From the NCBI GenBank assembly GCA_944325065.1, contig CALUYS010000001.1, forward strand, positions 161,439 to 225,438: a stretch of DNA of 64,000 nucleotides. Reading direction: 5' to 3'. Positions within the stretch are counted from its first letter, which is position 1. Each line of letters begins with the position of its first letter. The position numbers and the translations under genes are program-made. The notes beneath the pieces are model-generated. The model was given only the letters and a program-made list of their open reading frames with translations. It made no database searches and was not told where the DNA came from. This DNA is from Candidatus Gastranaerophilales bacterium (GTDB lineage: Bacteria; Cyanobacteriota; Vampirovibrionia; Gastranaerophilales; Gastranaerophilaceae). Positions 1-64,000 of this stretch are shown here, piece by piece.

Positions 1-548
1 CAACAATTGTGGAAGTATTAACCAAATTTTCATTAACATTAAAAGATATAGAAGCTATAGGTGTAAATATAGGCCCTGGAAGCTTTACAGGTATCCGTGC
101 TTCTTTAACAATAGCAAAAGTTATTTCATCGCAGTTGAATATACCTCTTGTTGGGGTTAATTCCTTTGAAATTTTATCAAGTTTAAATAATAAAAATGAA
201 AAAATATCAATAATACTTAATGCTAGAAAAAATAATGCATTTATTTCTATATTTGAAAACAATAAATGTATATTAGCACCCAAAATGGTAAGATGTGAAG
301 ATGTTATTAATTTAATAAAAAATACAAAAGTTATAACTGATGATAAGATGTCAAATATTATCTTAAATGCTTTAAATTATGAATTACATAAATTTGATTT
401 AGGTGCCAAGTTACTTAAAATAACATATAAAAAACTTATAAATGAAAAACAGAATAACAAATTTTTATATGGCAATGTTATGCCATTATATTTACAAGAA
501 CCTTTTATAAGTAAACCAAAGACAATTATGGGAGGTGTGAAAAATTGA
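1..548 (+). CDS. tsaB: TsaB, tRNA t6A biosynthesis subunit (5' end outside window)
   Basis: This is the C-terminal part of TsaB (YeaZ), the non-catalytic partner that holds TsaD and TsaE together when the threonylcarbamoyl group is put on A37 of ANN-decoding tRNAs in the cytoplasm. The frame is open to the left window edge, so the N-terminal roughly 50-60 residues lie outside; a GTG at base 9 is probably internal. The family hallmark GPGSFTGIRASLTIAK is clear just after LTLKDIEAIGVNI. The rest is AT-driven and diverged, as usual for TsaB C-termini. The stop codon overlaps the TTG start of the next gene by 4 nt, so the two are probably co-translated. Identification is firm; only the start is missing. 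Confidence 0.93.
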   Translation, partial: TIVEVLTKFSLTLKDIEAIGVNIGPGSFTGIRASLTIAKVISSQLNIPLVGVNSFEILSSLNNKNEKISIILNARKNNAFISIFENNKCILAPKMVRCEDVINLIKNTKVITDDKMSNIILNALNYELHKFDLGAKLLKITYKKLINEKQNNKFLYGNVMPLYLQEPFISKPKTIMGGVKN

Positions 549-820
549 TTTTTAGAGTGACCCCCAGTTGCATAAGCGGATTAATTTTATTCATATTATT
601 TATATTATTTTTTAAATTATGGGTATTTTTATTTCTAATTATATTAATAATACCTTTTATAAAAAACTGTTATAAGGCATTAAAAGAATCAAAAGAAAAA
701 CAAGAACGTTTAAATTACCAACCAAAAGACGGAGAAACGTATAAGGTATGTCCATTTTGTTCAGCTAAACTAAAACGTGATGAGATATTTTGTTTTAATT
801 GTAAACGCCATTTACCATAA
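545..820 (+). CDS. Small membrane protein with C-terminal zinc ribbon
   Basis: This 91-residue protein has one long hydrophobic stretch (about residues 10-40, possibly two short helices) followed by a charged linker and a zinc ribbon with CPFC at about residue 69 and CFNC at about 83. Similar membrane plus zinc-ribbon proteins are common in bacteria and mostly uncharacterised. The start is TTG, overlapping the tsaB stop (TTGA). A strong ribosome site GGGAGGTG at 530-537 lies at the right distance and supports this start. Translational coupling to tsaB is likely. The function is unknown; the tail could bind protein or nucleic acid on the cytoplasmic side. Confidence 0.8.
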   Translation: MIFRVTPSCISGLILFILFILFFKLWVFLFLIILIIPFIKNCYKALKESKEKQERLNYQPKDGETYKVCPFCSAKLKRDEIFCFNCKRHLP

Positions 821-830
821 TTATATTTAA

Positions 831-1043
831 TTATTTAGAAAATATAGAACCAGCTAGATCACAAGCTTTTCCTGCCAATTTTTTCCCTTGATCTTTAGCT
901 ACATCCTTAGCTACACTAACAGCACCGTCAAGAAAAGCACTACCAACATCACAAGCTACATCACCAATTTTTTTTCCAATAGATGTTTTATTTTGATTAT
1001 TATTACCTTGATAATTATTATTATTTTGTGTTTGAATTTTCAT
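831..1043 (-). CDS. Tiny Gln/Asn-led, Gly/Ala-rich protein
   Basis: This 70-residue protein has a Gln/Asn-rich head (about residues 4-19) and an alternating Ala/Gly/Val/Lys body containing three short repeats of the type DVAxD and KDVAKD, predicted to be an amphipathic helix. There are two cysteines, each in an ACD(L/V) context. No signal peptide is visible. The start is supported by AGGAGA seven bases upstream and by an extended -10 promoter just before it. I do not recognise the family. The body looks like a helical peptide that could associate with a membrane or self-assemble, but that is only inference. It is convergent with the zinc-ribbon gene, separated by 10 nt. Confidence 0.65.
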   Translation of the reverse strand: MKIQTQNNNNYQGNNNQNKTSIGKKIGDVACDVGSAFLDGAVSVAKDVAKDQGKKLAGKACDLAGSIFSK

Positions 1044-1074
1044 TTTTTATCTCCTATCTTTACTCTTTTTTGTT

Positions 1075-1083
1075 ATTATACCA
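1075..1083 (-). promoter_or_regulatory. Extended -10 promoter of the 70-residue protein gene
   Basis: On the minus strand the sequence TGGTATAAT is a perfect extended -10 (TG, one base, TATAAT). It lies about 32 nt before the ATG at 1043. The -35 region is poor, which is usual for extended -10 promoters. Confidence 0.5.
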
Positions 1084-1129
1084 ATATAAAGTATATATAT
1101 TTTATATAATTTCAAATATAATTAAATTT

Positions 1130-1158
1130 TTTACAAAATTTAACAAAATTTATAATAT
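1130..1158 (+). promoter_or_regulatory. Predicted sigma-70 promoter of pgi
   Basis: TTTACA at 1130-1135, 17 nt, then TAATAT at 1153-1158. Transcription would begin near 1165, giving a leader of about 47 nt with the GGGAG ribosome site at 1201-1205. The whole region is AT-rich, so chance matches are easy. Confidence 0.4.
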
Positions 1159-1211
1159 CTTTATATTAAAATAAAAGCAGCATATAAATTTGTAAAAAAA
1201 GGGAGTTTTTG

Positions 1212-2597
1212 ATGTTAAGATTTGATTATAATAATGTAAAAGAAGAAGTTGTTGGTTTTGAAAATGGTCTAGATATAAAAGCAGCTTTTGAAAAGTATAA
1301 AAATCAAATTTTTAAAATCATAATGCATCTAAACTCTATAAAAGACAAACCTGGTGCAATGCTTCAATGGATGAATTTAGGATATAATGAAGAAACCGTA
1401 TGGTATGTAAAAGAATATGCTGCACTTGTTGAAGGTAGATTTGATAATGTATTGGTTCTTGGCATAGGTGGTTCTGCACTTGGTGGTATGGCTGTATGTG
1501 AATCTTTATTACCTGCATACTGGAATTTACTAACCAAGGAACAAAGAAATAATTTACCAAAAATATTTTTTCTTGATAATATTGATCCTGACCAAATGAA
1601 TGGTTTGCTTGATATTCTTGATTTAAAACGAACTATTGTTTGTGTTGTAACAAAATCAGGTTCAACAGCTGAAACTATGTCTCAGTTTATGATTATAAAA
1701 AAAAGGCTTGAAGAATTACTTGATGAAAATTACAGAAAAAATATTGTTGCAATTACTGACCAAAATATTGGTATATTACGTCAATTATCTGATCAAGAGG
1801 GGTATAAAACTTTTGTCGTACCAGATGATGTAGGAGGAAGATTTTCTGTATTTTCCGCAGTGGGTCTTCTCCCTTTTGCACTTGTTGGTATAGATATCGA
1901 TCAACTTATGCAAGGGGTTAAGGATATGGATTTAGCGTTAAAAAATACTGATATATGGAATAACGTTGCTGCACAAAATGCTTTAATTCATTATTTACTT
2001 GACATTGAAAAAAATAAAAATATTTCTGTGATGATGCCATATTCAAACAAACTTAAGTATGTTGCTGATTGGTATATTCAGTTATGGGCGGAATCTTTAG
2101 GTAAAGAAGTTGATAAAAATGGTAATGTTGTTAATGTTGGTCAAACACCTATACGTGCAATTGGTGCTACAGATCAACATTCTCAAATTCAGCTTTTTAA
2201 TGAAGGACCAAATAATAAAATAATCAACTTTATTCGTATAGATAATTTCAATACAACATTAGAAATACCTAAAATATTTGAATATACCGGTATTGGATAT
2301 TTAGGAGGTAAAACAATTAATTATCTTTTAAATGCCGAAGCTGATGCTACTAAAGTTGCTTTGACTGATTATAAACGCCCAAATGTAACAATAACTTTAG
2401 ACAAAATAGATGCTTATCATATCGGTCAGCTTTTGTATATGCTTCAAGTTCAAACAGCTATTGCAGGTGAATTATATAATATTAATACATATAATCAACC
2501 AGGTGTTGAGCAAGCAAAAAATTATACTTATGCTCTAATGGGTAGGGTAGGTTATGAAGACTCTCGTCAAATTCTTGAAAAAAAAATGAATACTTAA
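1212..2597 (+). CDS. pgi: Glucose-6-phosphate isomerase
   Basis: This enzyme interconverts glucose-6-phosphate and fructose-6-phosphate in cytoplasmic glycolysis/gluconeogenesis, and here links to glycogen made through GlgC (59437-60672). Seen: the N-terminal sugar-isomerase motif LGIGGSALGG near residue 84, TKSGSTAET near 148, and the PGI signature DVGGRFSVFSAVGLLP near 206. The length, 461 residues, is typical of the short bacterial form. I start at ATG 1212 rather than at the TTG one codon earlier, because GGGAG at 1201-1205 gives a 6-nt spacing to the ATG. It is a single-gene unit with its own upstream promoter-like sequence. Confidence 0.97.
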   Translation: MLRFDYNNVKEEVVGFENGLDIKAAFEKYKNQIFKIIMHLNSIKDKPGAMLQWMNLGYNEETVWYVKEYAALVEGRFDNVLVLGIGGSALGGMAVCESLLPAYWNLLTKEQRNNLPKIFFLDNIDPDQMNGLLDILDLKRTIVCVVTKSGSTAETMSQFMIIKKRLEELLDENYRKNIVAITDQNIGILRQLSDQEGYKTFVVPDDVGGRFSVFSAVGLLPFALVGIDIDQLMQGVKDMDLALKNTDIWNNVAAQNALIHYLLDIEKNKNISVMMPYSNKLKYVADWYIQLWAESLGKEVDKNGNVVNVGQTPIRAIGATDQHSQIQLFNEGPNNKIINFIRIDNFNTTLEIPKIFEYTGIGYLGGKTINYLLNAEADATKVALTDYKRPNVTITLDKIDAYHIGQLLYMLQVQTAIAGELYNINTYNQPGVEQAKNYTYALMGRVGYEDSRQILEKKMNT

Positions 2598-3072
2598 AAA
2601 TTAATTGGATTTTTAAGCATTATAATTGTCAAAACTAAATCTTGTCTAATAAACATCATTGTAATCTATATAACTCTTATTTGATATACTCAATTAGTAC
2701 ATAAATTTTGAGCAATGTTGTCTATATATTGAGTCTTTTTACATTTTTCCTTTTCCAAAATTAATTACATTATTTTTTATTTAATATTATCTATTCCTAA
2801 TCATTAATAAAATTATTAAAATAAATTTTTTTAATTTTATATAATCAATTTTTTTTAGAAACTCTTTTTTATTCATAAAAATTTTTAAAGTTGTATAAGA
2901 TAAAATTTAAACAAGAGATAATTATTCCTTCCCATCTTTTTAAAATATATCCGTAAATACAACAATATATAAATTATCTTATTATACTTTTCATTATAAT
3001 TTATTTTATATTTAAATTATAATGAAAAGTAATAAAAAGTTAACTATAGTTTTTAGAACAATAAATATAGTT
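2598..3072. other. 475-nt AT-rich intergenic region
   Basis: No credible gene is seen. It holds a weak stem with a long loop (ACTCAAT at 2688-2694 with ATTGAGT at 2728-2734, then CTTTTT) that could be the pgi terminator, and a perfect 19-bp AT-only hairpin at 2985-3031 described separately. Several oligo-T runs occur between 2737 and 2880. I see no tRNA or known riboswitch fold. Confidence 0.6.
2985..3031. terminator. Perfect 19-bp AT-rich hairpin
   Basis: The arm at 2985-3003 (TACTTTTCATTATAATTTA) is exactly complementary to 3013-3031, with a 9-nt loop. It lies 42 nt beyond the stop of the amidase gene on the minus strand. It has almost no G or C and no clean U-tract, so it may be an mRNA 3'-end protector or weak terminator rather than a classical intrinsic terminator. 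Confidence 0.45.
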
Positions 3073-3609
3073 TTAAAAATTTTTAAGGTAATACCAATTA
3101 ATTTTATTACGAATATAATCACCTATTTGATTTTGCTTAATACTTGGTTCAAAAGGAAGACAAATAATATCAATTTTTCCTATATTTTGAGCATTTAAAC
3201 TTGTTTTTTTAATAATGCCATTTTGTATTTTTTTACCTATTTCATAATGCGTATCCCAATCATTGGGTTTTAAATTATATAGTTTACATAAAAATGCAAC
3301 ATGAGAACACATTTTTTCAAATTGAATCTTAATAATAGGATAATTTCCAACATTTTGATTATTTATAAATCCTGCCATAGCACATAAAGCAACACCTATT
3401 CTACCTGTATTCATACCACCAACATGTGGAGCATATTTTCCATCATTGCAATTAAGATTATCATAAGGTTTATAAATTCCCTCAACAACATTTGAAGTTT
3501 TATCTTTTATTTCATAATCATATAAATAATGATAACTTTTCTTATCAATAGAATTAGCATTATACGTTCCAGCAGTCCAATGAATAATTCCACCTTTATA
3601 TTTAGTCAT
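3073..3609 (-). CDS. Zinc N-acetylmuramoyl-L-alanine amidase (Amidase_2 type)
   Basis: This predicted enzyme cuts the bond between N-acetylmuramic acid and the peptide stem of peptidoglycan. Seen: IIHWTAG with His10, THYEIG with His121, and GKIDI with Asp147, which match the His-His-Asp zinc site of this fold. The spacing and the GKxDI motif resemble phage and bacteriocin-type lysin amidases. At 178 residues it is only the catalytic domain: no signal peptide, no cell-wall-binding repeats and no adjacent holin, so export is unexplained. GGAGG seven bases upstream supports the start. The gene stands alone between non-coding regions, which suggests acquisition or a domesticated lysin; this is inference. 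Confidence 0.85.
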   Translation of the reverse strand: MTKYKGGIIHWTAGTYNANSIDKKSYHYLYDYEIKDKTSNVVEGIYKPYDNLNCNDGKYAPHVGGMNTGRIGVALCAMAGFINNQNVGNYPIIKIQFEKMCSHVAFLCKLYNLKPNDWDTHYEIGKKIQNGIIKKTSLNAQNIGKIDIICLPFEPSIKQNQIGDYIRNKINWYYLKNF

Positions 3610-3638
3610 TGTAAAACCTCCATTTTATACAACTTATT

Positions 3639-3647
3639 ATTATAACA
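3639..3647 (-). promoter_or_regulatory. Extended -10 promoter of the amidase gene
   Basis: TGTTATAAT on the minus strand is a perfect extended -10, about 30 nt before the amidase ATG at 3609. No good -35 is visible. Confidence 0.5.
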
Positions 3648-3834
3648 ATTTTTATATGATCCAAAAAGCAAATTTTACTCTTTACAATTAAAATTATCCT
3701 ATTGGAACGTTTTTGGATTAAATTTTAAATTCCAATTTGTTAAAATATACAAAAATATACAATTTCTAACCGTTTTGTCATTTTTTTGATATGATAAACT
3801 ATATAAGTAAGATAAATAGACTATATGAGGTTTT

Positions 3835-5409
3835 ATGCGATATTTTTTATTATTTATGATTTTTATACTAAGTCAATCAACATCTTACGCAGTAAGAATA
3901 GATGAAACAATAGATAAAATATTTGCCCCAGTTTCAGATTTTCTTTCTGGAGTTGTTTTTTATCCTATAGAAATATTTGGAGCAAAGATACCAATAACAA
4001 TATTATGGATACTGATAGGTGGTTTTTTCTTCACAATATTTTTTAGATTTATCCCTATATGGGGTTTTATACACTCATTAGGTTTAATATTAGGTTTTAA
4101 AAAAGACAAAGAAATTGATGGTAATAATGCAAGTGGTGAAGTTTCATCATTTCAAGCATTAGCAACAGCGTTATCAGGGACTTTAGGTTTAGGTAGTATC
4201 GCAGGTGTTGCCGTGGCAATATCTATTGGTGGACCTGGAGCTACTTTTTGGATTATTGTTGGGGCAATACTTGGAATGTCTTTAAAATTTGCAGAAAGTT
4301 CTCTTGCTGTAAAACACCGTCGTTTTAACGAAGATGGAACAATTTCAGGTGGTCCTATGCATTATATAGCTTATGGGTTAACAAAAAAAGGCAAAAGAAA
4401 ATTAGGTGAATGTTTAGCTATTGTTTTTGCGATATTTCTTCTTTTAGGTTCACTTGGTGGAGGCAATATGTTTCAAGCAAACCAAGCTTGTCAACAATTT
4501 ATTCATATGACTGGTGATGAAAATAGCATTTTTGCAAGTCATGTTTGGATTTGTGGACTTGCTATCGCTGTTTTTGTTGGAACTACTGTCATTGGCGGAA
4601 TTAAAAGTATTGTTAAAGTCACAGAAAAAATAGTACCCTTTATGTGCTTATTATATATTCTTTTAGCAGGTACTGTTATCTTAATGAATTTTACTCATAT
4701 CCCTGAGGTTATATTAACTATTATAAAAGAAGCTTTTATACCACAATCTATATATGGTGGTATTGCAGGAACTATAATTATTGGATTAAGACGTAGCGTT
4801 CAATCTAATGAAGCTGGAACTGGTTCTGCACCAATTGCTTATGCAACTGTTAAAACAAAAGAACCTATTTCTCAGGGAATGGTATCTTTGCTTGAACCAT
4901 TTATCTCTGGTTGTATGTGTACTTTAACTGCTTTCGTTATCATTTTAACAGGGAGCTACAAAAACTATTCTCAAGGTATTTCTGGAATTGAAATTACTTC
5001 TTCTGCTTTTTCTGGACAAGTACCTTATTCTGATTATCTATTATCTCTTGTTATTATATTATTTGCTGTTTCTACTATTATTTCTTGGGCATACTATGGT
5101 CAAAAAGGTTGGACATATTTATTTGGAGAAGGTAAAAAAAGAATATTAATTTATCAATTCATTTTTTGTTCTTTTATTATTATAGGTTCAAGTATGAACT
5201 TGAGAAGTATTGTTGATTTTACTGATGCAGGTATGCTTGCAATGAGTATTCCAAATATTATTGCCATATATTTTTTACTTCCCGATTTAAAAGAAGATTT
5301 AAAAGAATATTGTAAAAAACATAATATAAATAACAAATTTATCAATGGTTGGTTTAGAACAAATCAATCATCTCAAGAATATTTAAATAAAGAAAAAATA
5401 AATGTTTAA
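3835..5409 (+). CDS. Sodium:amino acid (alanine/glycine) symporter, AGCS family
   Basis: This is an inner-membrane secondary transporter that imports alanine or glycine with sodium. It is 524 residues, with a hydrophobic N-terminus that resembles a signal sequence (residues 1-19) and about eleven further membrane segments. Family motifs seen include GLGSIAGVAVAISIGGPGA, GGPMHYI near residue 183, and LGSLGGGNMFQANQA. GAGG five bases before the ATG sets the start. The last codons overlap the end of rnhC by 4 bp in convergent orientation. Substrate (alanine, glycine or glutamine) cannot be told from sequence. The extended hydrophilic C-terminus (about 35 residues) is within the family range. Confidence 0.93.
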   Translation: MRYFLLFMIFILSQSTSYAVRIDETIDKIFAPVSDFLSGVVFYPIEIFGAKIPITILWILIGGFFFTIFFRFIPIWGFIHSLGLILGFKKDKEIDGNNASGEVSSFQALATALSGTLGLGSIAGVAVAISIGGPGATFWIIVGAILGMSLKFAESSLAVKHRRFNEDGTISGGPMHYIAYGLTKKGKRKLGECLAIVFAIFLLLGSLGGGNMFQANQACQQFIHMTGDENSIFASHVWICGLAIAVFVGTTVIGGIKSIVKVTEKIVPFMCLLYILLAGTVILMNFTHIPEVILTIIKEAFIPQSIYGGIAGTIIIGLRRSVQSNEAGTGSAPIAYATVKTKEPISQGMVSLLEPFISGCMCTLTAFVIILTGSYKNYSQGISGIEITSSAFSGQVPYSDYLLSLVIILFAVSTIISWAYYGQKGWTYLFGEGKKRILIYQFIFCSFIIIGSSMNLRSIVDFTDAGMLAMSIPNIIAIYFLLPDLKEDLKEYCKKHNINNKFINGWFRTNQSSQEYLNKEKINV

Positions 5410-6329
5410 AGCTCATTATATGTTTTAAAATGAATTTTTGCAACATTTTTTAAATCTTCTTTATTGTATTTTTTAATAAACTCGCGTCCAGCTTCAAGTG
5501 TAAGTTTTGAGGCACCTTTTGGAAAATTTATACCAAAATTTAAAGACAAACTTTCAATTTTTTCAACAAATGCATTTCTTGCCAAAACAGAAGCACAAGC
5601 AACTGCAATATCTGTTTCTGCTTTTATTTTTTGTTCTAAAATAATATTTTTCCCATTTTTCATTAAAGCATTTTTAATTAAACTTTCATCTGCAAACTTA
5701 TCAGACAATGCATATTCACAAGGATACTTATTGAGTATATTTTCGATAACTCTTGCATGACCCCATGCAAGTAGTTTATTTAAATTTTTAAATTTTAAAT
5801 ATAACTCATTATATTTTATAGGAGAAATCATGACAATTGACCAAATAGAATGCTTTTGAATTATTAAACTCATATCCTTAATTATTTTATCAGTAATTTT
5901 TTTGCTGTCTTTTATTCCCATATCAATAAACATTTGTTTGTTATCTTCATTTACACAAACACCTGCAATAACAAGTGGGCCAAAAAAATCACCTTTCCCT
6001 GACTCATCAACACCAATATAAGCACTATAATTTTGGTTTGAAGTTATATTCTCAAATGTTTTTTTATTTGTTTCTTTAAATGAAACCGAATCATAAGTTA
6101 AATTTACATTTTTAATTTCAAACTCATTTATTAAATCTTTAACAACATCATAAATATTGCTCCCCTGAATAACAAATTTACCACTTTGATAAAAAACAGC
6201 TTTAAATTTAGAACTTTTAGCTGCAAATATAGCATATTGTTGAGTCTCAAAAATTACATCATAATTTGATAAAAAAGTTTTTAATTTATTTTCATTATTT
6301 AAATTAAATTTATAAGAAAACACATTCAT
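5406..6329 (-). CDS. rnhC: Ribonuclease HIII
   Basis: This enzyme removes RNA from RNA/DNA hybrids in the cytoplasm, for example Okazaki primers and R-loops. The product has an N-terminal TBP-like substrate-binding domain (about residues 1-90) followed by the RNase H2/H3 catalytic domain. The motif YIGVDESGKGDFFGPL (Asp108, Glu109) is diagnostic of type III rather than HII. An in-frame start exists at 6383 but would run 38 nt into the transglycosylase gene; I prefer ATG 6329, which gives the normal MNVFSYKF-type N-terminus and 307 residues. It follows the lytic transglycosylase gene by 16 nt, so the two are probably co-transcribed. Confidence 0.94.
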   Translation of the reverse strand: MNVFSYKFNLNNENKLKTFLSNYDVIFETQQYAIFAAKSSKFKAVFYQSGKFVIQGSNIYDVVKDLINEFEIKNVNLTYDSVSFKETNKKTFENITSNQNYSAYIGVDESGKGDFFGPLVIAGVCVNEDNKQMFIDMGIKDSKKITDKIIKDMSLIIQKHSIWSIVMISPIKYNELYLKFKNLNKLLAWGHARVIENILNKYPCEYALSDKFADESLIKNALMKNGKNIILEQKIKAETDIAVACASVLARNAFVEKIESLSLNFGINFPKGASKLTLEAGREFIKKYNKEDLKNVAKIHFKTYNEL

Positions 6330-6345
6330 TTTAATATAAACCTTA

Positions 6346-8325
6346 CTATTTATATATATTTTTATAATTCCAATATGAAGCAAAAACTTTTCTCACATAA
6401 TGTTTAGATTCAGGATATGGTATATTTTCAACAACTTCGTCAAAATCATTATTATTTGTATATTTTTGCCAAGTTTTAATATTATTGTGTCCACCATTAT
6501 ACCCTGCTATAGCATAAAGAATATTGTCATTATATTTGATAATATAATTTAAATATGCAGTACCGAGTTTCAAATTATCATCAGGATTATATAAAGAATT
6601 ATAATATAATTTATAATTTTTAGCAGTAAAATATGCAGTTGTTGGCATCAATTGCATTAATCCAATAGCACCTGAAATGCTTTTCGCATTGCTATTAAAA
6701 TGGCTTTCTTCTTTTATTAAAGATATTACAAGATATGGATCTAAATTCCAAATAGAACTATATGCATTTATTTTGGCAGCATAATGAAGAGGGTAAACTA
6801 ATTTATAAACTTCATCATAAAATAATGGCTTTACCTCAAGCTCATCAAATGCAATTTTTGCTAAATTAACAGAACGTACATAATTACCTTTCTTGTAACT
6901 AATCCAACTATCAATAAACTTAGTGTCAAAATCCACTTGTTCAATAAGTGAATAATCATCTAAATCAATTATTTTCATTACTAATGCCATATCACTTGGA
7001 CTCAATTTTGTGTAATTTATAGGAAACTGAGGATTTATAATTTTTTCGCTTAACTGTTTATAATTTCTTCTTAATTTAACATCATTTCTATTATTCAATT
7101 TACTATTTGCTCTGAATGCATAATAACTATTTGGGTATTTTGTAATTACATCTTTAAAATAAGAATTTGCATTTGAATAATTTTTTTCAATTAAAGATAA
7201 TTTACCAAGCCAAAACAATATTCTTGGACTTGCTTGGGTATTATTATATAAATCTACATGTTTTAAAGCATATATTTTTGCTGTTTTATAACTTTTATTT
7301 TTATAATAATACCAAAATATTTCCCACAAAGATTCAGATGCAAAATTACCATTTTTAAAATCGTTAAAAATTTTGAAATAATATTTTAAAGCACTTTTTT
7401 CATTTTCATATTTTGCAAGATTAAATAAAACATAATCCATACCACATTTTGTTGGATTTTGCTCAATAATCTTTTGAGCTGCTGTCCAACCATTTTTTTT
7501 ATTATGAAAAAGAGAAATATAATTTTCAATAGCATCATATAAAACATCTTGGTCAATATTACAATTTGTATTTTTTAATCCTTTCTCAAAGATTTTTTTT
7601 CCTTCAATATAATGATTTGTTTTTACATACGATTGTGCCAAATATGGCCAAATCTCTGTATCTTTTGATTGTTTTAAATAATATAAACAATCATTGTATC
7701 GGTTATTTTTATATGAAGAAATGCCAATAATTTTTTTATTTTCACAACTTAATGGAAGATCAAGTTTTTTTATTTCTTTTAAAACATTAACGCTTAATTT
7801 TCCATCAGGTGCCATACTTATGTATTTAACAAAATAAATTAAAGAATTAATTTTTGGTTTTAGATGTATTATTTCATTTATTAAACCTAAATAATAATTG
7901 CCAGCAATCCCAAAATCAGTTTTAGGATATTTTTTAACTAAATTATTAAACGTCTGATATGCAAATTTATATTCTTTGTTTTTATAATATGATAAACCCA
8001 AATAATAGTATGCTTTTGGTGTTAGTATAGTGTCAGGAAACATTTTAACATATTTCAAATAATAATAAATAGCCGTATTAAAATCATTTAATTTATAAGC
8101 ATTTTGAGCCTGATGAATTATAGCAAATTTATATAGTGGACTATATTTAGGAATTTTTGAAAAATTATAATATGCGTTTTGATAATCATCATTTTGTTCA
8201 AAATTAATTCCTTGTTTATAAATTTTATAGGCTTTATTGGTAAAATCAAAATCTTTAAAATGCAAAACTACATATAAAATAGTTATACAAATTATTATAA
8301 ATAAAAATAAATTTAATTTTTTCAT
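6346..8325 (-). CDS. TPR-containing soluble lytic murein transglycosylase
   Basis: This cuts peptidoglycan glycan strands in the periplasm with formation of 1,6-anhydromuramic acid. The 659-residue product has an N-terminal membrane anchor or signal (residues 4-23), a long superhelix of TPR-like repeats (about 35-500), and a C-terminal SLT domain with the catalytic Glu540 in KEESHF, followed by GAIGLMQLMP and AGYNGG, the classic goose-lysozyme-like motifs. It resembles Slt70 in layout. It is the first gene of an operon with rnhC. The start ATG has only a weak GAAG upstream, yet the lysine-rich signal makes this start convincing. Confidence 0.93.
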   Translation of the reverse strand: MKKLNLFLFIIICITILYVVLHFKDFDFTNKAYKIYKQGINFEQNDDYQNAYYNFSKIPKYSPLYKFAIIHQAQNAYKLNDFNTAIYYYLKYVKMFPDTILTPKAYYYLGLSYYKNKEYKFAYQTFNNLVKKYPKTDFGIAGNYYLGLINEIIHLKPKINSLIYFVKYISMAPDGKLSVNVLKEIKKLDLPLSCENKKIIGISSYKNNRYNDCLYYLKQSKDTEIWPYLAQSYVKTNHYIEGKKIFEKGLKNTNCNIDQDVLYDAIENYISLFHNKKNGWTAAQKIIEQNPTKCGMDYVLFNLAKYENEKSALKYYFKIFNDFKNGNFASESLWEIFWYYYKNKSYKTAKIYALKHVDLYNNTQASPRILFWLGKLSLIEKNYSNANSYFKDVITKYPNSYYAFRANSKLNNRNDVKLRRNYKQLSEKIINPQFPINYTKLSPSDMALVMKIIDLDDYSLIEQVDFDTKFIDSWISYKKGNYVRSVNLAKIAFDELEVKPLFYDEVYKLVYPLHYAAKINAYSSIWNLDPYLVISLIKEESHFNSNAKSISGAIGLMQLMPTTAYFTAKNYKLYYNSLYNPDDNLKLGTAYLNYIIKYNDNILYAIAGYNGGHNNIKTWQKYTNNNDFDEVVENIPYPESKHYVRKVFASYWNYKNIYK

Positions 8326-8424
8326 AACATCTTCAAATCATAAACTATATACAAAAAAGAACTATTCTATAATTTAACCTGTAATATAATTGCCATATTT
8401 TATAAATTATTTAATTACTAAGAT

Positions 8425-8580
8425 ATGGATGGAATAAATAAACAAAAAATAAGATTAGACATAAACAAGCTTAAATTTATAAATCCTAGACTTAAAAAAA
8501 ACTCAAGAAGTAATATTATAAAAAATTATATTTACCTAAATGAGTTTAGAAATATCTTAGGCAAAAACTACTCAGCATAA
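8425..8580 (+). CDS. Possible 51-residue basic protein
   Basis: An open frame of 51 codons starts at ATG 8425 and stops at TAA 8578-8580, giving a lysine/arginine/asparagine-rich peptide (MDGINKQKIRLDINKLKF at the start, ILGKNYSA at the end). It occupies nearly all of an otherwise empty gap and overlaps the convergent coiled-coil gene by 13 bp. No Shine-Dalgarno sequence is visible. It could be a real small protein, a remnant of a longer gene, or chance; the AT-rich composition makes such frames common. Confidence 0.35.
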   Translation: MDGINKQKIRLDINKLKFINPRLKKNSRSNIIKNYIYLNEFRNILGKNYSA

Positions 8581-9161
8581 TCGAGTTGAAGTTGTTCATT
8601 TGAACTATTTGGAAGCTGACTAAGACTAACCTGAGTTTGATAATTTTGTTTATGTTTTGTTAAATAAATTTGTCCATTTTTAACCACTTGTTGAATTTGA
8701 GTTAAATCAGTTTCCAAATTATTTAAAACTTGCTCAGCATAGACTTCAGCACCTTCTCGTATTTTAGATGCTTCATCCAAAGCTTGATTACGAATTGTTT
8801 CTGCCTCATCCAAAGCACGGCGTTTAATATCTTCACAATCAGAAATAACTTGTTCTCGTATTTTTTGTGCTTCTACTTGAACAGCACGTAATAATTCAGA
8901 CTCACTTAAAACTCGACCAGCTTCATTTTGAGCATCTGCAATTATTCTATCAGCTCTTTGTTGTGCTTCAAGTTGAATTTCATCTTTACGCTTTAAAAGC
9001 CTTTCAGCTTCACGTATATCTTCAGGTAGAGCATCATGTATCCTGTCAAGTAATGTTTCCATAGCTTCGCTGTCAATCATTACTTTTCCAACAAGACGAA
9101 AACCTGTATCAAGTATATAATTCGCTCTATCTAATAATTCTTGAACTCTTATTTGTGTCAT
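8568..9161 (-). CDS. Coiled-coil protein beside coaD, cyanobacterial type
   Basis: This 197-residue hydrophilic protein has a short globular head (about 1-55) and a long heptad coiled coil (about 55-165) full of Glu, Arg, Ala and Gln, including repeats such as RALDEAETIRNQALDEASKIR. A similar coiled-coil protein, often misnamed an ATP synthase b-subunit relative, occurs next to coaD in cyanobacteria, to my knowledge; this conserved pairing is one clue to lineage. No membrane segment is present, which argues against ATP synthase. Its composition is also DivIVA-like, so a role in polar or division scaffolding is possible but unproven. AGAGG lies upstream of the ATG at 9161. Confidence 0.75.
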   Translation of the reverse strand: MTQIRVQELLDRANYILDTGFRLVGKVMIDSEAMETLLDRIHDALPEDIREAERLLKRKDEIQLEAQQRADRIIADAQNEAGRVLSESELLRAVQVEAQKIREQVISDCEDIKRRALDEAETIRNQALDEASKIREGAEVYAEQVLNNLETDLTQIQQVVKNGQIYLTKHKQNYQTQVSLSQLPNSSNEQLQLDYAE

Positions 9162-9203
9162 TTTTTTTATTACCTCTTTGACTTATATTTTATATTTTAT
9201 ATT

Positions 9204-9689
9204 TTATTTTTTATTTTTATCTTTTAAATAATCACAAACACATTTTGGAACAAACTTAGAAATATCTCCACTCATCATATGTATTTCTTTGACAAATGAT
9301 GATGAAATAAAATTATATTTAGGTTTTGTGATTAAAAACACAGTATTAATACTTGAATCCAAAGCTCTATTATTTTGAGATAATTGCATTTCATATTCAA
9401 AATCTGATACAGCTCGCAATCCACGGATAATAACTTCTGCATTCATTTTCTTTGCAAAATCAATAGTCAAACCTTCAAAATAGTCAACTTCAATATTATC
9501 AATATCTTTAACCGTTTCTTTTATTAACATTATACGTTCATCAATTGTCAAATAACATGACTTTTTAGTGTTTTTTAAAACAGCAATTACAACTTTATCA
9601 AAAATACAAGCAGCTGTTTTTAAAACATCAAAATGACCTAAAGTAATAGGATCAAAGCTACCTGGATATATTGCCGTTTTTATTTTCAC
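9204..9689 (-). CDS. coaD: Phosphopantetheine adenylyltransferase
   Basis: This catalyses the reversible adenylation of 4'-phosphopantetheine to dephospho-CoA, the penultimate step of coenzyme A synthesis. The 161 residues are the normal length. Seen: the nucleotide-binding PGSFDPITLGHFDVL at residues 9-23, RGLRAVSDFEYE near 90, and the ISSSFVKE motif near 127. The start codon is GTG at 9689, preceded by a GGGGA-like ribosome site. It is separated by 42 nt from the downstream coiled-coil gene and is probably transcribed with it. Confidence 0.97.
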   Translation of the reverse strand: MKIKTAIYPGSFDPITLGHFDVLKTAACIFDKVVIAVLKNTKKSCYLTIDERIMLIKETVKDIDNIEVDYFEGLTIDFAKKMNAEVIIRGLRAVSDFEYEMQLSQNNRALDSSINTVFLITKPKYNFISSSFVKEIHMMSGDISKFVPKCVCDYLKDKNKK

Positions 9690-9882
9690 TATTTAATCCC
9701 CACTTAATCTTCTATAGTTTTACTCACTTTATTTAATTATATTATAACCATTTTTTTACGTAAAGAAATTTACTTAAATTTATTATTTTTTGTTAATTTA
9801 TTGTAAAATGATGTAAATCAAAACATTAAATTTATATTTTACAAAAAAAATGTTACAAATCTTCATACTAGGATTAAAATTA

Positions 9883-9916
9883 TTGGAATATTTTTTATTT
9901 AAGTGTAATCTATAAT
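9883..9916 (+). promoter_or_regulatory. Promoter abutting the start of the membrane regulator gene
   Basis: Two overlapping readings are possible. TTGGAA (9883-9888), 17 nt, TAATCT (9906-9911) would start transcription at about 9918-9919, virtually at the ATG 9921. A perfect TATAAT at 9911-9916 would start it a few bases inside, favouring the in-frame ATG at 9933. Either way the mRNA would be leaderless or nearly so. Confidence 0.45.
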
Positions 9917-9920
9917 AAAT

Positions 9921-11594
9921 ATGGAAAATGTTATGTTAAATAGAAATGATGCTACAATGTATAATAATATTGAAATAACAGCAAATGACTCACAGTTTGC
10001 TCAAAAATATACAATAAATATTGAGGATGAATTTTTAAGAAAAAAACTTTTTTATGCACTTTCAATTACTTCATCTTTAAAAAATTTTTTAAATAAAAAT
10101 GGCTTTTATTTTAATATTAATGATTCACTTTTTCAAATACCTCAAATTATTGAGAATTATGAATATGTTGATATTTATTCAAAAAATTTACCGATACAAA
10201 TTGCATATACATTTGAAAATGATATAGCTGTATCCATACCAAAAGTTCACTTTGAAGCATCTATTGAACCTAAAATGTATATTGTTGCTAAACTACATTC
10301 TAGCTTAACGACATTTGATTTAATTGGTACGATTAATACTAATTTTCTAAATAAAATAAATGAAAATAATAATTATATTTATGTCGATACAACAAGCCTA
10401 AATAACATCGATAATTTAGAAAATGATATTGATAAATTTATTGAAGATTATGAAATAATTAAAAATTGTGAAATTTTTAATCACGTTAAAACTAATTTTA
10501 TAAGTTTGATTGATAAAAATTTAACTGTAACAGAGATTGTTGATTTAATTAAACATTTATCAAAATGCCCTAAATGTCGTCAACAACTTTTATATTATTA
10601 TAAGTTTGAATCTATAATTCGCAATAGCAAAATTGAGAATGATTTGATAGATGAAATAGATAAATTTATAAATAATCCTAATTATGTACATATTAATGAT
10701 GAAAAAGTTAATATTAATGAAGAAGAAGATTTTAAAAGTAATGATGTACATAATAAATATAATTACGAAAATAAAGTAGAAAATGAAATTAATAAAGATG
10801 TTGTTAAAACTGAAGATGATTTAGAAAATAACTCTTATGAAAATAATTTTGAAGAAAATCAAGAAAAAAAACAAAATATTGATGAATTTCTCAACAGTAA
10901 TGTGAATGAACAAATCAATCAAACAAATTATGTTGAAACAACAACTACTGAAGATAATTCAAAATTAAATTTATTATATAACGAAAATCAAACAATTAAA
11001 GAAAATATTGACGAAATTGAAAATATTAATGAAAATAATTTATCAAAAACTAGTATAAGAAAAATTATTATTTTTCCTATCATTTCCATTCTTATGCTTA
11101 GTTTTTTAGGTTATTTGGGTTACACACAATATTTTAAGCAACAAGAAGGTTATAATGAAATAAATAATAAATATATTGTTCAAAATATTCCGCCTGAAAA
11201 TGCTCAAATAGATAATAAAAATGCTAAAACTCATGAAGTACTAGTTCCTCGTCCCTTAAAACTCTCTCAAATATCTTGGGAAGCACCTGAGATAGTTTTA
11301 AAAACGCCTATTTATAACAAATATCTAATCGATGTAGGGAAAAATCTTAAAATAAATTTACAAAATAAATTTATTGAATTAAAAGAAATGGTCTATCAAA
11401 CCAAGTTCCAATTACAAATATTAATTGATACAAATGGAAGTATTGCTGATATAAAAATAATTCAAGCTAGTGGGAATGAATTAATTGATGAACTCATTAT
11501 TTCAACAACAAGACAAACCTTAAATTATATAAAACCACCAATGGTCGATACAATAAAAGAACCATTAATTTTAATTTTAGAATTTGAATTTTAA
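9921..11594 (+). CDS. Membrane regulator: DUF1822-like N-terminus, zinc motif, TM helix, TonB-like C-terminus
   Basis: This 557-residue protein has four visible parts. Residues 20-150 resemble the DUF1822 proteins that accompany sigma-like factors in cyanobacteria (inference from pattern). Residues 200-225 contain His212-x3-Cys216-x2-Cys219, the spacing of the zinc anti-sigma (ZAS) motif. Residues 240-375 are an acidic, Asn/Glu-rich linker. A single membrane helix at about 380-402 precedes a periplasmic TonB C-terminal-like domain (about 470-557; motif LIDTNGSIADIKIIQASGN). The next gene, 51 nt downstream, encodes a sigma-like protein, so this is probably its membrane-bound anti-sigma. The start could be ATG 9921 or 9933, since a -10 box lies directly upstream. 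Confidence 0.75.
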   Translation: MENVMLNRNDATMYNNIEITANDSQFAQKYTINIEDEFLRKKLFYALSITSSLKNFLNKNGFYFNINDSLFQIPQIIENYEYVDIYSKNLPIQIAYTFENDIAVSIPKVHFEASIEPKMYIVAKLHSSLTTFDLIGTINTNFLNKINENNNYIYVDTTSLNNIDNLENDIDKFIEDYEIIKNCEIFNHVKTNFISLIDKNLTVTEIVDLIKHLSKCPKCRQQLLYYYKFESIIRNSKIENDLIDEIDKFINNPNYVHINDEKVNINEEEDFKSNDVHNKYNYENKVENEINKDVVKTEDDLENNSYENNFEENQEKKQNIDEFLNSNVNEQINQTNYVETTTTEDNSKLNLLYNENQTIKENIDEIENINENNLSKTSIRKIIIFPIISILMLSFLGYLGYTQYFKQQEGYNEINNKYIVQNIPPENAQIDNKNAKTHEVLVPRPLKLSQISWEAPEIVLKTPIYNKYLIDVGKNLKINLQNKFIELKEMVYQTKFQLQILIDTNGSIADIKIIQASGNELIDELIISTTRQTLNYIKPPMVDTIKEPLILILEFEF

Positions 11595-11645
11595 AATTTA
11601 TGTTATAATATAACAATATAAGGGTCAAATTATGGGGAATTGTAA

Positions 11646-12236
11646 ATGGTCACATCTTCAGCTATAGAAAATCAAGTTAAAATTATTCAACAATTAATTC
11701 GTAATAATGAAAAATTTATAGGAAATGAAGATTTATTTGAAGATTTTACAAATGAAGCATATTCAAAACTTCATGTTTTTATAAACTCAATAAAAGACTT
11801 AACAAAAATAGAAGGTTATGCATCTAAAATAGTAAACACATCTATGCTTTCTGTTCTAAAACGTAAAGAACGTTTAAAACGTATAAATCCAAATTTCGTA
11901 TCGATTAAAACAACACCTATTGATGTATCAAATGTTAACGAAGTTATTAAAAATTCTGATTTAAAATATGAAGATAAAATAATATATGAACTTATTGACC
12001 CAAGATTTTCTTATATATCAAAAACTGAAGATAAAGAACTTTTAAAATCGATTTTAAATTCAGTTATTTCGATTAATAAAGATTATCCAAATGAACAATA
12101 TTTAAAATTATATAAACTTCGTTTTATCAACAAAAAAACTCAAAATCAAATATCCTTTGAATTAAACATTTCTCAGGATGAGGTTTCAAAACGTTTATTA
12201 GATTTAGAAAATTTAGTCAAAGTATATATAAATTAG
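11646..12236 (+). CDS. Divergent sigma-70-like (ECF-type) transcription factor
   Basis: This 196-residue protein has a weak region-2-like helical part (about residues 25-100, including EGYASKIVNTSMLSVLKRKE) and a C-terminal region-4-like helix-turn-helix (about 145-190, around KKTQNQISFELNISQDEVS). The size and layout fit an ECF sigma factor, though region 2 is poorly conserved. It follows the membrane regulator with ZAS-like motif by 51 nt, and GGGGA lies seven bases before the ATG. I infer a sigma/anti-sigma pair. It could instead be a non-sigma HTH regulator that shares the fold. The target promoters are unknown. Confidence 0.6.
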   Translation: MVTSSAIENQVKIIQQLIRNNEKFIGNEDLFEDFTNEAYSKLHVFINSIKDLTKIEGYASKIVNTSMLSVLKRKERLKRINPNFVSIKTTPIDVSNVNEVIKNSDLKYEDKIIYELIDPRFSYISKTEDKELLKSILNSVISINKDYPNEQYLKLYKLRFINKKTQNQISFELNISQDEVSKRLLDLENLVKVYIN

Positions 12237-12251
12237 ATGTTTTTATTAATA

Positions 12252-12281
12252 TTGACAAATTTATAATGTAACATTTAAAAT
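12252..12281 (+). promoter_or_regulatory. Strong sigma-70 promoter of the secreted coiled-coil gene
   Basis: A perfect -35 TTGACA at 12252-12257, 18 nt, then TAAAAT at 12276-12281. The start of transcription would be near 12288, leaving a 40-nt leader with AGAGGAAAG before the ATG at 12328. Confidence 0.6.
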
Positions 12282-12327
12282 AATAATTATTAAATAGCAT
12301 AAAAAGGGTGAAGAGAGGAAAGAATAC

Positions 12328-12726
12328 ATGAGTAAAAAGTTAACTAATTTATTATTGGTTCAAATAGCATTAATTTTAATTGGAAGTAATATAGCATATG
12401 CTGATGGTATGTCACTTGAACCAATAGGTGTTGAATCGACTTATAATGTACCTGCTATAAAAAATGTTTCATCAAATACAACAAAATCAGGTAGTGTTCG
12501 ACAAACTGATAATTTTCAAAGTGCTTTATTCAAACTTGATTCAGCACAAGTTGAAATGAGAAATAATTTAGTTGATTTAAAAACTAAATATCAAGATGTT
12601 GACTCAAAATATCAACTTATAAAACAAGAACGTCAATTGTTGAAAAATGAAGTTAAAGCTTTGGAAAAACGAATAAAAAATATTGATAAAACTAAAGAAA
12701 ATATACGCAAAAATATGGGTGAATAA
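12328..12726 (+). CDS. Secreted coiled-coil protein
   Basis: This 132-residue protein has a Sec signal peptide (residues 1-25, cleavage likely after AYA), a Ser/Thr/Asn-rich linker (about 26-68), and a C-terminal coiled coil (about 70-125) with heptads such as LLKNEVKALEKRIKNIDK. No cysteine is present and no further domain is recognised. It has its own strong promoter and ribosome site, so it may be abundant in the periplasm. Short signal-plus-coiled-coil proteins include SlyB/OmpH-like chaperones and Lpp-type tethers, but nothing specific links it to these. It converges on the following gene with a 3-nt gap. Confidence 0.8.
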   Translation: MSKKLTNLLLVQIALILIGSNIAYADGMSLEPIGVESTYNVPAIKNVSSNTTKSGSVRQTDNFQSALFKLDSAQVEMRNNLVDLKTKYQDVDSKYQLIKQERQLLKNEVKALEKRIKNIDKTKENIRKNMGE

Positions 12727-12729
12727 TTT

Positions 12730-15700
12730 TTATAAATTTGCTTGATTTATAATATTATTAATTTGTTTATCAAATGCTGTAATATTACGTGATTTTACTT
12801 TTGCAATAACCTGATTTAAAATATACATACCTTTTTCTTTTGTTTGAGGATTAATAATATATATTCTTGATAAAAGAATTTTAAAGTTGATGGTTAGTAT
12901 AATTAGTGTGTCATCAACTTTTTCAATATCTGGAAATATCTCAAGTATTAAGGACTTAGCTTCTTCAAGTTTATTATTATTTACTTTATTTAACGCACTT
13001 AAATAAAATGCAAGTAAATTTATATTTAATAGACCAAATTGATTGGATTTATCAATAACATCCATAAGAATATTATCAGTAATATTATGATTTCCAGCAT
13101 TACTATGTAACATCGCAGCCACCAAATCAAGAATATAATTTAAACTTATGCTATCTATTTGTCTTGCAAGTTCTTTTGTTTCATTTATTATCTGAGAATT
13201 ATTAATAGAATTTGATGTTGAATAATCTAAAACAATTCGATATAAATTTGTTAAAATTTTTCCAATAGGTGTTTTAATATTACTTGCTATTTTTGCAAAG
13301 TCATTATTCAAAGTTCCTGTCATAAATAAATTTTCAATTAAATATAACAAATTAAATTCATCAGTATTTCCGCTGTAAAATGCTTTAACTTTATCTATTT
13401 TTTCATTTAAATCATCTTTTAAGCTAAGAATAGATTCAAGAAGATAATATATAATACATATATTTAATATTCTATGATAATTTTTTCTTCCCCCAAAGGC
13501 ATCATAGGCTTTTTCTTGGTTATCTACATTTAAATTAATAATGACATCTTCAAATATCTTAGAAGAAGCCTCAATTTGACCTAATTCAAATAATATTTCA
13601 ACTTTTTTTAATACTAAAAGAAACATATTTGGATTAAAGTTAATAGAGGACATATTATAATCTTTATTTACCATACGAGCCAATACTTCATTTAGATAGA
13701 CGTAAGAGTCATAATAATTTTTTAAACTATAGCAGGTGTTATAAGCAAAATAATATAATGTTCTTACTAAATCTACATTATCACTATTTTTAAAACGATT
13801 TATAGCCTGTTCAAGAACATCAACTATAAGTTCCGGATTCTTAATAAAACAAGTTGAAATTAAACTTAACATAATATTATTAATTGCTGCATCATTTTCA
13901 CTTATATTTTGTTCTTCCAAACCAAACATAAATTCTTTTTGTAAACGAGCGAATATAGAATAATCTCCAAATGATAAACCAACTGTAGAAACATGTTCAA
14001 GACCGTTATAATAAAAATCATCACCTTTGTCAAACATAATAGGATGAAAAGGTGGTAAATACATTTTAAATTTTTCAATTTGTTTTTTACGATTTATAAT
14101 TTCAGGATATTCATTTTGAATATGCTTAATAAGTTTTTGATAATATTTTTGATTGGCAACATAAACGATATCATCTCTAATAGTTATAAAATCTCTATCT
14201 TCAAGTAACATCAAAAAACGTTCTTCTTTTACACCGAATCCTCTTAAGTAAGCTTTACGAATACCAAATTGAGCAAACAACAAAAATACCCATACTTCAA
14301 AAAATTCATTCATTTTTGCAAGATATAAAATTTTGGTAAATAATAAGTTATTAATAGATGATGGAATTTTTACAAAATTACTTTCATCAAAAAACCATTT
14401 ACCTTCCATAAAAGTTAGAACATTTGTCTCACGAAAATATTGCATCAAATTTTTCATATAAAATTTTGATTTTTGTATTTCATTTTTTAATTTAGGTAAA
14501 TAATATTGTATACCTTCAATATCATTTAATAAAAATTCTTTTGCTAAATCATCAAAATCATCTGAAACTAAATCAAAATGAAATACATTTTCCTTATTTA
14601 ACAAACTTGGTAAAATATTAAAAAACTTACATCCATTATTAATTGAAAATAATATATTAAAGTTATACTTAGCTTTTACTTCAAATAATTTTTTAAAAAT
14701 TTTTAATGAACCTTCATCTACAAAATTAAAATCATCAATCATTATCATATAGTTATTATTTATTTGTACAAAAAAATCAATTATTTTTGAAAGTAAAGTC
14801 TCATAATTTTTATCAAAATTATCATTTTCATAAGGCATTAAATTTAAAATTGATTTTATATGTTCATCAATACCTTCCAATTTTTGAGGCATTGAGAATG
14901 CTTCTATTTCTGTTAATTTATAATAAGTTTTTATTATTTCTCTTATTGTATAAAAAGGAAATCTTGGATTATTTTTATAACATTGTACTTTAATGATGTT
15001 TTTTTTACTTAATTCATCGAAAAAAATATTATCAATACTACCTAAATGATTAGGGTATTTTAGAATAAATATATTACCTGAATTAGTTTCTTTGATTTTA
15101 TTTTCAATAAAATCACATATTTTAACCGAACCCAAACGAAGAAAACTTGCTTTCGTTTCAAATATTTTAACTTGATTATTTATTATATTTTCATTAAATT
15201 CACTATTTTTTTGAATTTTTTGTGGAATTTTTATAAAATCATCTGAAACTTTTTCAACATCTTTAACTTTAGATAATTTTAAATTTAACAGATGTTTAAT
15301 AATTAGAAGATAGAAACTACATCTTTTATTTTTAATTAAAATATTTTCATAAGATGTCACTTTATATTTATCAATAATATCTATATATATTTTTTTATCA
15401 AGTAAAATCTTAATTTGAGAATAAGCAGAAGTTTTATCTTCAACAACATTTAATTGTGCTAAATCTTTTATTTTTTCTATAGCATCTGTTTTATTATCAC
15501 TAGTTAAATTCATATAAAACTTGATATATTTACCTTTTAATTTATAGAAATCGACATTAATATCCATAAGTTTTTGAGAAAACTTAACAACAAAATCTAA
15601 AGCATTTAAATATAAATGCTTATCAGCAAAAATAGTTGTAAAAATAAAAAGGATTATACCCTTACCACTTTTTGAGGATACTTTTACACCATCTAAAACA

Positions 15701-15843
15701 ATATTTTGTCCTAATGAAACAAATTTATTTACCATTTTTACAGCTTGTTGTTCATTTTTCAACAAACCTGAAACTTCTTTGTAATTGCCTATTCTAAGAT
15801 ATAAATAAAGTTTCTTTTTTAAAGAATTTCCAATATTTGCCAT
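12730..15843 (-). CDS. Large AAA_16/STAND-like protein with degenerate P-loop
   Basis: This 1037-residue cytoplasmic protein has an alpha-helical N-terminus (about 1-240), an ATPase-like middle (about 250-600) and a TPR-like helical C-terminus (about 650-1037). The middle has the pattern of AAA_16/MalT-type signalling ATPases: a strand NIFILKYP at 257-264, PFYTIREIIKTYY at 296-308, and a Walker B-like YMIMIDDFNFVDEGSL at 365-380. The Walker A position reads YPNHLGSIDN, with no Gly-Lys-Ser/Thr, so ATP binding is probably lost. No output domain (cyclase, HTH, kinase) is seen. It lies 44 nt downstream of secA and may be co-transcribed. Its function is unknown; a scaffold role is a guess. Confidence 0.7.
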   Translation of the reverse strand: MANIGNSLKKKLYLYLRIGNYKEVSGLLKNEQQAVKMVNKFVSLGQNIVLDGVKVSSKSGKGIILFIFTTIFADKHLYLNALDFVVKFSQKLMDINVDFYKLKGKYIKFYMNLTSDNKTDAIEKIKDLAQLNVVEDKTSAYSQIKILLDKKIYIDIIDKYKVTSYENILIKNKRCSFYLLIIKHLLNLKLSKVKDVEKVSDDFIKIPQKIQKNSEFNENIINNQVKIFETKASFLRLGSVKICDFIENKIKETNSGNIFILKYPNHLGSIDNIFFDELSKKNIIKVQCYKNNPRFPFYTIREIIKTYYKLTEIEAFSMPQKLEGIDEHIKSILNLMPYENDNFDKNYETLLSKIIDFFVQINNNYMIMIDDFNFVDEGSLKIFKKLFEVKAKYNFNILFSINNGCKFFNILPSLLNKENVFHFDLVSDDFDDLAKEFLLNDIEGIQYYLPKLKNEIQKSKFYMKNLMQYFRETNVLTFMEGKWFFDESNFVKIPSSINNLLFTKILYLAKMNEFFEVWVFLLFAQFGIRKAYLRGFGVKEERFLMLLEDRDFITIRDDIVYVANQKYYQKLIKHIQNEYPEIINRKKQIEKFKMYLPPFHPIMFDKGDDFYYNGLEHVSTVGLSFGDYSIFARLQKEFMFGLEEQNISENDAAINNIMLSLISTCFIKNPELIVDVLEQAINRFKNSDNVDLVRTLYYFAYNTCYSLKNYYDSYVYLNEVLARMVNKDYNMSSINFNPNMFLLVLKKVEILFELGQIEASSKIFEDVIINLNVDNQEKAYDAFGGRKNYHRILNICIIYYLLESILSLKDDLNEKIDKVKAFYSGNTDEFNLLYLIENLFMTGTLNNDFAKIASNIKTPIGKILTNLYRIVLDYSTSNSINNSQIINETKELARQIDSISLNYILDLVAAMLHSNAGNHNITDNILMDVIDKSNQFGLLNINLLAFYLSALNKVNNNKLEEAKSLILEIFPDIEKVDDTLIILTINFKILLSRIYIINPQTKEKGMYILNQVIAKVKSRNITAFDKQINNIINQANL

Positions 15844-15887
15844 TAAATTACCCGTAAACTATAAAATTATTATATCATAATTTCAAG

Positions 15888-18551
15888 TTATTGCTCATCA
15901 TTTGAAGTTTGTTGTACAATTTGAACTCCAAATCTTGTACGGAATAAATATTTTATTGTTTCTCTTTGTATTTCACACATCATATTATTAAACAAATCAT
16001 AAGCTTCTCGTTTATATTCAATTAATGGGTCTTTTTGTCCATACGCACGAAGTCCAATACCATCACGAAGCATATCAATGTTGTGCAAATGGTCAATCCA
16101 CTTATTATCTACAACACGAAGAAGGATATCTTTTTCAATATTACGTAAAACATTATTTTTAGAATTTATTTCCTGTAGTTTGGGATTTTCTTCTGTTTCA
16201 TATTGAGTTATTATATCATTATAGAAATTAACAGTATCAACTTCTAGTTTTTTATAAGCATTTATTGCAATTTCTTTTAATTTTTCATATATTTCATTAT
16301 AAGTTAATGTACTTATATCATCAAATTTAAGTTTATTTTCATCACGATTAATTGTCACATAAAACTCATTTAACATCATTTCAAGCTCATCTGGAATATA
16401 CTCAACGGGCTGCATATGTGGTGACATATAAGCTAACATAATACGTTCAACTTCTCTTTCAAGCATATAAATAATATCTTCTTGGAGATTTTCACCTTTT
16501 AAAACTTTTCTTCTTTGTTTATAGAATTTTTCTCTTTGTATATTCATAACATCATCATATTCAAGCACATGTTTTCTTATATCAAAATGATGAGTTTCAA
16601 CTTTTTTCTGTGAAGCTTGAATTTGTCTTGTTATTAAAGGAGATTCAATAGCCATATCTTCTTCAACATTTAAAGTATTCATCAAGTTGATAACATGTTG
16701 CCCTCCAAAAATACGCATAAGATTATCTTCAAGAGAAAGGAAAAATCTTGTTGACCCAGGATCGCCCTGCCTAGCTGCACGACCACGAAGCTGATTGTCA
16801 ATACGACGTGATTCGTGACGTTCCGTACCTATTACATGCAAACCACCTGCTGATACAACTTTTTTATGTTCTTCTTGAGTTATTTTTTTCATTTTATCAA
16901 AAATGCTATTTGCAACTTCATTATAATTTTGAGCATCTTTTGACAGATTTTGTTTTTGTATTTCTTCAATAGCCAAATATTCTGCATTTCCGCCAAGCAA
17001 AATATCAGTCCCACGACCAGCCATATTTGTGGCTATTGTAACCGCACCATATCTGCCAGCTTGAGCAATAATATATGCTTCTTTTTCATGGTGTTTTGCA
17101 TTTAGAACTTGATGTTCTATACCGCGTTTCTTTAACAATGTAGATATATATTCTGATTTTTCAATACTAACAGTCCCAACCAAAACTGGACGTCCAAGTT
17201 TTTTCATTTCAATAATTTCATCTACAACACTTTTATATTTTTGTTTTTCTGTTTTATAAATAATATCAGGCAAATCTTTTCTAATATCACATTTATTAGT
17301 CGGTATTTTAGTTACATTAAGATTATATATTTTCCCAAATTCAGCTTCTTCTGTCATTGCAGTACCTGTCATGCCTGAAAGTTTAGGGTAAAGTCGAAAT
17401 AAATTTTGGAATGTAATCGAAGCTAATGTTTGTGTTTCGTCTTGAATTTCTACATTTTCTTTTGCTTCAACAGCTTGATGAAGTCCATCAGACCAACGAC
17501 GTCCTTCCATAAGACGACCAGTAAATTCATCAACTATCATAACTTCGCCATTATTAACAACATAATCAATATCTTTTTGAAATATTTCTTTAGCTTTTAA
17601 TGCTTGAAGCAAATGATGAGCATGTTGGGTTTCAATATTAAACAAATCATCAATATTTAACAATTCTTGAGCATGGTCAATACCTTCTTCTGTTAAAATT
17701 ACATTTTTATTTTTTTCATCAACCTCATAATCAATATCACGTTTTAACTGAGGAGCTATTTTTGCCATAAGCTTATACAAATCAGCGCTTTGCTCTAGTT
17801 TTCCACTTATAATTAGTGGTGTTCTTGCTTCGTCAATTAAAATAGAATCCACTTCGTCGATAATTGCATAATTATATGGCCTTTGCACACATTGTTCAAT
17901 TGAAGGAGCCATATTATCACGCAAATAATCAAATCCAAATTCATTATTTGTGCCGTATGTTATATCACAATCATAAGCTTTTTTCTTACGTTCAAATTCT
18001 GTTAATCCATCATTAAATTCCTCGTTTCTATCAGATGAAAGTATCGTACCAACAGTTAAACCTAAAAACTTATAAATTTTTCCCATCCATTCACTATCGC
18101 GTTTTGCAAGATAATCATTAACAGTAATAACATGAACACCTTTACCTGTTAAAGCATTTAAATATGCACTTAATGTTGCAACAAGAGTTTTTCCTTCACC
18201 TGTTCTCATTTCAGCAATATGACCATTATGTAAAAAATAAGCCCCAATTAACTGAACATCATAATGACGCATATTTAAAACTCGTTTACCAGCTTCACGA
18301 ACTGTTGCAAAAGCTTCTGGGAGTATATCATCAAGTGCTTGCTTTTCATATTGAATATCTATTTTTTTATTATCAGACTTTTTTCTATTATTTAACAAAT
18401 TCTTAAATTCTTGAGTTTTTGCTTTCAATTCTTCATCAGTTAATTTTGAAAACTCATCTTCCAATGCATTTATTTGTTCAACAATTGGCAAAACCTTTTT
18501 TACTTTTCTCTCATTTGGATCACCTAAAACTTTACTTATAAAATTTATCAT
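15888..18551 (-). CDS. secA: Preprotein translocase ATPase SecA
   Basis: SecA is the motor that pushes unfolded precursor proteins through SecYEG at the inner membrane. The 887 residues cover the whole protein. Seen: Walker A MRTGEGKT near residue 100, the DEAD-type box DEVDSILIDEA near 209, the second nucleotide-binding fold with NMAGRGTDILLGG, and GRAARQGDPGSTRFFLSLEDNLMRIF. The C-terminal zinc-binding SecB-interaction tail is absent; it ends in a glutamine-rich stub, which fits lineages lacking SecB. The gene is followed at 44 nt by the degenerate ATPase gene and preceded at 105 nt by the protease-like gene. Confidence 0.98.
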   Translation of the reverse strand: MINFISKVLGDPNERKVKKVLPIVEQINALEDEFSKLTDEELKAKTQEFKNLLNNRKKSDNKKIDIQYEKQALDDILPEAFATVREAGKRVLNMRHYDVQLIGAYFLHNGHIAEMRTGEGKTLVATLSAYLNALTGKGVHVITVNDYLAKRDSEWMGKIYKFLGLTVGTILSSDRNEEFNDGLTEFERKKKAYDCDITYGTNNEFGFDYLRDNMAPSIEQCVQRPYNYAIIDEVDSILIDEARTPLIISGKLEQSADLYKLMAKIAPQLKRDIDYEVDEKNKNVILTEEGIDHAQELLNIDDLFNIETQHAHHLLQALKAKEIFQKDIDYVVNNGEVMIVDEFTGRLMEGRRWSDGLHQAVEAKENVEIQDETQTLASITFQNLFRLYPKLSGMTGTAMTEEAEFGKIYNLNVTKIPTNKCDIRKDLPDIIYKTEKQKYKSVVDEIIEMKKLGRPVLVGTVSIEKSEYISTLLKKRGIEHQVLNAKHHEKEAYIIAQAGRYGAVTIATNMAGRGTDILLGGNAEYLAIEEIQKQNLSKDAQNYNEVANSIFDKMKKITQEEHKKVVSAGGLHVIGTERHESRRIDNQLRGRAARQGDPGSTRFFLSLEDNLMRIFGGQHVINLMNTLNVEEDMAIESPLITRQIQASQKKVETHHFDIRKHVLEYDDVMNIQREKFYKQRRKVLKGENLQEDIIYMLEREVERIMLAYMSPHMQPVEYIPDELEMMLNEFYVTINRDENKLKFDDISTLTYNEIYEKLKEIAINAYKKLEVDTVNFYNDIITQYETEENPKLQEINSKNNVLRNIEKDILLRVVDNKWIDHLHNIDMLRDGIGLRAYGQKDPLIEYKREAYDLFNNMMCEIQRETIKYLFRTRFGVQIVQQTSNDEQ

Positions 18552-18656
18552 ATCTTTTACACTCTATCCTAATTGTATAACTTAATTTTATTTTATCATA
18601 AAAATAACAATTAGTTTTTTATATTATACATTTGGACAATTATATGATTAAAATAG

Positions 18657-20399
18657 CTAAAATCCATACAAAAGTGAATATTGCTGATTAAATACGGACA
18701 GAGGTAATATAAGAACTTTATCTGGTGCATTTGATTCAAATATGTGAACTTCTTTTGTTTTTGAATTATAGTATCTTACTACTGAAAAATGAGAATTATG
18801 TATATCAATACCATTATATTTATATTTTTCTTCATTCCCATTAACTTTAAACTCATCACGTCCTACAACAATTGATTTTCCTTCATTTATCATTGTTGTT
18901 AGTATTTGTGATATTTCATCATCAGACTTTGAATTTTTTGTTAGTAAATTATTTTCATAATTATGATATCCTTTTAAATAATAAGAAGTTTTTTTGGAGT
19001 TAAATAAAGTATTTGCAACTTCATATATTGTTCCACCATCAAGTATTGAAGCATAAGTTTTATCTTTACCATCAATATATTTTCCACTTAGACTTATGAT
19101 TGTATTAAATTCTTTATCTAATTTGTTATCTTTTTGTGCATAATCTTTTATAGTATTTTCGATATTTTTATCCGGTTGAATATTTTTATACCCATTTTTA
19201 GCACGTTCATATAAACGATGAAGTGCATATGCTTCTTCAAACATTTGATAGCCCATACTACTATCTAGTAATTCATGCTGATTATTTAAAAGTTTGGGTT
19301 TCCCATTATTATCTTTTAAAAATTTAACTTTAAAACCATCTTTAAATGTAAATATTATAAATTTTTCATCTTCACTAAACATCTGATAAAATTCACATCT
19401 ATGTTTTGGATTATTTATTATAGCATTAATTGTTCCAACTAAGTAACAATCAGATATTTTTTGAGAAATCATTTTCTTGTCTTTAAACATATGACAAAAA
19501 GTTTTGCTTGATAAGTTTATCGAATATCTATTTCCAAGCTCATTTTCAAGTCTTATATTATAAGAATCTTCTGTAATTACTTTATCTTTTATATATTGTT
19601 CTTTATAGTCAACATAAAAACATTTAGGATTAAGATTACATTCCTTAATTTCTTTTAAAGACTCAATCAAATCATTTGTTCTATTAGCTTTTATAAAGAA
19701 TGCTAAATCTTTATCATTCTTTAAAGCTTGTCTTTTTTTTAATAAATCAAGCTTAGCTTCAAGTTTTTCTATTTTATAATCAAGGATTTCATTAAATTTA
19801 ATTTTTGTATTTTCATCTTTAATCTTACAAGCAGCTTCAAAAATCTGTTCTACTCCCCCATATGGAGTTAATGGTATTTGGGTATTATAAATAGAATTAA
19901 GCTCACGTATTTTACGTCGTATTTTAATTTTTTCTTCTAATTTAATTTTTTCTGTTTCACTAATTTCCCTATTTTTAAAAGCACATTCAATATATTCAAT
20001 CTCTTTTTTTGCAGTTTTTTGAGGATCTTTTACCTTACAATCTTTAAACAAATCATTAAATTTTTGTAAAAAACTTCGTTCTTTAGAACTTTTTTCCTCA
20101 ACAAATTTATTTCTTTTTGAGAATGGAAAAGTTTTTTTAAAAAATCCAGTATTTTTATATTCAACAAGTTTATAAGCTCCAAAAAATCCCAAAGAAATAA
20201 ATCCAATCCATGCTAATCCTGTTAGAACTTTTTTAAAAGTTGATTTCTTCTTATTACTACCCTTCTTAATTTCAACAATATCATAAGGTGAAGAATTAAA
20301 TACTTGATTATTTTGCAATACATTATTTCCCTCATTCTGAGAAAATTGAGGATTATAAGCCAAACTATTATGATTATAACCAAAAGTATAATTATTCAT
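18657..20399 (-). CDS. Membrane-anchored calpain-like cysteine protease candidate
   Basis: This 580-residue protein has an Asn-rich N-terminus, one membrane helix (about 56-80), a charged helical region (about 95-250), and a C-terminal region that looks like a papain/calpain fold. SDCYLVGTINAI places Cys318 in the position of calpain GDCWLLA; HFSVVRYY places His537; and ESNAPD places Asn557. Gln313 could be the oxyanion residue. The order and Cys...His-20-Asn spacing fit peptidase family C2-like enzymes, though identity is too low to be sure. The bulk would lie on one side of the inner membrane. No ribosome site is visible before ATG 20399. The substrate is unknown. Confidence 0.6.
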   Translation of the reverse strand: MNNYTFGYNHNSLAYNPQFSQNEGNNVLQNNQVFNSSPYDIVEIKKGSNKKKSTFKKVLTGLAWIGFISLGFFGAYKLVEYKNTGFFKKTFPFSKRNKFVEEKSSKERSFLQKFNDLFKDCKVKDPQKTAKKEIEYIECAFKNREISETEKIKLEEKIKIRRKIRELNSIYNTQIPLTPYGGVEQIFEAACKIKDENTKIKFNEILDYKIEKLEAKLDLLKKRQALKNDKDLAFFIKANRTNDLIESLKEIKECNLNPKCFYVDYKEQYIKDKVITEDSYNIRLENELGNRYSINLSSKTFCHMFKDKKMISQKISDCYLVGTINAIINNPKHRCEFYQMFSEDEKFIIFTFKDGFKVKFLKDNNGKPKLLNNQHELLDSSMGYQMFEEAYALHRLYERAKNGYKNIQPDKNIENTIKDYAQKDNKLDKEFNTIISLSGKYIDGKDKTYASILDGGTIYEVANTLFNSKKTSYYLKGYHNYENNLLTKNSKSDDEISQILTTMINEGKSIVVGRDEFKVNGNEEKYKYNGIDIHNSHFSVVRYYNSKTKEVHIFESNAPDKVLILPLSVFNQQYSLLYGF

Positions 20400-20491
20400 G
20401 CATGCTTTTAAAATAAGTACTATTTATAAAAAACAAAACATAAATAAAAATTTACTAAAAATTTAATTTCTACTAACTTTTTTTACTAGAC

Positions 20492-21502
20492 TTAAGATTT
20501 ATATTCTTTTTCAAAACCAAATAATGAAGATACACTTTCATCATCATGAATTCTAGAAATAGCTTCTCCAAGAAGTGGAGCAACGCTCAACTGTTTTATT
20601 TTTGAAGGTAAATTATCAACATCTAAAGGTATAGTATTTGTAACAATAATTTCCTTTATAGGTGCATTTTCTAATCTGGTTAAAGCAGGACCTGAAAATA
20701 CAGGATGAGCTGCACAAACATAAACATCTTTTGCACCATTTTCTTTTAAAACACGTGCTGCTTCACAAATTGTACCTGCTGTATCAATAATATCATCAAA
20801 CATTATGCAGATTTTATCCTTAACATCACCTATCACATGAGATGCAATAGCTTCATTATGTCTATCGCGACGTTTATCAATAATAGCAAGGGAACAATTG
20901 ATTTCTTTCGCAAAATATCGAGTTCTAGGTACACCACCTGTATCAGGGCTAACAGCAACTATATCAGAAGCTGGCAAATTTAACCCCTTAATATAGCCAA
21001 CAAGGACAGGTGTTGCAAAAATATGATCAACTAATATATTAAAAAAACCCTGAATTTGACCTGTATGCAAATCCATAGCTAAAATCCTATTTGCACCTGC
21101 TGTTGTTAATAAATCAGCAACTAATTTTGCTGTTATAGCTTCACGTCCTGATGTTTTTCTATCCTGTCTTGCATAACCATAATATGGTATAACAGCCGTT
21201 ATTGTTTTGGCACTTGCACGTTTAAATGCATCAATTATTATTAACAACTCAACTAAATTTTCATTAACAGGATTACATAAAGGCTGTATAACAAAAACAT
21301 CATCACCACGTATACTTTCTTGAACTTGCACATAAATTTCACCATCTGCAAAATTTTTAACAATCATTGGTGCTATTGTAGTTCCTAAATACTTAGCAAT
21401 TTCACTTGCTAATTTCGGATTTGAACGACCGGTAAACAACTTAATATCATGCGTTGGACTTATATTTTTTTCCCGTTCAGGTAAAAACATTTGCATTTCC
21501 AT
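20492..21502 (-). CDS. prs: Ribose-phosphate pyrophosphokinase
   Basis: This makes PRPP from ribose-5-phosphate and ATP for nucleotide, histidine and NAD synthesis. Seen: KLFTGRSNPKLASEIAKYLG at the N-terminus, the flexible-loop residues YGYARQDRK near 110, DLHTGQIQGFF near 145, and the PRPP-binding DDIIDTAGTI near 237. The length of 336 is slightly above average because of an 18-20 residue N-terminal extension (MEMQMFLPEREKNISPTHD), as in cyanobacterial forms. The gene begins 2 nt after the glmU stop, so glmU-prs is an operon, a pairing also common in Firmicutes. Confidence 0.97.
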   Translation of the reverse strand: MEMQMFLPEREKNISPTHDIKLFTGRSNPKLASEIAKYLGTTIAPMIVKNFADGEIYVQVQESIRGDDVFVIQPLCNPVNENLVELLIIIDAFKRASAKTITAVIPYYGYARQDRKTSGREAITAKLVADLLTTAGANRILAMDLHTGQIQGFFNILVDHIFATPVLVGYIKGLNLPASDIVAVSPDTGGVPRTRYFAKEINCSLAIIDKRRDRHNEAIASHVIGDVKDKICIMFDDIIDTAGTICEAARVLKENGAKDVYVCAAHPVFSGPALTRLENAPIKEIIVTNTIPLDVDNLPSKIKQLSVAPLLGEAISRIHDDESVSSLFGFEKEYKS

Positions 21503-21504
21503 TT

Positions 21505-22809
21505 TTACTTTATACCTTCCATATTTTCTTTTTTTACTTTTACATAATCTTTTATAACTTTTTCTTTTGTACGAGTAATATATAAATTATTTTGTTCAAC
21601 ATCTTTTGTAACTGTTGTATTAGCACCAATCATTGCATTTTCGCCAATACAAACTGGAGCAACCAAGACACTATTTGAACCTATTGAAGCTTTATTTTTA
21701 ATAATAGTTTTGTTTTTTTCTTTTGTTATTGAATTATAATTTGCGGTTATTGTACCTGCTCCAATATTTACATCTTTACCAATTTCACTATCCCCTATAT
21801 AGCTTAAATGACAAATATTTGTATTGGATTTAACTTTAGCATTTTTTAATTCAACAAAATTACCAATTTTAACATTATCTTCTAATTCAACATTTCCTCG
21901 TATATGAGAAAATGGACCTATTTTACAATTTCTTCCAATTTTATTTTTTCCATTTATATAAACATTTGGCAAAATTATGGTATCTGGTTCAATTTGAGTA
22001 AATGGTGAAATCCAAGTTGTATTCTTATCATATATTGTAACACCCTCACTTAACAAATTATCAATAACTTTATCTTTGAGAATTTTTGAAACATTCGCCA
22101 AATCTTTTTTTGAATTAACTCCCAAAATTTGAGTTTCATCTTCTATTTTATAACCTGAAACTTTCAAACTATTTTTTAAAGCCCAAGTAATTATATCAGT
22201 CAAATAGTATTCATTTTGTGCATTATTACAATCAATTTCATTAAAAGCATATTTGATCTTTTGCCAATCAAGGCAATATACACCACCATTAACTTCATTT
22301 ATTATTTTTTCTTGTTCATTTGTATCTTTTTCTTCAACTATTTTTATAAGACTATTATTATCATCACGAATAATACGACCATAACCTTTTGGATTATCAA
22401 CTTTAGCTGTCATCACAGTAACAATACTTTGATTTTGATTGTGATACTCAACAAACTCTTTTAAAGTTGACTCTTGTATCAAAGGAGCATCACCATATAG
22501 AACGATAACATTTCCTTCAAAATCTTTAAGCTCATTATATGCTTTTTTTACAGCATCACCTGTTCCTTTTTGTGGAAATTGAAGCAAACATTTTATATTG
22601 TTTAAATTAGCTTTACAATAATCTTCTACAACCGAAGCCTGATGACCAACAATAATATAGCTTATATCAACAAGATTATTAACAGCATTATAAACATATT
22701 TTAATAATTCAACATCAAAAATTTTATGCAATACTTTAGGCAATTCTGATTTCATTCTTTTTCCACATCCTGCCGCTAAAATTATTGCTTTTGTATTTTT
22801 AAATGACAT
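21505..22809 (-). CDS. glmU: Bifunctional UDP-GlcNAc pyrophosphorylase / GlcN-1-P acetyltransferase
   Basis: GlmU acetylates glucosamine-1-phosphate and then uridylates it to UDP-GlcNAc, the precursor of peptidoglycan and lipid A. The N-terminal pyrophosphorylase domain (about 1-225) carries LAAGCGKRMKSELPKVLH; the C-terminal domain (about 245-425) is a left-handed hexapeptide-repeat helix with GNFVELKNAKVK, HLSYIGDSEIG and NIGAGTITANYNS. The length is 434, a little shorter than the usual 450-460 at the C-terminus. The first gene of the glmU-prs operon. Confidence 0.96.
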   Translation of the reverse strand: MSFKNTKAIILAAGCGKRMKSELPKVLHKIFDVELLKYVYNAVNNLVDISYIIVGHQASVVEDYCKANLNNIKCLLQFPQKGTGDAVKKAYNELKDFEGNVIVLYGDAPLIQESTLKEFVEYHNQNQSIVTVMTAKVDNPKGYGRIIRDDNNSLIKIVEEKDTNEQEKIINEVNGGVYCLDWQKIKYAFNEIDCNNAQNEYYLTDIITWALKNSLKVSGYKIEDETQILGVNSKKDLANVSKILKDKVIDNLLSEGVTIYDKNTTWISPFTQIEPDTIILPNVYINGKNKIGRNCKIGPFSHIRGNVELEDNVKIGNFVELKNAKVKSNTNICHLSYIGDSEIGKDVNIGAGTITANYNSITKEKNKTIIKNKASIGSNSVLVAPVCIGENAMIGANTTVTKDVEQNNLYITRTKEKVIKDYVKVKKENMEGIK

Positions 22810-22965
22810 TTTAACTTAATCCACATACACGTATATATATAATTCTCTCACAAAAATAATTTAGTGGGTATTTTTATATTAAATTTTGTAACAAATTATA
22901 AATTTTATGAAATATTCTTTTATTTTTATTTTTTATATATATGTATAAATAAAAGAGGTATTTTT

Positions 22966-23607
22966 TTGAGCTACGCAGTTAACACAGGTACTATAGTTTA
23001 TTACCAAACTTCATTAAGCAAGTTGAATTATGAACGTAACATAATAAATAATCAAATACTTACTTTATTGGACAAAAAAACAGAACTTTCAAGTAAAAAA
23101 AGCCAAGCCTATTCAAGTAAAAGTATTAAAATAAATAATAATGAAAAAAACGTAAATTTAACTTGGGAATCACTTAAGGAATATAATAACAATAGCTCAA
23201 ATTCACCTATCCAACTTTATAATACTGCAACTGGAGAAGAAATTTTAGAAGGAAATCAAGAAAATTCTTCTATTGCTGGTGATATAATATTTCAAGACGA
23301 TGATAATGGTTCAGTTCTTCAAGCCAATTTAATTCGTGGTACATATGCTTTTAAGGATATGAATGGTGACACTATTAACCTTGATGATAGCGACATTTTT
23401 TCACTTTCTGCTTATTCTGATAGCGAACTTGCAGCAATTCTTTATGAAATAGAAGCTGAAGAAGATAGAATTGAACAACAAGAACAAAAATATGAACTAC
23501 GTATAAATGAAATAGAAACAGACTTAAGCTATATGGAAAAAACTATACAAACTATTGAAAAACAACAAGAAAATGATAAAAGTTTTACTCTTAAAATGCT
23601 TGGTTAG
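22966..23607 (+). CDS. Filament-like protein with terminal coiled coils (paralogue-like to 50636-52030)
   Basis: The product, 213 residues, has an N-terminal coiled coil (about 10-60), a central Ser/Asn/Asp-rich domain (about 75-145) and a C-terminal coiled coil (about 155-208) that ends KSFTLKMLG. I start at TTG 22966, because AGAGG precedes it by 8 nt; the frame upstream to 22864 is a run of Phe/Tyr and probably not translated. Layout and the ending closely parallel the 464-residue protein at 50636-52030. Helical ends flanking a variable middle are typical of axial proteins such as flagellin or hook-associated proteins, but no flagellar genes occur here. Function unknown. Confidence 0.65.
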   Translation: MSYAVNTGTIVYYQTSLSKLNYERNIINNQILTLLDKKTELSSKKSQAYSSKSIKINNNEKNVNLTWESLKEYNNNSSNSPIQLYNTATGEEILEGNQENSSIAGDIIFQDDDNGSVLQANLIRGTYAFKDMNGDTINLDDSDIFSLSAYSDSELAAILYEIEAEEDRIEQQEQKYELRINEIETDLSYMEKTIQTIEKQQENDKSFTLKMLG

Positions 23608-23612
23608 TTTAT

Positions 23613-24254
23613 TTATAATTTTAAATTTCGTTTAAAATATTCTTCATGATAAACACCGCCACCACATATAATTTCAATAACTTTTAATAAAAATTCACGA
23701 GGTGCATCTGTTTGATTAAGCGGAAATTCACGATTACCAATATGTCTTATTTTTATTATTGCAGGTTCTTGTTTTTCAGCAGGTACAAATAAAGAAGCAA
23801 CTTCGTTTTCTAAAATAAGTTGAAAGTCAGGGTCAAATTCGCCATTTTTCTTCATTTTAGAAATATTACCTTTTACAGCAATTATTCTTCCTGAAAATAA
23901 GGGCTCTTTACCTTCACGAAACAAAGCTTGTGGTTTATCATTACTTCTTACTGTAAAACTTATGCCATGCCATAATATATTTAATTTTGCTGTTGTTTTA
24001 TTTTTATCTATTTCATAATAAATTTTTTGTGATGATATTCCTCGTGATACAAATGATTGTTTCAAATAATCAACTGTTAAGTGAACATGCTCAATCATTT
24101 TTATAAACATTTCGTTCGTGTTTAACACAGCGTTTTGATATTCTAAAAACTGTTTATACATATGTGTTGAAACTAAGTTCATCCTTTCTTGTATAACAGA
24201 AGATTTTCTTATTGTTGTTTCTAAATTATCTAAATTACTGAAATTATTACCCAA
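23613..24254 (-). CDS. Unrecognised 213-residue protein
   Basis: I do not recognise this family. It has an alpha-helical N-terminal half (about 1-75) and a mixed alpha/beta C-terminal half (about 80-210) with no signal peptide, membrane helix or cysteine cluster. Strands such as KTTAKLNILWHGISFTVRS and PAIIKIRHIG suggest a small beta domain. The start is uncertain: TTG 24254 has no ribosome site and sits three bases after a TATAAA; ATG 24179 (188 residues) has AAGG but immediately adjacent. It converges on the filament-like gene with a 5-nt gap and diverges from acpS. Confidence 0.65.
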   Translation of the reverse strand: MGNNFSNLDNLETTIRKSSVIQERMNLVSTHMYKQFLEYQNAVLNTNEMFIKMIEHVHLTVDYLKQSFVSRGISSQKIYYEIDKNKTTAKLNILWHGISFTVRSNDKPQALFREGKEPLFSGRIIAVKGNISKMKKNGEFDPDFQLILENEVASLFVPAEKQEPAIIKIRHIGNREFPLNQTDAPREFLLKVIEIICGGGVYHEEYFKRNLKL

Positions 24255-24380
24255 TTTTTTATATCACTTTACATAATTTACATTAGTATATTAACACACT
24301 TATCACAAAAATGGCATGGGATTTGGCTCTATTTGTTTCATTTTGTTTACAAACTACATTTGTATTTATTTGTCTTATTG

Positions 24381-24386
24381 TATAAT
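24381..24386 (+). promoter_or_regulatory. -10 box placing acpS on a leaderless mRNA
   Basis: TATAAT at 24381-24386, with ATG 7 nt downstream and no ribosome site. A weak -35, TTTGTA at 24359-24364, is 16 nt upstream. Confidence 0.5.
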
Positions 24387-24393
24387 AAAAACT

Positions 24394-24759
24394 ATGAATA
24401 TGAATTTATCACAAGGAATAGACATTGAAGAAATTATACGCTTTGAAAAATATGAAAACGATTTAAATTCAAAATTTCTTAATCGTGTTTTCACAAAGAA
24501 CGAACTTAATTACTGCTTTTCAAAAAAAAATCCTGCACAACACTTAACAGCAAGATTTTGTGCAAAAGAAGCTATTATAAAAGCCCTTTATCCTTTTGAA
24601 AATAAAAAACTTCTTTTAAAACAAATTGAAATAATAAATAAAAATAAATATCCTCAAATAAACATTTTGACTCAATTGAAATACAAATATTCATTTAGTT
24701 TATCTCTTTCTCATTCAAAACAATATGCTATAGCAAGTGTTATTGCAATAAAATTATAA
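24394..24759 (+). CDS. acpS: Holo-[acyl-carrier-protein] synthase
   Basis: AcpS transfers phosphopantetheine from CoA to acyl carrier protein. Seen: GIDIEEIIRFEKY with the magnesium-binding Asp, and FCAKEAIIKAL with the second acidic ligand, plus the C-terminal SLSHSKQYAIASVIA. The frame is open further upstream, but that part is hydrophobic and unlike AcpS; ATG 24394 gives a normal 121-residue enzyme. A perfect TATAAT at 24381-24386 ends 7 nt before this ATG, so the mRNA is probably leaderless. It converges on rsmA with a 6-bp overlap. Confidence 0.93.
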   Translation: MNMNLSQGIDIEEIIRFEKYENDLNSKFLNRVFTKNELNYCFSKKNPAQHLTARFCAKEAIIKALYPFENKKLLLKQIEIINKNKYPQINILTQLKYKYSFSLSLSHSKQYAIASVIAIKL

Positions 24760-25611
24760 AATCAAATTTTCTTTCATTTTTTTTGCTATTGAATTTATTG
24801 TTTCAAGTGACAATTTCTCTCCACGAATATTTTCATCTATATTTAAATCTTTTAATGTTTTTATAATACATTCTTTGTTAAAACCGCTTTTTATTAAAGA
24901 ATTTTTAATATTTTTTCTTCGAGACAAAAAACACCCTTTTATAACTTTTTTCAAAAAAGTATAATCATCCGTTTTAACTGCAGGTACATTCTTGACTTTA
25001 AATTGAACTATTGCTGAATCCACTTTGGGAGAAGGATAAAAAGATGATGATTTTATTTTTCTTAAAAATTTAACATCGCAGTAAAACTGTGACAATATTG
25101 ACAAAAGTCCATATTCTTTATTATCACTATTTTCATTTGCAACAATTCTTTTTGCCACTTCATATTGAACCATAAGTATAATTTCTGATATTTGGTTTCT
25201 ATTTTTATTATATAAATCGTCAATTTCTCCAAGTAAATGTATTATTATTGGACTTGTTATATAATAAGGGATATTTGCAATTATTTTTATATTATTTTCC
25301 TTTGTTATGTTATATATATTTGTTTTTAAAATATCATTATGAATTAACTTTAAGTTCTTATTGTTAGGTAAAATATTTTTATCTAAATAATTTATAGCAT
25401 CATCATCAATTTCACAAGCAATAACTTCTTTTGCATTTTTACATAATTTTTCAGTTAAAAACCCAATTCCAGCTCCTATTTCAAGAATTGTTACATTTTT
25501 TAAATCACCAGCAACATTAATAATATAGTCCAAAATCGTCTCGTCAATAAGAAAGTTTTGTCCAAGTCGCTTTTTAGTATTAAATTTTTTAGCTTTTTGG
25601 GTATAATTCAT
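24754..25611 (-). CDS. rsmA: 16S rRNA dimethyladenosine transferase
   Basis: RsmA (KsgA) dimethylates A1518 and A1519 of 16S rRNA late in 30S assembly, using S-adenosylmethionine. Seen: RLGQNFLIDETI near residue 16, the SAM-binding ILEIGAGIGFLT near 43, the catalytic NIPYYIT near 112, and FYPSPKVDSAIVQF near 188. The length of 285 is typical. No ribosome site is clear before the ATG at 25611. The last codons overlap acpS by 6 bp. Confidence 0.97.
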   Translation of the reverse strand: MNYTQKAKKFNTKKRLGQNFLIDETILDYIINVAGDLKNVTILEIGAGIGFLTEKLCKNAKEVIACEIDDDAINYLDKNILPNNKNLKLIHNDILKTNIYNITKENNIKIIANIPYYITSPIIIHLLGEIDDLYNKNRNQISEIILMVQYEVAKRIVANENSDNKEYGLLSILSQFYCDVKFLRKIKSSSFYPSPKVDSAIVQFKVKNVPAVKTDDYTFLKKVIKGCFLSRRKNIKNSLIKSGFNKECIIKTLKDLNIDENIRGEKLSLETINSIAKKMKENLIL

Positions 25612-25678
25612 CTGTATATTTATAATAATACAAACAGGTTATTTGTCTTAATTTTAAAATTTTGGTAAGCTAAATTAT

Positions 25679-27004
25679 ATGAACATAATAAATACAAAAA
25701 CACGAAATTTTACAAAAGAAGATTTAATTAGAGATTATTTATTTAGTGCAAAATATCCAAATTTATTTAAAATTGGACTTGAATATGAACGAATAAGTAT
25801 AAATAATATAACAAATTCTACAGCCAATTATTTTGGAAAAAATGGAATTGAAAATTTTTTAAAAACTTTTTCTAAAATATACAACTGGAAACCAATTTTA
25901 GATAATGGACATATAATAGGTATTGAATCAAATAATTTTACAACAATAACCCTCGAACCTGGCGGTCAACTTGAGATAAGCTTAAAACCACAAAATAATG
26001 TTTATCAAATTGAAAAAGAAATTGAATATTTAAATAATCAATTAAAAGATTTATCTGAAAGATTTAATTTAAAATTTATTGAATATGGTATAAATCCAAC
26101 ATGCAAAGCATATGAAATACCAATAATTCCAAAACAAAGATACCAAATTATGGCTAATCATTTAAACTTAAAAATGTCAAAATTCATGATGAGACAAACA
26201 AGTGGTATTCAAACGGCTTTTGATTTTGAAAGTGAAACAGATGCTGCAAAAAAAATCACATTATCGATAAAACTTAGTCCAATTGTAACAGCTATATTTG
26301 CAAATTCTCCAATATATAATAAAAAGCTTACAAAATTTAAATCAATGCGTTCACTTGCTTGGATTTATACTGATAAAAATCGTTGTGGATTATTAAATGA
26401 AGACTTGCTTGAAAACTTTTCTTTTAGTAAATATATAAATTATATATTTAACATTCCTGTCATTTTTATTGTAAGGAATAATAAAATCATTGAATTTGAT
26501 AAAAAAACAACGTTTAGCGATTTTTATAATTTTGGATTTAATGGAATACAAGCCCAAAAAGAAGATTATTTATTACATTCTTCACTTTTTTTCCCAGATG
26601 TAAGACTAAAAAGTTATATTGAAATTAGAAATCACGATTGTCAAAATGGTATTTTAAAATATTCTATACCTGCATTTTACAAAGGTATTTTTAAAGATAT
26701 AAAAACCTTTAATTCCATAAATACGATTTTAAATGAATTTACTTTTGATGAATTAAAACATGCAAAATTATCAAGTGCAAAATATGGTTTAAAGGGTTAT
26801 TTAGGAAATTATCAAATTCAAGATATTGCTTGTGATATATTAAAACTTGCCTTTAGTGCTCTTGAAAATGACCCTGACCAGAAATACTTAGTTCCTTTAT
26901 TAAATTTAACATTAAACGGATTATCACCTGCTGATATTCTAATTAACAAATATAATAATTTAAATTCAGATTTTAATAAATTTATGAATTATTTAAAAAA
27001 ATAG
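25679..27004 (+). CDS. gshA: Glutamate-cysteine ligase, GCS2/plant type
   Basis: This ATP-dependent ligase joins glutamate and cysteine, the first step of glutathione synthesis. Seen: GLEYERIS at residues 33-40 and TLEPGGQLEIS near 91-101, which are the substrate-site motifs of the plant, alpha-proteobacterial and cyanobacterial class, and MRQTSGIQTAFDFESE near 180. It is 441 residues, the normal length. gshB is not in this window, so it is not known whether glutathione or gamma-glutamylcysteine is made. No ribosome site is evident before the ATG. Confidence 0.92.
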   Translation: MNIINTKTRNFTKEDLIRDYLFSAKYPNLFKIGLEYERISINNITNSTANYFGKNGIENFLKTFSKIYNWKPILDNGHIIGIESNNFTTITLEPGGQLEISLKPQNNVYQIEKEIEYLNNQLKDLSERFNLKFIEYGINPTCKAYEIPIIPKQRYQIMANHLNLKMSKFMMRQTSGIQTAFDFESETDAAKKITLSIKLSPIVTAIFANSPIYNKKLTKFKSMRSLAWIYTDKNRCGLLNEDLLENFSFSKYINYIFNIPVIFIVRNNKIIEFDKKTTFSDFYNFGFNGIQAQKEDYLLHSSLFFPDVRLKSYIEIRNHDCQNGILKYSIPAFYKGIFKDIKTFNSINTILNEFTFDELKHAKLSSAKYGLKGYLGNYQIQDIACDILKLAFSALENDPDQKYLVPLLNLTLNGLSPADILINKYNNLNSDFNKFMNYLKK

Positions 27005-27076
27005 TTTATATATATGGTTTACTTTTATATATCAATCATTAAAATGTGGATATAAAAAATATGAAAGGTATACAAA

Positions 27077-27625
27077 ATGGCTAAATTAAATGGTCAATCA
27101 TTGCTTGTCAATGCGGTTTCAGGATTAACAAATACGTATAGTATTCTTGCTCAAAGTTATCCAAACGGTGTAACTTTAGAAGATCTAAATAATAGTGATA
27201 ATTATAAAAATTTAAATTTAAATAAAAGTTTTTTAAGTTATTTATCATCCAATTTTCAAAATATTGATAAAGATAATGATGGCGTTATAAACGCAAATGA
27301 TATAACAACATTGACAAATAATTTAAACACACAAGGATTAAGTTATAATGAACTTGTTCAGTTATGTTCTCAAAATGGGCTTGGTTCCAGCTCTTTACTT
27401 TCAACTGTTTTGACTTACTTTAATGATATAGATACAAATGGGGATGGCAAAGTTTCAAATTCTGAAATTACAGCCTGGAGTAATAAAGTTGAGGAAGAAA
27501 AGGTTAAAAGTGAACTAAATGCTTTTAAACCGAGTAATATGTCTTTGTTTTATGTTGATGATACATCAACAGATTCTTCAAGTATTTTAGATGGTAGATA
27601 TCCGGATCTTGACAATTTAACATAA
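27077..27625 (+). CDS. EF-hand calcium-binding protein
   Basis: This 182-residue protein carries two canonical EF-hand loops: Asp64, Asp66, Asp68, Gly69 and Asp75 in DKDNDGVINAND, and Asp119, Asn121, Asp123, Gly124 and Glu130 in DTNGDGKVSNSE. They are about 55 residues apart, so this is a paired EF-hand rather than a dockerin. No signal peptide is present. The N-terminus (MAKLNGQSLLVNAVSGLTNTYS) is a short helix, like other surface-exported small proteins of this lineage, but this is a guess. GAAAGG before the ATG supports the start. It converges on the GH77-like gene with a 3-nt gap. Its role is unknown; calcium sensing or structural calcium binding is likely. Confidence 0.8.
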   Translation: MAKLNGQSLLVNAVSGLTNTYSILAQSYPNGVTLEDLNNSDNYKNLNLNKSFLSYLSSNFQNIDKDNDGVINANDITTLTNNLNTQGLSYNELVQLCSQNGLGSSSLLSTVLTYFNDIDTNGDGKVSNSEITAWSNKVEEEKVKSELNAFKPSNMSLFYVDDTSTDSSSILDGRYPDLDNLT

Positions 27626-27628
27626 TAT

Positions 27629-29704
27629 TTATTTTGGATTAATATTATTTTTCTTTTTATTATATAAATAAATGCCACCACCTGTAACTAAAGTAACGCC
27701 AGCTATTATAGTTGCACCAATTATTCCAAGTGTTTTTTTATTTTTACCCCAAAATATTTCTTTATTTGCTTCAATTTCTGTTTGAGGTCCTTTTTCATAT
27801 AAGATTTTTGCAAATTTTTTCACCTTTTTATAAAGTGATTTATTTGTCTTATCCAAGCCTTTAGCTTCCATAACTTTTTTATATGCATCCATAGAATTTA
27901 ATCCATGACCATTTTGCAAAGCTTGATGATATGTCTTTTCATAATCTTTAGGTATTCTATATCGGTAATTTTTAGAACTGTTCAAACTTTGTGCATCAAA
28001 CTCTTGATTTCTACCATAAATATCCATATAAAAAAGTTTGTTATTTTTCGCCATTTTTATTTGTGCAAATTTAGCTCTTACAAAATTCATAGGCAATTTT
28101 AAATCTATATTTTCAGACAAATGTAATTCTTTAATTAATGCTAATCTTTGTTTTTCTAATCTTTCATTTAAATTACTATTTTCATCATCATGGATACCAT
28201 CAATATATTCATCGCCTTCACTTAAACGACGAAGAGATATATGATCATGATTATTTGTCATATAAAAATAACCGTCGTCTTTAACTTTACGTTTTTTTAA
28301 ATTTTCAACTGTTGCAAAATTTATATCCTCATAAGCAGTACTTTGAACAAATTTATGATTTTCAAATTCACTTCTAATATTTCCATTTGGGAATAAAGAG
28401 AAATCATTTGGTGAAGCTTCAATTTCATAAATTATATCATTTGGATTATATTTTTCACCTTTAATTTCTTTAATTTTAGATTCAATACGATTCAATAAAA
28501 TTTCGCCTAGATTATTTATTGTATAAATATTATCATGTTTAATTTCATAATTTTCTATAACACTTTTAGCTAAATTATTTATTGAAGGTGACACATAAGC
28601 CCAACCGACATCAAAACGAATTCCATCATAACGTTTTGCAAAAAATTCTACTTTTTCCATTAATAACTTATTTGCATCACTTAATGAATCTTTAATTTCA
28701 GAATATTTTAAAGCAGGCAATCCCCAACCGATATTTGCAACAGGATAGCTAGGATTATCACTTTTTTCAAAAGCATTAGGATGCGCCCACACTTCATCTA
28801 ATGAAAAACCTATTAGACAATCTCCAAAAAGTTTTAAGTTTTTTTTATTTAATTTTTGTCTATTTTCATTTAAATGCTCATCTGCTAAAAATTGTTCAAA
28901 ATAATATTTATCTATCTCAAATCTATTCTTTTCTTTTAATTCCTGAATACGTTTTTTACGCTTTACTTCATCATAACTTTTATTATATAAATTTTTATCA
29001 ATTTCAACAGTTTCCCTATTTGTCCAACAAAATGGATTATTATTCCCATATTCTTTGATTAAAATATTATATAAAGCTTTTGATTCGAGTCTATTTTCAT
29101 TTTGTTTTTTATATTCTTCAAATTTTTTAGTTAAAATTTCTGGTTTTTTAAGTATAAAATTATTATATGCTGTATTTAATGCTTTAGTAAAAGGAGTTTC
29201 TGATTGACTTTTTAAAGAACGATTTTTAGGTAATATATTTGACAAATTAGTAAATTTATCATTATCAACTGAATTATTTGCTTTAACAACCATCTTAATA
29301 TCATCAAATGAAAGAATATTGCCATATTTATCATCAGCTAATCTTTCTAAATCAATATTTTGAATACCAAGCGATAAAGCAGTAGATGAATAATTAGAAT
29401 AAAATAGCCCACCTTTTTTTTCCATTGGCATTATTTCACCTTGTGGTAAAACTTTAATAGCATTAATACCCATATATGTTTTCATTAGATCAAAAAAACT
29501 TAACGCATTTGGATTGCCTAAGTTACTGATTCCAACATCATTATTGCAAATAGGTAAACAAGTATCCTGAACTATTAGTATATTTGTTCCATCATTACCA
29601 ATTAATTTTTTAACGTCATTTTGAATTTCTTCAAATTCTTTACGTTCTTTTGTTGTTAAAGCACGTCCAAAACTAAAATGATTACTAATATTTTTTATTT
29701 TCAT
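27629..29704 (-). CDS. GH77-like (4-alpha-glucanotransferase family) protein with C-terminal membrane anchor
   Basis: The middle of this 691-residue protein resembles amylomaltase (MalQ): LPICNNDVGISNLGNP near 50, FGDCLIGFSLDEVWAHPNAF at 293-312, and DGIRFDVGWAY with a candidate nucleophile Asp365, IYEIEAS with Glu427 or Glu429 as acid/base, and NNHDH with Asp487. MalQ transfers alpha-1,4-glucan segments, so glycogen or maltodextrin rearrangement is plausible. Unusual points are a highly charged insertion (about 140-290), an N-terminal SFGRALTTKE segment, and a C-terminal hydrophobic helix (about 660-682) ending in lysines, i.e. a tail anchor. Activity is unproven because flanking motifs are diverged. 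Confidence 0.75.
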   Translation of the reverse strand: MKIKNISNHFSFGRALTTKERKEFEEIQNDVKKLIGNDGTNILIVQDTCLPICNNDVGISNLGNPNALSFFDLMKTYMGINAIKVLPQGEIMPMEKKGGLFYSNYSSTALSLGIQNIDLERLADDKYGNILSFDDIKMVVKANNSVDNDKFTNLSNILPKNRSLKSQSETPFTKALNTAYNNFILKKPEILTKKFEEYKKQNENRLESKALYNILIKEYGNNNPFCWTNRETVEIDKNLYNKSYDEVKRKKRIQELKEKNRFEIDKYYFEQFLADEHLNENRQKLNKKNLKLFGDCLIGFSLDEVWAHPNAFEKSDNPSYPVANIGWGLPALKYSEIKDSLSDANKLLMEKVEFFAKRYDGIRFDVGWAYVSPSINNLAKSVIENYEIKHDNIYTINNLGEILLNRIESKIKEIKGEKYNPNDIIYEIEASPNDFSLFPNGNIRSEFENHKFVQSTAYEDINFATVENLKKRKVKDDGYFYMTNNHDHISLRRLSEGDEYIDGIHDDENSNLNERLEKQRLALIKELHLSENIDLKLPMNFVRAKFAQIKMAKNNKLFYMDIYGRNQEFDAQSLNSSKNYRYRIPKDYEKTYHQALQNGHGLNSMDAYKKVMEAKGLDKTNKSLYKKVKKFAKILYEKGPQTEIEANKEIFWGKNKKTLGIIGATIIAGVTLVTGGGIYLYNKKKNNINPK

Positions 29705-29853
29705 TCCCTTCTCTCTTAAGTTATCTACTAATCTAATAATTAAAAACTTGTAAAAATATTTTTTGCTATTAAGATAGATAAATTTAAAGTTTTTGTTACA
29801 ATAGCCGATTACATTATTATAGGATATAATAAATATAATTAAGGATTAGTAAA

Positions 29854-30645
29854 ATGAAAATTTTAATTTCAAATGATGATGGAATAAATGCAACAGGTAT
29901 TAAATGTTTAAGTGAAGCTTTATCACAAGATCATGATGTATATATTATAGCTCCAGATAGAGAACGAAGTGCTGCAGGGCATTCTTTAACATTGCATACA
30001 CCATTGAGAGTTGATGAAATAGATGCTCAATATGGTTCAAAACGTACATGGGTAACAACAGGCACACCTGGTGATTGTGTAAAAATAGGTTTAAGTGCTA
30101 TTCTAGATGATAATGAAAAACCTGATATTGTTATATCAGGTATAAATCATGGTCCAAATTTGGGTGCTGATATTCTATACTCAGGAACTGTATCTTGTGC
30201 TATGGAAGGAGCAATGCTTGGATATCCATCAATAGCTGTTTCATTATCCTGTCTTGCTTGTCATCTTGAACATTTTAAAACTACATCAGATTTTATTACA
30301 AAATTTTTACCTAAAATTAAAGAAATAAATTTTCCACAAAAAACTGTTTTAAATATTAATACACCTGCACTTGGAAAAGATGATATAGTTGGTGTAGCAA
30401 TAACAAAACTTGGAACACGTATGTTTACTAATACTTATGAAAAACGTAAAGATCCACGAGGGAAAACATATTATTGGATGGCTGGAGAACTTATAAAATA
30501 TGATGAAGACGATGGAACTGATATAAACGCCATAAGACAAAATAAAATTTCAATCACTCCTATTACATTTGAAATGACATTTGATGAAATTATGCCAGAT
30601 CTAGAAAAAGCTTTTTGTGAAAATGGCAATTGTAACTGGTTTTAA
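29854..30645 (+). CDS. surE: 5'/3'-nucleotidase SurE
   Basis: SurE is a metal-dependent phosphatase acting on nucleoside monophosphates, and in some species on polyphosphate. Seen: the N-terminal NDDGINATGI at residues 7-16 with metal-binding Asp8 and Asp9, PDRERSAAGHSLTLH at 34-48, and SGINHGPNLGADILYSGTVSCAMEGAM near 93-119. The length of 263 is typical. AAGGA is 8 nt before the ATG. It is followed after 14 nt by the ThiS-like gene and is probably co-transcribed. Confidence 0.96.
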   Translation: MKILISNDDGINATGIKCLSEALSQDHDVYIIAPDRERSAAGHSLTLHTPLRVDEIDAQYGSKRTWVTTGTPGDCVKIGLSAILDDNEKPDIVISGINHGPNLGADILYSGTVSCAMEGAMLGYPSIAVSLSCLACHLEHFKTTSDFITKFLPKIKEINFPQKTVLNINTPALGKDDIVGVAITKLGTRMFTNTYEKRKDPRGKTYYWMAGELIKYDEDDGTDINAIRQNKISITPITFEMTFDEIMPDLEKAFCENGNCNWF

Positions 30646-30659
30646 AGGTGGGTTTTAAA

Positions 30660-30866
30660 ATGATAGTAAAAATAAATGGTAAATTAGAAAATATTAATGA
30701 TAATATTAATACACTTTCTCAACTTATCGAAAGTTTGAATGACAAACTTCCAAAATTATTTGCTATTGAAAAAAATGGTAAAATAATATATAAAGAAAAT
30801 TATGATGATGAATCTATTAATAATAACGATCAAATAGAAATCGTGATGTTTTGTGGTGGTGGTTAA
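30660..30866 (+). CDS. thiS: ThiS-like sulfur carrier protein
   Basis: This small ubiquitin-fold protein of 68 residues has the ThiS pattern: MIVKINGKLENI at the start and an FCGGG C-terminus. In ThiS the terminal glycine is thiocarboxylated and donates sulfur to thiazole synthesis with ThiG. Here the tail is Gly-Gly-Gly, one glycine longer than usual. I choose ATG 30660 (AAAGGTGG lies nine bases upstream) over the GTG at 30648. No thiG, thiF or other thiamine gene is in the window, so its partner must be elsewhere. It overlaps the response regulator gene by 4 bp. Confidence 0.8.
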   Translation: MIVKINGKLENINDNINTLSQLIESLNDKLPKLFAIEKNGKIIYKENYDDESINNNDQIEIVMFCGGG

Positions 30867-31579
30867 TTTTTATTACATACACCTTCTGGCATAAGTTTAT
30901 AACCACCACCATATACTGTTTGTATATATTTTTTACCATTTGAAATTTTATCCAATTTTGAACGTAAATGACGGATGTGAACACGTATTGTTTCTACATC
31001 ATCATCTTCTTGATAACCCCATATTTCCTTTAAAAGTCTTGATGATGAAACCATACATCCATGATTTTGAACAAGTATATTTAATATATCAAATTCAATT
31101 GGAGTTAACTTTGTTTTTTTATCAAAAATTTTAACCTCATATGACTCATTTAACAAAATTATATCTCCAATAGTTGATATTTCCTTAATAACAACAGATG
31201 TTGGAATAGAATGAGTTCGTTTTAGAAGAGCTTTAACACGAACAATCAATTCTTCCATTTCAAATGGTTTTACTAAATAATCATCAACACCAATATTAAA
31301 TCCTTGAATTTTGTTCTTTAAAAAACCTAAAGCTGTTAACATCAGAATAGGTATATTTTCTAAATTTTTATTTTCCCTTATTCTTTTTGCAACAGTATAT
31401 CCATCAATACTTGGCATCATAACATCAAGAATTATTAAATCAGGCATTTCTTGTTTACAAAGAGCAAAACCAACAGTCCCTTCGTAAGCTTGGATAACAT
31501 CAAATCCTGACAATTCAAGATTTATTTTTATTAACTCATTTATCGATTCATCATCATCTATAACTAAAATTTTATTCAT
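30863..31579 (-). CDS. OmpR-family response regulator, RpaA/RpaB-like
   Basis: Two-component DNA-binding regulator, 238 residues. The receiver domain (1-120) has Asp8, Asp9, the phospho-acceptor Asp52 in ILDVMMPSIDG and Lys104 in LVKPFE. The C-terminal winged helix (about 135-232) has TPIEFDILNIL and YIQTVYGGGYKL. Among cyanobacteria the closest pattern is RpaA/RpaB, but which one cannot be told. No histidine kinase is adjacent. It is last in the minus-strand translation cluster, 19 nt after the HicB-like gene. Confidence 0.93.
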   Translation of the reverse strand: MNKILVIDDDESINELIKINLELSGFDVIQAYEGTVGFALCKQEMPDLIILDVMMPSIDGYTVAKRIRENKNLENIPILMLTALGFLKNKIQGFNIGVDDYLVKPFEMEELIVRVKALLKRTHSIPTSVVIKEISTIGDIILLNESYEVKIFDKKTKLTPIEFDILNILVQNHGCMVSSSRLLKEIWGYQEDDDVETIRVHIRHLRSKLDKISNGKKYIQTVYGGGYKLMPEGVCNKN

Positions 31580-31598
31580 TTCTTATTAATACTTTCAT

Positions 31599-31886
31599 TT
31601 ATCCAGGACAAATATCCTCCCAGTCGATACTATCATCATTTTCACTATTATCATTTTTTGGTTCGATAATTTCTATTCCATCTTCAATCATAATATTTAG
31701 CATAAGTTTTAACTGTTTTTTATAATTTTTATGAGCAATTTCACTTGTTTTAGCACAAAAACAAAAACTTGGCAATTCTTTTATTTCAATATAATGATAA
31801 AGCTCACCAACAAAATCTAAATCTGTCCCTTCAATTAAAGTCCAATTAAGATTTAAATAATAATCAATATCTTTAACAACTGCCAT
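31599..31886 (-). CDS. HicB-like protein (no adjacent HicA)
   Basis: This 95-residue protein aligns by eye with the HicB antitoxin fold: DIDYYLNLNW (strand 1), YIEIKELPSFCFCAKT where HicB has IPELPGCxxxG, and a helix KNYKKQLKLMLNIMIEDGIEI followed by EPK. No C-terminal DNA-binding domain and no HicA toxin gene are adjacent. It may be a single-domain HicB relative with another function. The tail is acidic. It lies 11 nt from the GerMN gene and 19 nt from the response regulator. Confidence 0.6.
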   Translation of the reverse strand: MAVVKDIDYYLNLNWTLIEGTDLDFVGELYHYIEIKELPSFCFCAKTSEIAHKNYKKQLKLMLNIMIEDGIEIIEPKNDNSENDDSIDWEDICPG

Positions 31887-31897
31887 TTTTTATTACC

Positions 31898-32500
31898 TTA
31901 TTCACTAAATAATGATTCTTGTGTTAAAGGCTGTTTTATTATTACACCTTCTCCACCAATTACATCAGCTTGTTTTCCATTTATATATAAATATATATCC
32001 TTGTTTATTTTGGTTTGTGATACTGTTTTTATCAACTGTTTTAAACGATTATAAATACTGTCAGTTCCACCACCATATTGAAATTTATCATTTAAATTTA
32101 TAATAATATATTTATCTGTTTCTTTTATATTAAGCAATTTTGTGCCACTAGGTATTTCCGTATAAAATCCATTTCTTTTGTTTTCTTCACCTGGACCTTC
32201 TAAAAGAGCTTCGATAGCTGATTTTAAAGTATCATCATTATTATCAACTTTTGTTTCTATGGCTAAAAAACTAACTTTTCCACTTTGTGTCTCTTTCAAA
32301 AAATAAGTATAAACTTTTTTTTCAATTTTATTATCACCATTATCTTGATTCTGAATTATTTCATCAGGTATTTTTTTGTTTGTTCTTTTTTTTACATCAT
32401 CAATTTTTGAGTTTAAAAAATTATCAACTAGATTATTTTTAAAATAAAAAAAACCTAATATAATAAAAAATACTACAAATATTTTAGAAAATAAATTCAT
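31898..32500 (-). CDS. GerMN-domain membrane-anchored protein
   Basis: This 200-residue protein has an N-terminal membrane anchor (residues 5-25) and a GerMN domain (about 65-185). Motifs: LLEGPGEENKRNGFYTEIPSGTKLLNI and IINLNDKFQYGGGTDSIYNRLKQLIKTV. The domain is named from a spore germination protein but is widespread in non-sporulating bacteria and cyanobacteria; its function is not well defined. It is extracytoplasmic. Located between the DUF2993 gene (25 nt) and the HicB-like gene. Confidence 0.85.
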   Translation of the reverse strand: MNLFSKIFVVFFIILGFFYFKNNLVDNFLNSKIDDVKKRTNKKIPDEIIQNQDNGDNKIEKKVYTYFLKETQSGKVSFLAIETKVDNNDDTLKSAIEALLEGPGEENKRNGFYTEIPSGTKLLNIKETDKYIIINLNDKFQYGGGTDSIYNRLKQLIKTVSQTKINKDIYLYINGKQADVIGGEGVIIKQPLTQESLFSE

Positions 32501-32525
32501 AATCTAAATGTCTCCTAGATAATAA

Positions 32526-33386
32526 TTATACATTTTTACAAACTATAAATACACCATCAAAAATAATTTCATTATTTATAATATCTATATTCTGAATAAC
32601 ATTTAAACCTTTATTATCTTTATTCAAAGACACATCAAAATTTAAAGGGTTAAAAATATTTAATATAGATAAAATATTATCGGATGAAAAACTTAAAGAA
32701 TTATTTAAATTAAAATCATCAATTACAATTTCACCATTTTGAACTTTAAGACTAAAATCAGAATTTATAGTTTTAGTCCCAATAAAAGGTAATAAAACTT
32801 TAAAATCCATATATATACGATTATTTGTTATAGTAAATTGAGGTTCATAAACTTTCATTGATAAAATATTTGAAAAAGATATATTGAATTTATTAATTTT
32901 TTCACGATATTTAGGTCTTAATATATTTTTATTTAAATCACTTTGGGTAATTTTACCTTCATATTTTAATACTAAATTTTCAGGAAATGTAAAATCATAA
33001 GAATTAAACTTAACTTGATTATAATCACAAATAGTATATGCTTTTACATTAGAAATATAAAATCCTTCAAATTTTACTTTATCTGAAGTAAGGTTTAAAC
33101 TTTTAAATTTTCCTTCAATTAAATTTTTGCCACCAAAAGCTACCATGTTTACATCAAAATCTGAATTAGTTTCCTTTTTCAAAGCATATTTAACACGATT
33201 TTCAGCAATATTAGTTAAAAGCCAATTTGTACCAGATATTTTACTTATCGTTGAAGCAAATTTACCACCAACTGGATACGGTTCACTGGGACAATAATTT
33301 TTTATATCTTCAATAGCATAAGTTATATTTTGTAACAAAACTATAACAAACAAAAAAATTATTAAAAGATTACATATTCTTTTCAT
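32526..33386 (-). CDS. DUF2993 (LmeA-type) secreted protein
   Basis: This 286-residue protein has a signal peptide (residues 1-24) and the beta-rich DUF2993 domain, with VDMNMVAFGGKNLIEGKF-like text near 80 (NSDFDVNMVAFGGKNLIEG) and repeated beta strands to the end. DUF2993 members bind phospholipid and are common in actinobacteria and cyanobacteria, which fits the lineage. It overlaps the truB stop by 4 nt (ATGA), so it is translationally coupled to a tRNA gene, a curious combination. Confidence 0.8.
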   Translation of the reverse strand: MKRICNLLIIFLFVIVLLQNITYAIEDIKNYCPSEPYPVGGKFASTISKISGTNWLLTNIAENRVKYALKKETNSDFDVNMVAFGGKNLIEGKFKSLNLTSDKVKFEGFYISNVKAYTICDYNQVKFNSYDFTFPENLVLKYEGKITQSDLNKNILRPKYREKINKFNISFSNILSMKVYEPQFTITNNRIYMDFKVLLPFIGTKTINSDFSLKVQNGEIVIDDFNLNNSLSFSSDNILSILNIFNPLNFDVSLNKDNKGLNVIQNIDIINNEIIFDGVFIVCKNV

Positions 33387-34249
33387 ACAAATACCTTCTC
33401 AAGTTCTATTTTATTATTAACTACTTTACCTATAGCTTGTAAGTTATTATGATATATAAGCATTAATATTTTATTATTGCACTTTAAATTAAAATTTTCA
33501 ATACTTTGACCAAATTTTATTTTCTTTAATTGGCTTTCATTTACACTTAAAGTTTCGTAAGGTAATACATCAATTGGATTAATTAGATTATTTTCTAATA
33601 TTTCAAGGTTTTGAAAATCACTAATAGCATTATCAAATTTAAATCCATTTGAAATTATTCGTTTTAAACTAGTCATAATGGCACCACAACCTAAATAATT
33701 TCCCATATCATTTATAATAGAACGGACATAAACACCTTTTTTACAAGATACAATAAACTCACCCTTTTTTTGTTTGTTATCATAACTTAAAAGTTTAATA
33801 TTATCAATATAAATTGTTTTTTTAGGTAAATTTTCTATTTCAAAACCTTTACGAGCCAGATTATATAATTTCTGTCCATTGACTTTAACAGCAGAAAAAG
33901 CAGGTACTTCTTGCAAAAATTCACCATTAAAACGATTTAAAACCAAAGTAATTATTTTTTCATTAATTTTGGAAAAATCAAAATTTAAAACTTTAACAAC
34001 ATTTCCATCAATATCATACGAATCAGATTTTTTCCCCAACTCAAAAGTAGCAATATATTTTTTATTATTAGGCAAATAATCAATTAATCTAGTAGCTTTA
34101 CCAACAGCAACAGGCAATACACCCGTTGCCAATGGATCCAAAGTCCCGCAATGACCTATTTGTTTTATGTTTAAAACTTTTCTTAAAATATAAACAACTT
34201 TTGAGGAAGTAATTCCACTTGGTTTATTTATATTTAAAAATCCAAACAT
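33383..34249 (-). CDS. truB: tRNA pseudouridine-55 synthase
   Basis: TruB converts U55 of the T-loop of all tRNAs to pseudouridine. Seen: LNINKPSGITSSKVV at the N-terminus, the catalytic HCGTLDPLATGVLPV with Asp38, and GAIMTSLKRIISNGF near 190. The length of 288 is usual and includes a small PUA-like C-terminus. It follows rbfA by 3 nt, in the conserved infB-rbfA-truB order. Confidence 0.97.
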   Translation of the reverse strand: MFGFLNINKPSGITSSKVVYILRKVLNIKQIGHCGTLDPLATGVLPVAVGKATRLIDYLPNNKKYIATFELGKKSDSYDIDGNVVKVLNFDFSKINEKIITLVLNRFNGEFLQEVPAFSAVKVNGQKLYNLARKGFEIENLPKKTIYIDNIKLLSYDNKQKKGEFIVSCKKGVYVRSIINDMGNYLGCGAIMTSLKRIISNGFKFDNAISDFQNLEILENNLINPIDVLPYETLSVNESQLKKIKFGQSIENFNLKCNNKILMLIYHNNLQAIGKVVNNKIELEKVFV

Positions 34250-34252
34250 ATT

Positions 34253-34606
34253 CTATATTTCATCCCTTGATATTTTTTCAATTAACTCAAGAACTTTCAT
34301 ACCTCGTGCAAAAGATTCATCTAAATAAAATTTTAAATCCGGAGTAACTCTCAAACGAATGCGTTTCCCTATATTATATCGAATTTGAGATTTATGTGAA
34401 TTTAAAGCTTCGAATATTTTTTTCTTTTCGTCTTCATTTTCTTCCAAAATTGAAAAATAAATTTTGGCAAATGAATTATCATGTGACATAACAACGTCAG
34501 TTATTGAAACTAAAGTTGAAATTCTATTATCTTGAATTTCAGATAATAATATTTGAGAAATTTCACGCATCATTGCTTTTCTCACTTTTTCATTACGTAA
34601 AGTCAT
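34253..34606 (-). CDS. rbfA: Ribosome-binding factor A
   Basis: RbfA assists late 16S rRNA processing and 30S maturation. Seen: RNEKVRKAMMREISQIL, VSITDVVMSHDNSFAKIYFSIL and RLRVTPDLKFYLDES. I take ATG 34606 with GAGG nine bases upstream (117 residues) rather than the TTG at 34621. It lies 22 nt downstream of infB and 3 nt upstream of truB. Confidence 0.95.
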   Translation of the reverse strand: MTLRNEKVRKAMMREISQILLSEIQDNRISTLVSITDVVMSHDNSFAKIYFSILEENEDEKKKIFEALNSHKSQIRYNIGKRIRLRVTPDLKFYLDESFARGMKVLELIEKISRDEI

Positions 34607-34628
34607 AATATAAAACCTCAAACTATAT

Positions 34629-37319
34629 TTAAACTAAAACTTTTCGTTCAATTTCTTCAAATTTAGTAACTTGAATTACATCACCTTCTTGGATATCATT
34701 AAATTTAGCAAAAGAAACGCCACACTCAAAACCGCTTGCAACCTCTTTTACGTCATCTTTAAAACGTTTAAGCATATCTATTTGACCATTAAATATTTCT
34801 TGTCCATTACGTATTAAAGAAGCATTACAACCTCTTACTATTTTACCTTCTAAAACGTAACATCCGGCAATTTTGTTAGTTTTACCAATTGTAAATATTT
34901 GACGAATCTCAGCTTTACCAAGTTCAACTTCTTTAATTTCAGGTTTCAATAATTCAAGCATAGTTTTCTCAACATCTTCTAAAACTTGATAAATTATATT
35001 ATATGTTTTAATTTGCACACCATTTTTTTCAGCCATAGCTTGTACATTTGGATCTTCTTTAACGGTAAATCCAAGAATTATAGCATTTGATGCAGATGCA
35101 AGCATTACATCAGCTTCTGAGATATCTCCAACTCCAACATGAATTAATTTTGTTATAATTTCCTTTGATTCAACCTGACTAATAGCTTGAGATACTGCTT
35201 CTGCACTTCCGTGGGTGTTTGCTTTTATAATAAGATTCAAAGTTTGTATTTGATCATCTTGTCCTATAATGTCATTTTTAACAAAACTTGGAGTCATGGA
35301 CTCAAGTCTTATATTACGTTCATTTTGTTTACGCTGTTCAATTATATTTTTCATCTCTTTATCAGATTTAACAACTTCAAAAGTATCACCTGCCTGAGGT
35401 ACCTCATTTAGCCCTAAAATTTCAACAGGAGTAGATGGCCCTGCTTTTTTAACTTTTTCACCTGAATCAAGCAATAATGCCCGAACTTTCCCGCCTACAT
35501 TACCAACAACAATAGAATCACCTACTTTCAATGTACCATATTGAATAAGTAAAGTAGCTAAAGGTCCTTTTCCTTTGTCCAAATTAGCCTCAATTACAAC
35601 ACCCGTAGCTAAATCATCAGGATTTGCTTTTAAATCTAAAATTTCAGCTGTAAGTAGGATATATTCTAATAACTCATCAAGTCCCATACCAGTTAAAGCA
35701 CTAAGTTTAACACATATAGTATCTCCACCCCAAGCTTCAGGGACAAGTCCATATTCTGTCAATTGTTGCATTATTTTATCGGGATTTGCATCAGGTTTAT
35801 CCATCTTATTTATAGCTACAATTATAGGCACTTCTGCTGCTTTTGCATGATTGATAGCTTCAATTGTTTGTGGCATTATTCCATCATCAGCCGCTACCAC
35901 TAAAATAGCAATATCTGTTGCTTTAGCTCCACGTGCTCTCATTTCAGTAAAAGCTTCATGACCTGGAGTATCCACAAACACAATTTTTTTATCATCTAAA
36001 AATACCGTATACGCACCTATTGATTGAGTAATCCCCCCAACTTCATCTGTAACTATTTTATGTTTCGATGCACGTATTGAATCAAGTAATGTAGTCTTAC
36101 CATGATCTACATGCCCCATTATACTTACTACGGGGGCTCGACGTTTTAATAATTTTTCATCCACATTTTTTAATTTATTTATCTTTTCTTCTTTTTTTAA
36201 TTCTTCCTGTATATAAGCATCCAAATCTTCGTCAAGCACTTCAATTCCAAAACTTTGAACAACTTTCTTAGCCATTTTAACATCAATAATTTGGTTTACC
36301 GTTGCAAGAACACCATTCATCATTAAATATCTAACAATTTCTGCAGGTGATTTTTGTATTTTTTTAGCTAAATCTCCAACTGAAATACTTGAATCTATAA
36401 CTACCTGTTTTACCTCGACTTCTTTCTCATTTTCTTCATGAACTTTTTTCTTATGCTTTTGAGCCATAGCTTTTTCTAAGCTAATCATTTCTTGCATTTC
36501 TTCTTTTGATTTTTTCTTATCTTTTAAATTCTGTTTTGAAGAAGTTTTTTTATAATTACCTTTTGAATCATAAATATCTTGAGATATAATATGACGAGCA
36601 ATTGGTTTTTTAACATTTGAATCTTTATTATCATCCTGTACTTTTTTCTCATTTGAAACGTCTTGTATTGCTAGTTTTTTAACTTTAACTTTTTCATTAA
36701 ACTCAGCTTTTATATCACGTGGTTTAATATAATTCTTATTATCTTGTTCAAAATCAATATTAATTTCTTTCTTAGAAAAGGCTTCATTTCTATTATCAGA
36801 TTCTTGTTTACTAGTTGCAATAACAGGTTTTAAAATATCATTATTTTTTTCAACGTTAACATTACTGATATCTTTTTTTTGTTGCTTAATTTTTTCTTCT
36901 TTTTTCTCTATTGTCGTTTTTTTATTTGAAGATGTTTTTGTAACTTTTTTTATACCTTCACGTACAAGTATAAGCTCTCGAATATCTGGTTTTTCTTTTA
37001 TTTCTTCAACTTTTTTCTCTTCACCTTGGGTTGTCGATTTCAAATCATCAACTTTAGGTTCTTCAACTTTTTTTTCTTCAGGTTTTTCTTCAACAGCTTT
37101 CTTTACCTTTTTTACAACAAAAGCTTTAGGACGACTTGATTTTTTATCACTTTTTCCATCACCGTTAAATAATTCTTTAACTTTTGCTATTTGAAAAGAA
37201 GTTAAAGTACTTGAATGTGATTTTATTTTTATATTAATAGAATCCAATTTTTCAATTAATTCTTTTGTTGTTATATTAAGCTCTTTAGCTACATCATATA
37301 CTCTTTTGTCAGGTGACAT
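34629..37319 (-). CDS. infB: Translation initiation factor IF-2
   Basis: IF-2 brings fMet-tRNA to the 30S subunit and promotes subunit joining. The 896-residue protein has an N-terminal IF2_N domain (about 5-55), a long Lys/Glu-rich low-complexity region (about 60-310), a second IF2_N-like helix domain (about 315-365), the GTPase domain with GHVDHGKTTLL near 400, DTPGHEAF and NKMDKPDANP, and the domains II-IV with a C-terminal beta barrel. The start at 37319 has GGAGAAG upstream. It is flanked by ylxR and rbfA as in many bacteria. Confidence 0.98.
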   Translation of the reverse strand: MSPDKRVYDVAKELNITTKELIEKLDSINIKIKSHSSTLTSFQIAKVKELFNGDGKSDKKSSRPKAFVVKKVKKAVEEKPEEKKVEEPKVDDLKSTTQGEEKKVEEIKEKPDIRELILVREGIKKVTKTSSNKKTTIEKKEEKIKQQKKDISNVNVEKNNDILKPVIATSKQESDNRNEAFSKKEINIDFEQDNKNYIKPRDIKAEFNEKVKVKKLAIQDVSNEKKVQDDNKDSNVKKPIARHIISQDIYDSKGNYKKTSSKQNLKDKKKSKEEMQEMISLEKAMAQKHKKKVHEENEKEVEVKQVVIDSSISVGDLAKKIQKSPAEIVRYLMMNGVLATVNQIIDVKMAKKVVQSFGIEVLDEDLDAYIQEELKKEEKINKLKNVDEKLLKRRAPVVSIMGHVDHGKTTLLDSIRASKHKIVTDEVGGITQSIGAYTVFLDDKKIVFVDTPGHEAFTEMRARGAKATDIAILVVAADDGIMPQTIEAINHAKAAEVPIIVAINKMDKPDANPDKIMQQLTEYGLVPEAWGGDTICVKLSALTGMGLDELLEYILLTAEILDLKANPDDLATGVVIEANLDKGKGPLATLLIQYGTLKVGDSIVVGNVGGKVRALLLDSGEKVKKAGPSTPVEILGLNEVPQAGDTFEVVKSDKEMKNIIEQRKQNERNIRLESMTPSFVKNDIIGQDDQIQTLNLIIKANTHGSAEAVSQAISQVESKEIITKLIHVGVGDISEADVMLASASNAIILGFTVKEDPNVQAMAEKNGVQIKTYNIIYQVLEDVEKTMLELLKPEIKEVELGKAEIRQIFTIGKTNKIAGCYVLEGKIVRGCNASLIRNGQEIFNGQIDMLKRFKDDVKEVASGFECGVSFAKFNDIQEGDVIQVTKFEEIERKVLV

Positions 37320-37376
37320 TGATTATTACTTCTCCAATTTATTCTCTATATATAATAATATTATTAGCACAATTCT

Positions 37377-37634
37377 TCAATTTAGTACAGCTTTGATTTT
37401 TTTATCAAAATTTTCAATACTTTTAACTCTTAATATTTTAAATATTTTTCCTCTTTTTAAAGCTTTATTGATACATAATTCATCCTTGCATATATAACAA
37501 GAACGTCCAAACGTTTTATTATCAGGTTGGATCATAATATCTTTTGTTCTATATTCACAAGTTATTTTAACTAATTCTATTTTATTTTTTATTTTACCAC
37601 AAGCTATACATTTTCGATAATTTATTTCTTTCAT
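37377..37634 (-). CDS. ylxR: YlxR (DUF448) RNA-binding protein
   Basis: YlxR is a small protein found between nusA and infB in many bacteria; it binds RNA and has been linked to RNase P and transcription regulation. It is 85 residues. Seen: RKCIACGKIKNKIELVKI, NKTFGRSCYICKDELC and the lysine-rich helix. A GRSCY tetrad and two Cys pairs are visible. nusA is not upstream here; its place is taken by a PurD-like gene, five bases away. Confidence 0.93.
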   Translation of the reverse strand: MKEINYRKCIACGKIKNKIELVKITCEYRTKDIMIQPDNKTFGRSCYICKDELCINKALKRGKIFKILRVKSIENFDKKIKAVLN

Positions 37635-37639
37635 TTATG

Positions 37640-38722
37640 TTACACCAAATTCTTTATAACATAATTTTTTAACCATGCTAAACTCGAACCTTCCATATTT
37701 ATATAACTTTCATTACCAATTTTAAAATATTTATATTCATTATTTAAATATTCAACTTCATATTTATTACTTTGACATATATATGTTAAAGAAAACCTAT
37801 TCTTGAACTTAATTTCACAAAAATCATCAGACAATGAACAATTATAACTTGAAATTATTAAATCAGATATTTTCTCATTTAACAAATTTGTAATATTGAA
37901 AAAATGTGTTTGTAAAATATCACCTAAAATTCTTAAAACATAAACATCTTTTTCACATATTAATAATTTGACTCCAAAAATACAAGCATAATCACATTCA
38001 CTTAATCCATTTAACGCTTGAGCAATTTTAATAATTATGTCATTAATAATTTTTTCTTTTATACAAGAATTTAAAAAAGGAATCGGTGAAATTATTTGAT
38101 TTTTCTCTAAATCTTCAAAAACTTCTCCTATTAAATACAAAGAGACCCCATCATTTATAAAATATAAAAATATTTCATTGCCACTGTAATTTTCCTCAAT
38201 CAATATATTTTTATATTGAGCATTAAACATATCAATTATACATTTTCTACTATTTAAAAAACCACTTACAATATACTGTTTTTCATCATTACCAGCTGTA
38301 ATTTTAATAGGATAATTTATATTCTTTAAAAAATTAAAAGCAGGTGTTTCTTTCTCAAAAAATACACTATTTATAGTAGGTATATTGAATTCCTCAAAAA
38401 AAAATTTTTGATTATATAAATCTGAACTAATATTCATAAGTTCTTTTTGTATTCGAAAAACATTTACTTCGTTTATTTTTAAAAAATCACCTAACTCGTA
38501 TGTTAATTTATCATTTTCAACAAAAATTACAAGATTTATTTCTTTTTTCAAAATAAATTTTAAAATTTCAATATGATTTGAATAATCATAAAATATGACT
38601 TTATCATATTTATAATCTCCATCAAGTTTTTGGATACACAAATAAACTAGATGACCTTCAATTGATAATTTTGAAGCCAAAAAATAAGCTTTTGGTGTTT
38701 TACCTATAACTAAAAAATTCAT
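37640..38722 (-). CDS. Divergent ATP-grasp protein, PurD-like
   Basis: The N-terminus MNFLVIGKTPKAYFLASKLS and the order of elements (KEINLVIFVEND, VNVFRIQKELMNISSDLYNQKFFFEEFNIPT, then KNILIEENYSGNEIFLYFINDG) follow phosphoribosylamine-glycine ligase (PurD). It is about 360 residues against about 420 in PurD, and the A/B loop VIKADGLAAGKGV is replaced by PIKITAGNDEKQYIVSG, so catalysis as GAR synthetase is doubtful. I start at ATG 38722; a TATAAT box ends 6 nt before it, so the mRNA is probably leaderless. It is upstream of ylxR by 5 nt and likely heads the infB operon. Confidence 0.7.
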   Translation of the reverse strand: MNFLVIGKTPKAYFLASKLSIEGHLVYLCIQKLDGDYKYDKVIFYDYSNHIEILKFILKKEINLVIFVENDKLTYELGDFLKINEVNVFRIQKELMNISSDLYNQKFFFEEFNIPTINSVFFEKETPAFNFLKNINYPIKITAGNDEKQYIVSGFLNSRKCIIDMFNAQYKNILIEENYSGNEIFLYFINDGVSLYLIGEVFEDLEKNQIISPIPFLNSCIKEKIINDIIIKIAQALNGLSECDYACIFGVKLLICEKDVYVLRILGDILQTHFFNITNLLNEKISDLIISSYNCSLSDDFCEIKFKNRFSLTYICQSNKYEVEYLNNEYKYFKIGNESYINMEGSSLAWLKNYVIKNLV

Positions 38723-38728
38723 AATACA

Positions 38729-38734
38729 ATTATA
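38729..38734 (-). promoter_or_regulatory. -10 box of the PurD-like/ylxR/infB transcript
   Basis: TATAAT on the minus strand at 38734-38729, ending 6 nt before ATG 38722, which implies a leaderless mRNA. The -35 region is poor. It faces the rph gene, which starts 70 nt away on the other strand. Confidence 0.5.
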
Positions 38735-38791
38735 CAATAAATTTTGTTTTGATGTATGATTTAAGAATAATAAATTTAGGAGAAAAGTATT

Positions 38792-39487
38792 ATGAGGTTT
38801 GACAATAGGAAAAACGATGAGTTAAGAGAAGTAAATTTTATTAGAAATTATACCAAAAACGCTTATTCTTCAGTTCTTGTTGAATTTGGCAATACAAAAG
38901 TTATAGTTGCAGCATCTGTAACACAATCAAAACCAAAATGGATGGAAAAAGATGATCCTCGAGGTTGGATAACAGCTGAATATAGTCTTCTTCCTTCCTC
39001 AACAAATATAAGGAATAACCGTGAAAGAAATAAAGTCTCAGGAAGAACTCGAGAAATTGAAAGACTGATTGGAAGATGTTTGAGAAGTTGTGTTGATTTA
39101 TATAAAATACCTAATTTAACAATTACAATAGATGCCGATGTCATACAAGCTGATGGCGGAACACGATGTGCTTCTATTTGTGGCGGATTTTTAGTTTTAG
39201 ATATGACTTTTAAAAAACTTTTAAAAGAAAATATTATTAGTGAATATCCTATAATTGAACCTATTGCTGCCATTTCTGTTGGTATTTTTAATAATGAAGT
39301 TATTCTTGACTTAAACTATGAAGAAGATTCTCATTGTTGTGCTGATTCAAATATTGTTTTAACAAAAAGCGGTAAAATCGTAGAATTTCAAACTACCGCT
39401 GAAGAAAATCCTTTTCAAGAAGAAAAATTATTAAAAATGCTAACTTATGCTAAAAAAGGTATTAATGAAATAATCCTAAAATATTAA
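38792..39487 (+). CDS. rph: Ribonuclease PH
   Basis: RNase PH removes nucleotides from tRNA 3' ends by phosphorolysis. It is 231 residues, near the typical 235-250. Seen: VLVEFGNTKVIVAASV near 31, WITAEYSLLPSSTN, RNRERNKVSGRTREIERLIGR-like text near 75 with the conserved arginines, and DADVIQADGGTRCASICGG near 112. AGGAGA ten bases upstream supports the start. Divergent from the PurD-like gene. Confidence 0.96.
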   Translation: MRFDNRKNDELREVNFIRNYTKNAYSSVLVEFGNTKVIVAASVTQSKPKWMEKDDPRGWITAEYSLLPSSTNIRNNRERNKVSGRTREIERLIGRCLRSCVDLYKIPNLTITIDADVIQADGGTRCASICGGFLVLDMTFKKLLKENIISEYPIIEPIAAISVGIFNNEVILDLNYEEDSHCCADSNIVLTKSGKIVEFQTTAEENPFQEEKLLKMLTYAKKGINEIILKY

Positions 39488-39539
39488 ATATCTTATGTTA
39501 AGAAATGTAAAAATATTATAATTATAGCAATTTTTTGTT

Positions 39540-39567
39540 TTTTAATTACTTATATAAGTAATTAAAA
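39540..39567. promoter_or_regulatory. Perfect 28-bp palindrome upstream of the 483-residue gene
   Basis: Bases 39540-39567 read identically on both strands; the half-site is TTTTAATTACTTAT. It lies 29 nt before the ATG at 39596 and 52 nt after the rph stop. It could be the rph terminator or a symmetrical operator; it lacks G+C and the T tract precedes rather than follows the right arm. Confidence 0.45.
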
Positions 39568-39595
39568 CTATTAAACAAAAAAGGAGATTATAATT

Positions 39596-41047
39596 ATGCA
39601 TTGTAATAAGTTTCCAAAGGGTTTATCACCAATGTCTGGAATGTTAAATGGAACAGTAAAAGCATCAACTAGATTAGAAGGACAATCTGCTGATAAAACT
39701 GATCATAAACGTGCAAAAATGAATGGCGACGATGAACTTGAGTTTTTTAATAAAAGAGCTGAAGTTTACTCAAATTATAATAAAGGAATTATAAAAATAC
39801 AAGATAAATCAAGCAAAAGTTTACCTGTGGATGATGCTTATGAGTGTATTGATGATGGCAATGAAGATGGTATTAAAAATTCTGATACTTATGCCGATTT
39901 TAACAAAGAACCATTAAATTTGTCTAATAATTTCCAAACAAACTTAAATACCAAAATTGAAAAATATAAAGAATATATGCATATAACAGATCAATTCTGG
40001 ATTGAGGAGCTTGATGGACTTTCAAAGTTAACAAATGAAATATGTGGATGTGAAAAAAATGCTGATCTTAGTCCTTTTCAAGTTTTAGCAAATGATGTAA
40101 AAGATTCAGCTGGGGAAGATAGTAATTATTCCAAGTTATTTGGGACTATCTGTAAAATGGTTGAGAAAACTGATGATTTAAATTGTTTTAGAGATGCTTT
40201 GCCGATTTTAAATGCAATTAAAAATGATAAAGTATTAGATCAAAAAGAAAAAGAAGAGGTGATGAACGAAATTGCTAAAGATACAATTATAACTGCATAT
40301 AAAAAAGGAAACTCAAAAGTTTCAACAGAAATTCAAAACACAATTATAAGGTTACAATTTATATTTGTAAATAAATTAACAGAAAAAATTGCACAAAATT
40401 TTAAAAATAATAATATAGGTGAAAATCTAGCAAACATAAAACAAACTTTAAAGAAATTACCCAATATTGAAAAACAACAAAATAATGACTGTCTTTCAAC
40501 ATCGACAAAATATGGTGTAGTAGAAATCTCAAATAGGAAATTTAAAATAACAGATCAAACAGGAAAGACTTATACAATTGATATTTTTGGAAATGAAGAT
40601 GATTTACCTCAAACAAATGTAGAACTTAAGGCTGCACCTAAACCTGAGAAAAATATGGAAGATAATATAGAATCCTCTCAAAAACTCGAGGAAAAAGAAG
40701 ATCCTTATAAAACATTTAAGGACACTTTAAGTAACAAATTTGCAACTAATGACTTGGATAATTTTAAAGAAGAAAATTCAAAAGAATTCTATACAAGCAA
40801 TCGTAACAATTTTCGAATATTAGCTGCAGAAAACCTTTCTGAACCTAATGATATTATCAGTTGCTTACAAGATAATGAACCGGAAAGTATAAATGTTTTA
40901 GACAATTCACTTAAAAATGATGATGATGATTATACCAGCCAAAAATCACAAAAAACAGCACAACCAACTTCTCCAAATGGTGGAAATCGTTCAAATTCAT
41001 TTTTTAGCAGTTTTATAAAGTTTTTAAATTCTATTTTTGGTAATTAA
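39596..41047 (+). CDS. Unrecognised 483-residue hydrophilic protein
   Basis: I do not recognise this protein. It has no signal peptide; an N-terminal disordered part with SPMSGMLNG; a helical domain (about 110-300); a short beta segment (about 305-335, KYGVVEISNRKFKITD); and a long acidic Asp/Glu/Ser/Asn-rich linker (about 345-465). The C-terminus, NSFFSSFIKFLNSIFGN, is an amphipathic hydrophobic helix, which could dock to a membrane or partner. AAGGAGA is a strong ribosome site. A terminator follows at 41098-41129. It is a single-gene unit with a symmetrical element upstream. It could be a secreted effector or a cytoplasmic scaffold; sequence does not tell. Confidence 0.75.
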   Translation: MHCNKFPKGLSPMSGMLNGTVKASTRLEGQSADKTDHKRAKMNGDDELEFFNKRAEVYSNYNKGIIKIQDKSSKSLPVDDAYECIDDGNEDGIKNSDTYADFNKEPLNLSNNFQTNLNTKIEKYKEYMHITDQFWIEELDGLSKLTNEICGCEKNADLSPFQVLANDVKDSAGEDSNYSKLFGTICKMVEKTDDLNCFRDALPILNAIKNDKVLDQKEKEEVMNEIAKDTIITAYKKGNSKVSTEIQNTIIRLQFIFVNKLTEKIAQNFKNNNIGENLANIKQTLKKLPNIEKQQNNDCLSTSTKYGVVEISNRKFKITDQTGKTYTIDIFGNEDDLPQTNVELKAAPKPEKNMEDNIESSQKLEEKEDPYKTFKDTLSNKFATNDLDNFKEENSKEFYTSNRNNFRILAAENLSEPNDIISCLQDNEPESINVLDNSLKNDDDDYTSQKSQKTAQPTSPNGGNRSNSFFSSFIKFLNSIFGN

Positions 41048-41097
41048 AAATCAAATTAATTTGTATAACTTAGGTGTAATATATATAATATAATTAG

Positions 41098-41129
41098 TAA
41101 AATATCCGTAATTATATACGGATATTTTA
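41098..41129 (+). terminator. Hairpin terminator after the 483-residue gene
   Basis: A 13-bp stem (TAAAATATCCGTA at 41098-41110 with 41117-41129), 6-nt loop, then TTTAGTT. It lies 50 nt after the stop. Confidence 0.6.
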
Positions 41130-41240
41130 TTTAGTTATATATTTTTAAATTATATTTTATTTTCACATTTGCAATATTTTTAATTTGTATGTATATTAAC
41201 TTTTATATAAAAATAAATAAATAACTTAAGGTAAAAAATT

Positions 41241-42401
41241 ATGTTTTATGATGATGAAATTGAATACTTAAAAAAAATTGATAATTACCGACAAATTTAT
41301 AATATAAAAAAAAAATCAGGAAAATATATTTTTATCGACAATAATATATTATTAAATTTATCTTCTAATGATTATTTGGGATTAAGTACAAATAAACAAT
41401 TATTAAAAGAATTTATTAATTCAAAGCTTGAAGACGATGAATTTTTATTTTCATCTGCTTCATCACGTTTATTGACAGGCTCATCAAGTGTTTATAATTT
41501 ACTTGAAAAAAATCTTGCTAAAATGTTTAAAAAAGAAAAAGCACTAATTTTTAATACCGGATACCAATGTAATTTAGGTGTTTTATCTTCTATTGTTAGA
41601 AAAAATGACATAATATTTTCAGATAAATTAAATCATGCAAGTATAATTGACGGAATAAAACTTTCAAATGGAACTTTTTATCGATATAAACATCTTGATT
41701 ATAATCATCTTGAATATCTTTTAAAAACATATCGTAATAAATATAAGAACGCTTTTATTATTTCAGAATCTATATTTAGCATGGATGGTGATGTCGCTAA
41801 TATTGATATACTAATTGATTTAAAGAAAAAATATAATTGTATCTTAATAATTGATGAAGCCCATGCTTTTGGAGTTTATGGTAAAAATTTATGCGGATAT
41901 TTTGAAAATAATTTAGATAATATTGATATTATTACCGCAACATTTGGAAAAGCCTTGGCATCCCAAGGTGCGTTTGCTGTTGCAAATAAAAATATAATAA
42001 ATTTTTTAATAAACAAAGCCCGCTCTTTTATTTTTTCAACATCTATTCCAAGTGTAAGTGTGTTGTGGGTAAATTGGCTTTTAAATGAAAAATTTGAACT
42101 TATACAAAATCAACAAAAAAAACTACATAAACTTTTGATAAAAATTGAACAATATTTAAATAAAACAAACCTTTCAAATTCAAAAACTCAAATTATACCA
42201 ATTATTATTGGTAACAATGAAAAAACTATAAAAATTTCAAAAAAACTTTTCGACAATAAATTTCTTGCTCTTCCAATTAGAACTCCAAGCGTTCCTCCAA
42301 ACAAAGCAAGACTTAGAATATCTTTGACGTCAAATCTTGAATTTGAAGAAGTTGAAAAAGCTCTTAACATAATTTTAAAGGAAAATATGGATGAAATATA
42401 A
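41241..42401 (+). CDS. bioF: 8-amino-7-oxononanoate synthase (BioF)
   Basis: This PLP enzyme condenses pimeloyl-ACP with alanine to give KAPA in biotin synthesis. Seen: LNLSSNDYLGLST near 39, SSASSRLLTGSS near 71, the PLP-binding DEAHAFGVYG at 205-214, and the Schiff-base Lys237 in TFGKALASQGAF. The length of 386 is normal. AAGG lies upstream. It overlaps bioG by 11 nt, so bioF-bioG-bioC are co-translated. A related alpha-oxoamine synthase (Kbl) is less likely given the neighbours. Confidence 0.93.
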   Translation: MFYDDEIEYLKKIDNYRQIYNIKKKSGKYIFIDNNILLNLSSNDYLGLSTNKQLLKEFINSKLEDDEFLFSSASSRLLTGSSSVYNLLEKNLAKMFKKEKALIFNTGYQCNLGVLSSIVRKNDIIFSDKLNHASIIDGIKLSNGTFYRYKHLDYNHLEYLLKTYRNKYKNAFIISESIFSMDGDVANIDILIDLKKKYNCILIIDEAHAFGVYGKNLCGYFENNLDNIDIITATFGKALASQGAFAVANKNIINFLINKARSFIFSTSIPSVSVLWVNWLLNEKFELIQNQQKKLHKLLIKIEQYLNKTNLSNSKTQIIPIIIGNNEKTIKISKKLFDNKFLALPIRTPSVPPNKARLRISLTSNLEFEEVEKALNIILKENMDEI

Positions 42402-43053
42402 ATGGTTAACAAAAAATTATAAAAATGATAACTTAATTTATTTTTTTAATGGTTGGGGAATGGATGAAAATATTTTAAATATTTTAACTAAACCTACAAG
42501 TACTAATATTATAATGTTTTATGATTATCAAAATCTTGAAATAAATAATGATGTTTTTAATGAATGTTTAAAATATAAAAATAAATACTTAATATCTTGG
42601 TCAATGGGTGTTATGATAAGTACTATTCTTGCCAATAAACTAGGAAAACTAGATAAAAAAATTGCTATTAATGGAACTATAAAACCAATTGATGATAATT
42701 ATGGGATATTAGAAAAAATATACAATTTAACTGTAAATAATTTTAATCAATCATCTTGTGAAAAGTTTTTCAAAAGAATGTTTGTTGAAACAACAACAAC
42801 ATCTTTTCATTTTATTTCTAAAAGACCGCTTAGAGAACTCAAAAATGAACTTTTAAGCTTAAAAACATACAAAGGAAATGAAAATTTTTGTTTTGATTTA
42901 GTTTATATTTCAGAATATGATAAAATCATTACATCTAAAAATCAGCTTAATTTTTGGAAGAATCGAACTGAAAAAATTGTAATGTTAAATTGTGGACATT
43001 TCCCGTTTTTTAATTTTAAGAGTTTAAATGAAAGTTTACTATTAAATGAATAA
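42391..43053 (+). CDS. bioG: Pimeloyl-ACP methyl ester esterase, BioG family
   Basis: BioG removes the methyl group from pimeloyl-ACP methyl ester, replacing BioH in some bacteria. This 220-residue alpha/beta hydrolase has IYFFNGWGMDE near 16, the nucleophile Ser71 in SWSMGVM, a candidate Asp177 in SEYDKII and His203 in CGHFPFF. It overlaps bioF by 11 nt and bioC by 8 nt. Confidence 0.9.
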   Translation: MKYKWLTKNYKNDNLIYFFNGWGMDENILNILTKPTSTNIIMFYDYQNLEINNDVFNECLKYKNKYLISWSMGVMISTILANKLGKLDKKIAINGTIKPIDDNYGILEKIYNLTVNNFNQSSCEKFFKRMFVETTTTSFHFISKRPLRELKNELLSLKTYKGNENFCFDLVYISEYDKIITSKNQLNFWKNRTEKIVMLNCGHFPFFNFKSLNESLLLNE

Positions 43054-43810
43054 CAATAATAAAATATTAATAGAACAAAGATTTACTAAAGCACTTAATA
43101 CTTATAAAAACAATGCTACAATACAAATTTATATGGCAAAAAAATTATTAGCATTAATAAAAAAAATAAGTAATAAAGAAAACTTTAAAGATGTTTTTGA
43201 ATTTGGCTGTGGATGTGGTTTATTGACAAATGAATTTATAAAAAGATATAACTATAAAACATATCTTACAAATGATATTGTTGAAAAGTGTTCAGATCAT
43301 GTTTTACAAATCTGTGAAAAAATCGAATTTATTTACGGTGATATTGAACAAATCAATATTGATAAAAAATTTGATTTAATAATTTCAAATGCAACATTTC
43401 AATGGTTAAATAATCCCAGTAAAACTATTAAAACTTTAATATCTTGTTTAAAACCAAATGGCATACTAGCTTTTACAACTTTTGGAATTAATAATTTTCA
43501 AGAACTTAAACAATTAGACTATGGTCTAGATTATATGGATATAAAATCATTAAAAAGTTTATTTGGAAAAAAACAAGATAGTTTATTTATTGAAGAGGAA
43601 ATTAAAATTTTAGAATTCAAAACACCATATGAAGTTTTAAAACATATTAAACTTTCAGGTGTAAATGCTATAGGAAAGACATTTTTTACAAAATCAAAAT
43701 TAAATAAGCTTATTAATGATTATCACAAGTATTTTAAAATAAAAAATAAACAATCTGTGTCATTAACATATCATCCCATTTTTATAATTTTTTCAAATGT
43801 AGTAATTTAA
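43046..43810 (+). CDS. bioC: Malonyl-ACP O-methyltransferase (BioC)
   Basis: BioC methylates malonyl-ACP so that it enters fatty acid synthesis to become the pimeloyl chain of biotin. Seen: QRFTKALNTYKNNATIQ at the N-terminus, typical of BioC, the SAM motif VFEFGCGCGLLTNEF near 50, ISNATFQWLNNP near 113 and LKPNGILAFTTFG near 135. The length of 254 is normal. It overlaps bioG by 8 nt. bioA, bioD and bioB are not in this window. Confidence 0.92.
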   Translation: MNNNNKILIEQRFTKALNTYKNNATIQIYMAKKLLALIKKISNKENFKDVFEFGCGCGLLTNEFIKRYNYKTYLTNDIVEKCSDHVLQICEKIEFIYGDIEQINIDKKFDLIISNATFQWLNNPSKTIKTLISCLKPNGILAFTTFGINNFQELKQLDYGLDYMDIKSLKSLFGKKQDSLFIEEEIKILEFKTPYEVLKHIKLSGVNAIGKTFFTKSKLNKLINDYHKYFKIKNKQSVSLTYHPIFIIFSNVVI

Positions 43811-43898
43811 ATTTTTGTAAATATATTTTAAATTAGGTATAAATAAAACAAAGTTTATAATATCATTATATAATAAAATAGATTATAGAAAGTAAATT

Positions 43899-44360
43899 AT
43901 GCTAGAAACTTTTAATCCTACTACTTTAAGTAATTATAAAAAAGACGATACTTTTGAAAATTTAGATATATCATCTTTGTTATCATATGGTAATATACCT
44001 AGTTTTCATAAAAAAATAGCTGATAATTATATGGTTATAAAGAAGATATATGGTTTTCAAACTATAAATAGTAAAATTTCAGTATATGAAAAAAATTTAT
44101 TAAAACAATATGATTTTGATACATTAGAAAATACAACTATTAATAAAATGAATGAGGAAATTGAGCTTTTAAAAAAATGGTCTAATTCATTAAATAAAAA
44201 ACTAAAATCAGATGCTGATGCGATATTACAAATACGTGTAAAAGAACTTAAATTTTTAATGGGTTATAAATATACAGTTGTTTCAAATGAGCTATCACAT
44301 GGATATATGGCATTGGAAAAATATTTAGAAACTGTTTCAAAATATAGAAATAATATTTAA
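43899..44360 (+). CDS. Unrecognised 153-residue helical protein
   Basis: I do not recognise this. It is mostly alpha-helical (about 40-150), without signal peptide, membrane segment or cysteine, with KMNEEIELLKKWSNSLNKKLKSD forming a likely coiled coil. Start ATG 43899 has only GAAAG as a weak ribosome site. It follows bioC by 88 nt and ends before a shared hairpin terminator. Confidence 0.65.
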   Translation: MLETFNPTTLSNYKKDDTFENLDISSLLSYGNIPSFHKKIADNYMVIKKIYGFQTINSKISVYEKNLLKQYDFDTLENTTINKMNEEIELLKKWSNSLNKKLKSDADAILQIRVKELKFLMGYKYTVVSNELSHGYMALEKYLETVSKYRNNI

Positions 44361-44378
44361 AATTATTATATAAAATAA

Positions 44379-44409
44379 AAAAGACTTAATTTTAAAAATT
44401 AAGTCTTTT
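44379..44409. terminator. Bidirectional hairpin terminator
   Basis: AAAAGACTTAA at 44379-44389 pairs with TTAAGTCTTTT at 44399-44409, loop of 9. It has A-runs to the left and T-runs to the right, so it can serve the plus-strand gene at 43899-44360 and the minus-strand SLH gene. Confidence 0.75.
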
Positions 44410-44441
44410 CATTTTATGTTTTTAATTAATTATTATAATAA

Positions 44442-45896
44442 TTAAAATATGATAGTCATTTCTTCATTAGGGTTAATACTAGAGTCATTAGAATAAGCAG
44501 GAACTATCAAATAGCGAATTTCGTCAGCGAATTCATAAATAACACCAAAAGTTCCAGATACAGCTAATTTAACGATATTAACAACTCCTTTTCCTAATGA
44601 TAAAAATCCATTACCTAATTTTTTAACAGAAGCAGTAGGCTGTAAAGAAGCTAGATCAACAAAAGTATCAGATAGATTATCACCAAATTGTTCAACAGTA
44701 TTAGCAACAACATTAACCCCAGAAGCACCAGTTCTTCCAGCAACACCTGCAATACGACCAGCTGCACTAAATGGAGCTCCAAGCAACCTTGCTATGAAAT
44801 TAGGATTTTTTAAACAATCAACTTGAGCTTTTGATAAAGTTTCAGGGAAATTTACACAATTTCCATTTTTATCAGTTATATTCAAAAATTTAACTTTTAT
44901 ATAACCACTACATCCAACTCCAGGGCGACTAACTTCAACGACTTGTCCTTTTACTTTTGAACCTTCAGCAAAATTTTGTCCAGCTATCTTTATACAGTTT
45001 GTAGTTACTGCTGTAAACTTTTCACCAACATTTGATGTACGAGCAGAAAGTCTATCTGTAATTTTAATTTTTAAACAAGTAGGCTTATAATTTTTAATAC
45101 TCTTTGGAGCTTTTAAATCCTTACCAATAGAATTAATGGTTGCCCAATTTTGTCTTAACTCTCCGACTAAATGAGCAACTTGTTCTTTACTTAAATATTC
45201 ACTTGAATTAATTTTATTTATATCAGGCAAATTATTTAATAAATTAGAACTTACAACTTCACGAGTTGCATTTGTTGCCCATTGAGGGATATATTCAATA
45301 CTTTTACCATTAAATGAAATTAATGTTGAAGAATTATATGGTACCTTAATTAATTGTGCTATTGTTGCAAAGATTTCAGCTTTTGTTACATATTGATCAG
45401 GTTTAAAAGTATTATCAGGATAGCCTATCATTACCCCACTTGATAATGCACGGCATATCCAATCTTTTGCCCAATACGATGAAGCAACATCTGAATATTT
45501 TGTGCAATTTTTACAGTTTTCAGTTCCTAAATTAAAACCTTCAGCCAATATAACAGCAAGCTCAGAACGTAATACAGGTGATTTACAATTAAACTCTGAT
45601 GTATATGTTTGATTTTCTTTAATAATATTTAAAACATTTTTAGCCCAAGTTTCAACTAAAACATTTTCCTTAGAAAGTACATTTACTTTATTTAAAGATG
45701 TTTTGATACATTTTGCACCAGTAACATACGTTGCATTGTCAGTCGCTGTTTCTAAAACTTGTGAATTAAACATTGTTGGATGTGCATAAGATTCAACCAT
45801 ATTGTTCTTACATTTATCAGCTGCTATACTTGCTGATGTTAAAATTGTTGACATTAAAATTGTTGAAGCTAACAACTTTTTCTTTACATTTTTCAT
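44442..45896 (-). CDS. Secreted SLH-domain protein, cysteine-rich
   Basis: This 484-residue protein has a Sec signal peptide (residues 1-26, cleavage after IAA), a first region with SLH motifs (about 100-235; YSDVASSYWAKDWICRALSSGVMIGYPDNTFKPD and the following TKAEIFATIAQLI are typical), then a beta-rich domain (about 265-345, RTSNVGEKFTAV and GSKVKGQVVEV) and a hydrophobic C-terminal region. SLH domains bind peptidoglycan or its secondary polymers; in cyanobacteria and relatives they sit in outer-membrane porins. No porin beta-barrel is evident here. Eleven or more cysteines remain after cleavage, so disulfides are likely. GAGGAAAG precedes the ATG; a strong promoter lies upstream. Confidence 0.85.
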   Translation of the reverse strand: MKNVKKKLLASTILMSTILTSASIAADKCKNNMVESYAHPTMFNSQVLETATDNATYVTGAKCIKTSLNKVNVLSKENVLVETWAKNVLNIIKENQTYTSEFNCKSPVLRSELAVILAEGFNLGTENCKNCTKYSDVASSYWAKDWICRALSSGVMIGYPDNTFKPDQYVTKAEIFATIAQLIKVPYNSSTLISFNGKSIEYIPQWATNATREVVSSNLLNNLPDINKINSSEYLSKEQVAHLVGELRQNWATINSIGKDLKAPKSIKNYKPTCLKIKITDRLSARTSNVGEKFTAVTTNCIKIAGQNFAEGSKVKGQVVEVSRPGVGCSGYIKVKFLNITDKNGNCVNFPETLSKAQVDCLKNPNFIARLLGAPFSAAGRIAGVAGRTGASGVNVVANTVEQFGDNLSDTFVDLASLQPTASVKKLGNGFLSLGKGVVNIVKLAVSGTFGVIYEFADEIRYLIVPAYSNDSSINPNEEMTIIF

Positions 45897-45940
45897 AATT
45901 CTTTCCTCTTTTACTTATCATACTTACACATTTAAAATGT

Positions 45941-45972
45941 CTATAATTATTATATGAGTATAATAATTATAG
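45941..45972. repeat. 12-bp inverted repeat over the SLH promoter
   Basis: CTATAATTATTA at 45941-45952 is repeated inverted as TAATAATTATAG at 45961-45972, with an 8-nt spacer. The left arm covers part of the -10 and the right arm touches the -35, which fits an operator for a dimeric regulator. Confidence 0.5.
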
Positions 45973-45976
45973 TCAA
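45949..45976 (-). promoter_or_regulatory. Strong promoter of the SLH gene
   Basis: On the minus strand TTGACT (45976-45971), 16 nt, then TATAAT (45954-45949). The -10 lies about 53 nt before ATG 45896. Both boxes are within or next to the inverted repeat at 45941-45972. Confidence 0.7.
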
Positions 45977-46021
45977 GTTAAAATACATTTTTTATATGGT
46001 TATTTTTAAATTTTATTTTAT

Positions 46022-46027
46022 CATAAT
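46022..46027 (+). promoter_or_regulatory. -10 box suggesting a leaderless gene at 46034
   Basis: CATAAT at 46022-46027 ends 6 nt before the ATG at 46034 and no ribosome site exists. The -35 is unclear. Confidence 0.4.
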
Positions 46028-46033
46028 ATATAT

Positions 46034-46765
46034 ATGGATAGTAATAAAGATGAAAATATTTTCTTTAAAGCAACAAGTCGGCATTTAAATTTTAATGAAT
46101 TAAATGTTGATATTAGCGATGAAAAAAATATTTTTGCATTTGATAATAATAAAAATATTGTACATAGTGATAAAATTGTAAAAAATATTGTATCTATTCC
46201 AAATAATAGTGGTAGTAGCAATGGTAATAATCTAAAACGTTTAAACTCTTATGACAATTTAATACTTGATACTACATTTTTTATAAAACTTGATGATGAA
46301 TCTTTAACTATTGATGAAAGAATCATGCGACTTGAAATATTTTTAGAAAATATTAATGAAAAAATTAAAATAGCTAAACAAAATAAAAATCAAATACAAT
46401 TCTTGCAAGATGAACAAAAACAAGTTTTATCAAAACTTGAATTTTTAAAAGAAAATCAAAAATCTCAAAATATTATTTCAAAAATTAACATTAATGAATA
46501 TGAATTTTTTAATAATTTAAAATCTTATTTTTCTAAATTTCAATTTATTTTTAAAATATTATATAGAATATTTAAACCTTTTTATTTTAAATCTAATTTT
46601 AAAAAAACATTAATGAAACTTAATAATATCAATGAGAATGTATCAGAATTATTAAAACTTAAAGTACCATATGGAGAAGAAGAACAAAGATATGAAACAT
46701 TAGTTTATAATTTAACAAAAGCAGGTGTTTTACATTCTCAAATTTCAAAGGAAATAAATACTTAG
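46034..46765 (+). CDS. Unrecognised 243-residue coiled-coil protein
   Basis: I do not recognise this. It has an Asn/Ser-rich N-terminus (1-75), a coiled coil (about 95-145, with EDERIMRLEIFLEN-like heptads and QDEQKQVLSKLEFLK), and a C-terminal aromatic, Phe/Lys-rich part (about 160-205, YFSKFQFIFKILYRIF). The aromatic stretch could lie at a membrane surface. The start is probably leaderless. It converges on ldcA with a 4-bp overlap and diverges from the SLH gene. Confidence 0.65.
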   Translation: MDSNKDENIFFKATSRHLNFNELNVDISDEKNIFAFDNNKNIVHSDKIVKNIVSIPNNSGSSNGNNLKRLNSYDNLILDTTFFIKLDDESLTIDERIMRLEIFLENINEKIKIAKQNKNQIQFLQDEQKQVLSKLEFLKENQKSQNIISKININEYEFFNNLKSYFSKFQFIFKILYRIFKPFYFKSNFKKTLMKLNNINENVSELLKLKVPYGEEEQRYETLVYNLTKAGVLHSQISKEINT

Positions 46766-47673
46766 TCAATAAATATTTTTTCTAGTATTTTTATTTCACC
46801 TTTTTTTGCATCAAATTTGCATTCAATACCATAAGGTAATGTCATTTTTTGTTTACCATGTGAAATTTTAAACCCTGAAGCTATAGGTATTTCTAATTTA
46901 TCTGCTATATCATAAAAAATATCATTAAAATATTGTGTTTCTTCTATATTCAAAAACTCTCCTAATATAATTCCCTTAATATTGTCTTTAAATTGTTTAA
47001 TATTAAACAATTGAGTTAACATTCTATCTATTTTATAAGTTGGGTCATGCCAATCTTCTATGAATAAAATAAAATCTTTATTTGGGATAAAATTAATTCC
47101 ACAAAGTGAAGCTAGTGTTGACAAATTACCACCAAATAAAACCCCTCTTGCAGAACCTTCATTATATATTTTTAACTCACTTGCCTTATACAACAAAAGA
47201 TTTCCCATTAAAGTATCAAAAAACATTTTTTTTGTGTAATCATCAATTTCGTCAACAAAATCAACATAAGGCATTGGACCGTAAAAAGTAAGTAAATTTG
47301 ATTTTTTATAAAACATTGCATTTAAATTTGTTATATCAGAGAATCCTACAAATATTTTAGGATGTTTTTTTATAAACTCATAATCGATATAATTAACAAG
47401 TTTTAAAGTCCCAAATCCACCACGAGAACAAAATATAGCATTAATGTTATCACTTTTAAAAAAACTATGAAGATTTTTTAGCCTTGAGTTAACACTTCCT
47501 GATATTCCATTTATATTATCAAAAATATTATCAGATAAAACAATTTTAAATCCTTCATTTTCAAAAAATTGAACTGATTTATATAAGTCATTCTTATTAT
47601 CAATTGCACTTGATATTGAAAGTATACCAATCGTATCACCTTTCATTAATTTTTTAGGCTTAATAATCTTCAT
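46762..47673 (-). CDS. LD-carboxypeptidase (S66 family, LdcA/MccF-like)
   Basis: This predicted serine peptidase removes the terminal D-alanine of murein tetrapeptides during cell-wall recycling; relatives such as MccF cleave microcin C. Seen: GDTIGILSIS near 12, CSRGGFGTLKLVNYIDYEF near 82, the nucleophile Ser112 in GFSDIT, Glu206 in FIEDWHD and His272 in ISHGKQKMTLPYG, which form the family triad. The length of 303 is normal and there is no signal peptide. It follows pepA by 22 nt and has no clear ribosome site. Confidence 0.9.
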   Translation of the reverse strand: MKIIKPKKLMKGDTIGILSISSAIDNKNDLYKSVQFFENEGFKIVLSDNIFDNINGISGSVNSRLKNLHSFFKSDNINAIFCSRGGFGTLKLVNYIDYEFIKKHPKIFVGFSDITNLNAMFYKKSNLLTFYGPMPYVDFVDEIDDYTKKMFFDTLMGNLLLYKASELKIYNEGSARGVLFGGNLSTLASLCGINFIPNKDFILFIEDWHDPTYKIDRMLTQLFNIKQFKDNIKGIILGEFLNIEETQYFNDIFYDIADKLEIPIASGFKISHGKQKMTLPYGIECKFDAKKGEIKILEKIFID

Positions 47674-47695
47674 AGCTTGTAATCAACAAAAATAA

Positions 47696-49207
47696 TTATT
47701 TACATTTACAATCTTTTAAATAATATAAAAGAGTTCTAACCATTGCACCATTTGCCATTTTGACACCAAATTTATCAGGCTTTTCTAAAAATGCCGTTCC
47801 AGCGATATCTATATGAATCCAGTTATTATTTTTAATAAATTTACTTAAAAATACACCAGCTGTAGAAGCTCCACCATATCTTGAACCTGTATTTTTCATA
47901 TCGGCAATATCACTTTTTAAACTTTTATCATATTCTTCAAATAAAGGAAGCTGCCATAGTTTTTCATCACTTGATTTTGAAACTTCAATTAGTCTATCAA
48001 TAAATTCTTGATTTGTCCCCATAATTCCACTTGCACAAGTTCCTAAAGCTACCATACAAGCACCTGTTAGAGTTGCGACATCAATAACTTCATCAACTTG
48101 AAGTTCATCAGCAAAACACAAAGCATCTGCTAAAGTTAAACGACCTTCTGCATCTGTATTATCAACTTCAATTGTTTTTCCATTTTTAGCAGTCAATATA
48201 TCACCAGGTTTATACGCACAACCACTTATCATATTTTCACAAGCTGCTATAATGCCATGAACTTCTTTATTAATTTTTAACTCAGATAACACACTAAATA
48301 AACCAAGTACACAAGCAGCACCTGACATGTCATCTTTCATGTTTAACATTGATGATGGAGGTTTTAAATCCATTCCACCTGAATCAAACGTAATTCCTTT
48401 TCCAACTATTGCAATTTTTTTATCAGGCAAAACATTTTGTGGTTTATAAGTCAAATGAATAAATTTAGGTTCATTGACACTTCCTCGTGCAACAGCTAAA
48501 AAAGCCCCCATATTCATATTTTCTATATCTTTTTTATCATAAATTTTAACATCTACACCTTTTATATTTTTAGCCACTTGAGCTAGTTTTTCAGGCGTAA
48601 TGATATAAGCAGCTTCATTTATTAAGTCTTTTGCAAAATTTGAAGCCTTTGATATTGTTTCTCCAATTTGTAATCCTTGCCTGATTTTTTCAATTTTATT
48701 TTCATCATTTTCACATATAATAAAATTTTCAATTTCACTAGTTTTGTTTTTATCTTCATCGCATAAATATTTATCAAATTTATAATCTGCAATAGTCAAT
48801 CCCTCTGCCATTATTTTTGCACAACATTTTGTGCATAATTCACCTATGTCTAAACCGTGCAAAACAGAAACAATATTTTTATCTGTTTTATTTTTTTTGC
48901 ATTCTCTTAAAATTTTTGCATTTAATTCTCTTAACTTATTTAAATTAAGTTCTTCTTTTTTACCTAAACCAACTATCAATACTTTTTTAGCATTTATTTC
49001 ATTATTCATAACCGGCAATGTATAAAAACTGCCAAACTCACCGGAAAATCCTTCACGCTCAATAACATAATCTACAATTTTATTATTAAGAGCTTGGTTG
49101 ATAACCTTTGTTTGACCGGATAAAGTTTTTTCATCTTCAAACAAATTAACAACAAGTACATCACAAATTTCATTTTTGATGTCACCTTTTTTTACATCAA
49201 TTTTCAT
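47696..49207 (-). CDS. pepA: Cytosol (leucyl) aminopeptidase
   Basis: M17 family zinc aminopeptidase that removes N-terminal residues from peptides in the cytoplasm. It is 503 residues, typical. Seen: GKGITFDSGGMDLKP near 270, MKDDMSGAACVLG near 291, and the signature NTDAEGRLTLADAL near 354, with the two-metal ligands. It is probably co-transcribed with ldcA, giving a peptide-recycling pair, and follows the spm genes by 92 nt. Confidence 0.96.
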   Translation of the reverse strand: MKIDVKKGDIKNEICDVLVVNLFEDEKTLSGQTKVINQALNNKIVDYVIEREGFSGEFGSFYTLPVMNNEINAKKVLIVGLGKKEELNLNKLRELNAKILRECKKNKTDKNIVSVLHGLDIGELCTKCCAKIMAEGLTIADYKFDKYLCDEDKNKTSEIENFIICENDENKIEKIRQGLQIGETISKASNFAKDLINEAAYIITPEKLAQVAKNIKGVDVKIYDKKDIENMNMGAFLAVARGSVNEPKFIHLTYKPQNVLPDKKIAIVGKGITFDSGGMDLKPPSSMLNMKDDMSGAACVLGLFSVLSELKINKEVHGIIAACENMISGCAYKPGDILTAKNGKTIEVDNTDAEGRLTLADALCFADELQVDEVIDVATLTGACMVALGTCASGIMGTNQEFIDRLIEVSKSSDEKLWQLPLFEEYDKSLKSDIADMKNTGSRYGGASTAGVFLSKFIKNNNWIHIDIAGTAFLEKPDKFGVKMANGAMVRTLLYYLKDCKCK

Positions 49208-49299
49208 AAATTATAATCTCCCTTATTAATTTTAAATTATTTTAACTCAAAAAAATAAAAGTCAAATCATTCTTTTAACCCAAAGAAACAACAATCTTT

Positions 49300-49830
49300 T
49301 TATCCAAAAAATATATTGGTAATAAAAATAGCACTGACAATCCCAACAAAATCTGCAAATAAACCACAAATCAATGCATAGCGAACTTTTTTAATCCCGA
49401 CTGCACCAAAATAAACAGAAATAACATAAAAAGTCGTTTCACTACTTCCTGCCATAATCGCAGCAAGCTTAGTTATATATGCATCATTACCAAATTTATC
49501 AGCAATGTCTGAAACAAGACCAAGCAAAGCACTTCCTGATAGACTTCTTATTATCATTAAAGGAAAAATATCACAAGGAATTTTTAATGCATCAAAAACA
49601 ATTTTAAATTTATTTGAAACAAATTCAAAGACACCACTTGCTTGAAGCATCGAAATTGCAACTATTATTGCAAGCAAATATGGAATTATTGAAACAGCAC
49701 AATTTATGCCATCTTTTGCACCATCAACAAAGGATTCATATATTTTTGTTTTTTTTATTAATCCATATATAAAAATAAATGTAATTATTAAAGGCAAAAT
49801 TAAAATTGAAAATTTATTAATTAATTCCAT
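49300..49830 (-). CDS. spmB: SpmB-like nucleoside-recognition membrane protein
   Basis: Integral membrane protein of 176 residues with about five helices and the Gate/nucleoside-recognition pattern (DGAKDGINCAVSIIPYLLAIIVAISML and AAIMAGSSETTFYVISVYFGAVG). SpmB affects spore core dehydration in Bacillus but its relatives occur in many non-sporulating bacteria, where function is unknown. It overlaps spmA by 10 nt. Confidence 0.9.
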   Translation of the reverse strand: MELINKFSILILPLIITFIFIYGLIKKTKIYESFVDGAKDGINCAVSIIPYLLAIIVAISMLQASGVFEFVSNKFKIVFDALKIPCDIFPLMIIRSLSGSALLGLVSDIADKFGNDAYITKLAAIMAGSSETTFYVISVYFGAVGIKKVRYALICGLFADFVGIVSAIFITNIFFG

Positions 49831-50462
49831 ATTTTTTTTACCTCGGAATTATCATATTGTTTTATGATATTTTCATTGATTTGTTGTTTTTTATAAATTT
49901 TTTGCATTACTTTAGAAAATATAATAGAACTTACAAAGGCAATAAAAGTAACAATAAAAGTAGGAAGAATAATAACTTGAGGATTTTTAAACCCGTTAGC
50001 TGCCAAAATTGCAATAATAGTTGCAGGTATAAGTTGAAATCCTGCAGTATTCATGGCAAGAAGCATACACATAGAATTTGATGCGGAGGTTTTATCAACG
50101 TTTATATCCTGCATCTTCTTTATAGCTGCAATACCAAAAGGAGTTGCAGCGTTCGCTAATCCTAAAAAATTAGCACTAAAATTCAAAGCAATATTCCCCT
50201 GTATTTCTGATTTTTCGGGTAATTCATCAAATATTTTATCTATAATTGGTGTTACTATTTTTGAAAACAAACTTAATAACCCGCTTTTTTTAGCAATATT
50301 TAAAACTCCAAGCCAAAAAGCCATAATACCAATTAAATATAATGATATATCTAATGTTTTTTTACATCCAAGCCATATTGAATCAATAACATCATTTAAA
50401 GTGTTATTTATTATCCCAAAAAATATTGATATTAAAACTAATAAAGCAAATATATAATTCAT
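49821..50462 (-). CDS. spmA: SpmA-like nucleoside-recognition membrane protein
   Basis: Integral membrane protein of 213 residues with hydrophobic helices; motifs such as FWLGVLNIAKKSGLL and NFLGLANAATPFGIAAIKKMQDIN are typical of SpmA. It heads the spmA-spmB pair with a 10-nt overlap. No sporulation genes are in this window. The pair probably forms a small transporter-like complex. Confidence 0.9.
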   Translation of the reverse strand: MNYIFALLVLISIFFGIINNTLNDVIDSIWLGCKKTLDISLYLIGIMAFWLGVLNIAKKSGLLSLFSKIVTPIIDKIFDELPEKSEIQGNIALNFSANFLGLANAATPFGIAAIKKMQDINVDKTSASNSMCMLLAMNTAGFQLIPATIIAILAANGFKNPQVIILPTFIVTFIAFVSSIIFSKVMQKIYKKQQINENIIKQYDNSEVKKIWN

Positions 50463-50497
50463 AATTTATATTTTAGTCCAAAATAAACAAATAGTAA

Positions 50498-50529
50498 AAG
50501 AAAATAAAAAAATCAGGCATAAAGCCTGA
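50498..50529 (-). terminator. Intrinsic terminator after the 464-residue filament-like gene
   Basis: On the minus strand TCAGGC, loop TTTAT, GCCTGA, then TTTTTTATTTTCTTTT. It is the clearest rho-independent terminator of the window, about 106 nt beyond the stop at 50636. Confidence 0.85.
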
Positions 50530-50635
50530 AATAATTGAAAATGGGATTTTTTTATTAAGAATTTAAACTTAATTAATTTTATAAATATAATATATTTGTG
50601 TGTATTCGTAAAATAAGAATAAAGAGTTTTGTAAA

Positions 50636-52030
50636 CTAAGCAAAAGTTTTGAAAGAACCTTCAATCGACTTATCTCGAACTGATTTTACAGCATCTATTT
50701 CAGTTGATAAAGCTTTTTGTTCTGTATCTAGTTGTTTCAATCTAACTTCTAATTTTTGATCTTGAGCTTGAATAACTTTAATACGAGCATTAGCATCGTT
50801 CATATTTTTCTCATATACATCTTTTTTGTATTCATATTCTACCATAGCAAAGTCATAAGCTTCTTGATCCATTTCATTGGTAACAGATGGTTGAACCATA
50901 GTACCATCAGCAAATGTAATTTTTGTAATCTGACCATCTGCACTTAAAACTATATTCGCATCTTGTTGATTTATTTCAGTGCGATTTTCTACATAGCTTA
51001 TAGTATTTTCATAAACATTAACACTGTCTGCATATGTATTTTGATAAGTATCACTAATATTTTCTAATGGAACATACATATAAGCTTTATCGCCATTATT
51101 GTCTTCATATTGATATAAAGCTTGGTTTTTATCAACATTAGTCATACCAGTTACAGCAGCGGAATTTGCATATTGTGTATAACTTGGAACAACAACTGCA
51201 TTATTGTATTCAGAAGATGAACCATATCCTGCAGAATTATCATTAGTGGCACTATATGATTTTAATAAGTCTTTTAATACATTAATCATATCTTCATTAC
51301 TTATATTTGTATCAATAGATCCTTGACCAGTTCCTGCATTATATAAACTTTGTGCTGCATTTTTCTTAGCAACAGTCTGAACATCTACACCTGTTAAACT
51401 TTGTATATAATCATCTAATATTTTAGAATTTTCTGCATCTTCTCCATTAATTCCCATAGCAAGAGCCATGTTTTTTTGTTTTGAAGAACCAACTTTTTCA
51501 CTACTATTTAAAGAACTTAAATTAGCTATTTGTTCTTCAATTGTTTTCATATATTCATATACATTTAAATTTTCTTTATAAGCTGATAATAACTTAGCAG
51601 AATTTTCACCACCAACCAATTCCATTTGGTAAGATTCACCATTAATATTTGTATTTAAATATTGAAATTCTTCACCTTGAATATCAGTCGGTTTTGTAAA
51701 TGAAACATTGTTATATGTCGATTTACTCAACACTTTTTCAGTTGCAGGACTTTTATAAGTAATATTATAATTATAAGGTCCTGATGCTTTTTTAGCCATA
51801 TTAATAATTTGTGATTCACCATATCCATTGTCAAACTTATACACAATTTTTGTGTAACTACTTGGATCCGGTGCTGTTGGAACTTGCATTTCCAACATCT
51901 GATTGTAAACAGCCGAAGATTCTTGACTTAGAACTACCCGCTGTTGATTAATTTGTTGACCTTCAAATTCAACCTGATTTTTCCGAGCAGTTAAAGAAGT
52001 TAACCGCAAGGATGATGCCGCCATACCCAT
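50636..52030 (-). CDS. Filament/hook-like protein with terminal coiled coils
   Basis: This 464-residue protein has no signal peptide and starts MGMAASSLRLTSLTARKNQVEFEGQQINQQRVVL, a helical segment (about 5-50). A Ser/Asn/Thr-rich middle (about 55-380) is beta-rich with short repeats of Tyr/Asn. The C-terminus (about 385-460) is a coiled coil, QDQKLEVRLKQLDTEQKALSTEIDAVKSVRDKSIEGSFKTF. Paired N- and C-terminal helices with a variable centre resemble flagellin, hook-associated and T3SS needle proteins. The same ending pattern is in 22966-23607. No flagellar or secretion genes are nearby. GGAGAT precedes the ATG. It has its own intrinsic terminator. Confidence 0.75.
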   Translation of the reverse strand: MGMAASSLRLTSLTARKNQVEFEGQQINQQRVVLSQESSAVYNQMLEMQVPTAPDPSSYTKIVYKFDNGYGESQIINMAKKASGPYNYNITYKSPATEKVLSKSTYNNVSFTKPTDIQGEEFQYLNTNINGESYQMELVGGENSAKLLSAYKENLNVYEYMKTIEEQIANLSSLNSSEKVGSSKQKNMALAMGINGEDAENSKILDDYIQSLTGVDVQTVAKKNAAQSLYNAGTGQGSIDTNISNEDMINVLKDLLKSYSATNDNSAGYGSSSEYNNAVVVPSYTQYANSAAVTGMTNVDKNQALYQYEDNNGDKAYMYVPLENISDTYQNTYADSVNVYENTISYVENRTEINQQDANIVLSADGQITKITFADGTMVQPSVTNEMDQEAYDFAMVEYEYKKDVYEKNMNDANARIKVIQAQDQKLEVRLKQLDTEQKALSTEIDAVKSVRDKSIEGSFKTFA

Positions 52031-52193
52031 TTTCTAAATCTCCATTTTTTCCTTAACGATACACATGATACATATCGACAATATATAATGAATTCTTTAA
52101 TTTTTAGTTTATAATTGTTACAAAAACTTAACATATAAAACTAAATGTAATATTTTTATTTATTTACAAATATTTGCACAAATAATACTTCAC

Positions 52194-53042
52194 TTATAAA
52201 ACTTCATATCCTTTATTGTATGTTTTTATATTATTAAAAATAATATACTTATCTGGATTAAAATCATCATAACTAAAAGTATCATTTATTACATAAAATA
52301 CAGAACCGCTTCCTGTCATTATAGCGTTTGGTTTTATTTTTTTTATATTTTTAAATTCATTTACTTCGTTTAATAATGGATATTCTAAATCATTACAAAT
52401 TAATTCTTTGTCAAATTGTTTGTTTTGAATAAGCCTAATAAGTTTTGAAGTATTGTCTTTTTTTTGTTTTATTTTTTGTTGTGTGTATTTTTTATAAGCA
52501 TAAGAGGCTTTTATTCCAATATTTCTAGGCTTAATAAGTGATATAGATAAATTTACATCTTTCAATTTTTGAACAATTTCGCCCCTTGAAGTACAAAGAC
52601 ATGTCCCCCCAACAAGACAAAAATTTAAATCAGATCCCAAAGATAAACACAAACTATTTAATTCTCGTTCTTTTAAAAGATTATTAAAATATTTATTTAA
52701 AGCAACAAAAGTCCCAACAGCGTTTGAACTTCCACCAGCTAAACCAGCTTCAATAGGAATATTTTTATTAATATAAACTTCTACTTTTTTATTATTTATA
52801 TTTGTTTTATCGAAAAATAACTTAATAGCCTTATAAACAAGATTTGAGTTATCATAAGGGATATTATTTGAATTTCCTTTTAAAACAATACTATTTGTTT
52901 TATCTTCTTTTATAACAAAGGACAAAACATCAAACAAATTAATATTTTGCATGATAGATTGAATATTATGAAATCCGTCATTTCTTTTATTTAAAACTTC
53001 AAGAGTCAAATTAACTTTTGCAAAAGTTTTAACTTTTATCAT
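52194..53042 (-). CDS. ispE: 4-diphosphocytidyl-2-C-methyl-D-erythritol kinase
   Basis: IspE phosphorylates CDP-ME in the MEP pathway of isoprenoid synthesis. Seen: KTFAKVNLTLEVLNKRNDGFHNI near 4, the ATP-binding IPIEAGLAGGSSNA near 89 and LGSDLNFCLVGG near 136, and GSGSVFYV near 245. The length of 282 is normal. The start overlaps the TolC-like gene stop by 4 nt (ATGA), so it is translated with the efflux operon, a coupling I find unusual. Confidence 0.95.
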   Translation of the reverse strand: MIKVKTFAKVNLTLEVLNKRNDGFHNIQSIMQNINLFDVLSFVIKEDKTNSIVLKGNSNNIPYDNSNLVYKAIKLFFDKTNINNKKVEVYINKNIPIEAGLAGGSSNAVGTFVALNKYFNNLLKERELNSLCLSLGSDLNFCLVGGTCLCTSRGEIVQKLKDVNLSISLIKPRNIGIKASYAYKKYTQQKIKQKKDNTSKLIRLIQNKQFDKELICNDLEYPLLNEVNEFKNIKKIKPNAIMTGSGSVFYVINDTFSYDDFNPDKYIIFNNIKTYNKGYEVL

Positions 53043-54460
53043 AATAAAGGAGCCTTAGCTTTTTTTAGAGGTATTCCAACAACTTTTTCTAGATTAGCAG
53101 CAGCAACATTATAATCAAGAAGAGTTTTATAGTAATCAAGCTGAGCATTACGATATGTATTTTCAGCATCTTTAAACTCAATAGCATCACCCAAACCGAC
53201 CTTATATCGTCCATTTGCAAGATCATATTGTTCTTTTGCTTGAGATAATGCCATTTTTGAAACTGGGATTGAATCTTCAAGTTCAATTAAACTTATATAT
53301 GCTTGTTTAACTTCAAGATATACATTTTGTTTTTGTACTTGATAATCACTTTCATCTTTTTTATATGTTGCATTAGCTTCATCAACTTGTTTCTTTAGTT
53401 TCATAATATTAACAACATCATAAGATAAAGACCCACCAAAAGCATAACCATAATCAGCAGTAAATTCTCTTCCACCAAGATTATAGCTTGCAGCTAAATT
53501 CAAATCAGGTAAAAAAGCAACTTTTGAAGCTTTAACTAAATATTTAGAAGCTTCAGCTTTTTTTTGTGCAGATAAAAGCGAAGGTCTTGACTGATATGCA
53601 CTATTGATAAGATTATCAAAATTAACATCATAATAACATGACGATAAATTATCAGAAATTTTATATGGTTCTTTATTTGGAATTCCTAATGCATTATTTA
53701 AATTTGCATATGCAATATCAATAGCATTTTTAGCTTTAATATGACTCAATTTAACACTACTTAAATTATGTTCTGCAGTTATAACATCTATTTTAGCCTT
53801 AACTCCAATATCATAATAAGACTGAGCTTGTGCTAAATGTGATTCATATATTTTAACAGATTCTTTTAATATATTTTCTTGCTGAACGGCATATAGCAAA
53901 TTAAAATAAGCTTCTTTTACTTGAAAGATGATAGAATTAATTGTTTCATCTAAATTTTTTTCAGTTGCTTCATATGTTTTTTTAGCCATATTTGCAGATG
54001 TTCTTGTTTTACCGAAATCATACACTAATTGAGAAGCACTAATAGAAAAAGTATTTATATAATTATAAGGATGCATTTTTATAGAACTTAAAGAAGGCAT
54101 TAAGTTTTTTGTTCTATCATATCCGATTGAAGCAGAAAACTCAGGAAAATAATTAGCCCAAGCTTGTCCTATTTTTGTTTTGTATATTTCTTTATTATAT
54201 ATTGCTGATTGAATTTGCGGATTATTACCTAGTGCTATTTTAATACAATCATCAAGATTTAATCCTGGTTGTTGGGTTACAGAACCTTCAATTGTTTTAT
54301 TTTCTTCTCCACTTATTGATTGAATAGCTTCCTCTATTGAAGGAGTTATAATTTCTATTTGTTGATTATTATCGACATCAACAACCTGCTGTGCTAGAAC
54401 ATTTAAATTAAAACACAAACTGACTATTATTAAAAATATAACTATTTTACTTATTCTCAC
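53039..54460 (-). CDS. TolC-like outer membrane efflux protein
   Basis: This 473-residue protein has a signal peptide (residues 1-23, cleavage after VLA) and two outer-membrane-factor repeats: GLNLDDCIKIALGNNPQIQSA near 67 and RPSLLSAQKKAEASKYLVKASKVAFLPDLNLAAS in the second half. It forms the outer-membrane channel and periplasmic tunnel of the pump encoded just upstream. It is 27 nt after the RND gene. Confidence 0.93.
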   Translation of the reverse strand: MRISKIVIFLIIVSLCFNLNVLAQQVVDVDNNQQIEIITPSIEEAIQSISGEENKTIEGSVTQQPGLNLDDCIKIALGNNPQIQSAIYNKEIYKTKIGQAWANYFPEFSASIGYDRTKNLMPSLSSIKMHPYNYINTFSISASQLVYDFGKTRTSANMAKKTYEATEKNLDETINSIIFQVKEAYFNLLYAVQQENILKESVKIYESHLAQAQSYYDIGVKAKIDVITAEHNLSSVKLSHIKAKNAIDIAYANLNNALGIPNKEPYKISDNLSSCYYDVNFDNLINSAYQSRPSLLSAQKKAEASKYLVKASKVAFLPDLNLAASYNLGGREFTADYGYAFGGSLSYDVVNIMKLKKQVDEANATYKKDESDYQVQKQNVYLEVKQAYISLIELEDSIPVSKMALSQAKEQYDLANGRYKVGLGDAIEFKDAENTYRNAQLDYYKTLLDYNVAAANLEKVVGIPLKKAKAPLL

Positions 54461-54487
54461 CTATATTAACCTCGTATAAAGTTTTTT

Positions 54488-57400
54488 TTAATTACTATTA
54501 TTATTTGTTTTTTTGAATTTTTCCATAATTTTATTGATTATAAACTGAACAATTACATAAAAAGCGGGGACTAACATAGTACCAGCGACACCTGCAGCTA
54601 ACATACCTCCAAAAACAGTTGTACCAACAGAAACACGACTTGCAGCTCCGGCACCATGAGCTAACAACAATGGAACAACACCAAGTACAAAAGCAATAAC
54701 TGTCATAACAACAGCACGAAAACGAATATGTGCTGCTTTCATTGCTGCTTCTTCGATACTTAATCCATCTTTTTCATGCAACTCTTTTGCAAATTCAACA
54801 ATCAAAATTGCTTGCTTAGCAGCTAAACCAATTAACATAATCATACCAACTTGAGAGTATAAATCAAATGCCTGAGCTGTTATTAATTGGAATAACAAAG
54901 CACCAACTGTTGCAATTGGAGCTATAAGCAATACAGCAATCGGTATCATCCAACTTTCATACAAAGCTACAAGGAATAAGTATACAAACAATAATGCTAA
55001 TGTCATTACATAACCTGTAGTCCCTGATGATTCTATTTCTTGTTTTGAAGTTCCCGACCATTCAAAAGTAATATCAGAAGGAAAATTCTCATCTGCTAAT
55101 TTTTCCATAACTTTCATTGCTTCACCCGAACTTTTTCCTGGTCCTGGACTTCCATTAAATTGTATTGAACGATACTGATTATATCTATTAATTGTTGTTG
55201 CACCAATATGTTCTTCTAATGATACCATAGTTGCTATTGGGATCATATATCCTTTGTTATTCATAACATATAAATTTGTAAGATCTGAAGGTCTATTTCT
55301 AAATTCTTTATCTGCTTGCATTTGCACACGGAAAACACGTCCCATTTTATTGAAATCATTTACATAAGCAGTCCCATAATTAGAACTTAATGTTAAATAT
55401 AATTCATTTAAAGAAACACCTTGTGCTAATGCTTTATCATAATCTATATTTACATAATATTGAAGCATATTTGCCTGATAAGTATTAAATACATTTGATA
55501 AAGATTTATTTTGATTAGCAACAACCATAAAATTATTTGCAATATTTGACAATTCTTGTGGTGTATATTCACCCTTTGATAACATTTGAAATTCAAAACC
55601 ACCATACATACTTAAACCAGAAATCGCTGGAGGAGTTATAATATATATATTTGCATCTCTTATAGGAGAAAAAGCAGCTTCAACTTTTTCTTTTATTTTC
55701 CACATTGATAAATCAGTTTCTTGACCTTTTAATTTCCTTAGAATTTTTTGAATAGTATTAAATTGTCTATCTTTAAATTCTTTAAATTCCATAACTATAA
55801 ATGCCGTATTTGAACCATTCATCCCAATAAAACACATTGTTCTTTCAATACCTTCTATATTTTTTATACTTTTTTCCATTCGTTCAACAACATCATATGT
55901 TCTTGAAATAGAAGCACTCGCAGGTAAATTAACAGAAGCTAATAAAACACCTTCATCGTCGGTGGGTACAAATCCTGTAGGAATAATCTTAAATAAAAAT
56001 CCGCTTAATATACACAAAAGTATAAAAGTTGTAACTGTTAACTTTTTATTATAAACAAATTTAGAAACATACGTCATATAACTTTCTGTTAAATTTTTAA
56101 ACCATTGATCAAATTTTTCAATAAATTTAGGTTTTTGTTCTTTACGTTTTAAAATAGTTGTACATAATGCAGGAGATAAAGTTAATGCAACAATAGCAGA
56201 TAAGGCAATAGAAACAGCAATACAAACTCCAAATTGTTTGTACATTAACCCACTTAATCCTGGTACAAATGCAACTGGAACAAATACAGCCATAAGTACC
56301 ATTGCCATAGCCACTAATGCACCTCCAACTTCTTCCATTGTTTTTTGAGTTGCAACTTTAGGCTCATCACCCTCTTCCATATGCCTTTGTACATTTTCTA
56401 TAACAACAATAGCATCATCTACAACTGTACCTACAGCAAGAACCATAGCAAAAAGCGTTAACATATTGATTGACATCCCAAAAATAGGCAATGCTATAAA
56501 AGTACCTACTAATGATACTGGTATCGCAATTAAAGGAACAAATGTTGCTCTTATAGAACCTAAAAATAAATATGTTAAAATTATTACAATAAATGATGCT
56601 TCAAAAATTGTTTTAACAACTTCAGCCATAGCTTCCTTAACAAAAGTTGTTTCATTTCTAAGAATTTTAAGTTCAATACCTGAGGGTAAATCTTTTTTCA
56701 ATCTTTCTAATTCTTTTGAAACTTTATTAGCTACATCAATTGCGTTTGCACCTGGAATTTGTATAATTTGCATCAATGCAAGAGGCTCACCATTTGCTCT
56801 TGCTATTGAAGAATATGAAACTTGACCTAACTCAACACGAGCTACATCTTTTAATAATATTCTAGAACCAGATGGATTTTCTCTTATAATTATTTTTTCA
56901 AATTCTTCAGGCTCTACTAAACGACCTTTTGTAATAAGAGTAACTTGTAATTTTTCCTTGTCATCAGATGGCAACATACCAAAAGCACCAGCTGAAACTT
57001 GAGTGTTTTGTGTTTGTATAGCATTTTGTATCTCAGTTACAGAAACATTTAGTTGAGCCATTTTTATGGGATTTAACCAAATTCGCATGCTGTAATCACC
57101 AGCACCAAATACATTTACATCTCCAACACCTTGTATTCTGGCAAGCTCATCTTTTACATAAACAGATGCATAATTTGCTAAATATAACTCATCATACATA
57201 TTATTTGGAGACATAACTCCAATAATCATTAAACCCGCACCACTTACCTTTGTTCTTGCATTTACTCCAAGACGTTTTACTTCTTCTGGTAAACGAGGCT
57301 GGACTTGCTGTAGACGATTTTGAACATTTACAAGTGCAATATCTTTATCTGTACCTGTTTTAAAATATATAGTCAATTGGTATGAATCATCCTGAGAGGT

Positions 57401-57667
57401 TGATGTCATATATATCATATTCTCAACACCATTTACCCCAGACTCTATTAATGATGCTACTGACGACTCAATAACACTGGCACTTGCACCTGGATATGAT
57501 GCCGAAACTGAAACTTGTACAGGAGTTATATCCGGATACTTTTCTAATTTCAAACTGAACATTGCAAGTAATCCCAATATTGTTATAAATATCGAAATTA
57601 CAAATGCAAATCTTGGACGTTTTATGAAAAAATATACGTTTTCTTTTTTTATATGCTTATTATCCAT
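54488..57667 (-). CDS. HAE1-type RND multidrug transporter (AcrB-like)
   Basis: This 1059-residue inner-membrane proton/drug antiporter has about 12 membrane helices and two large periplasmic loops. Seen: [20 protein letters not shown] at the N-terminus, [20 protein letters not shown] with the paired Asp of helix 4, and [20 protein letters not shown] with the helix-10 Lys. The proton-relay residues are conserved, so it is probably active. Substrates are unknown. It follows the adaptor gene with a 1-nt overlap (TAATG). Confidence 0.96.
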
Positions 57668-58860
57668 TATTCTTTACCGTCTTCTTTTTTATTATCAATA
57701 ATTTTTACTTTCGAACCAGGTTTTAATTTTTGTAAATTATTAGAAATAAATTTATCCCCAATATTTAAACCATCTATTACAATCCAATAACCTTTATATT
57801 GACCTCCTTTTTGAAATTGTTTTAGCTGTGCTTTATTGTCTTTATCTATAACATAGACAAAAGAACCCGATGTAGACTCAATTACAGCATCTTGAGGTAA
57901 AAGTGCAACTTTTTGTTTATATTTAGACGTTGTTTTTACTGTTACAAAATCGCCAGGCACAAGAAGTCTTTTCTTATTTGAAAAAGTTGCTCTTAATGTT
58001 ATTGTTCCTGAACTTTCATCTACTTCATTATCGACAAAATCAATTTCACCATTCTCATCATATATTGTGCCATCTGACATTATTATTTGAGGAACTATAA
58101 ATGATAGTTTATCCAAATTTTTATTGCTTTGTGCATAACTTTTTAAATAACTTAAATAATCCTCACTTTTCATAGTAAATGAAACATATATTGGATCTAC
58201 AGATAAAATACGTACAAGAGTACCGCTTGAAGTATTTACTAAATTACCTTCTGTTATAAGAATATCTCCAACTTTTCCATCAATAGGTGAATATATATTA
58301 GTATAACTTAAATTTAATTTTGCTTGTGCAAGATTAGCTTTATTTACATCAAGTAATGCTTTTGTTGCATCACGTTGTGCAAGTGCATCATCATAATAAG
58401 ATTTGCTTACAAAATCTTGTTTAACTAATTCTTTTGCACGTCTTAAAGATTTTTCATAATTAACTAACTGTGCTTGAGATTCTCTTACAGATGCAGCAGC
58501 TTGATTAACGGCATTTTGATATTCATTAGGCTCTATTTTATATAAAAGTTGCCCTTTTTTTACAAATGCACCTTCTTTGAAATATTTCTGTTGCAACCAG
58601 CCATTCACTCGTGAAACTACATTGACAATCTTACAAGCTACAACTCGTCCTGATGATGACGTACTTGTTGTTATACTATCTTCTATTACTTCTCCTACTG
58701 TTACTTCAACAGGTGCCATTCGCATTTTTGCCAACATTTGACTTTCTAATATAGATTTTAATTGTTGAAAACCTATTAAACATAAAACTATTATTGTAGG
58801 TATCACTATTTTTTTACTTAAAAAGGGCTTTATCGTTTCGATTATTGATTTTATACTCAT
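57667..58860 (-). CDS. RND periplasmic adaptor (AcrA/MexA-like)
   Basis: This 397-residue membrane-fusion protein has an N-terminal membrane anchor (about 16-32), the barrel-sandwich hybrid half [28 protein letters not shown], a coiled hairpin (about 110-175) and the second half [21 protein letters not shown]. It bridges the RND pump and TolC-like channel. AGAGGA nine bases upstream supports the start. It begins the adaptor-RND-TolC-ispE operon. No TetR or MarR gene is adjacent. Confidence 0.95.
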
Positions 58861-58984
58861 ATAATTTATCCTCTTATTTTATTTATAAATAATGCCAAGT
58901 CTTAAATGTTTCTGCTACACTTATTTATTATATAAAAAATTTTTTTAAATAACAATTTTTTTATTAAATTTATTAAAAAATAAT

Positions 58985-59440
58985 CTATTGCAAGTTTTTA
59001 TCTAAATATTGTTTAAAAGCTTCCAAACTTACAGTATATTGAGATGGCACAACTTCTGAATATTTTCCTTTATTTTTAATTAAATATATCATAGGATAAT
59101 ATTGAATATTATATTTTTTTACAAGTGATATATTTTTTTTATTTTCACAGTCAATCAAAACAATATTATATTTATCTTTATATTTATTATTCAAACTGGC
59201 TAATTTTGGCATAAGACGTCTACAATATGTACACCAGTTAACATAAAATACAAGTAGCATTGGTTTATCATTTTTAATGGCATCTTTATATGAATTACCA
59301 AAATCATAATTTAAAAAAACTTTTGCTTTTTTACAAGTTGAATCATTTAATAACTGTTCTTTTTCTTGATTTTTATCACATCCTGTAAAAATAATACACA
59401 TTAATATAAAACAAATTATCGATAATATATTTCTTTTCAT
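58985..59440 (-). CDS. Thioredoxin-fold lipoprotein
   Basis: The 151-residue protein has a signal with a lipobox-like FTGC (Cys21), then a thioredoxin fold with the active site Cys70-Thr-Tyr-Cys73 in NWCTYCRRLMPKL and the cis-proline in YYPMIYLI. The substrate is a periplasmic cysteine pair; it probably reduces or exchanges disulfides in envelope proteins such as the cysteine-rich SLH protein (inference). It overlaps the glgC stop by 4 nt (ATGA). Confidence 0.9.
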   Translation of the reverse strand: MKRNILSIICFILMCIIFTGCDKNQEKEQLLNDSTCKKAKVFLNYDFGNSYKDAIKNDKPMLLVFYVNWCTYCRRLMPKLASLNNKYKDKYNIVLIDCENKKNISLVKKYNIQYYPMIYLIKNKGKYSEVVPSQYTVSLEAFKQYLDKNLQ

Positions 59441-60672
59441 AAAACTGCTCCTTTTGGGACTACTGTAATACCATTTTTTGTAACATAAAAACCACGTTTT
59501 ATGTCATCATCTTTTGATACGCCAATTTTTGTATATGGAGGAATAACAACGTTTTTATCAATTATTGCCTTTTTAATTTCACAATATCTTCCCACATTTA
59601 CATTTTCCATTAATATGCTCTCACTTATACTTGAAAAACTATTTATAAGCACCTGTGGCGAAAGTACACATTTTGAAAGAGAACCACCAGATATAACACA
59701 CCCTTCTGATACAAGTGAATTTGTTGCCATACCTACCCTATCATTTTCCTCCCATATAAATTTTGCAGGAGGATCATTATAATTATACGTACGTATTGGC
59801 CAAACCTTTGAATATAAATTTAACTCAGGCGAATGACTTATTAAATCCATATTTGCACTCCAATATGCATCGATTGTACCTACATCTCTCCAGTAACCTT
59901 TTTCTGACTCAAGCATTTCAGGGACTTCATTTTTGGAAAAATCATACACAAATATATTTTTACCCTCTTTTAACATCTGAGGTATTATGTTCTTACCAAA
60001 ATCATTATTAGAACTTTGATTTAAAGCATCTTCATTTAATGCTATTACAAGTTCTTTTGTTGTAAAAATATAATTACCCATAGATGCTAAACACATTCTA
60101 TCATTGCCAGGGATTGTTTTGGGTTTAGTTGCCGGTTTTTCAATAAAATTTGTAAGCCTCCAATTTTCATCAACCTCGATTATACCATATTCACTAGCAA
60201 GTTCTAATGGAACAGGAATAGCTGAAATTGTCAAATCTGCATTAACATCCTTATGATAAGAATGCATTTGCGATACATCCATTTTATAAACATGATCTCC
60301 GCCAAATACACATACATATTTTGGTGCTTCATCCAATATTATATTTAAATTTTGAAATACTGCATCAGCTGTACCTTTATACCAAGATGCATTTGTTCTC
60401 ATTTGAGCTGGCACTAAATCAACATACTGGTTTATTGATGATGATAAGTTCCAACCTCTTGTTATATGTTTATTTAAGGAGTCTGATTTATACTGGGTAA
60501 GTATCTTTATTTTAAAATAACCTGAATTTACAAAATTATTTAAAACAAAATCAATAATCCTATACCTTCCCCCAAAAGGGACAGCCGGCTTAGCTCTATC
60601 TCTTGTTAATGGAAATAGCCTTTTTCCCTCTCCACCAGCTAATATCATAACAAGTGTCTCATCTGTTTTCAT
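59437..60672 (-). CDS. glgC: Glucose-1-phosphate adenylyltransferase
   Basis: GlgC makes ADP-glucose, the glucosyl donor for glycogen. It is 411 residues. Seen: GGEGKRLFPLTRDRAKPAVPFGGRYRIIDF near 13, WYKGTADAVFQNL near 97, FGGDHVYKMD near 123 and the C-terminal beta-helix with WRDVGTIDAYWSANMDL. glgA and glgB are not in the window. It is 104 nt after the foldase gene, with a hairpin between. Confidence 0.96.
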   Translation of the reverse strand: MKTDETLVMILAGGEGKRLFPLTRDRAKPAVPFGGRYRIIDFVLNNFVNSGYFKIKILTQYKSDSLNKHITRGWNLSSSINQYVDLVPAQMRTNASWYKGTADAVFQNLNIILDEAPKYVCVFGGDHVYKMDVSQMHSYHKDVNADLTISAIPVPLELASEYGIIEVDENWRLTNFIEKPATKPKTIPGNDRMCLASMGNYIFTTKELVIALNEDALNQSSNNDFGKNIIPQMLKEGKNIFVYDFSKNEVPEMLESEKGYWRDVGTIDAYWSANMDLISHSPELNLYSKVWPIRTYNYNDPPAKFIWEENDRVGMATNSLVSEGCVISGGSLSKCVLSPQVLINSFSSISESILMENVNVGRYCEIKKAIIDKNVVIPPYTKIGVSKDDDIKRGFYVTKNGITVVPKGAVL

Positions 60673-60727
60673 ATTGCTTAACTATTCTTTCACTATACAA
60701 TTATTTTACAATCTTTCTTTATTCATA

Positions 60728-60762
60728 AAAGTAACTCTTAAAATTATTTTAAGAGTCACTTT
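60728..60762 (-). terminator. Hairpin between the foldase gene and glgC
   Basis: ACTCTTAAAA at 60734-60743 pairs with TTTTAAGAGT at 60747-60756 (loop 3), and the stem extends after one mismatch through AAAGT/ACTTT-type pairs. It is about 15 nt after the stop of the foldase gene, and would end its transcript. Confidence 0.65.
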
Positions 60763-60776
60763 AAATCCATATTTAA

Positions 60777-61919
60777 TTATTTTTTATCATTTTGTGGTGG
60801 TTGCTTTTGAGATTCCATTAACGCTTTATTATCTTTTGATACTTCCTTTATTTCTTTTTGAATAACTTCAGGGTTATATGAATTATCAAGATATTTAATC
60901 TGTGCTTTTTGTCTTAAACTTTCAATATATTTTTGCAAGATCTCAACTTGTTGTGCATTTGTTAAATATGATTTAATTTCTTCTTTTACTTTTTCATAAG
61001 GTTCAACACCTGCACTAGCTCTATCAGTAACCATTATAATATGATAACCATATGGTGTTTCAACAATTTCACTTATAGTATTTGGCTTTTGTTTGAATGC
61101 AACAACTGCAAATGGTTCCACCATTTCTTCTTTTGCAAAAAATCCTAAATCCCCACCTTGTTTTGCACTTGCGATATCATCTGAATTTTCACGTGCTAAT
61201 TTCTCAAATTGAGATTTATCTGTTTTTAGTTGTGCTAATATCTTTTGTGCTTTTTCTTTTTTCAGTTTAACTTCATCATTTATTTTTTTATTTAATTCTT
61301 CTTCTGTTATATTTTTATTTTCTTTTTGTAAGATTTGAGCAATTTCATCACGATTTGCACTTATCAATATATGTGAAGCACGAACTTTGTCTGGATACTT
61401 AAATTTATCTACATTGGCATTATAAAATTTCTTTGCATCTGCATCTGAAATTTTGGAAACTTTTATTGTTTCAATTAACTTTTTTAATTTCACACCTTCA
61501 ACTAAATCTTCTTTAAATTGTTCATTAGATATCCCGTTTTGTTTCAAAATCTCATTAAACTTTTCTTTCGAACCAACCCTATCTATCATAGACTTATGTT
61601 CTTCTTCAATTTCCTCTTTTGATGCTTTTATATTTTTAGTTTTCATTTCTTCATCTAAAAGTGTTTTAACAATAAGTTCATTTACAACTCTATCTTTAAT
61701 CATTAAATATAAAAAACTATTTTTATCTTTTTTTACATCTATACCCATTTTTGCAAACATAGAATCATTAACAGCTTTATCAAAAGTTTTATTAAACTCA
61801 CTTTTTGTAATAGGATGGTCATTTACTTCAATAATCTTTTCACCAGGCTTAGTACAACTGCAAGAAATAAACATAACTAATGATAATACTATCGCCGGTA
61901 ATAACTTTTTCTTTAACAT
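60777..61919 (-). CDS. PrsA/SurA-type peptidyl-prolyl isomerase lipoprotein
   Basis: This 380-residue periplasmic foldase has a signal peptide with Cys20 or Cys22 as lipidation site, an N-terminal SurA-like chaperone domain (about 30-170), a parvulin domain (about 178-300; KVRASHILISANRDE, GGDLGFFAKEEMV and PYGYHIIMVTD), and a basic/Gln-rich tail (about 345-380). An unusual charged insertion (about 195-240) lies inside the parvulin domain, as in PrsA/PpiC relatives with a long loop. It probably helps outer-membrane or secreted proteins fold. SD is weak. Confidence 0.92.
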   Translation of the reverse strand: MLKKKLLPAIVLSLVMFISCSCTKPGEKIIEVNDHPITKSEFNKTFDKAVNDSMFAKMGIDVKKDKNSFLYLMIKDRVVNELIVKTLLDEEMKTKNIKASKEEIEEEHKSMIDRVGSKEKFNEILKQNGISNEQFKEDLVEGVKLKKLIETIKVSKISDADAKKFYNANVDKFKYPDKVRASHILISANRDEIAQILQKENKNITEEELNKKINDEVKLKKEKAQKILAQLKTDKSQFEKLARENSDDIASAKQGGDLGFFAKEEMVEPFAVVAFKQKPNTISEIVETPYGYHIIMVTDRASAGVEPYEKVKEEIKSYLTNAQQVEILQKYIESLRQKAQIKYLDNSYNPEVIQKEIKEVSKDNKALMESQKQPPQNDKK

Positions 61920-61965
61920 TTAATATTTCTCCTCTTTTACTTTTTATTAATTTAATTTTTTAAAG

Positions 61966-64000
61966 TTAATATTTTAAACGTACACAAGATATATAATAAA
62001 ATAAACTAGCCAACATGTTAAATATTTCATCAAAAGTCAAAAATTTACTATTAAAAATAAGTATGGATTTGGTTTCTTTTAACGATTTTGGGGCTTTTAT
62101 ATATTTTAAACGTTTCTTAACATTTGGCTCAATTTTTTGATTTAAGATCCTCCATTCATTTTCATTATAAGGTGTATATATTCTTATTCCATCAGGTGTT
62201 TGACGTATTGAATTTATTCTAATGTTGGTAGCAAGAATTCTTAATCGAATTAATTTTATAAGATTTTCAACTTCATTTGGCATTTTTGAAAACCGATCTT
62301 TCCATTCAGATATTATTAACTCCAATTGATTTTCATTTTCAACATTTGCTAAACGTTTATATTCTATCATTTTTTGACTATAATCACCAACCCAAGTTTG
62401 AGGAATAAAAGCAGTTACATTTATATCAACAATCGTTGGTTCTATTTTTTCTATCTTTTCACCTTTAAATTCTCTGATTGCTTCATCTAAAAGTTCACAA
62501 TAAGTATCAAATCCGACATTCATCATATGACCATGTTGTTTTGTTCCAAGAATATTACCAACACCTCTTATTTCTATATCTCGAAGTGCTATTTGATATC
62601 CACTACCTAGTGTTGTAAAATCATTTATGGCTCTTAAACGTTTTATTGCTTCATCTGTTAAGCTCTTACTTTTTTTATACAAACAATAACAATATGCTTG
62701 TCTTTGAGATCTGCCAACACGCCCACGCAGTTGATATAACTGTGCTAAACCAAATTTATCTGAATCAATTATTATTATCGTATTTGCATTTTCAATATTC
62801 AACCCTGATTCTATAATTGTTGTCGATACAAGAACATTATATTGACCATCTAAAAAATCTACCATAACTTGTTCTAAAGTTTTTTCATCCAATTTCCCAT
62901 GACCAACAGCTATTTTAGCATTTGGCACAAGTTTTTGAATATATGATGCAAACTCGTATATTGTATCAACACGATTATAAAGAACAAACACCTGACCTTC
63001 CCTATCAAGTTCATAATTTATAGCATTTTTTATCAAATTATCATCCATTTCACAAACTTTTGTTTTTATTGGAAGTCTGTTCTGTGGCGGTGTATTGATA
63101 ACAGATAAATTTTTTATACCTGATAATGACATATATAAAGTCCTTGGAATTGGTGTTGCACTCATTGATAATATGTCAATATTTTTCTTAAGGCTTTTCA
63201 GTTTTTCTTTATGTTTTACCCCAAATCTATGTTCTTCATCAATAATAAGTAAGCCTAAATCTTTAAAATTTACATCATCTTGCAAAAGTCTATGTGTACC
63301 AATAACTAAATCAACTTCACCCATTGAGAGTTTCGTTATAATTTTTTTCTGTTCAGCCTTGCTTTTAAACCTAGTCAATAATTCAACACAAACAGGATAA
63401 GGACTAAAACGCTGCTTAAATGTTTCATAATGCTGAAGTGCAAGAATAGTTGTAGGCACAACAAGAACAACTTGTTTCCCGCTTGTTATAGCTTTAAATG
63501 CAGCTCTTAATGCAATTTCTGTTTTACCAAAACCAACATCAGCACAAATAAGTCTATCCATTGGAACATCTTTTTCCATATCCTGCTTTGTTTCAATTAT
63601 AGCTTTCATCTGATCATCAGTTTCAGTATATGGAAAACTATCCTCAAGCTCATATTGCCAAGGTGTATCAGGATCAAACTTTATTCCTTTTGACACTTTT
63701 CTACTTGCATATAGATTTATCAATTCACGAGCAACATCTTCTAAAGCTGATTTGGTTTTTTTCTTAACATTATTCCATTCGCTTCCACCCATTTTTGATA
63801 ATTTGACTATACTTCCACCTTGAATCCCTCGATAACGAGAAAGCATATTTATTTGCTCTGCCACAATATGAAGTTTATCATTATTTGCATATTCAATTGT
63901 TAAATAGTCTTTATATTCTCCATCTATTTCCATTTGATTTAATCCAAGATATTTGCCAATACCATGAATACGATGGACAACATAATCACCTTCTTTTATA
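61966..64000 (-). CDS. mfd: Transcription-repair coupling factor Mfd (N-terminus outside window)
   Basis: Mfd removes RNA polymerase stalled at DNA lesions and recruits UvrA. The visible C-terminal part runs to the right edge and is open there; the true start is outside. It contains the RNA-polymerase-interacting domain (GDYVVHRIHGIGKYLGL just inside the edge), the helicase domain with Walker A DVGFGKTEIALRAAF, DEEH box LLIIDEEHRFG, STTIIESGLNIENANT and QLRGRVGRS, and the C-terminal TRCF domain. It is 46 nt upstream of the foldase gene. The C-terminus is somewhat divergent. Confidence 0.96.
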   Translation of the reverse strand, partial: IKEGDYVVHRIHGIGKYLGLNQMEIDGEYKDYLTIEYANNDKLHIVAEQINMLSRYRGIQGGSIVKLSKMGGSEWNNVKKKTKSALEDVARELINLYASRKVSKGIKFDPDTPWQYELEDSFPYTETDDQMKAIIETKQDMEKDVPMDRLICADVGFGKTEIALRAAFKAITSGKQVVLVVPTTILALQHYETFKQRFSPYPVCVELLTRFKSKAEQKKIITKLSMGEVDLVIGTHRLLQDDVNFKDLGLLIIDEEHRFGVKHKEKLKSLKKNIDILSMSATPIPRTLYMSLSGIKNLSVINTPPQNRLPIKTKVCEMDDNLIKNAINYELDREGQVFVLYNRVDTIYEFASYIQKLVPNAKIAVGHGKLDEKTLEQVMVDFLDGQYNVLVSTTIIESGLNIENANTIIIIDSDKFGLAQLYQLRGRVGRSQRQAYCYCLYKKSKSLTDEAIKRLRAINDFTTLGSGYQIALRDIEIRGVGNILGTKQHGHMMNVGFDTYCELLDEAIREFKGEKIEKIEPTIVDINVTAFIPQTWVGDYSQKMIEYKRLANVENENQLELIISEWKDRFSKMPNEVENLIKLIRLRILATNIRINSIRQTPDGIRIYTPYNENEWRILNQKIEPNVKKRLKYIKAPKSLKETKSILIFNSKFLTFDEIFNMLASLFYYISCVRLKY

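Follow-up and report, generated by a model that had tools for sequence, protein, structure and literature searches.

Is the membrane protein encoded at this locus, which joins an anti-sigma-like domain on the cytoplasmic side of a membrane helix to a TonB/TolA-type domain in the periplasm, the regulator of the sigma factor encoded directly downstream of it? The two genes, referred to here as mem and sig, lie in the genome of a Gastranaerophilales bacterium (1.86 Mb, 37 contigs), from which a stretch of 64,000 nucleotides, referred to as the window, was analysed and supplies the coordinates used below (Table 1). The answer that we favour, with a probability of roughly 0.72, is that the operon is an envelope-responsive switch, in which mem would serve as a class I anti-sigma factor of sig, sig would direct transcription of its own operon from the promoter GGAATATTTT-N9-TGYNNTCTWW, and the TonB/TolA-type domain would be the sensor.

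Table 1. Features of the mem-sig locus in window coordinates.
Feature	Position	Strand	Basis
Degenerate RpaB (HLR1-type) box GTTACAAATCTTCATACT	9852-9869	+	3 mismatches to KTTACAWWNNKTTACAWW; 15 nt upstream of -35
ECF-type promoter GGAATATTTT-N9-TGTAA-TCTAT (-35 GGAATA, -10 TCTATA)	9885-9913	+	0 mismatches
mem, membrane anti-sigma-like protein, 557 aa	9921-11594	+	ORF listing, AlphaFold, comparison with relatives
DUF1822-homologous N-terminal domain of mem (residues about 16-180)	9966-10460	+	PF08852 in relatives; high-confidence fold
Class I anti-sigma (ZAS/ASDI) domain of mem, four helices (residues 186-251)	10476-10673	+	AlphaFold, profile comparisons
Zinc ligands H212, C216, C219 of mem	10554-10577	+	Sequence HLSKCPKC from residue 212
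Acidic cytoplasmic linker of mem, predicted disordered (residues 252-378)	10674-11054	+	AlphaFold pLDDT about 30-40
Single transmembrane helix of mem (residues 379-406), positive charge on N-terminal side	11055-11138	+	Hydrophobicity, AlphaFold
Periplasmic TonB/TolA C-terminal domain of mem (residues 450-556)	11268-11588	+	PF13103 above gathering score; AlphaFold, Foldseek
sig, ECF-type sigma factor, 196 aa	11646-12236	+	TIGR02937, family members, fold
132-aa protein, signal-like N-terminus and coiled coil	12328-12726	+	Profile search, locus comparison
Decayed, inverted counterpart of the third gene	12730-15843	-	hhalign probability 95, hmmsearch E 1.4e-11

Organization and Conservation of the Locus

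Both open reading frames are located exactly where the initial annotation had placed them, with 51 nt between them. Every element of the locus is conserved across genera, and for this reason none looks like the product of chance. Among 146 genomes of the family, homologues of sig were found in 130 and homologues of mem (profile A1) in 136; both genes are present in 127 and neither in 7, an association (Fisher p 4.7e-6) to be read with the non-independence of related genomes in mind. In the genera sampled, sig comes immediately 3' of mem, and the pair is followed by a gene encoding a protein of roughly 1000-1300 aa. The same arrangement was seen when a named collection was searched with a query derived from mem: among the best 80 relatives, mem precedes sig in 74/74 complete loci with a gap of 0-40 nt, and the third gene is present in 73. 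Most sequences of this set carry the label Candidatus Gastranaerophilales or Melainabacteria; the others are uncultured bacteria, Candidatus Scatousia, and one unnamed cyanobacterium, apart from two labelled Fusobacterium and Brachyspira that are taken to be mislabelled. Three further families of the order (L149, L150, and L151) also have mem and sig side by side, in two of them (L149 and L151) with no adjoining third gene. On these comparisons the pair is order-wide in the Gastranaerophilales, and the joint conservation of the two genes, on which the original proposal had depended, is borne out by linkage and co-occurrence alike.

In most genera the third gene lies on the same strand as the pair, and its product combines double zinc ribbons with AAA_16 and TPR domains. 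The decayed counterpart in the window contains neither a P-loop motif nor zinc ribbons. Between sig and this inverted gene lies the gene for the 132-aa protein, which is found in the window genus only among the loci compared. A search of the window proteins with PADLOC returned no defence-system matches, and a defence-system identity was dropped; the third gene of one relative gave two marginal matches.

Several lineages depart from this organization. Genera g3, g21, g26, g36, g37, and g39 form a sub-clade in which mem is not linked to sig; where sig was recognised, it is encoded at another locus, and g26 for the most part lacks a recognised sigma partner. In g17 (L048, L088; genomes G052, G079, G104, G124, and G143), mem appears to be split into a DUF1822-ZAS protein of roughly 304 aa and a separate TM-TonB protein, of which L048 shows both open reading frames and the other genomes short N-terminal ones. 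At four loci from another family of the class (L152-L154 and L158), a DUF1822-like protein of about 400 aa is encoded next to a gene for roughly 480 aa; no recognised sigma neighbour was found there, and zinc-ribbon-type genes are mostly nearby.

Cytoplasmic Domains of mem

The DUF1822-like N-terminus read from the window by the initial annotation holds through relatives, though the window protein itself gives no direct match to PF08852. This profile is matched by 29/31 aligned family members (best 9.3e-17), and relatives of mem pass the curated DUF1822 cut-off with scores of up to 47.8 bits against 25. In the AlphaFold model the domain has a weak structural similarity, detected with Foldseek, to archaeal Holliday junction resolvases and Hjc-type nucleases. 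The Hjc-like PD-(D/E)XK region corresponds to residues 84-95 (10170-10205), where relatives keep D84 and D-x-R and some cyanobacterial members have E-C-R. The window protein has Q-I-A at these residues, and nuclease catalysis by its DUF1822 domain is therefore unlikely.

Behind this domain, AlphaFold predicts four consecutive helices at residues 186-251, and weak matches to anti-sigma profiles of Pfam and NCBIfam fall at residues 193-235. The zf-HC2 profile gives E 0.28 for the window protein and 5.8e-7 for the best relative, and the mem family profile matches Bacillus subtilis RsiW in the PDB (E 8.7e-4). Searches with the mem profile also recovered small ZAS proteins whose genes adjoin ordinary ECF sigma genes, with E-values down to 1.4e-12 in relatives. 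Ordinary pairs of this kind, an ECF sigma factor with a small ZAS anti-sigma factor, were observed at L133-L136, L155-L157, and L159, which belong to relatives and to a distant family of the class.

The ZAS motif had been described as H212-x3-C216-x2-C219, which is correct for the window, but the first ligand histidine is displaced and the motif is missing from a large derived clade. The spacing is H-x25-H-x3-C-x2-C in zinc-type relatives from other genera, as against H-x23-H-x3-C-x2-C in the window genus. No zinc motif is present in 25/50 mem proteins compared. In a tree built by a quick method with the motif columns left out, and containing several long branches, most zinc-less proteins form one clade, with the zinc form on both sides of it, other families included. 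Since zinc-bearing proteins flank the zinc-less clade, the motif is most simply taken to be ancestral and lost in one large clade; and because the ligands have been lost in many genera, zinc is not essential.

Loss of the ligands bears on which part of mem might contact the sigma factor. It could be that DUF1822, rather than the ZAS domain, contacts and controls sig, with the ZAS fold vestigial in most genera, a reading that would accommodate both the zinc-less clade and the fact that sigma genes are accompanied by DUF1822 genes in cyanobacteria. We think this unlikely: even where the cysteines are gone, R220 and the ZAS helices have been retained, and zinc and zinc-free forms of the ASDI are mixed within groups, zinc-free forms being common among known anti-sigma factors (PMC7406223). 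ASDIs are reported to contact sigma4 through helix 1 and sigma2 through helix 4, and to have any extra domains usually on their C-terminal side (PMC7406223). The four-helix domain of mem, preceded by DUF1822, remains in our view the probable contact with sig.

The acidic linker that follows is far longer in relatives, in which the length of the whole protein reaches 1365 aa. It leads into the one membrane helix that had been recognised from the window sequence and that was recovered as a hydrophobic helix at about the residues listed in Table 1; the median net charge before this helix is +3.

The Sigma Factor and Its Promoter

The product of sig consists of a sigma2 domain at about residues 4-80 and a sigma4 domain at about residues 130-195. 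It matches TIGR02937 with E 8.8e-11, its 41.7 bits falling just below the 42.9 cut-off, and matches Sigma70_r4 alone weakly; among 41 members of the sig family, 38 match TIGR02937 (E <= 0.01), the best at 1.4e-20. In the predicted structure the sigma2 and sigma4 helices are of high confidence and the linker between them is loose. The top PDB neighbours of the model are the ECF sigma factors SigH, sigmaE, AlgU, and SigW, which align across sigma2 and sigma4 and several of which come from complexes with anti-sigma factors. E-values of about 0.005-0.2 and overall TM-scores of about 0.3 for these neighbours are attributable to a different placement of the two domains in the model. The annotated sigma-like factor with a region-4-like helix-turn-helix is thus predicted to have a complete sigma2 and sigma4 fold, and with these two domains only, in about 190 aa, sig is of the ECF (group 4) type.

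Comparison of the regions upstream of mem yielded the consensus GGAATATTTT-N9-TGYNNTCTWW. Sites for sigmaE-type factors have the form GGAACTT/TCTAA, which the mem promoter resembles. The window promoter is the only perfect match to the consensus in its own genome, and across 142 family genomes 54/57 perfect matches lie upstream of mem; of the three others, one comes from a genome that is 57% complete and yielded no mem. Among the best 80 relatives the promoter was found with <=1 mismatch in 75/80 loci and with <=2 mismatches in 79/80. Because the consensus was derived from these same upstream regions, matches there are expected, and the informative observations are its near-absence elsewhere and its conservation. 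When two mismatches were allowed in a search of the window's own genome, 11 matches were obtained as against 6 in the control. A wide regulon was accordingly rejected, perfect matches being confined to the operon and no further members being detectable. A site with one mismatch at C21:10665 stands in front of a repeat-rich region.

Concentration of perfect matches at this one operon (54 of 57) suggests that the operon may be autoregulated and that the regulon is very small. Alternatively, a different sigma factor may recognise the conserved promoter, and the operon would then be controlled from outside instead of activating itself; candidates for such a factor exist in the further sigma-like genes of relatives and of the window's own genome. 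Several observations make this quite improbable. The promoter is near-unique to the operon and its ECF-like -35/-10 architecture fits a dedicated sigma factor, as does the persistence of a promoter variant in the sub-clade in which the two genes are unlinked, where, as judged by eye, the promoter retained by mem is related, its -35 being TTGAAA-like and its -10 region similar.

In the window the -10 region ends 7 nt upstream of the ATG at 9921, and the transcript would be nearly leaderless (9913-9957). An in-frame ATG at 9957, corresponding to M13 of mem, is conserved in a protein of the same genus and, given this short distance, may be the real start of mem in place of 9921.

RpaB and the HLR1 Box

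RpaB and its HLR1 site are known from light stress in cyanobacteria. A scan with KTTACAWWNNKTTACAWW, the degenerate consensus of the HLR1 direct repeat, found the box with <=1 mismatch in 77/80 core-clade loci and in 0/80 shuffled controls; in 77/79 loci the gap between box and -35 is exactly 6 nt. The window box is more degenerate; the box of a locus of the same genus (L031) has 1 mismatch, and its gap to the -35 is also 15 nt. The window's own genome encodes an RpaB orthologue (L203, G000:C3:106179-106412) with 147/211 residues identical to a cyanobacterial RpaB-like protein, which was identified by its hallmark sequence. A further relative of the cyanobacterial circuits was observed within the window, at 30863-31579 on the minus strand, where an OmpR-type response regulator is encoded whose closest relative is a cyanobacterial RpaA-like protein (L207), in a genome that is non-photosynthetic; RpaA is a circadian output regulator. 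In cyanobacteria, HLR1 mediates repression by RpaB when it lies inside the core promoter and activation when it lies upstream of the core promoter (PMC6331805). The mem operon is a putative target of RpaB in the core clade, with a degenerate box in the window, and the direction of that control is inferred.

The TonB/TolA-Type Periplasmic Domain

The C-terminal domain of mem scores 22.3 bits against PF13103 (gathering score 22) and 20.2 bits against PF03544, under the cut-off of 24.6. AlphaFold gives a confident TonB C-terminal fold at residues 450-556, for which the best PDB match is the C-terminal domain of Helicobacter pylori TonB, with TolA also listed, and the TonB C-terminal-like domain of the initial annotation is in this way confirmed at the level of predicted structure. 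The papers searched contained no description of an anti-sigma factor that carries a TonB/TolA fold in the periplasm.

This genuine TonB/TolA fold behind one membrane helix, together with the presence of ExbD genes in 20/20 genomes searched, raises the alternative that mem is a TonB/TolA-type transducer driven by ExbB/ExbD, equipped with a cytoplasmic extension, and that the adjoining sigma factor is regulatory and not a partner. The membrane helix of TonB carries the histidine of the SHLS motif. Unlike it, the transmembrane segments of mem proteins contain no histidine in 46/47 cases, that of the window among them, and the linker of mem is acidic rather than proline-rich. The window's own genome has a separate TonB-like protein of roughly 400 aa, clustered with an ExbB-like gene and two ExbD genes (L145, 1375-4809, on contig C4). 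Given this separate gene and the lack of a transmembrane histidine, energy transduction by mem is unlikely, and mem was rejected as the cell's own TonB. The window's own genome yielded no plug domain of a TonB-dependent receptor, and a transducer would leave the ZAS domain, which TonB and TolA lack along with DUF1822, without a role. Taken together, we regard the transducer as very improbable.

Cell-surface signalling of the FecI/FecR type, in which the periplasmic domain would touch a TonB-dependent receptor, shares with this locus a sigma factor paired with a single-TM, anti-sigma-like protein that has a periplasmic domain, but as a reading of the "TonB-like sensor" it is scarcely credible and was rejected, since the receptor plug domain is absent from the window's own genome (and present in only 4/20 relatives) and the window proteins have no FecR match in Pfam or NCBIfam.

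Comparison with Known Systems

Among the known systems closest to the proposed switch are the class I ZAS/ASDI pairs such as SigW-RsiW and sigmaE-RseA, which likewise consist of an ECF sigma factor with sigma2 and sigma4 only and a co-encoded single-TM protein with an ASDI/Hx3Cx2C domain, under an ECF-like operon promoter. In contrast to their anti-sigma factors, mem has DUF1822 N-terminal to the ASDI, a long acidic linker, and a TonB/TolA-type periplasmic domain, and its operon differs in placing the anti-sigma gene first, in the third gene for a zinc-ribbon/AAA/TPR protein, and in the RpaB box. The cyanobacterial SigG-SapG system (reviewed in PMC2758279), which is likened here by description, also comprises an ECF-like sigma factor and a cotranscribed interacting regulator, but sapG lies downstream of sigG.

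In cyanobacteria, an association of DUF1822 with ECF sigma factors has been mentioned (PMC8195603). At 16 of 30 cyanobacterial DUF1822 loci, the family profile recognised a sigma-like open reading frame adjoining on the 5' side; other loci have a more divergent one in that position (L115, TIGR02937 4.1e-10). The pairing, which had been noted as cyanobacterial and here reversed in order, is thus confirmed, the sigma gene lying directly 5' of DUF1822 in cyanobacteria. CHAT or CHASE2 domains are encoded by the gene after DUF1822 in 3/3 cases examined. These clusters resemble the mem operon in the pairing of DUF1822 with a sigma factor and in a large third gene of STAND- or CHAT-like type, and differ in that sigma comes first and the third gene is of CHAT type as opposed to AAA_16; the cyanobacterial proteins were compared by DUF1822 homology alone. 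We offer tentatively, and with some doubt, the suggestion that DUF1822 is a phylum-wide sigma-regulating module and that one three-gene cassette of sigma factor, DUF1822 regulator, and STAND/CHAT effector exists in two versions, the mem operon and the sigma-DUF1822-CHAT clusters of cyanobacteria. In the Gastranaerophilales the cassette may have gained an anti-sigma domain, a membrane helix, and a TonB domain, which would have connected it to the envelope, with RpaB control retained.

Proposed Mechanism and Significance

In the proposed switch, the four-helix ZAS/ASDI domain of mem, preceded by DUF1822, would bind sig in the cytoplasm and bar it from RNA polymerase, and the periplasmic TonB/TolA-type domain would receive a signal from the envelope. 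The signal would inactivate mem, and the freed sig would transcribe its own operon from the conserved promoter, leading to more sig, more mem, and, in most genera, more of the zinc-ribbon/AAA/TPR protein as the presumed main output. A second input to the same promoter would come, in the core clade, from RpaB through the HLR1 box 6 nt upstream of the -35. As mem is split in g17, the signal need not run along one chain and may pass through an interaction. We judge the combination of parts to be new and the principle to be known, the system being a variant of ECF sigma factors with class I anti-sigma factors.

For the Gastranaerophilales, a large and mostly uncultured gut lineage in which regulation has been little studied, this would give DUF1822 a first testable function, the control of a sigma factor. 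A periplasmic TonB/TolA fold is found attached to an apparent anti-sigma factor, and a non-photosynthetic relative of the cyanobacteria appears to have kept one of their regulatory circuits, that of RpaB and its HLR1 box, and to have joined it to an ECF operon. The specificity of the promoter makes the system testable in Escherichia coli by means of a small reporter.
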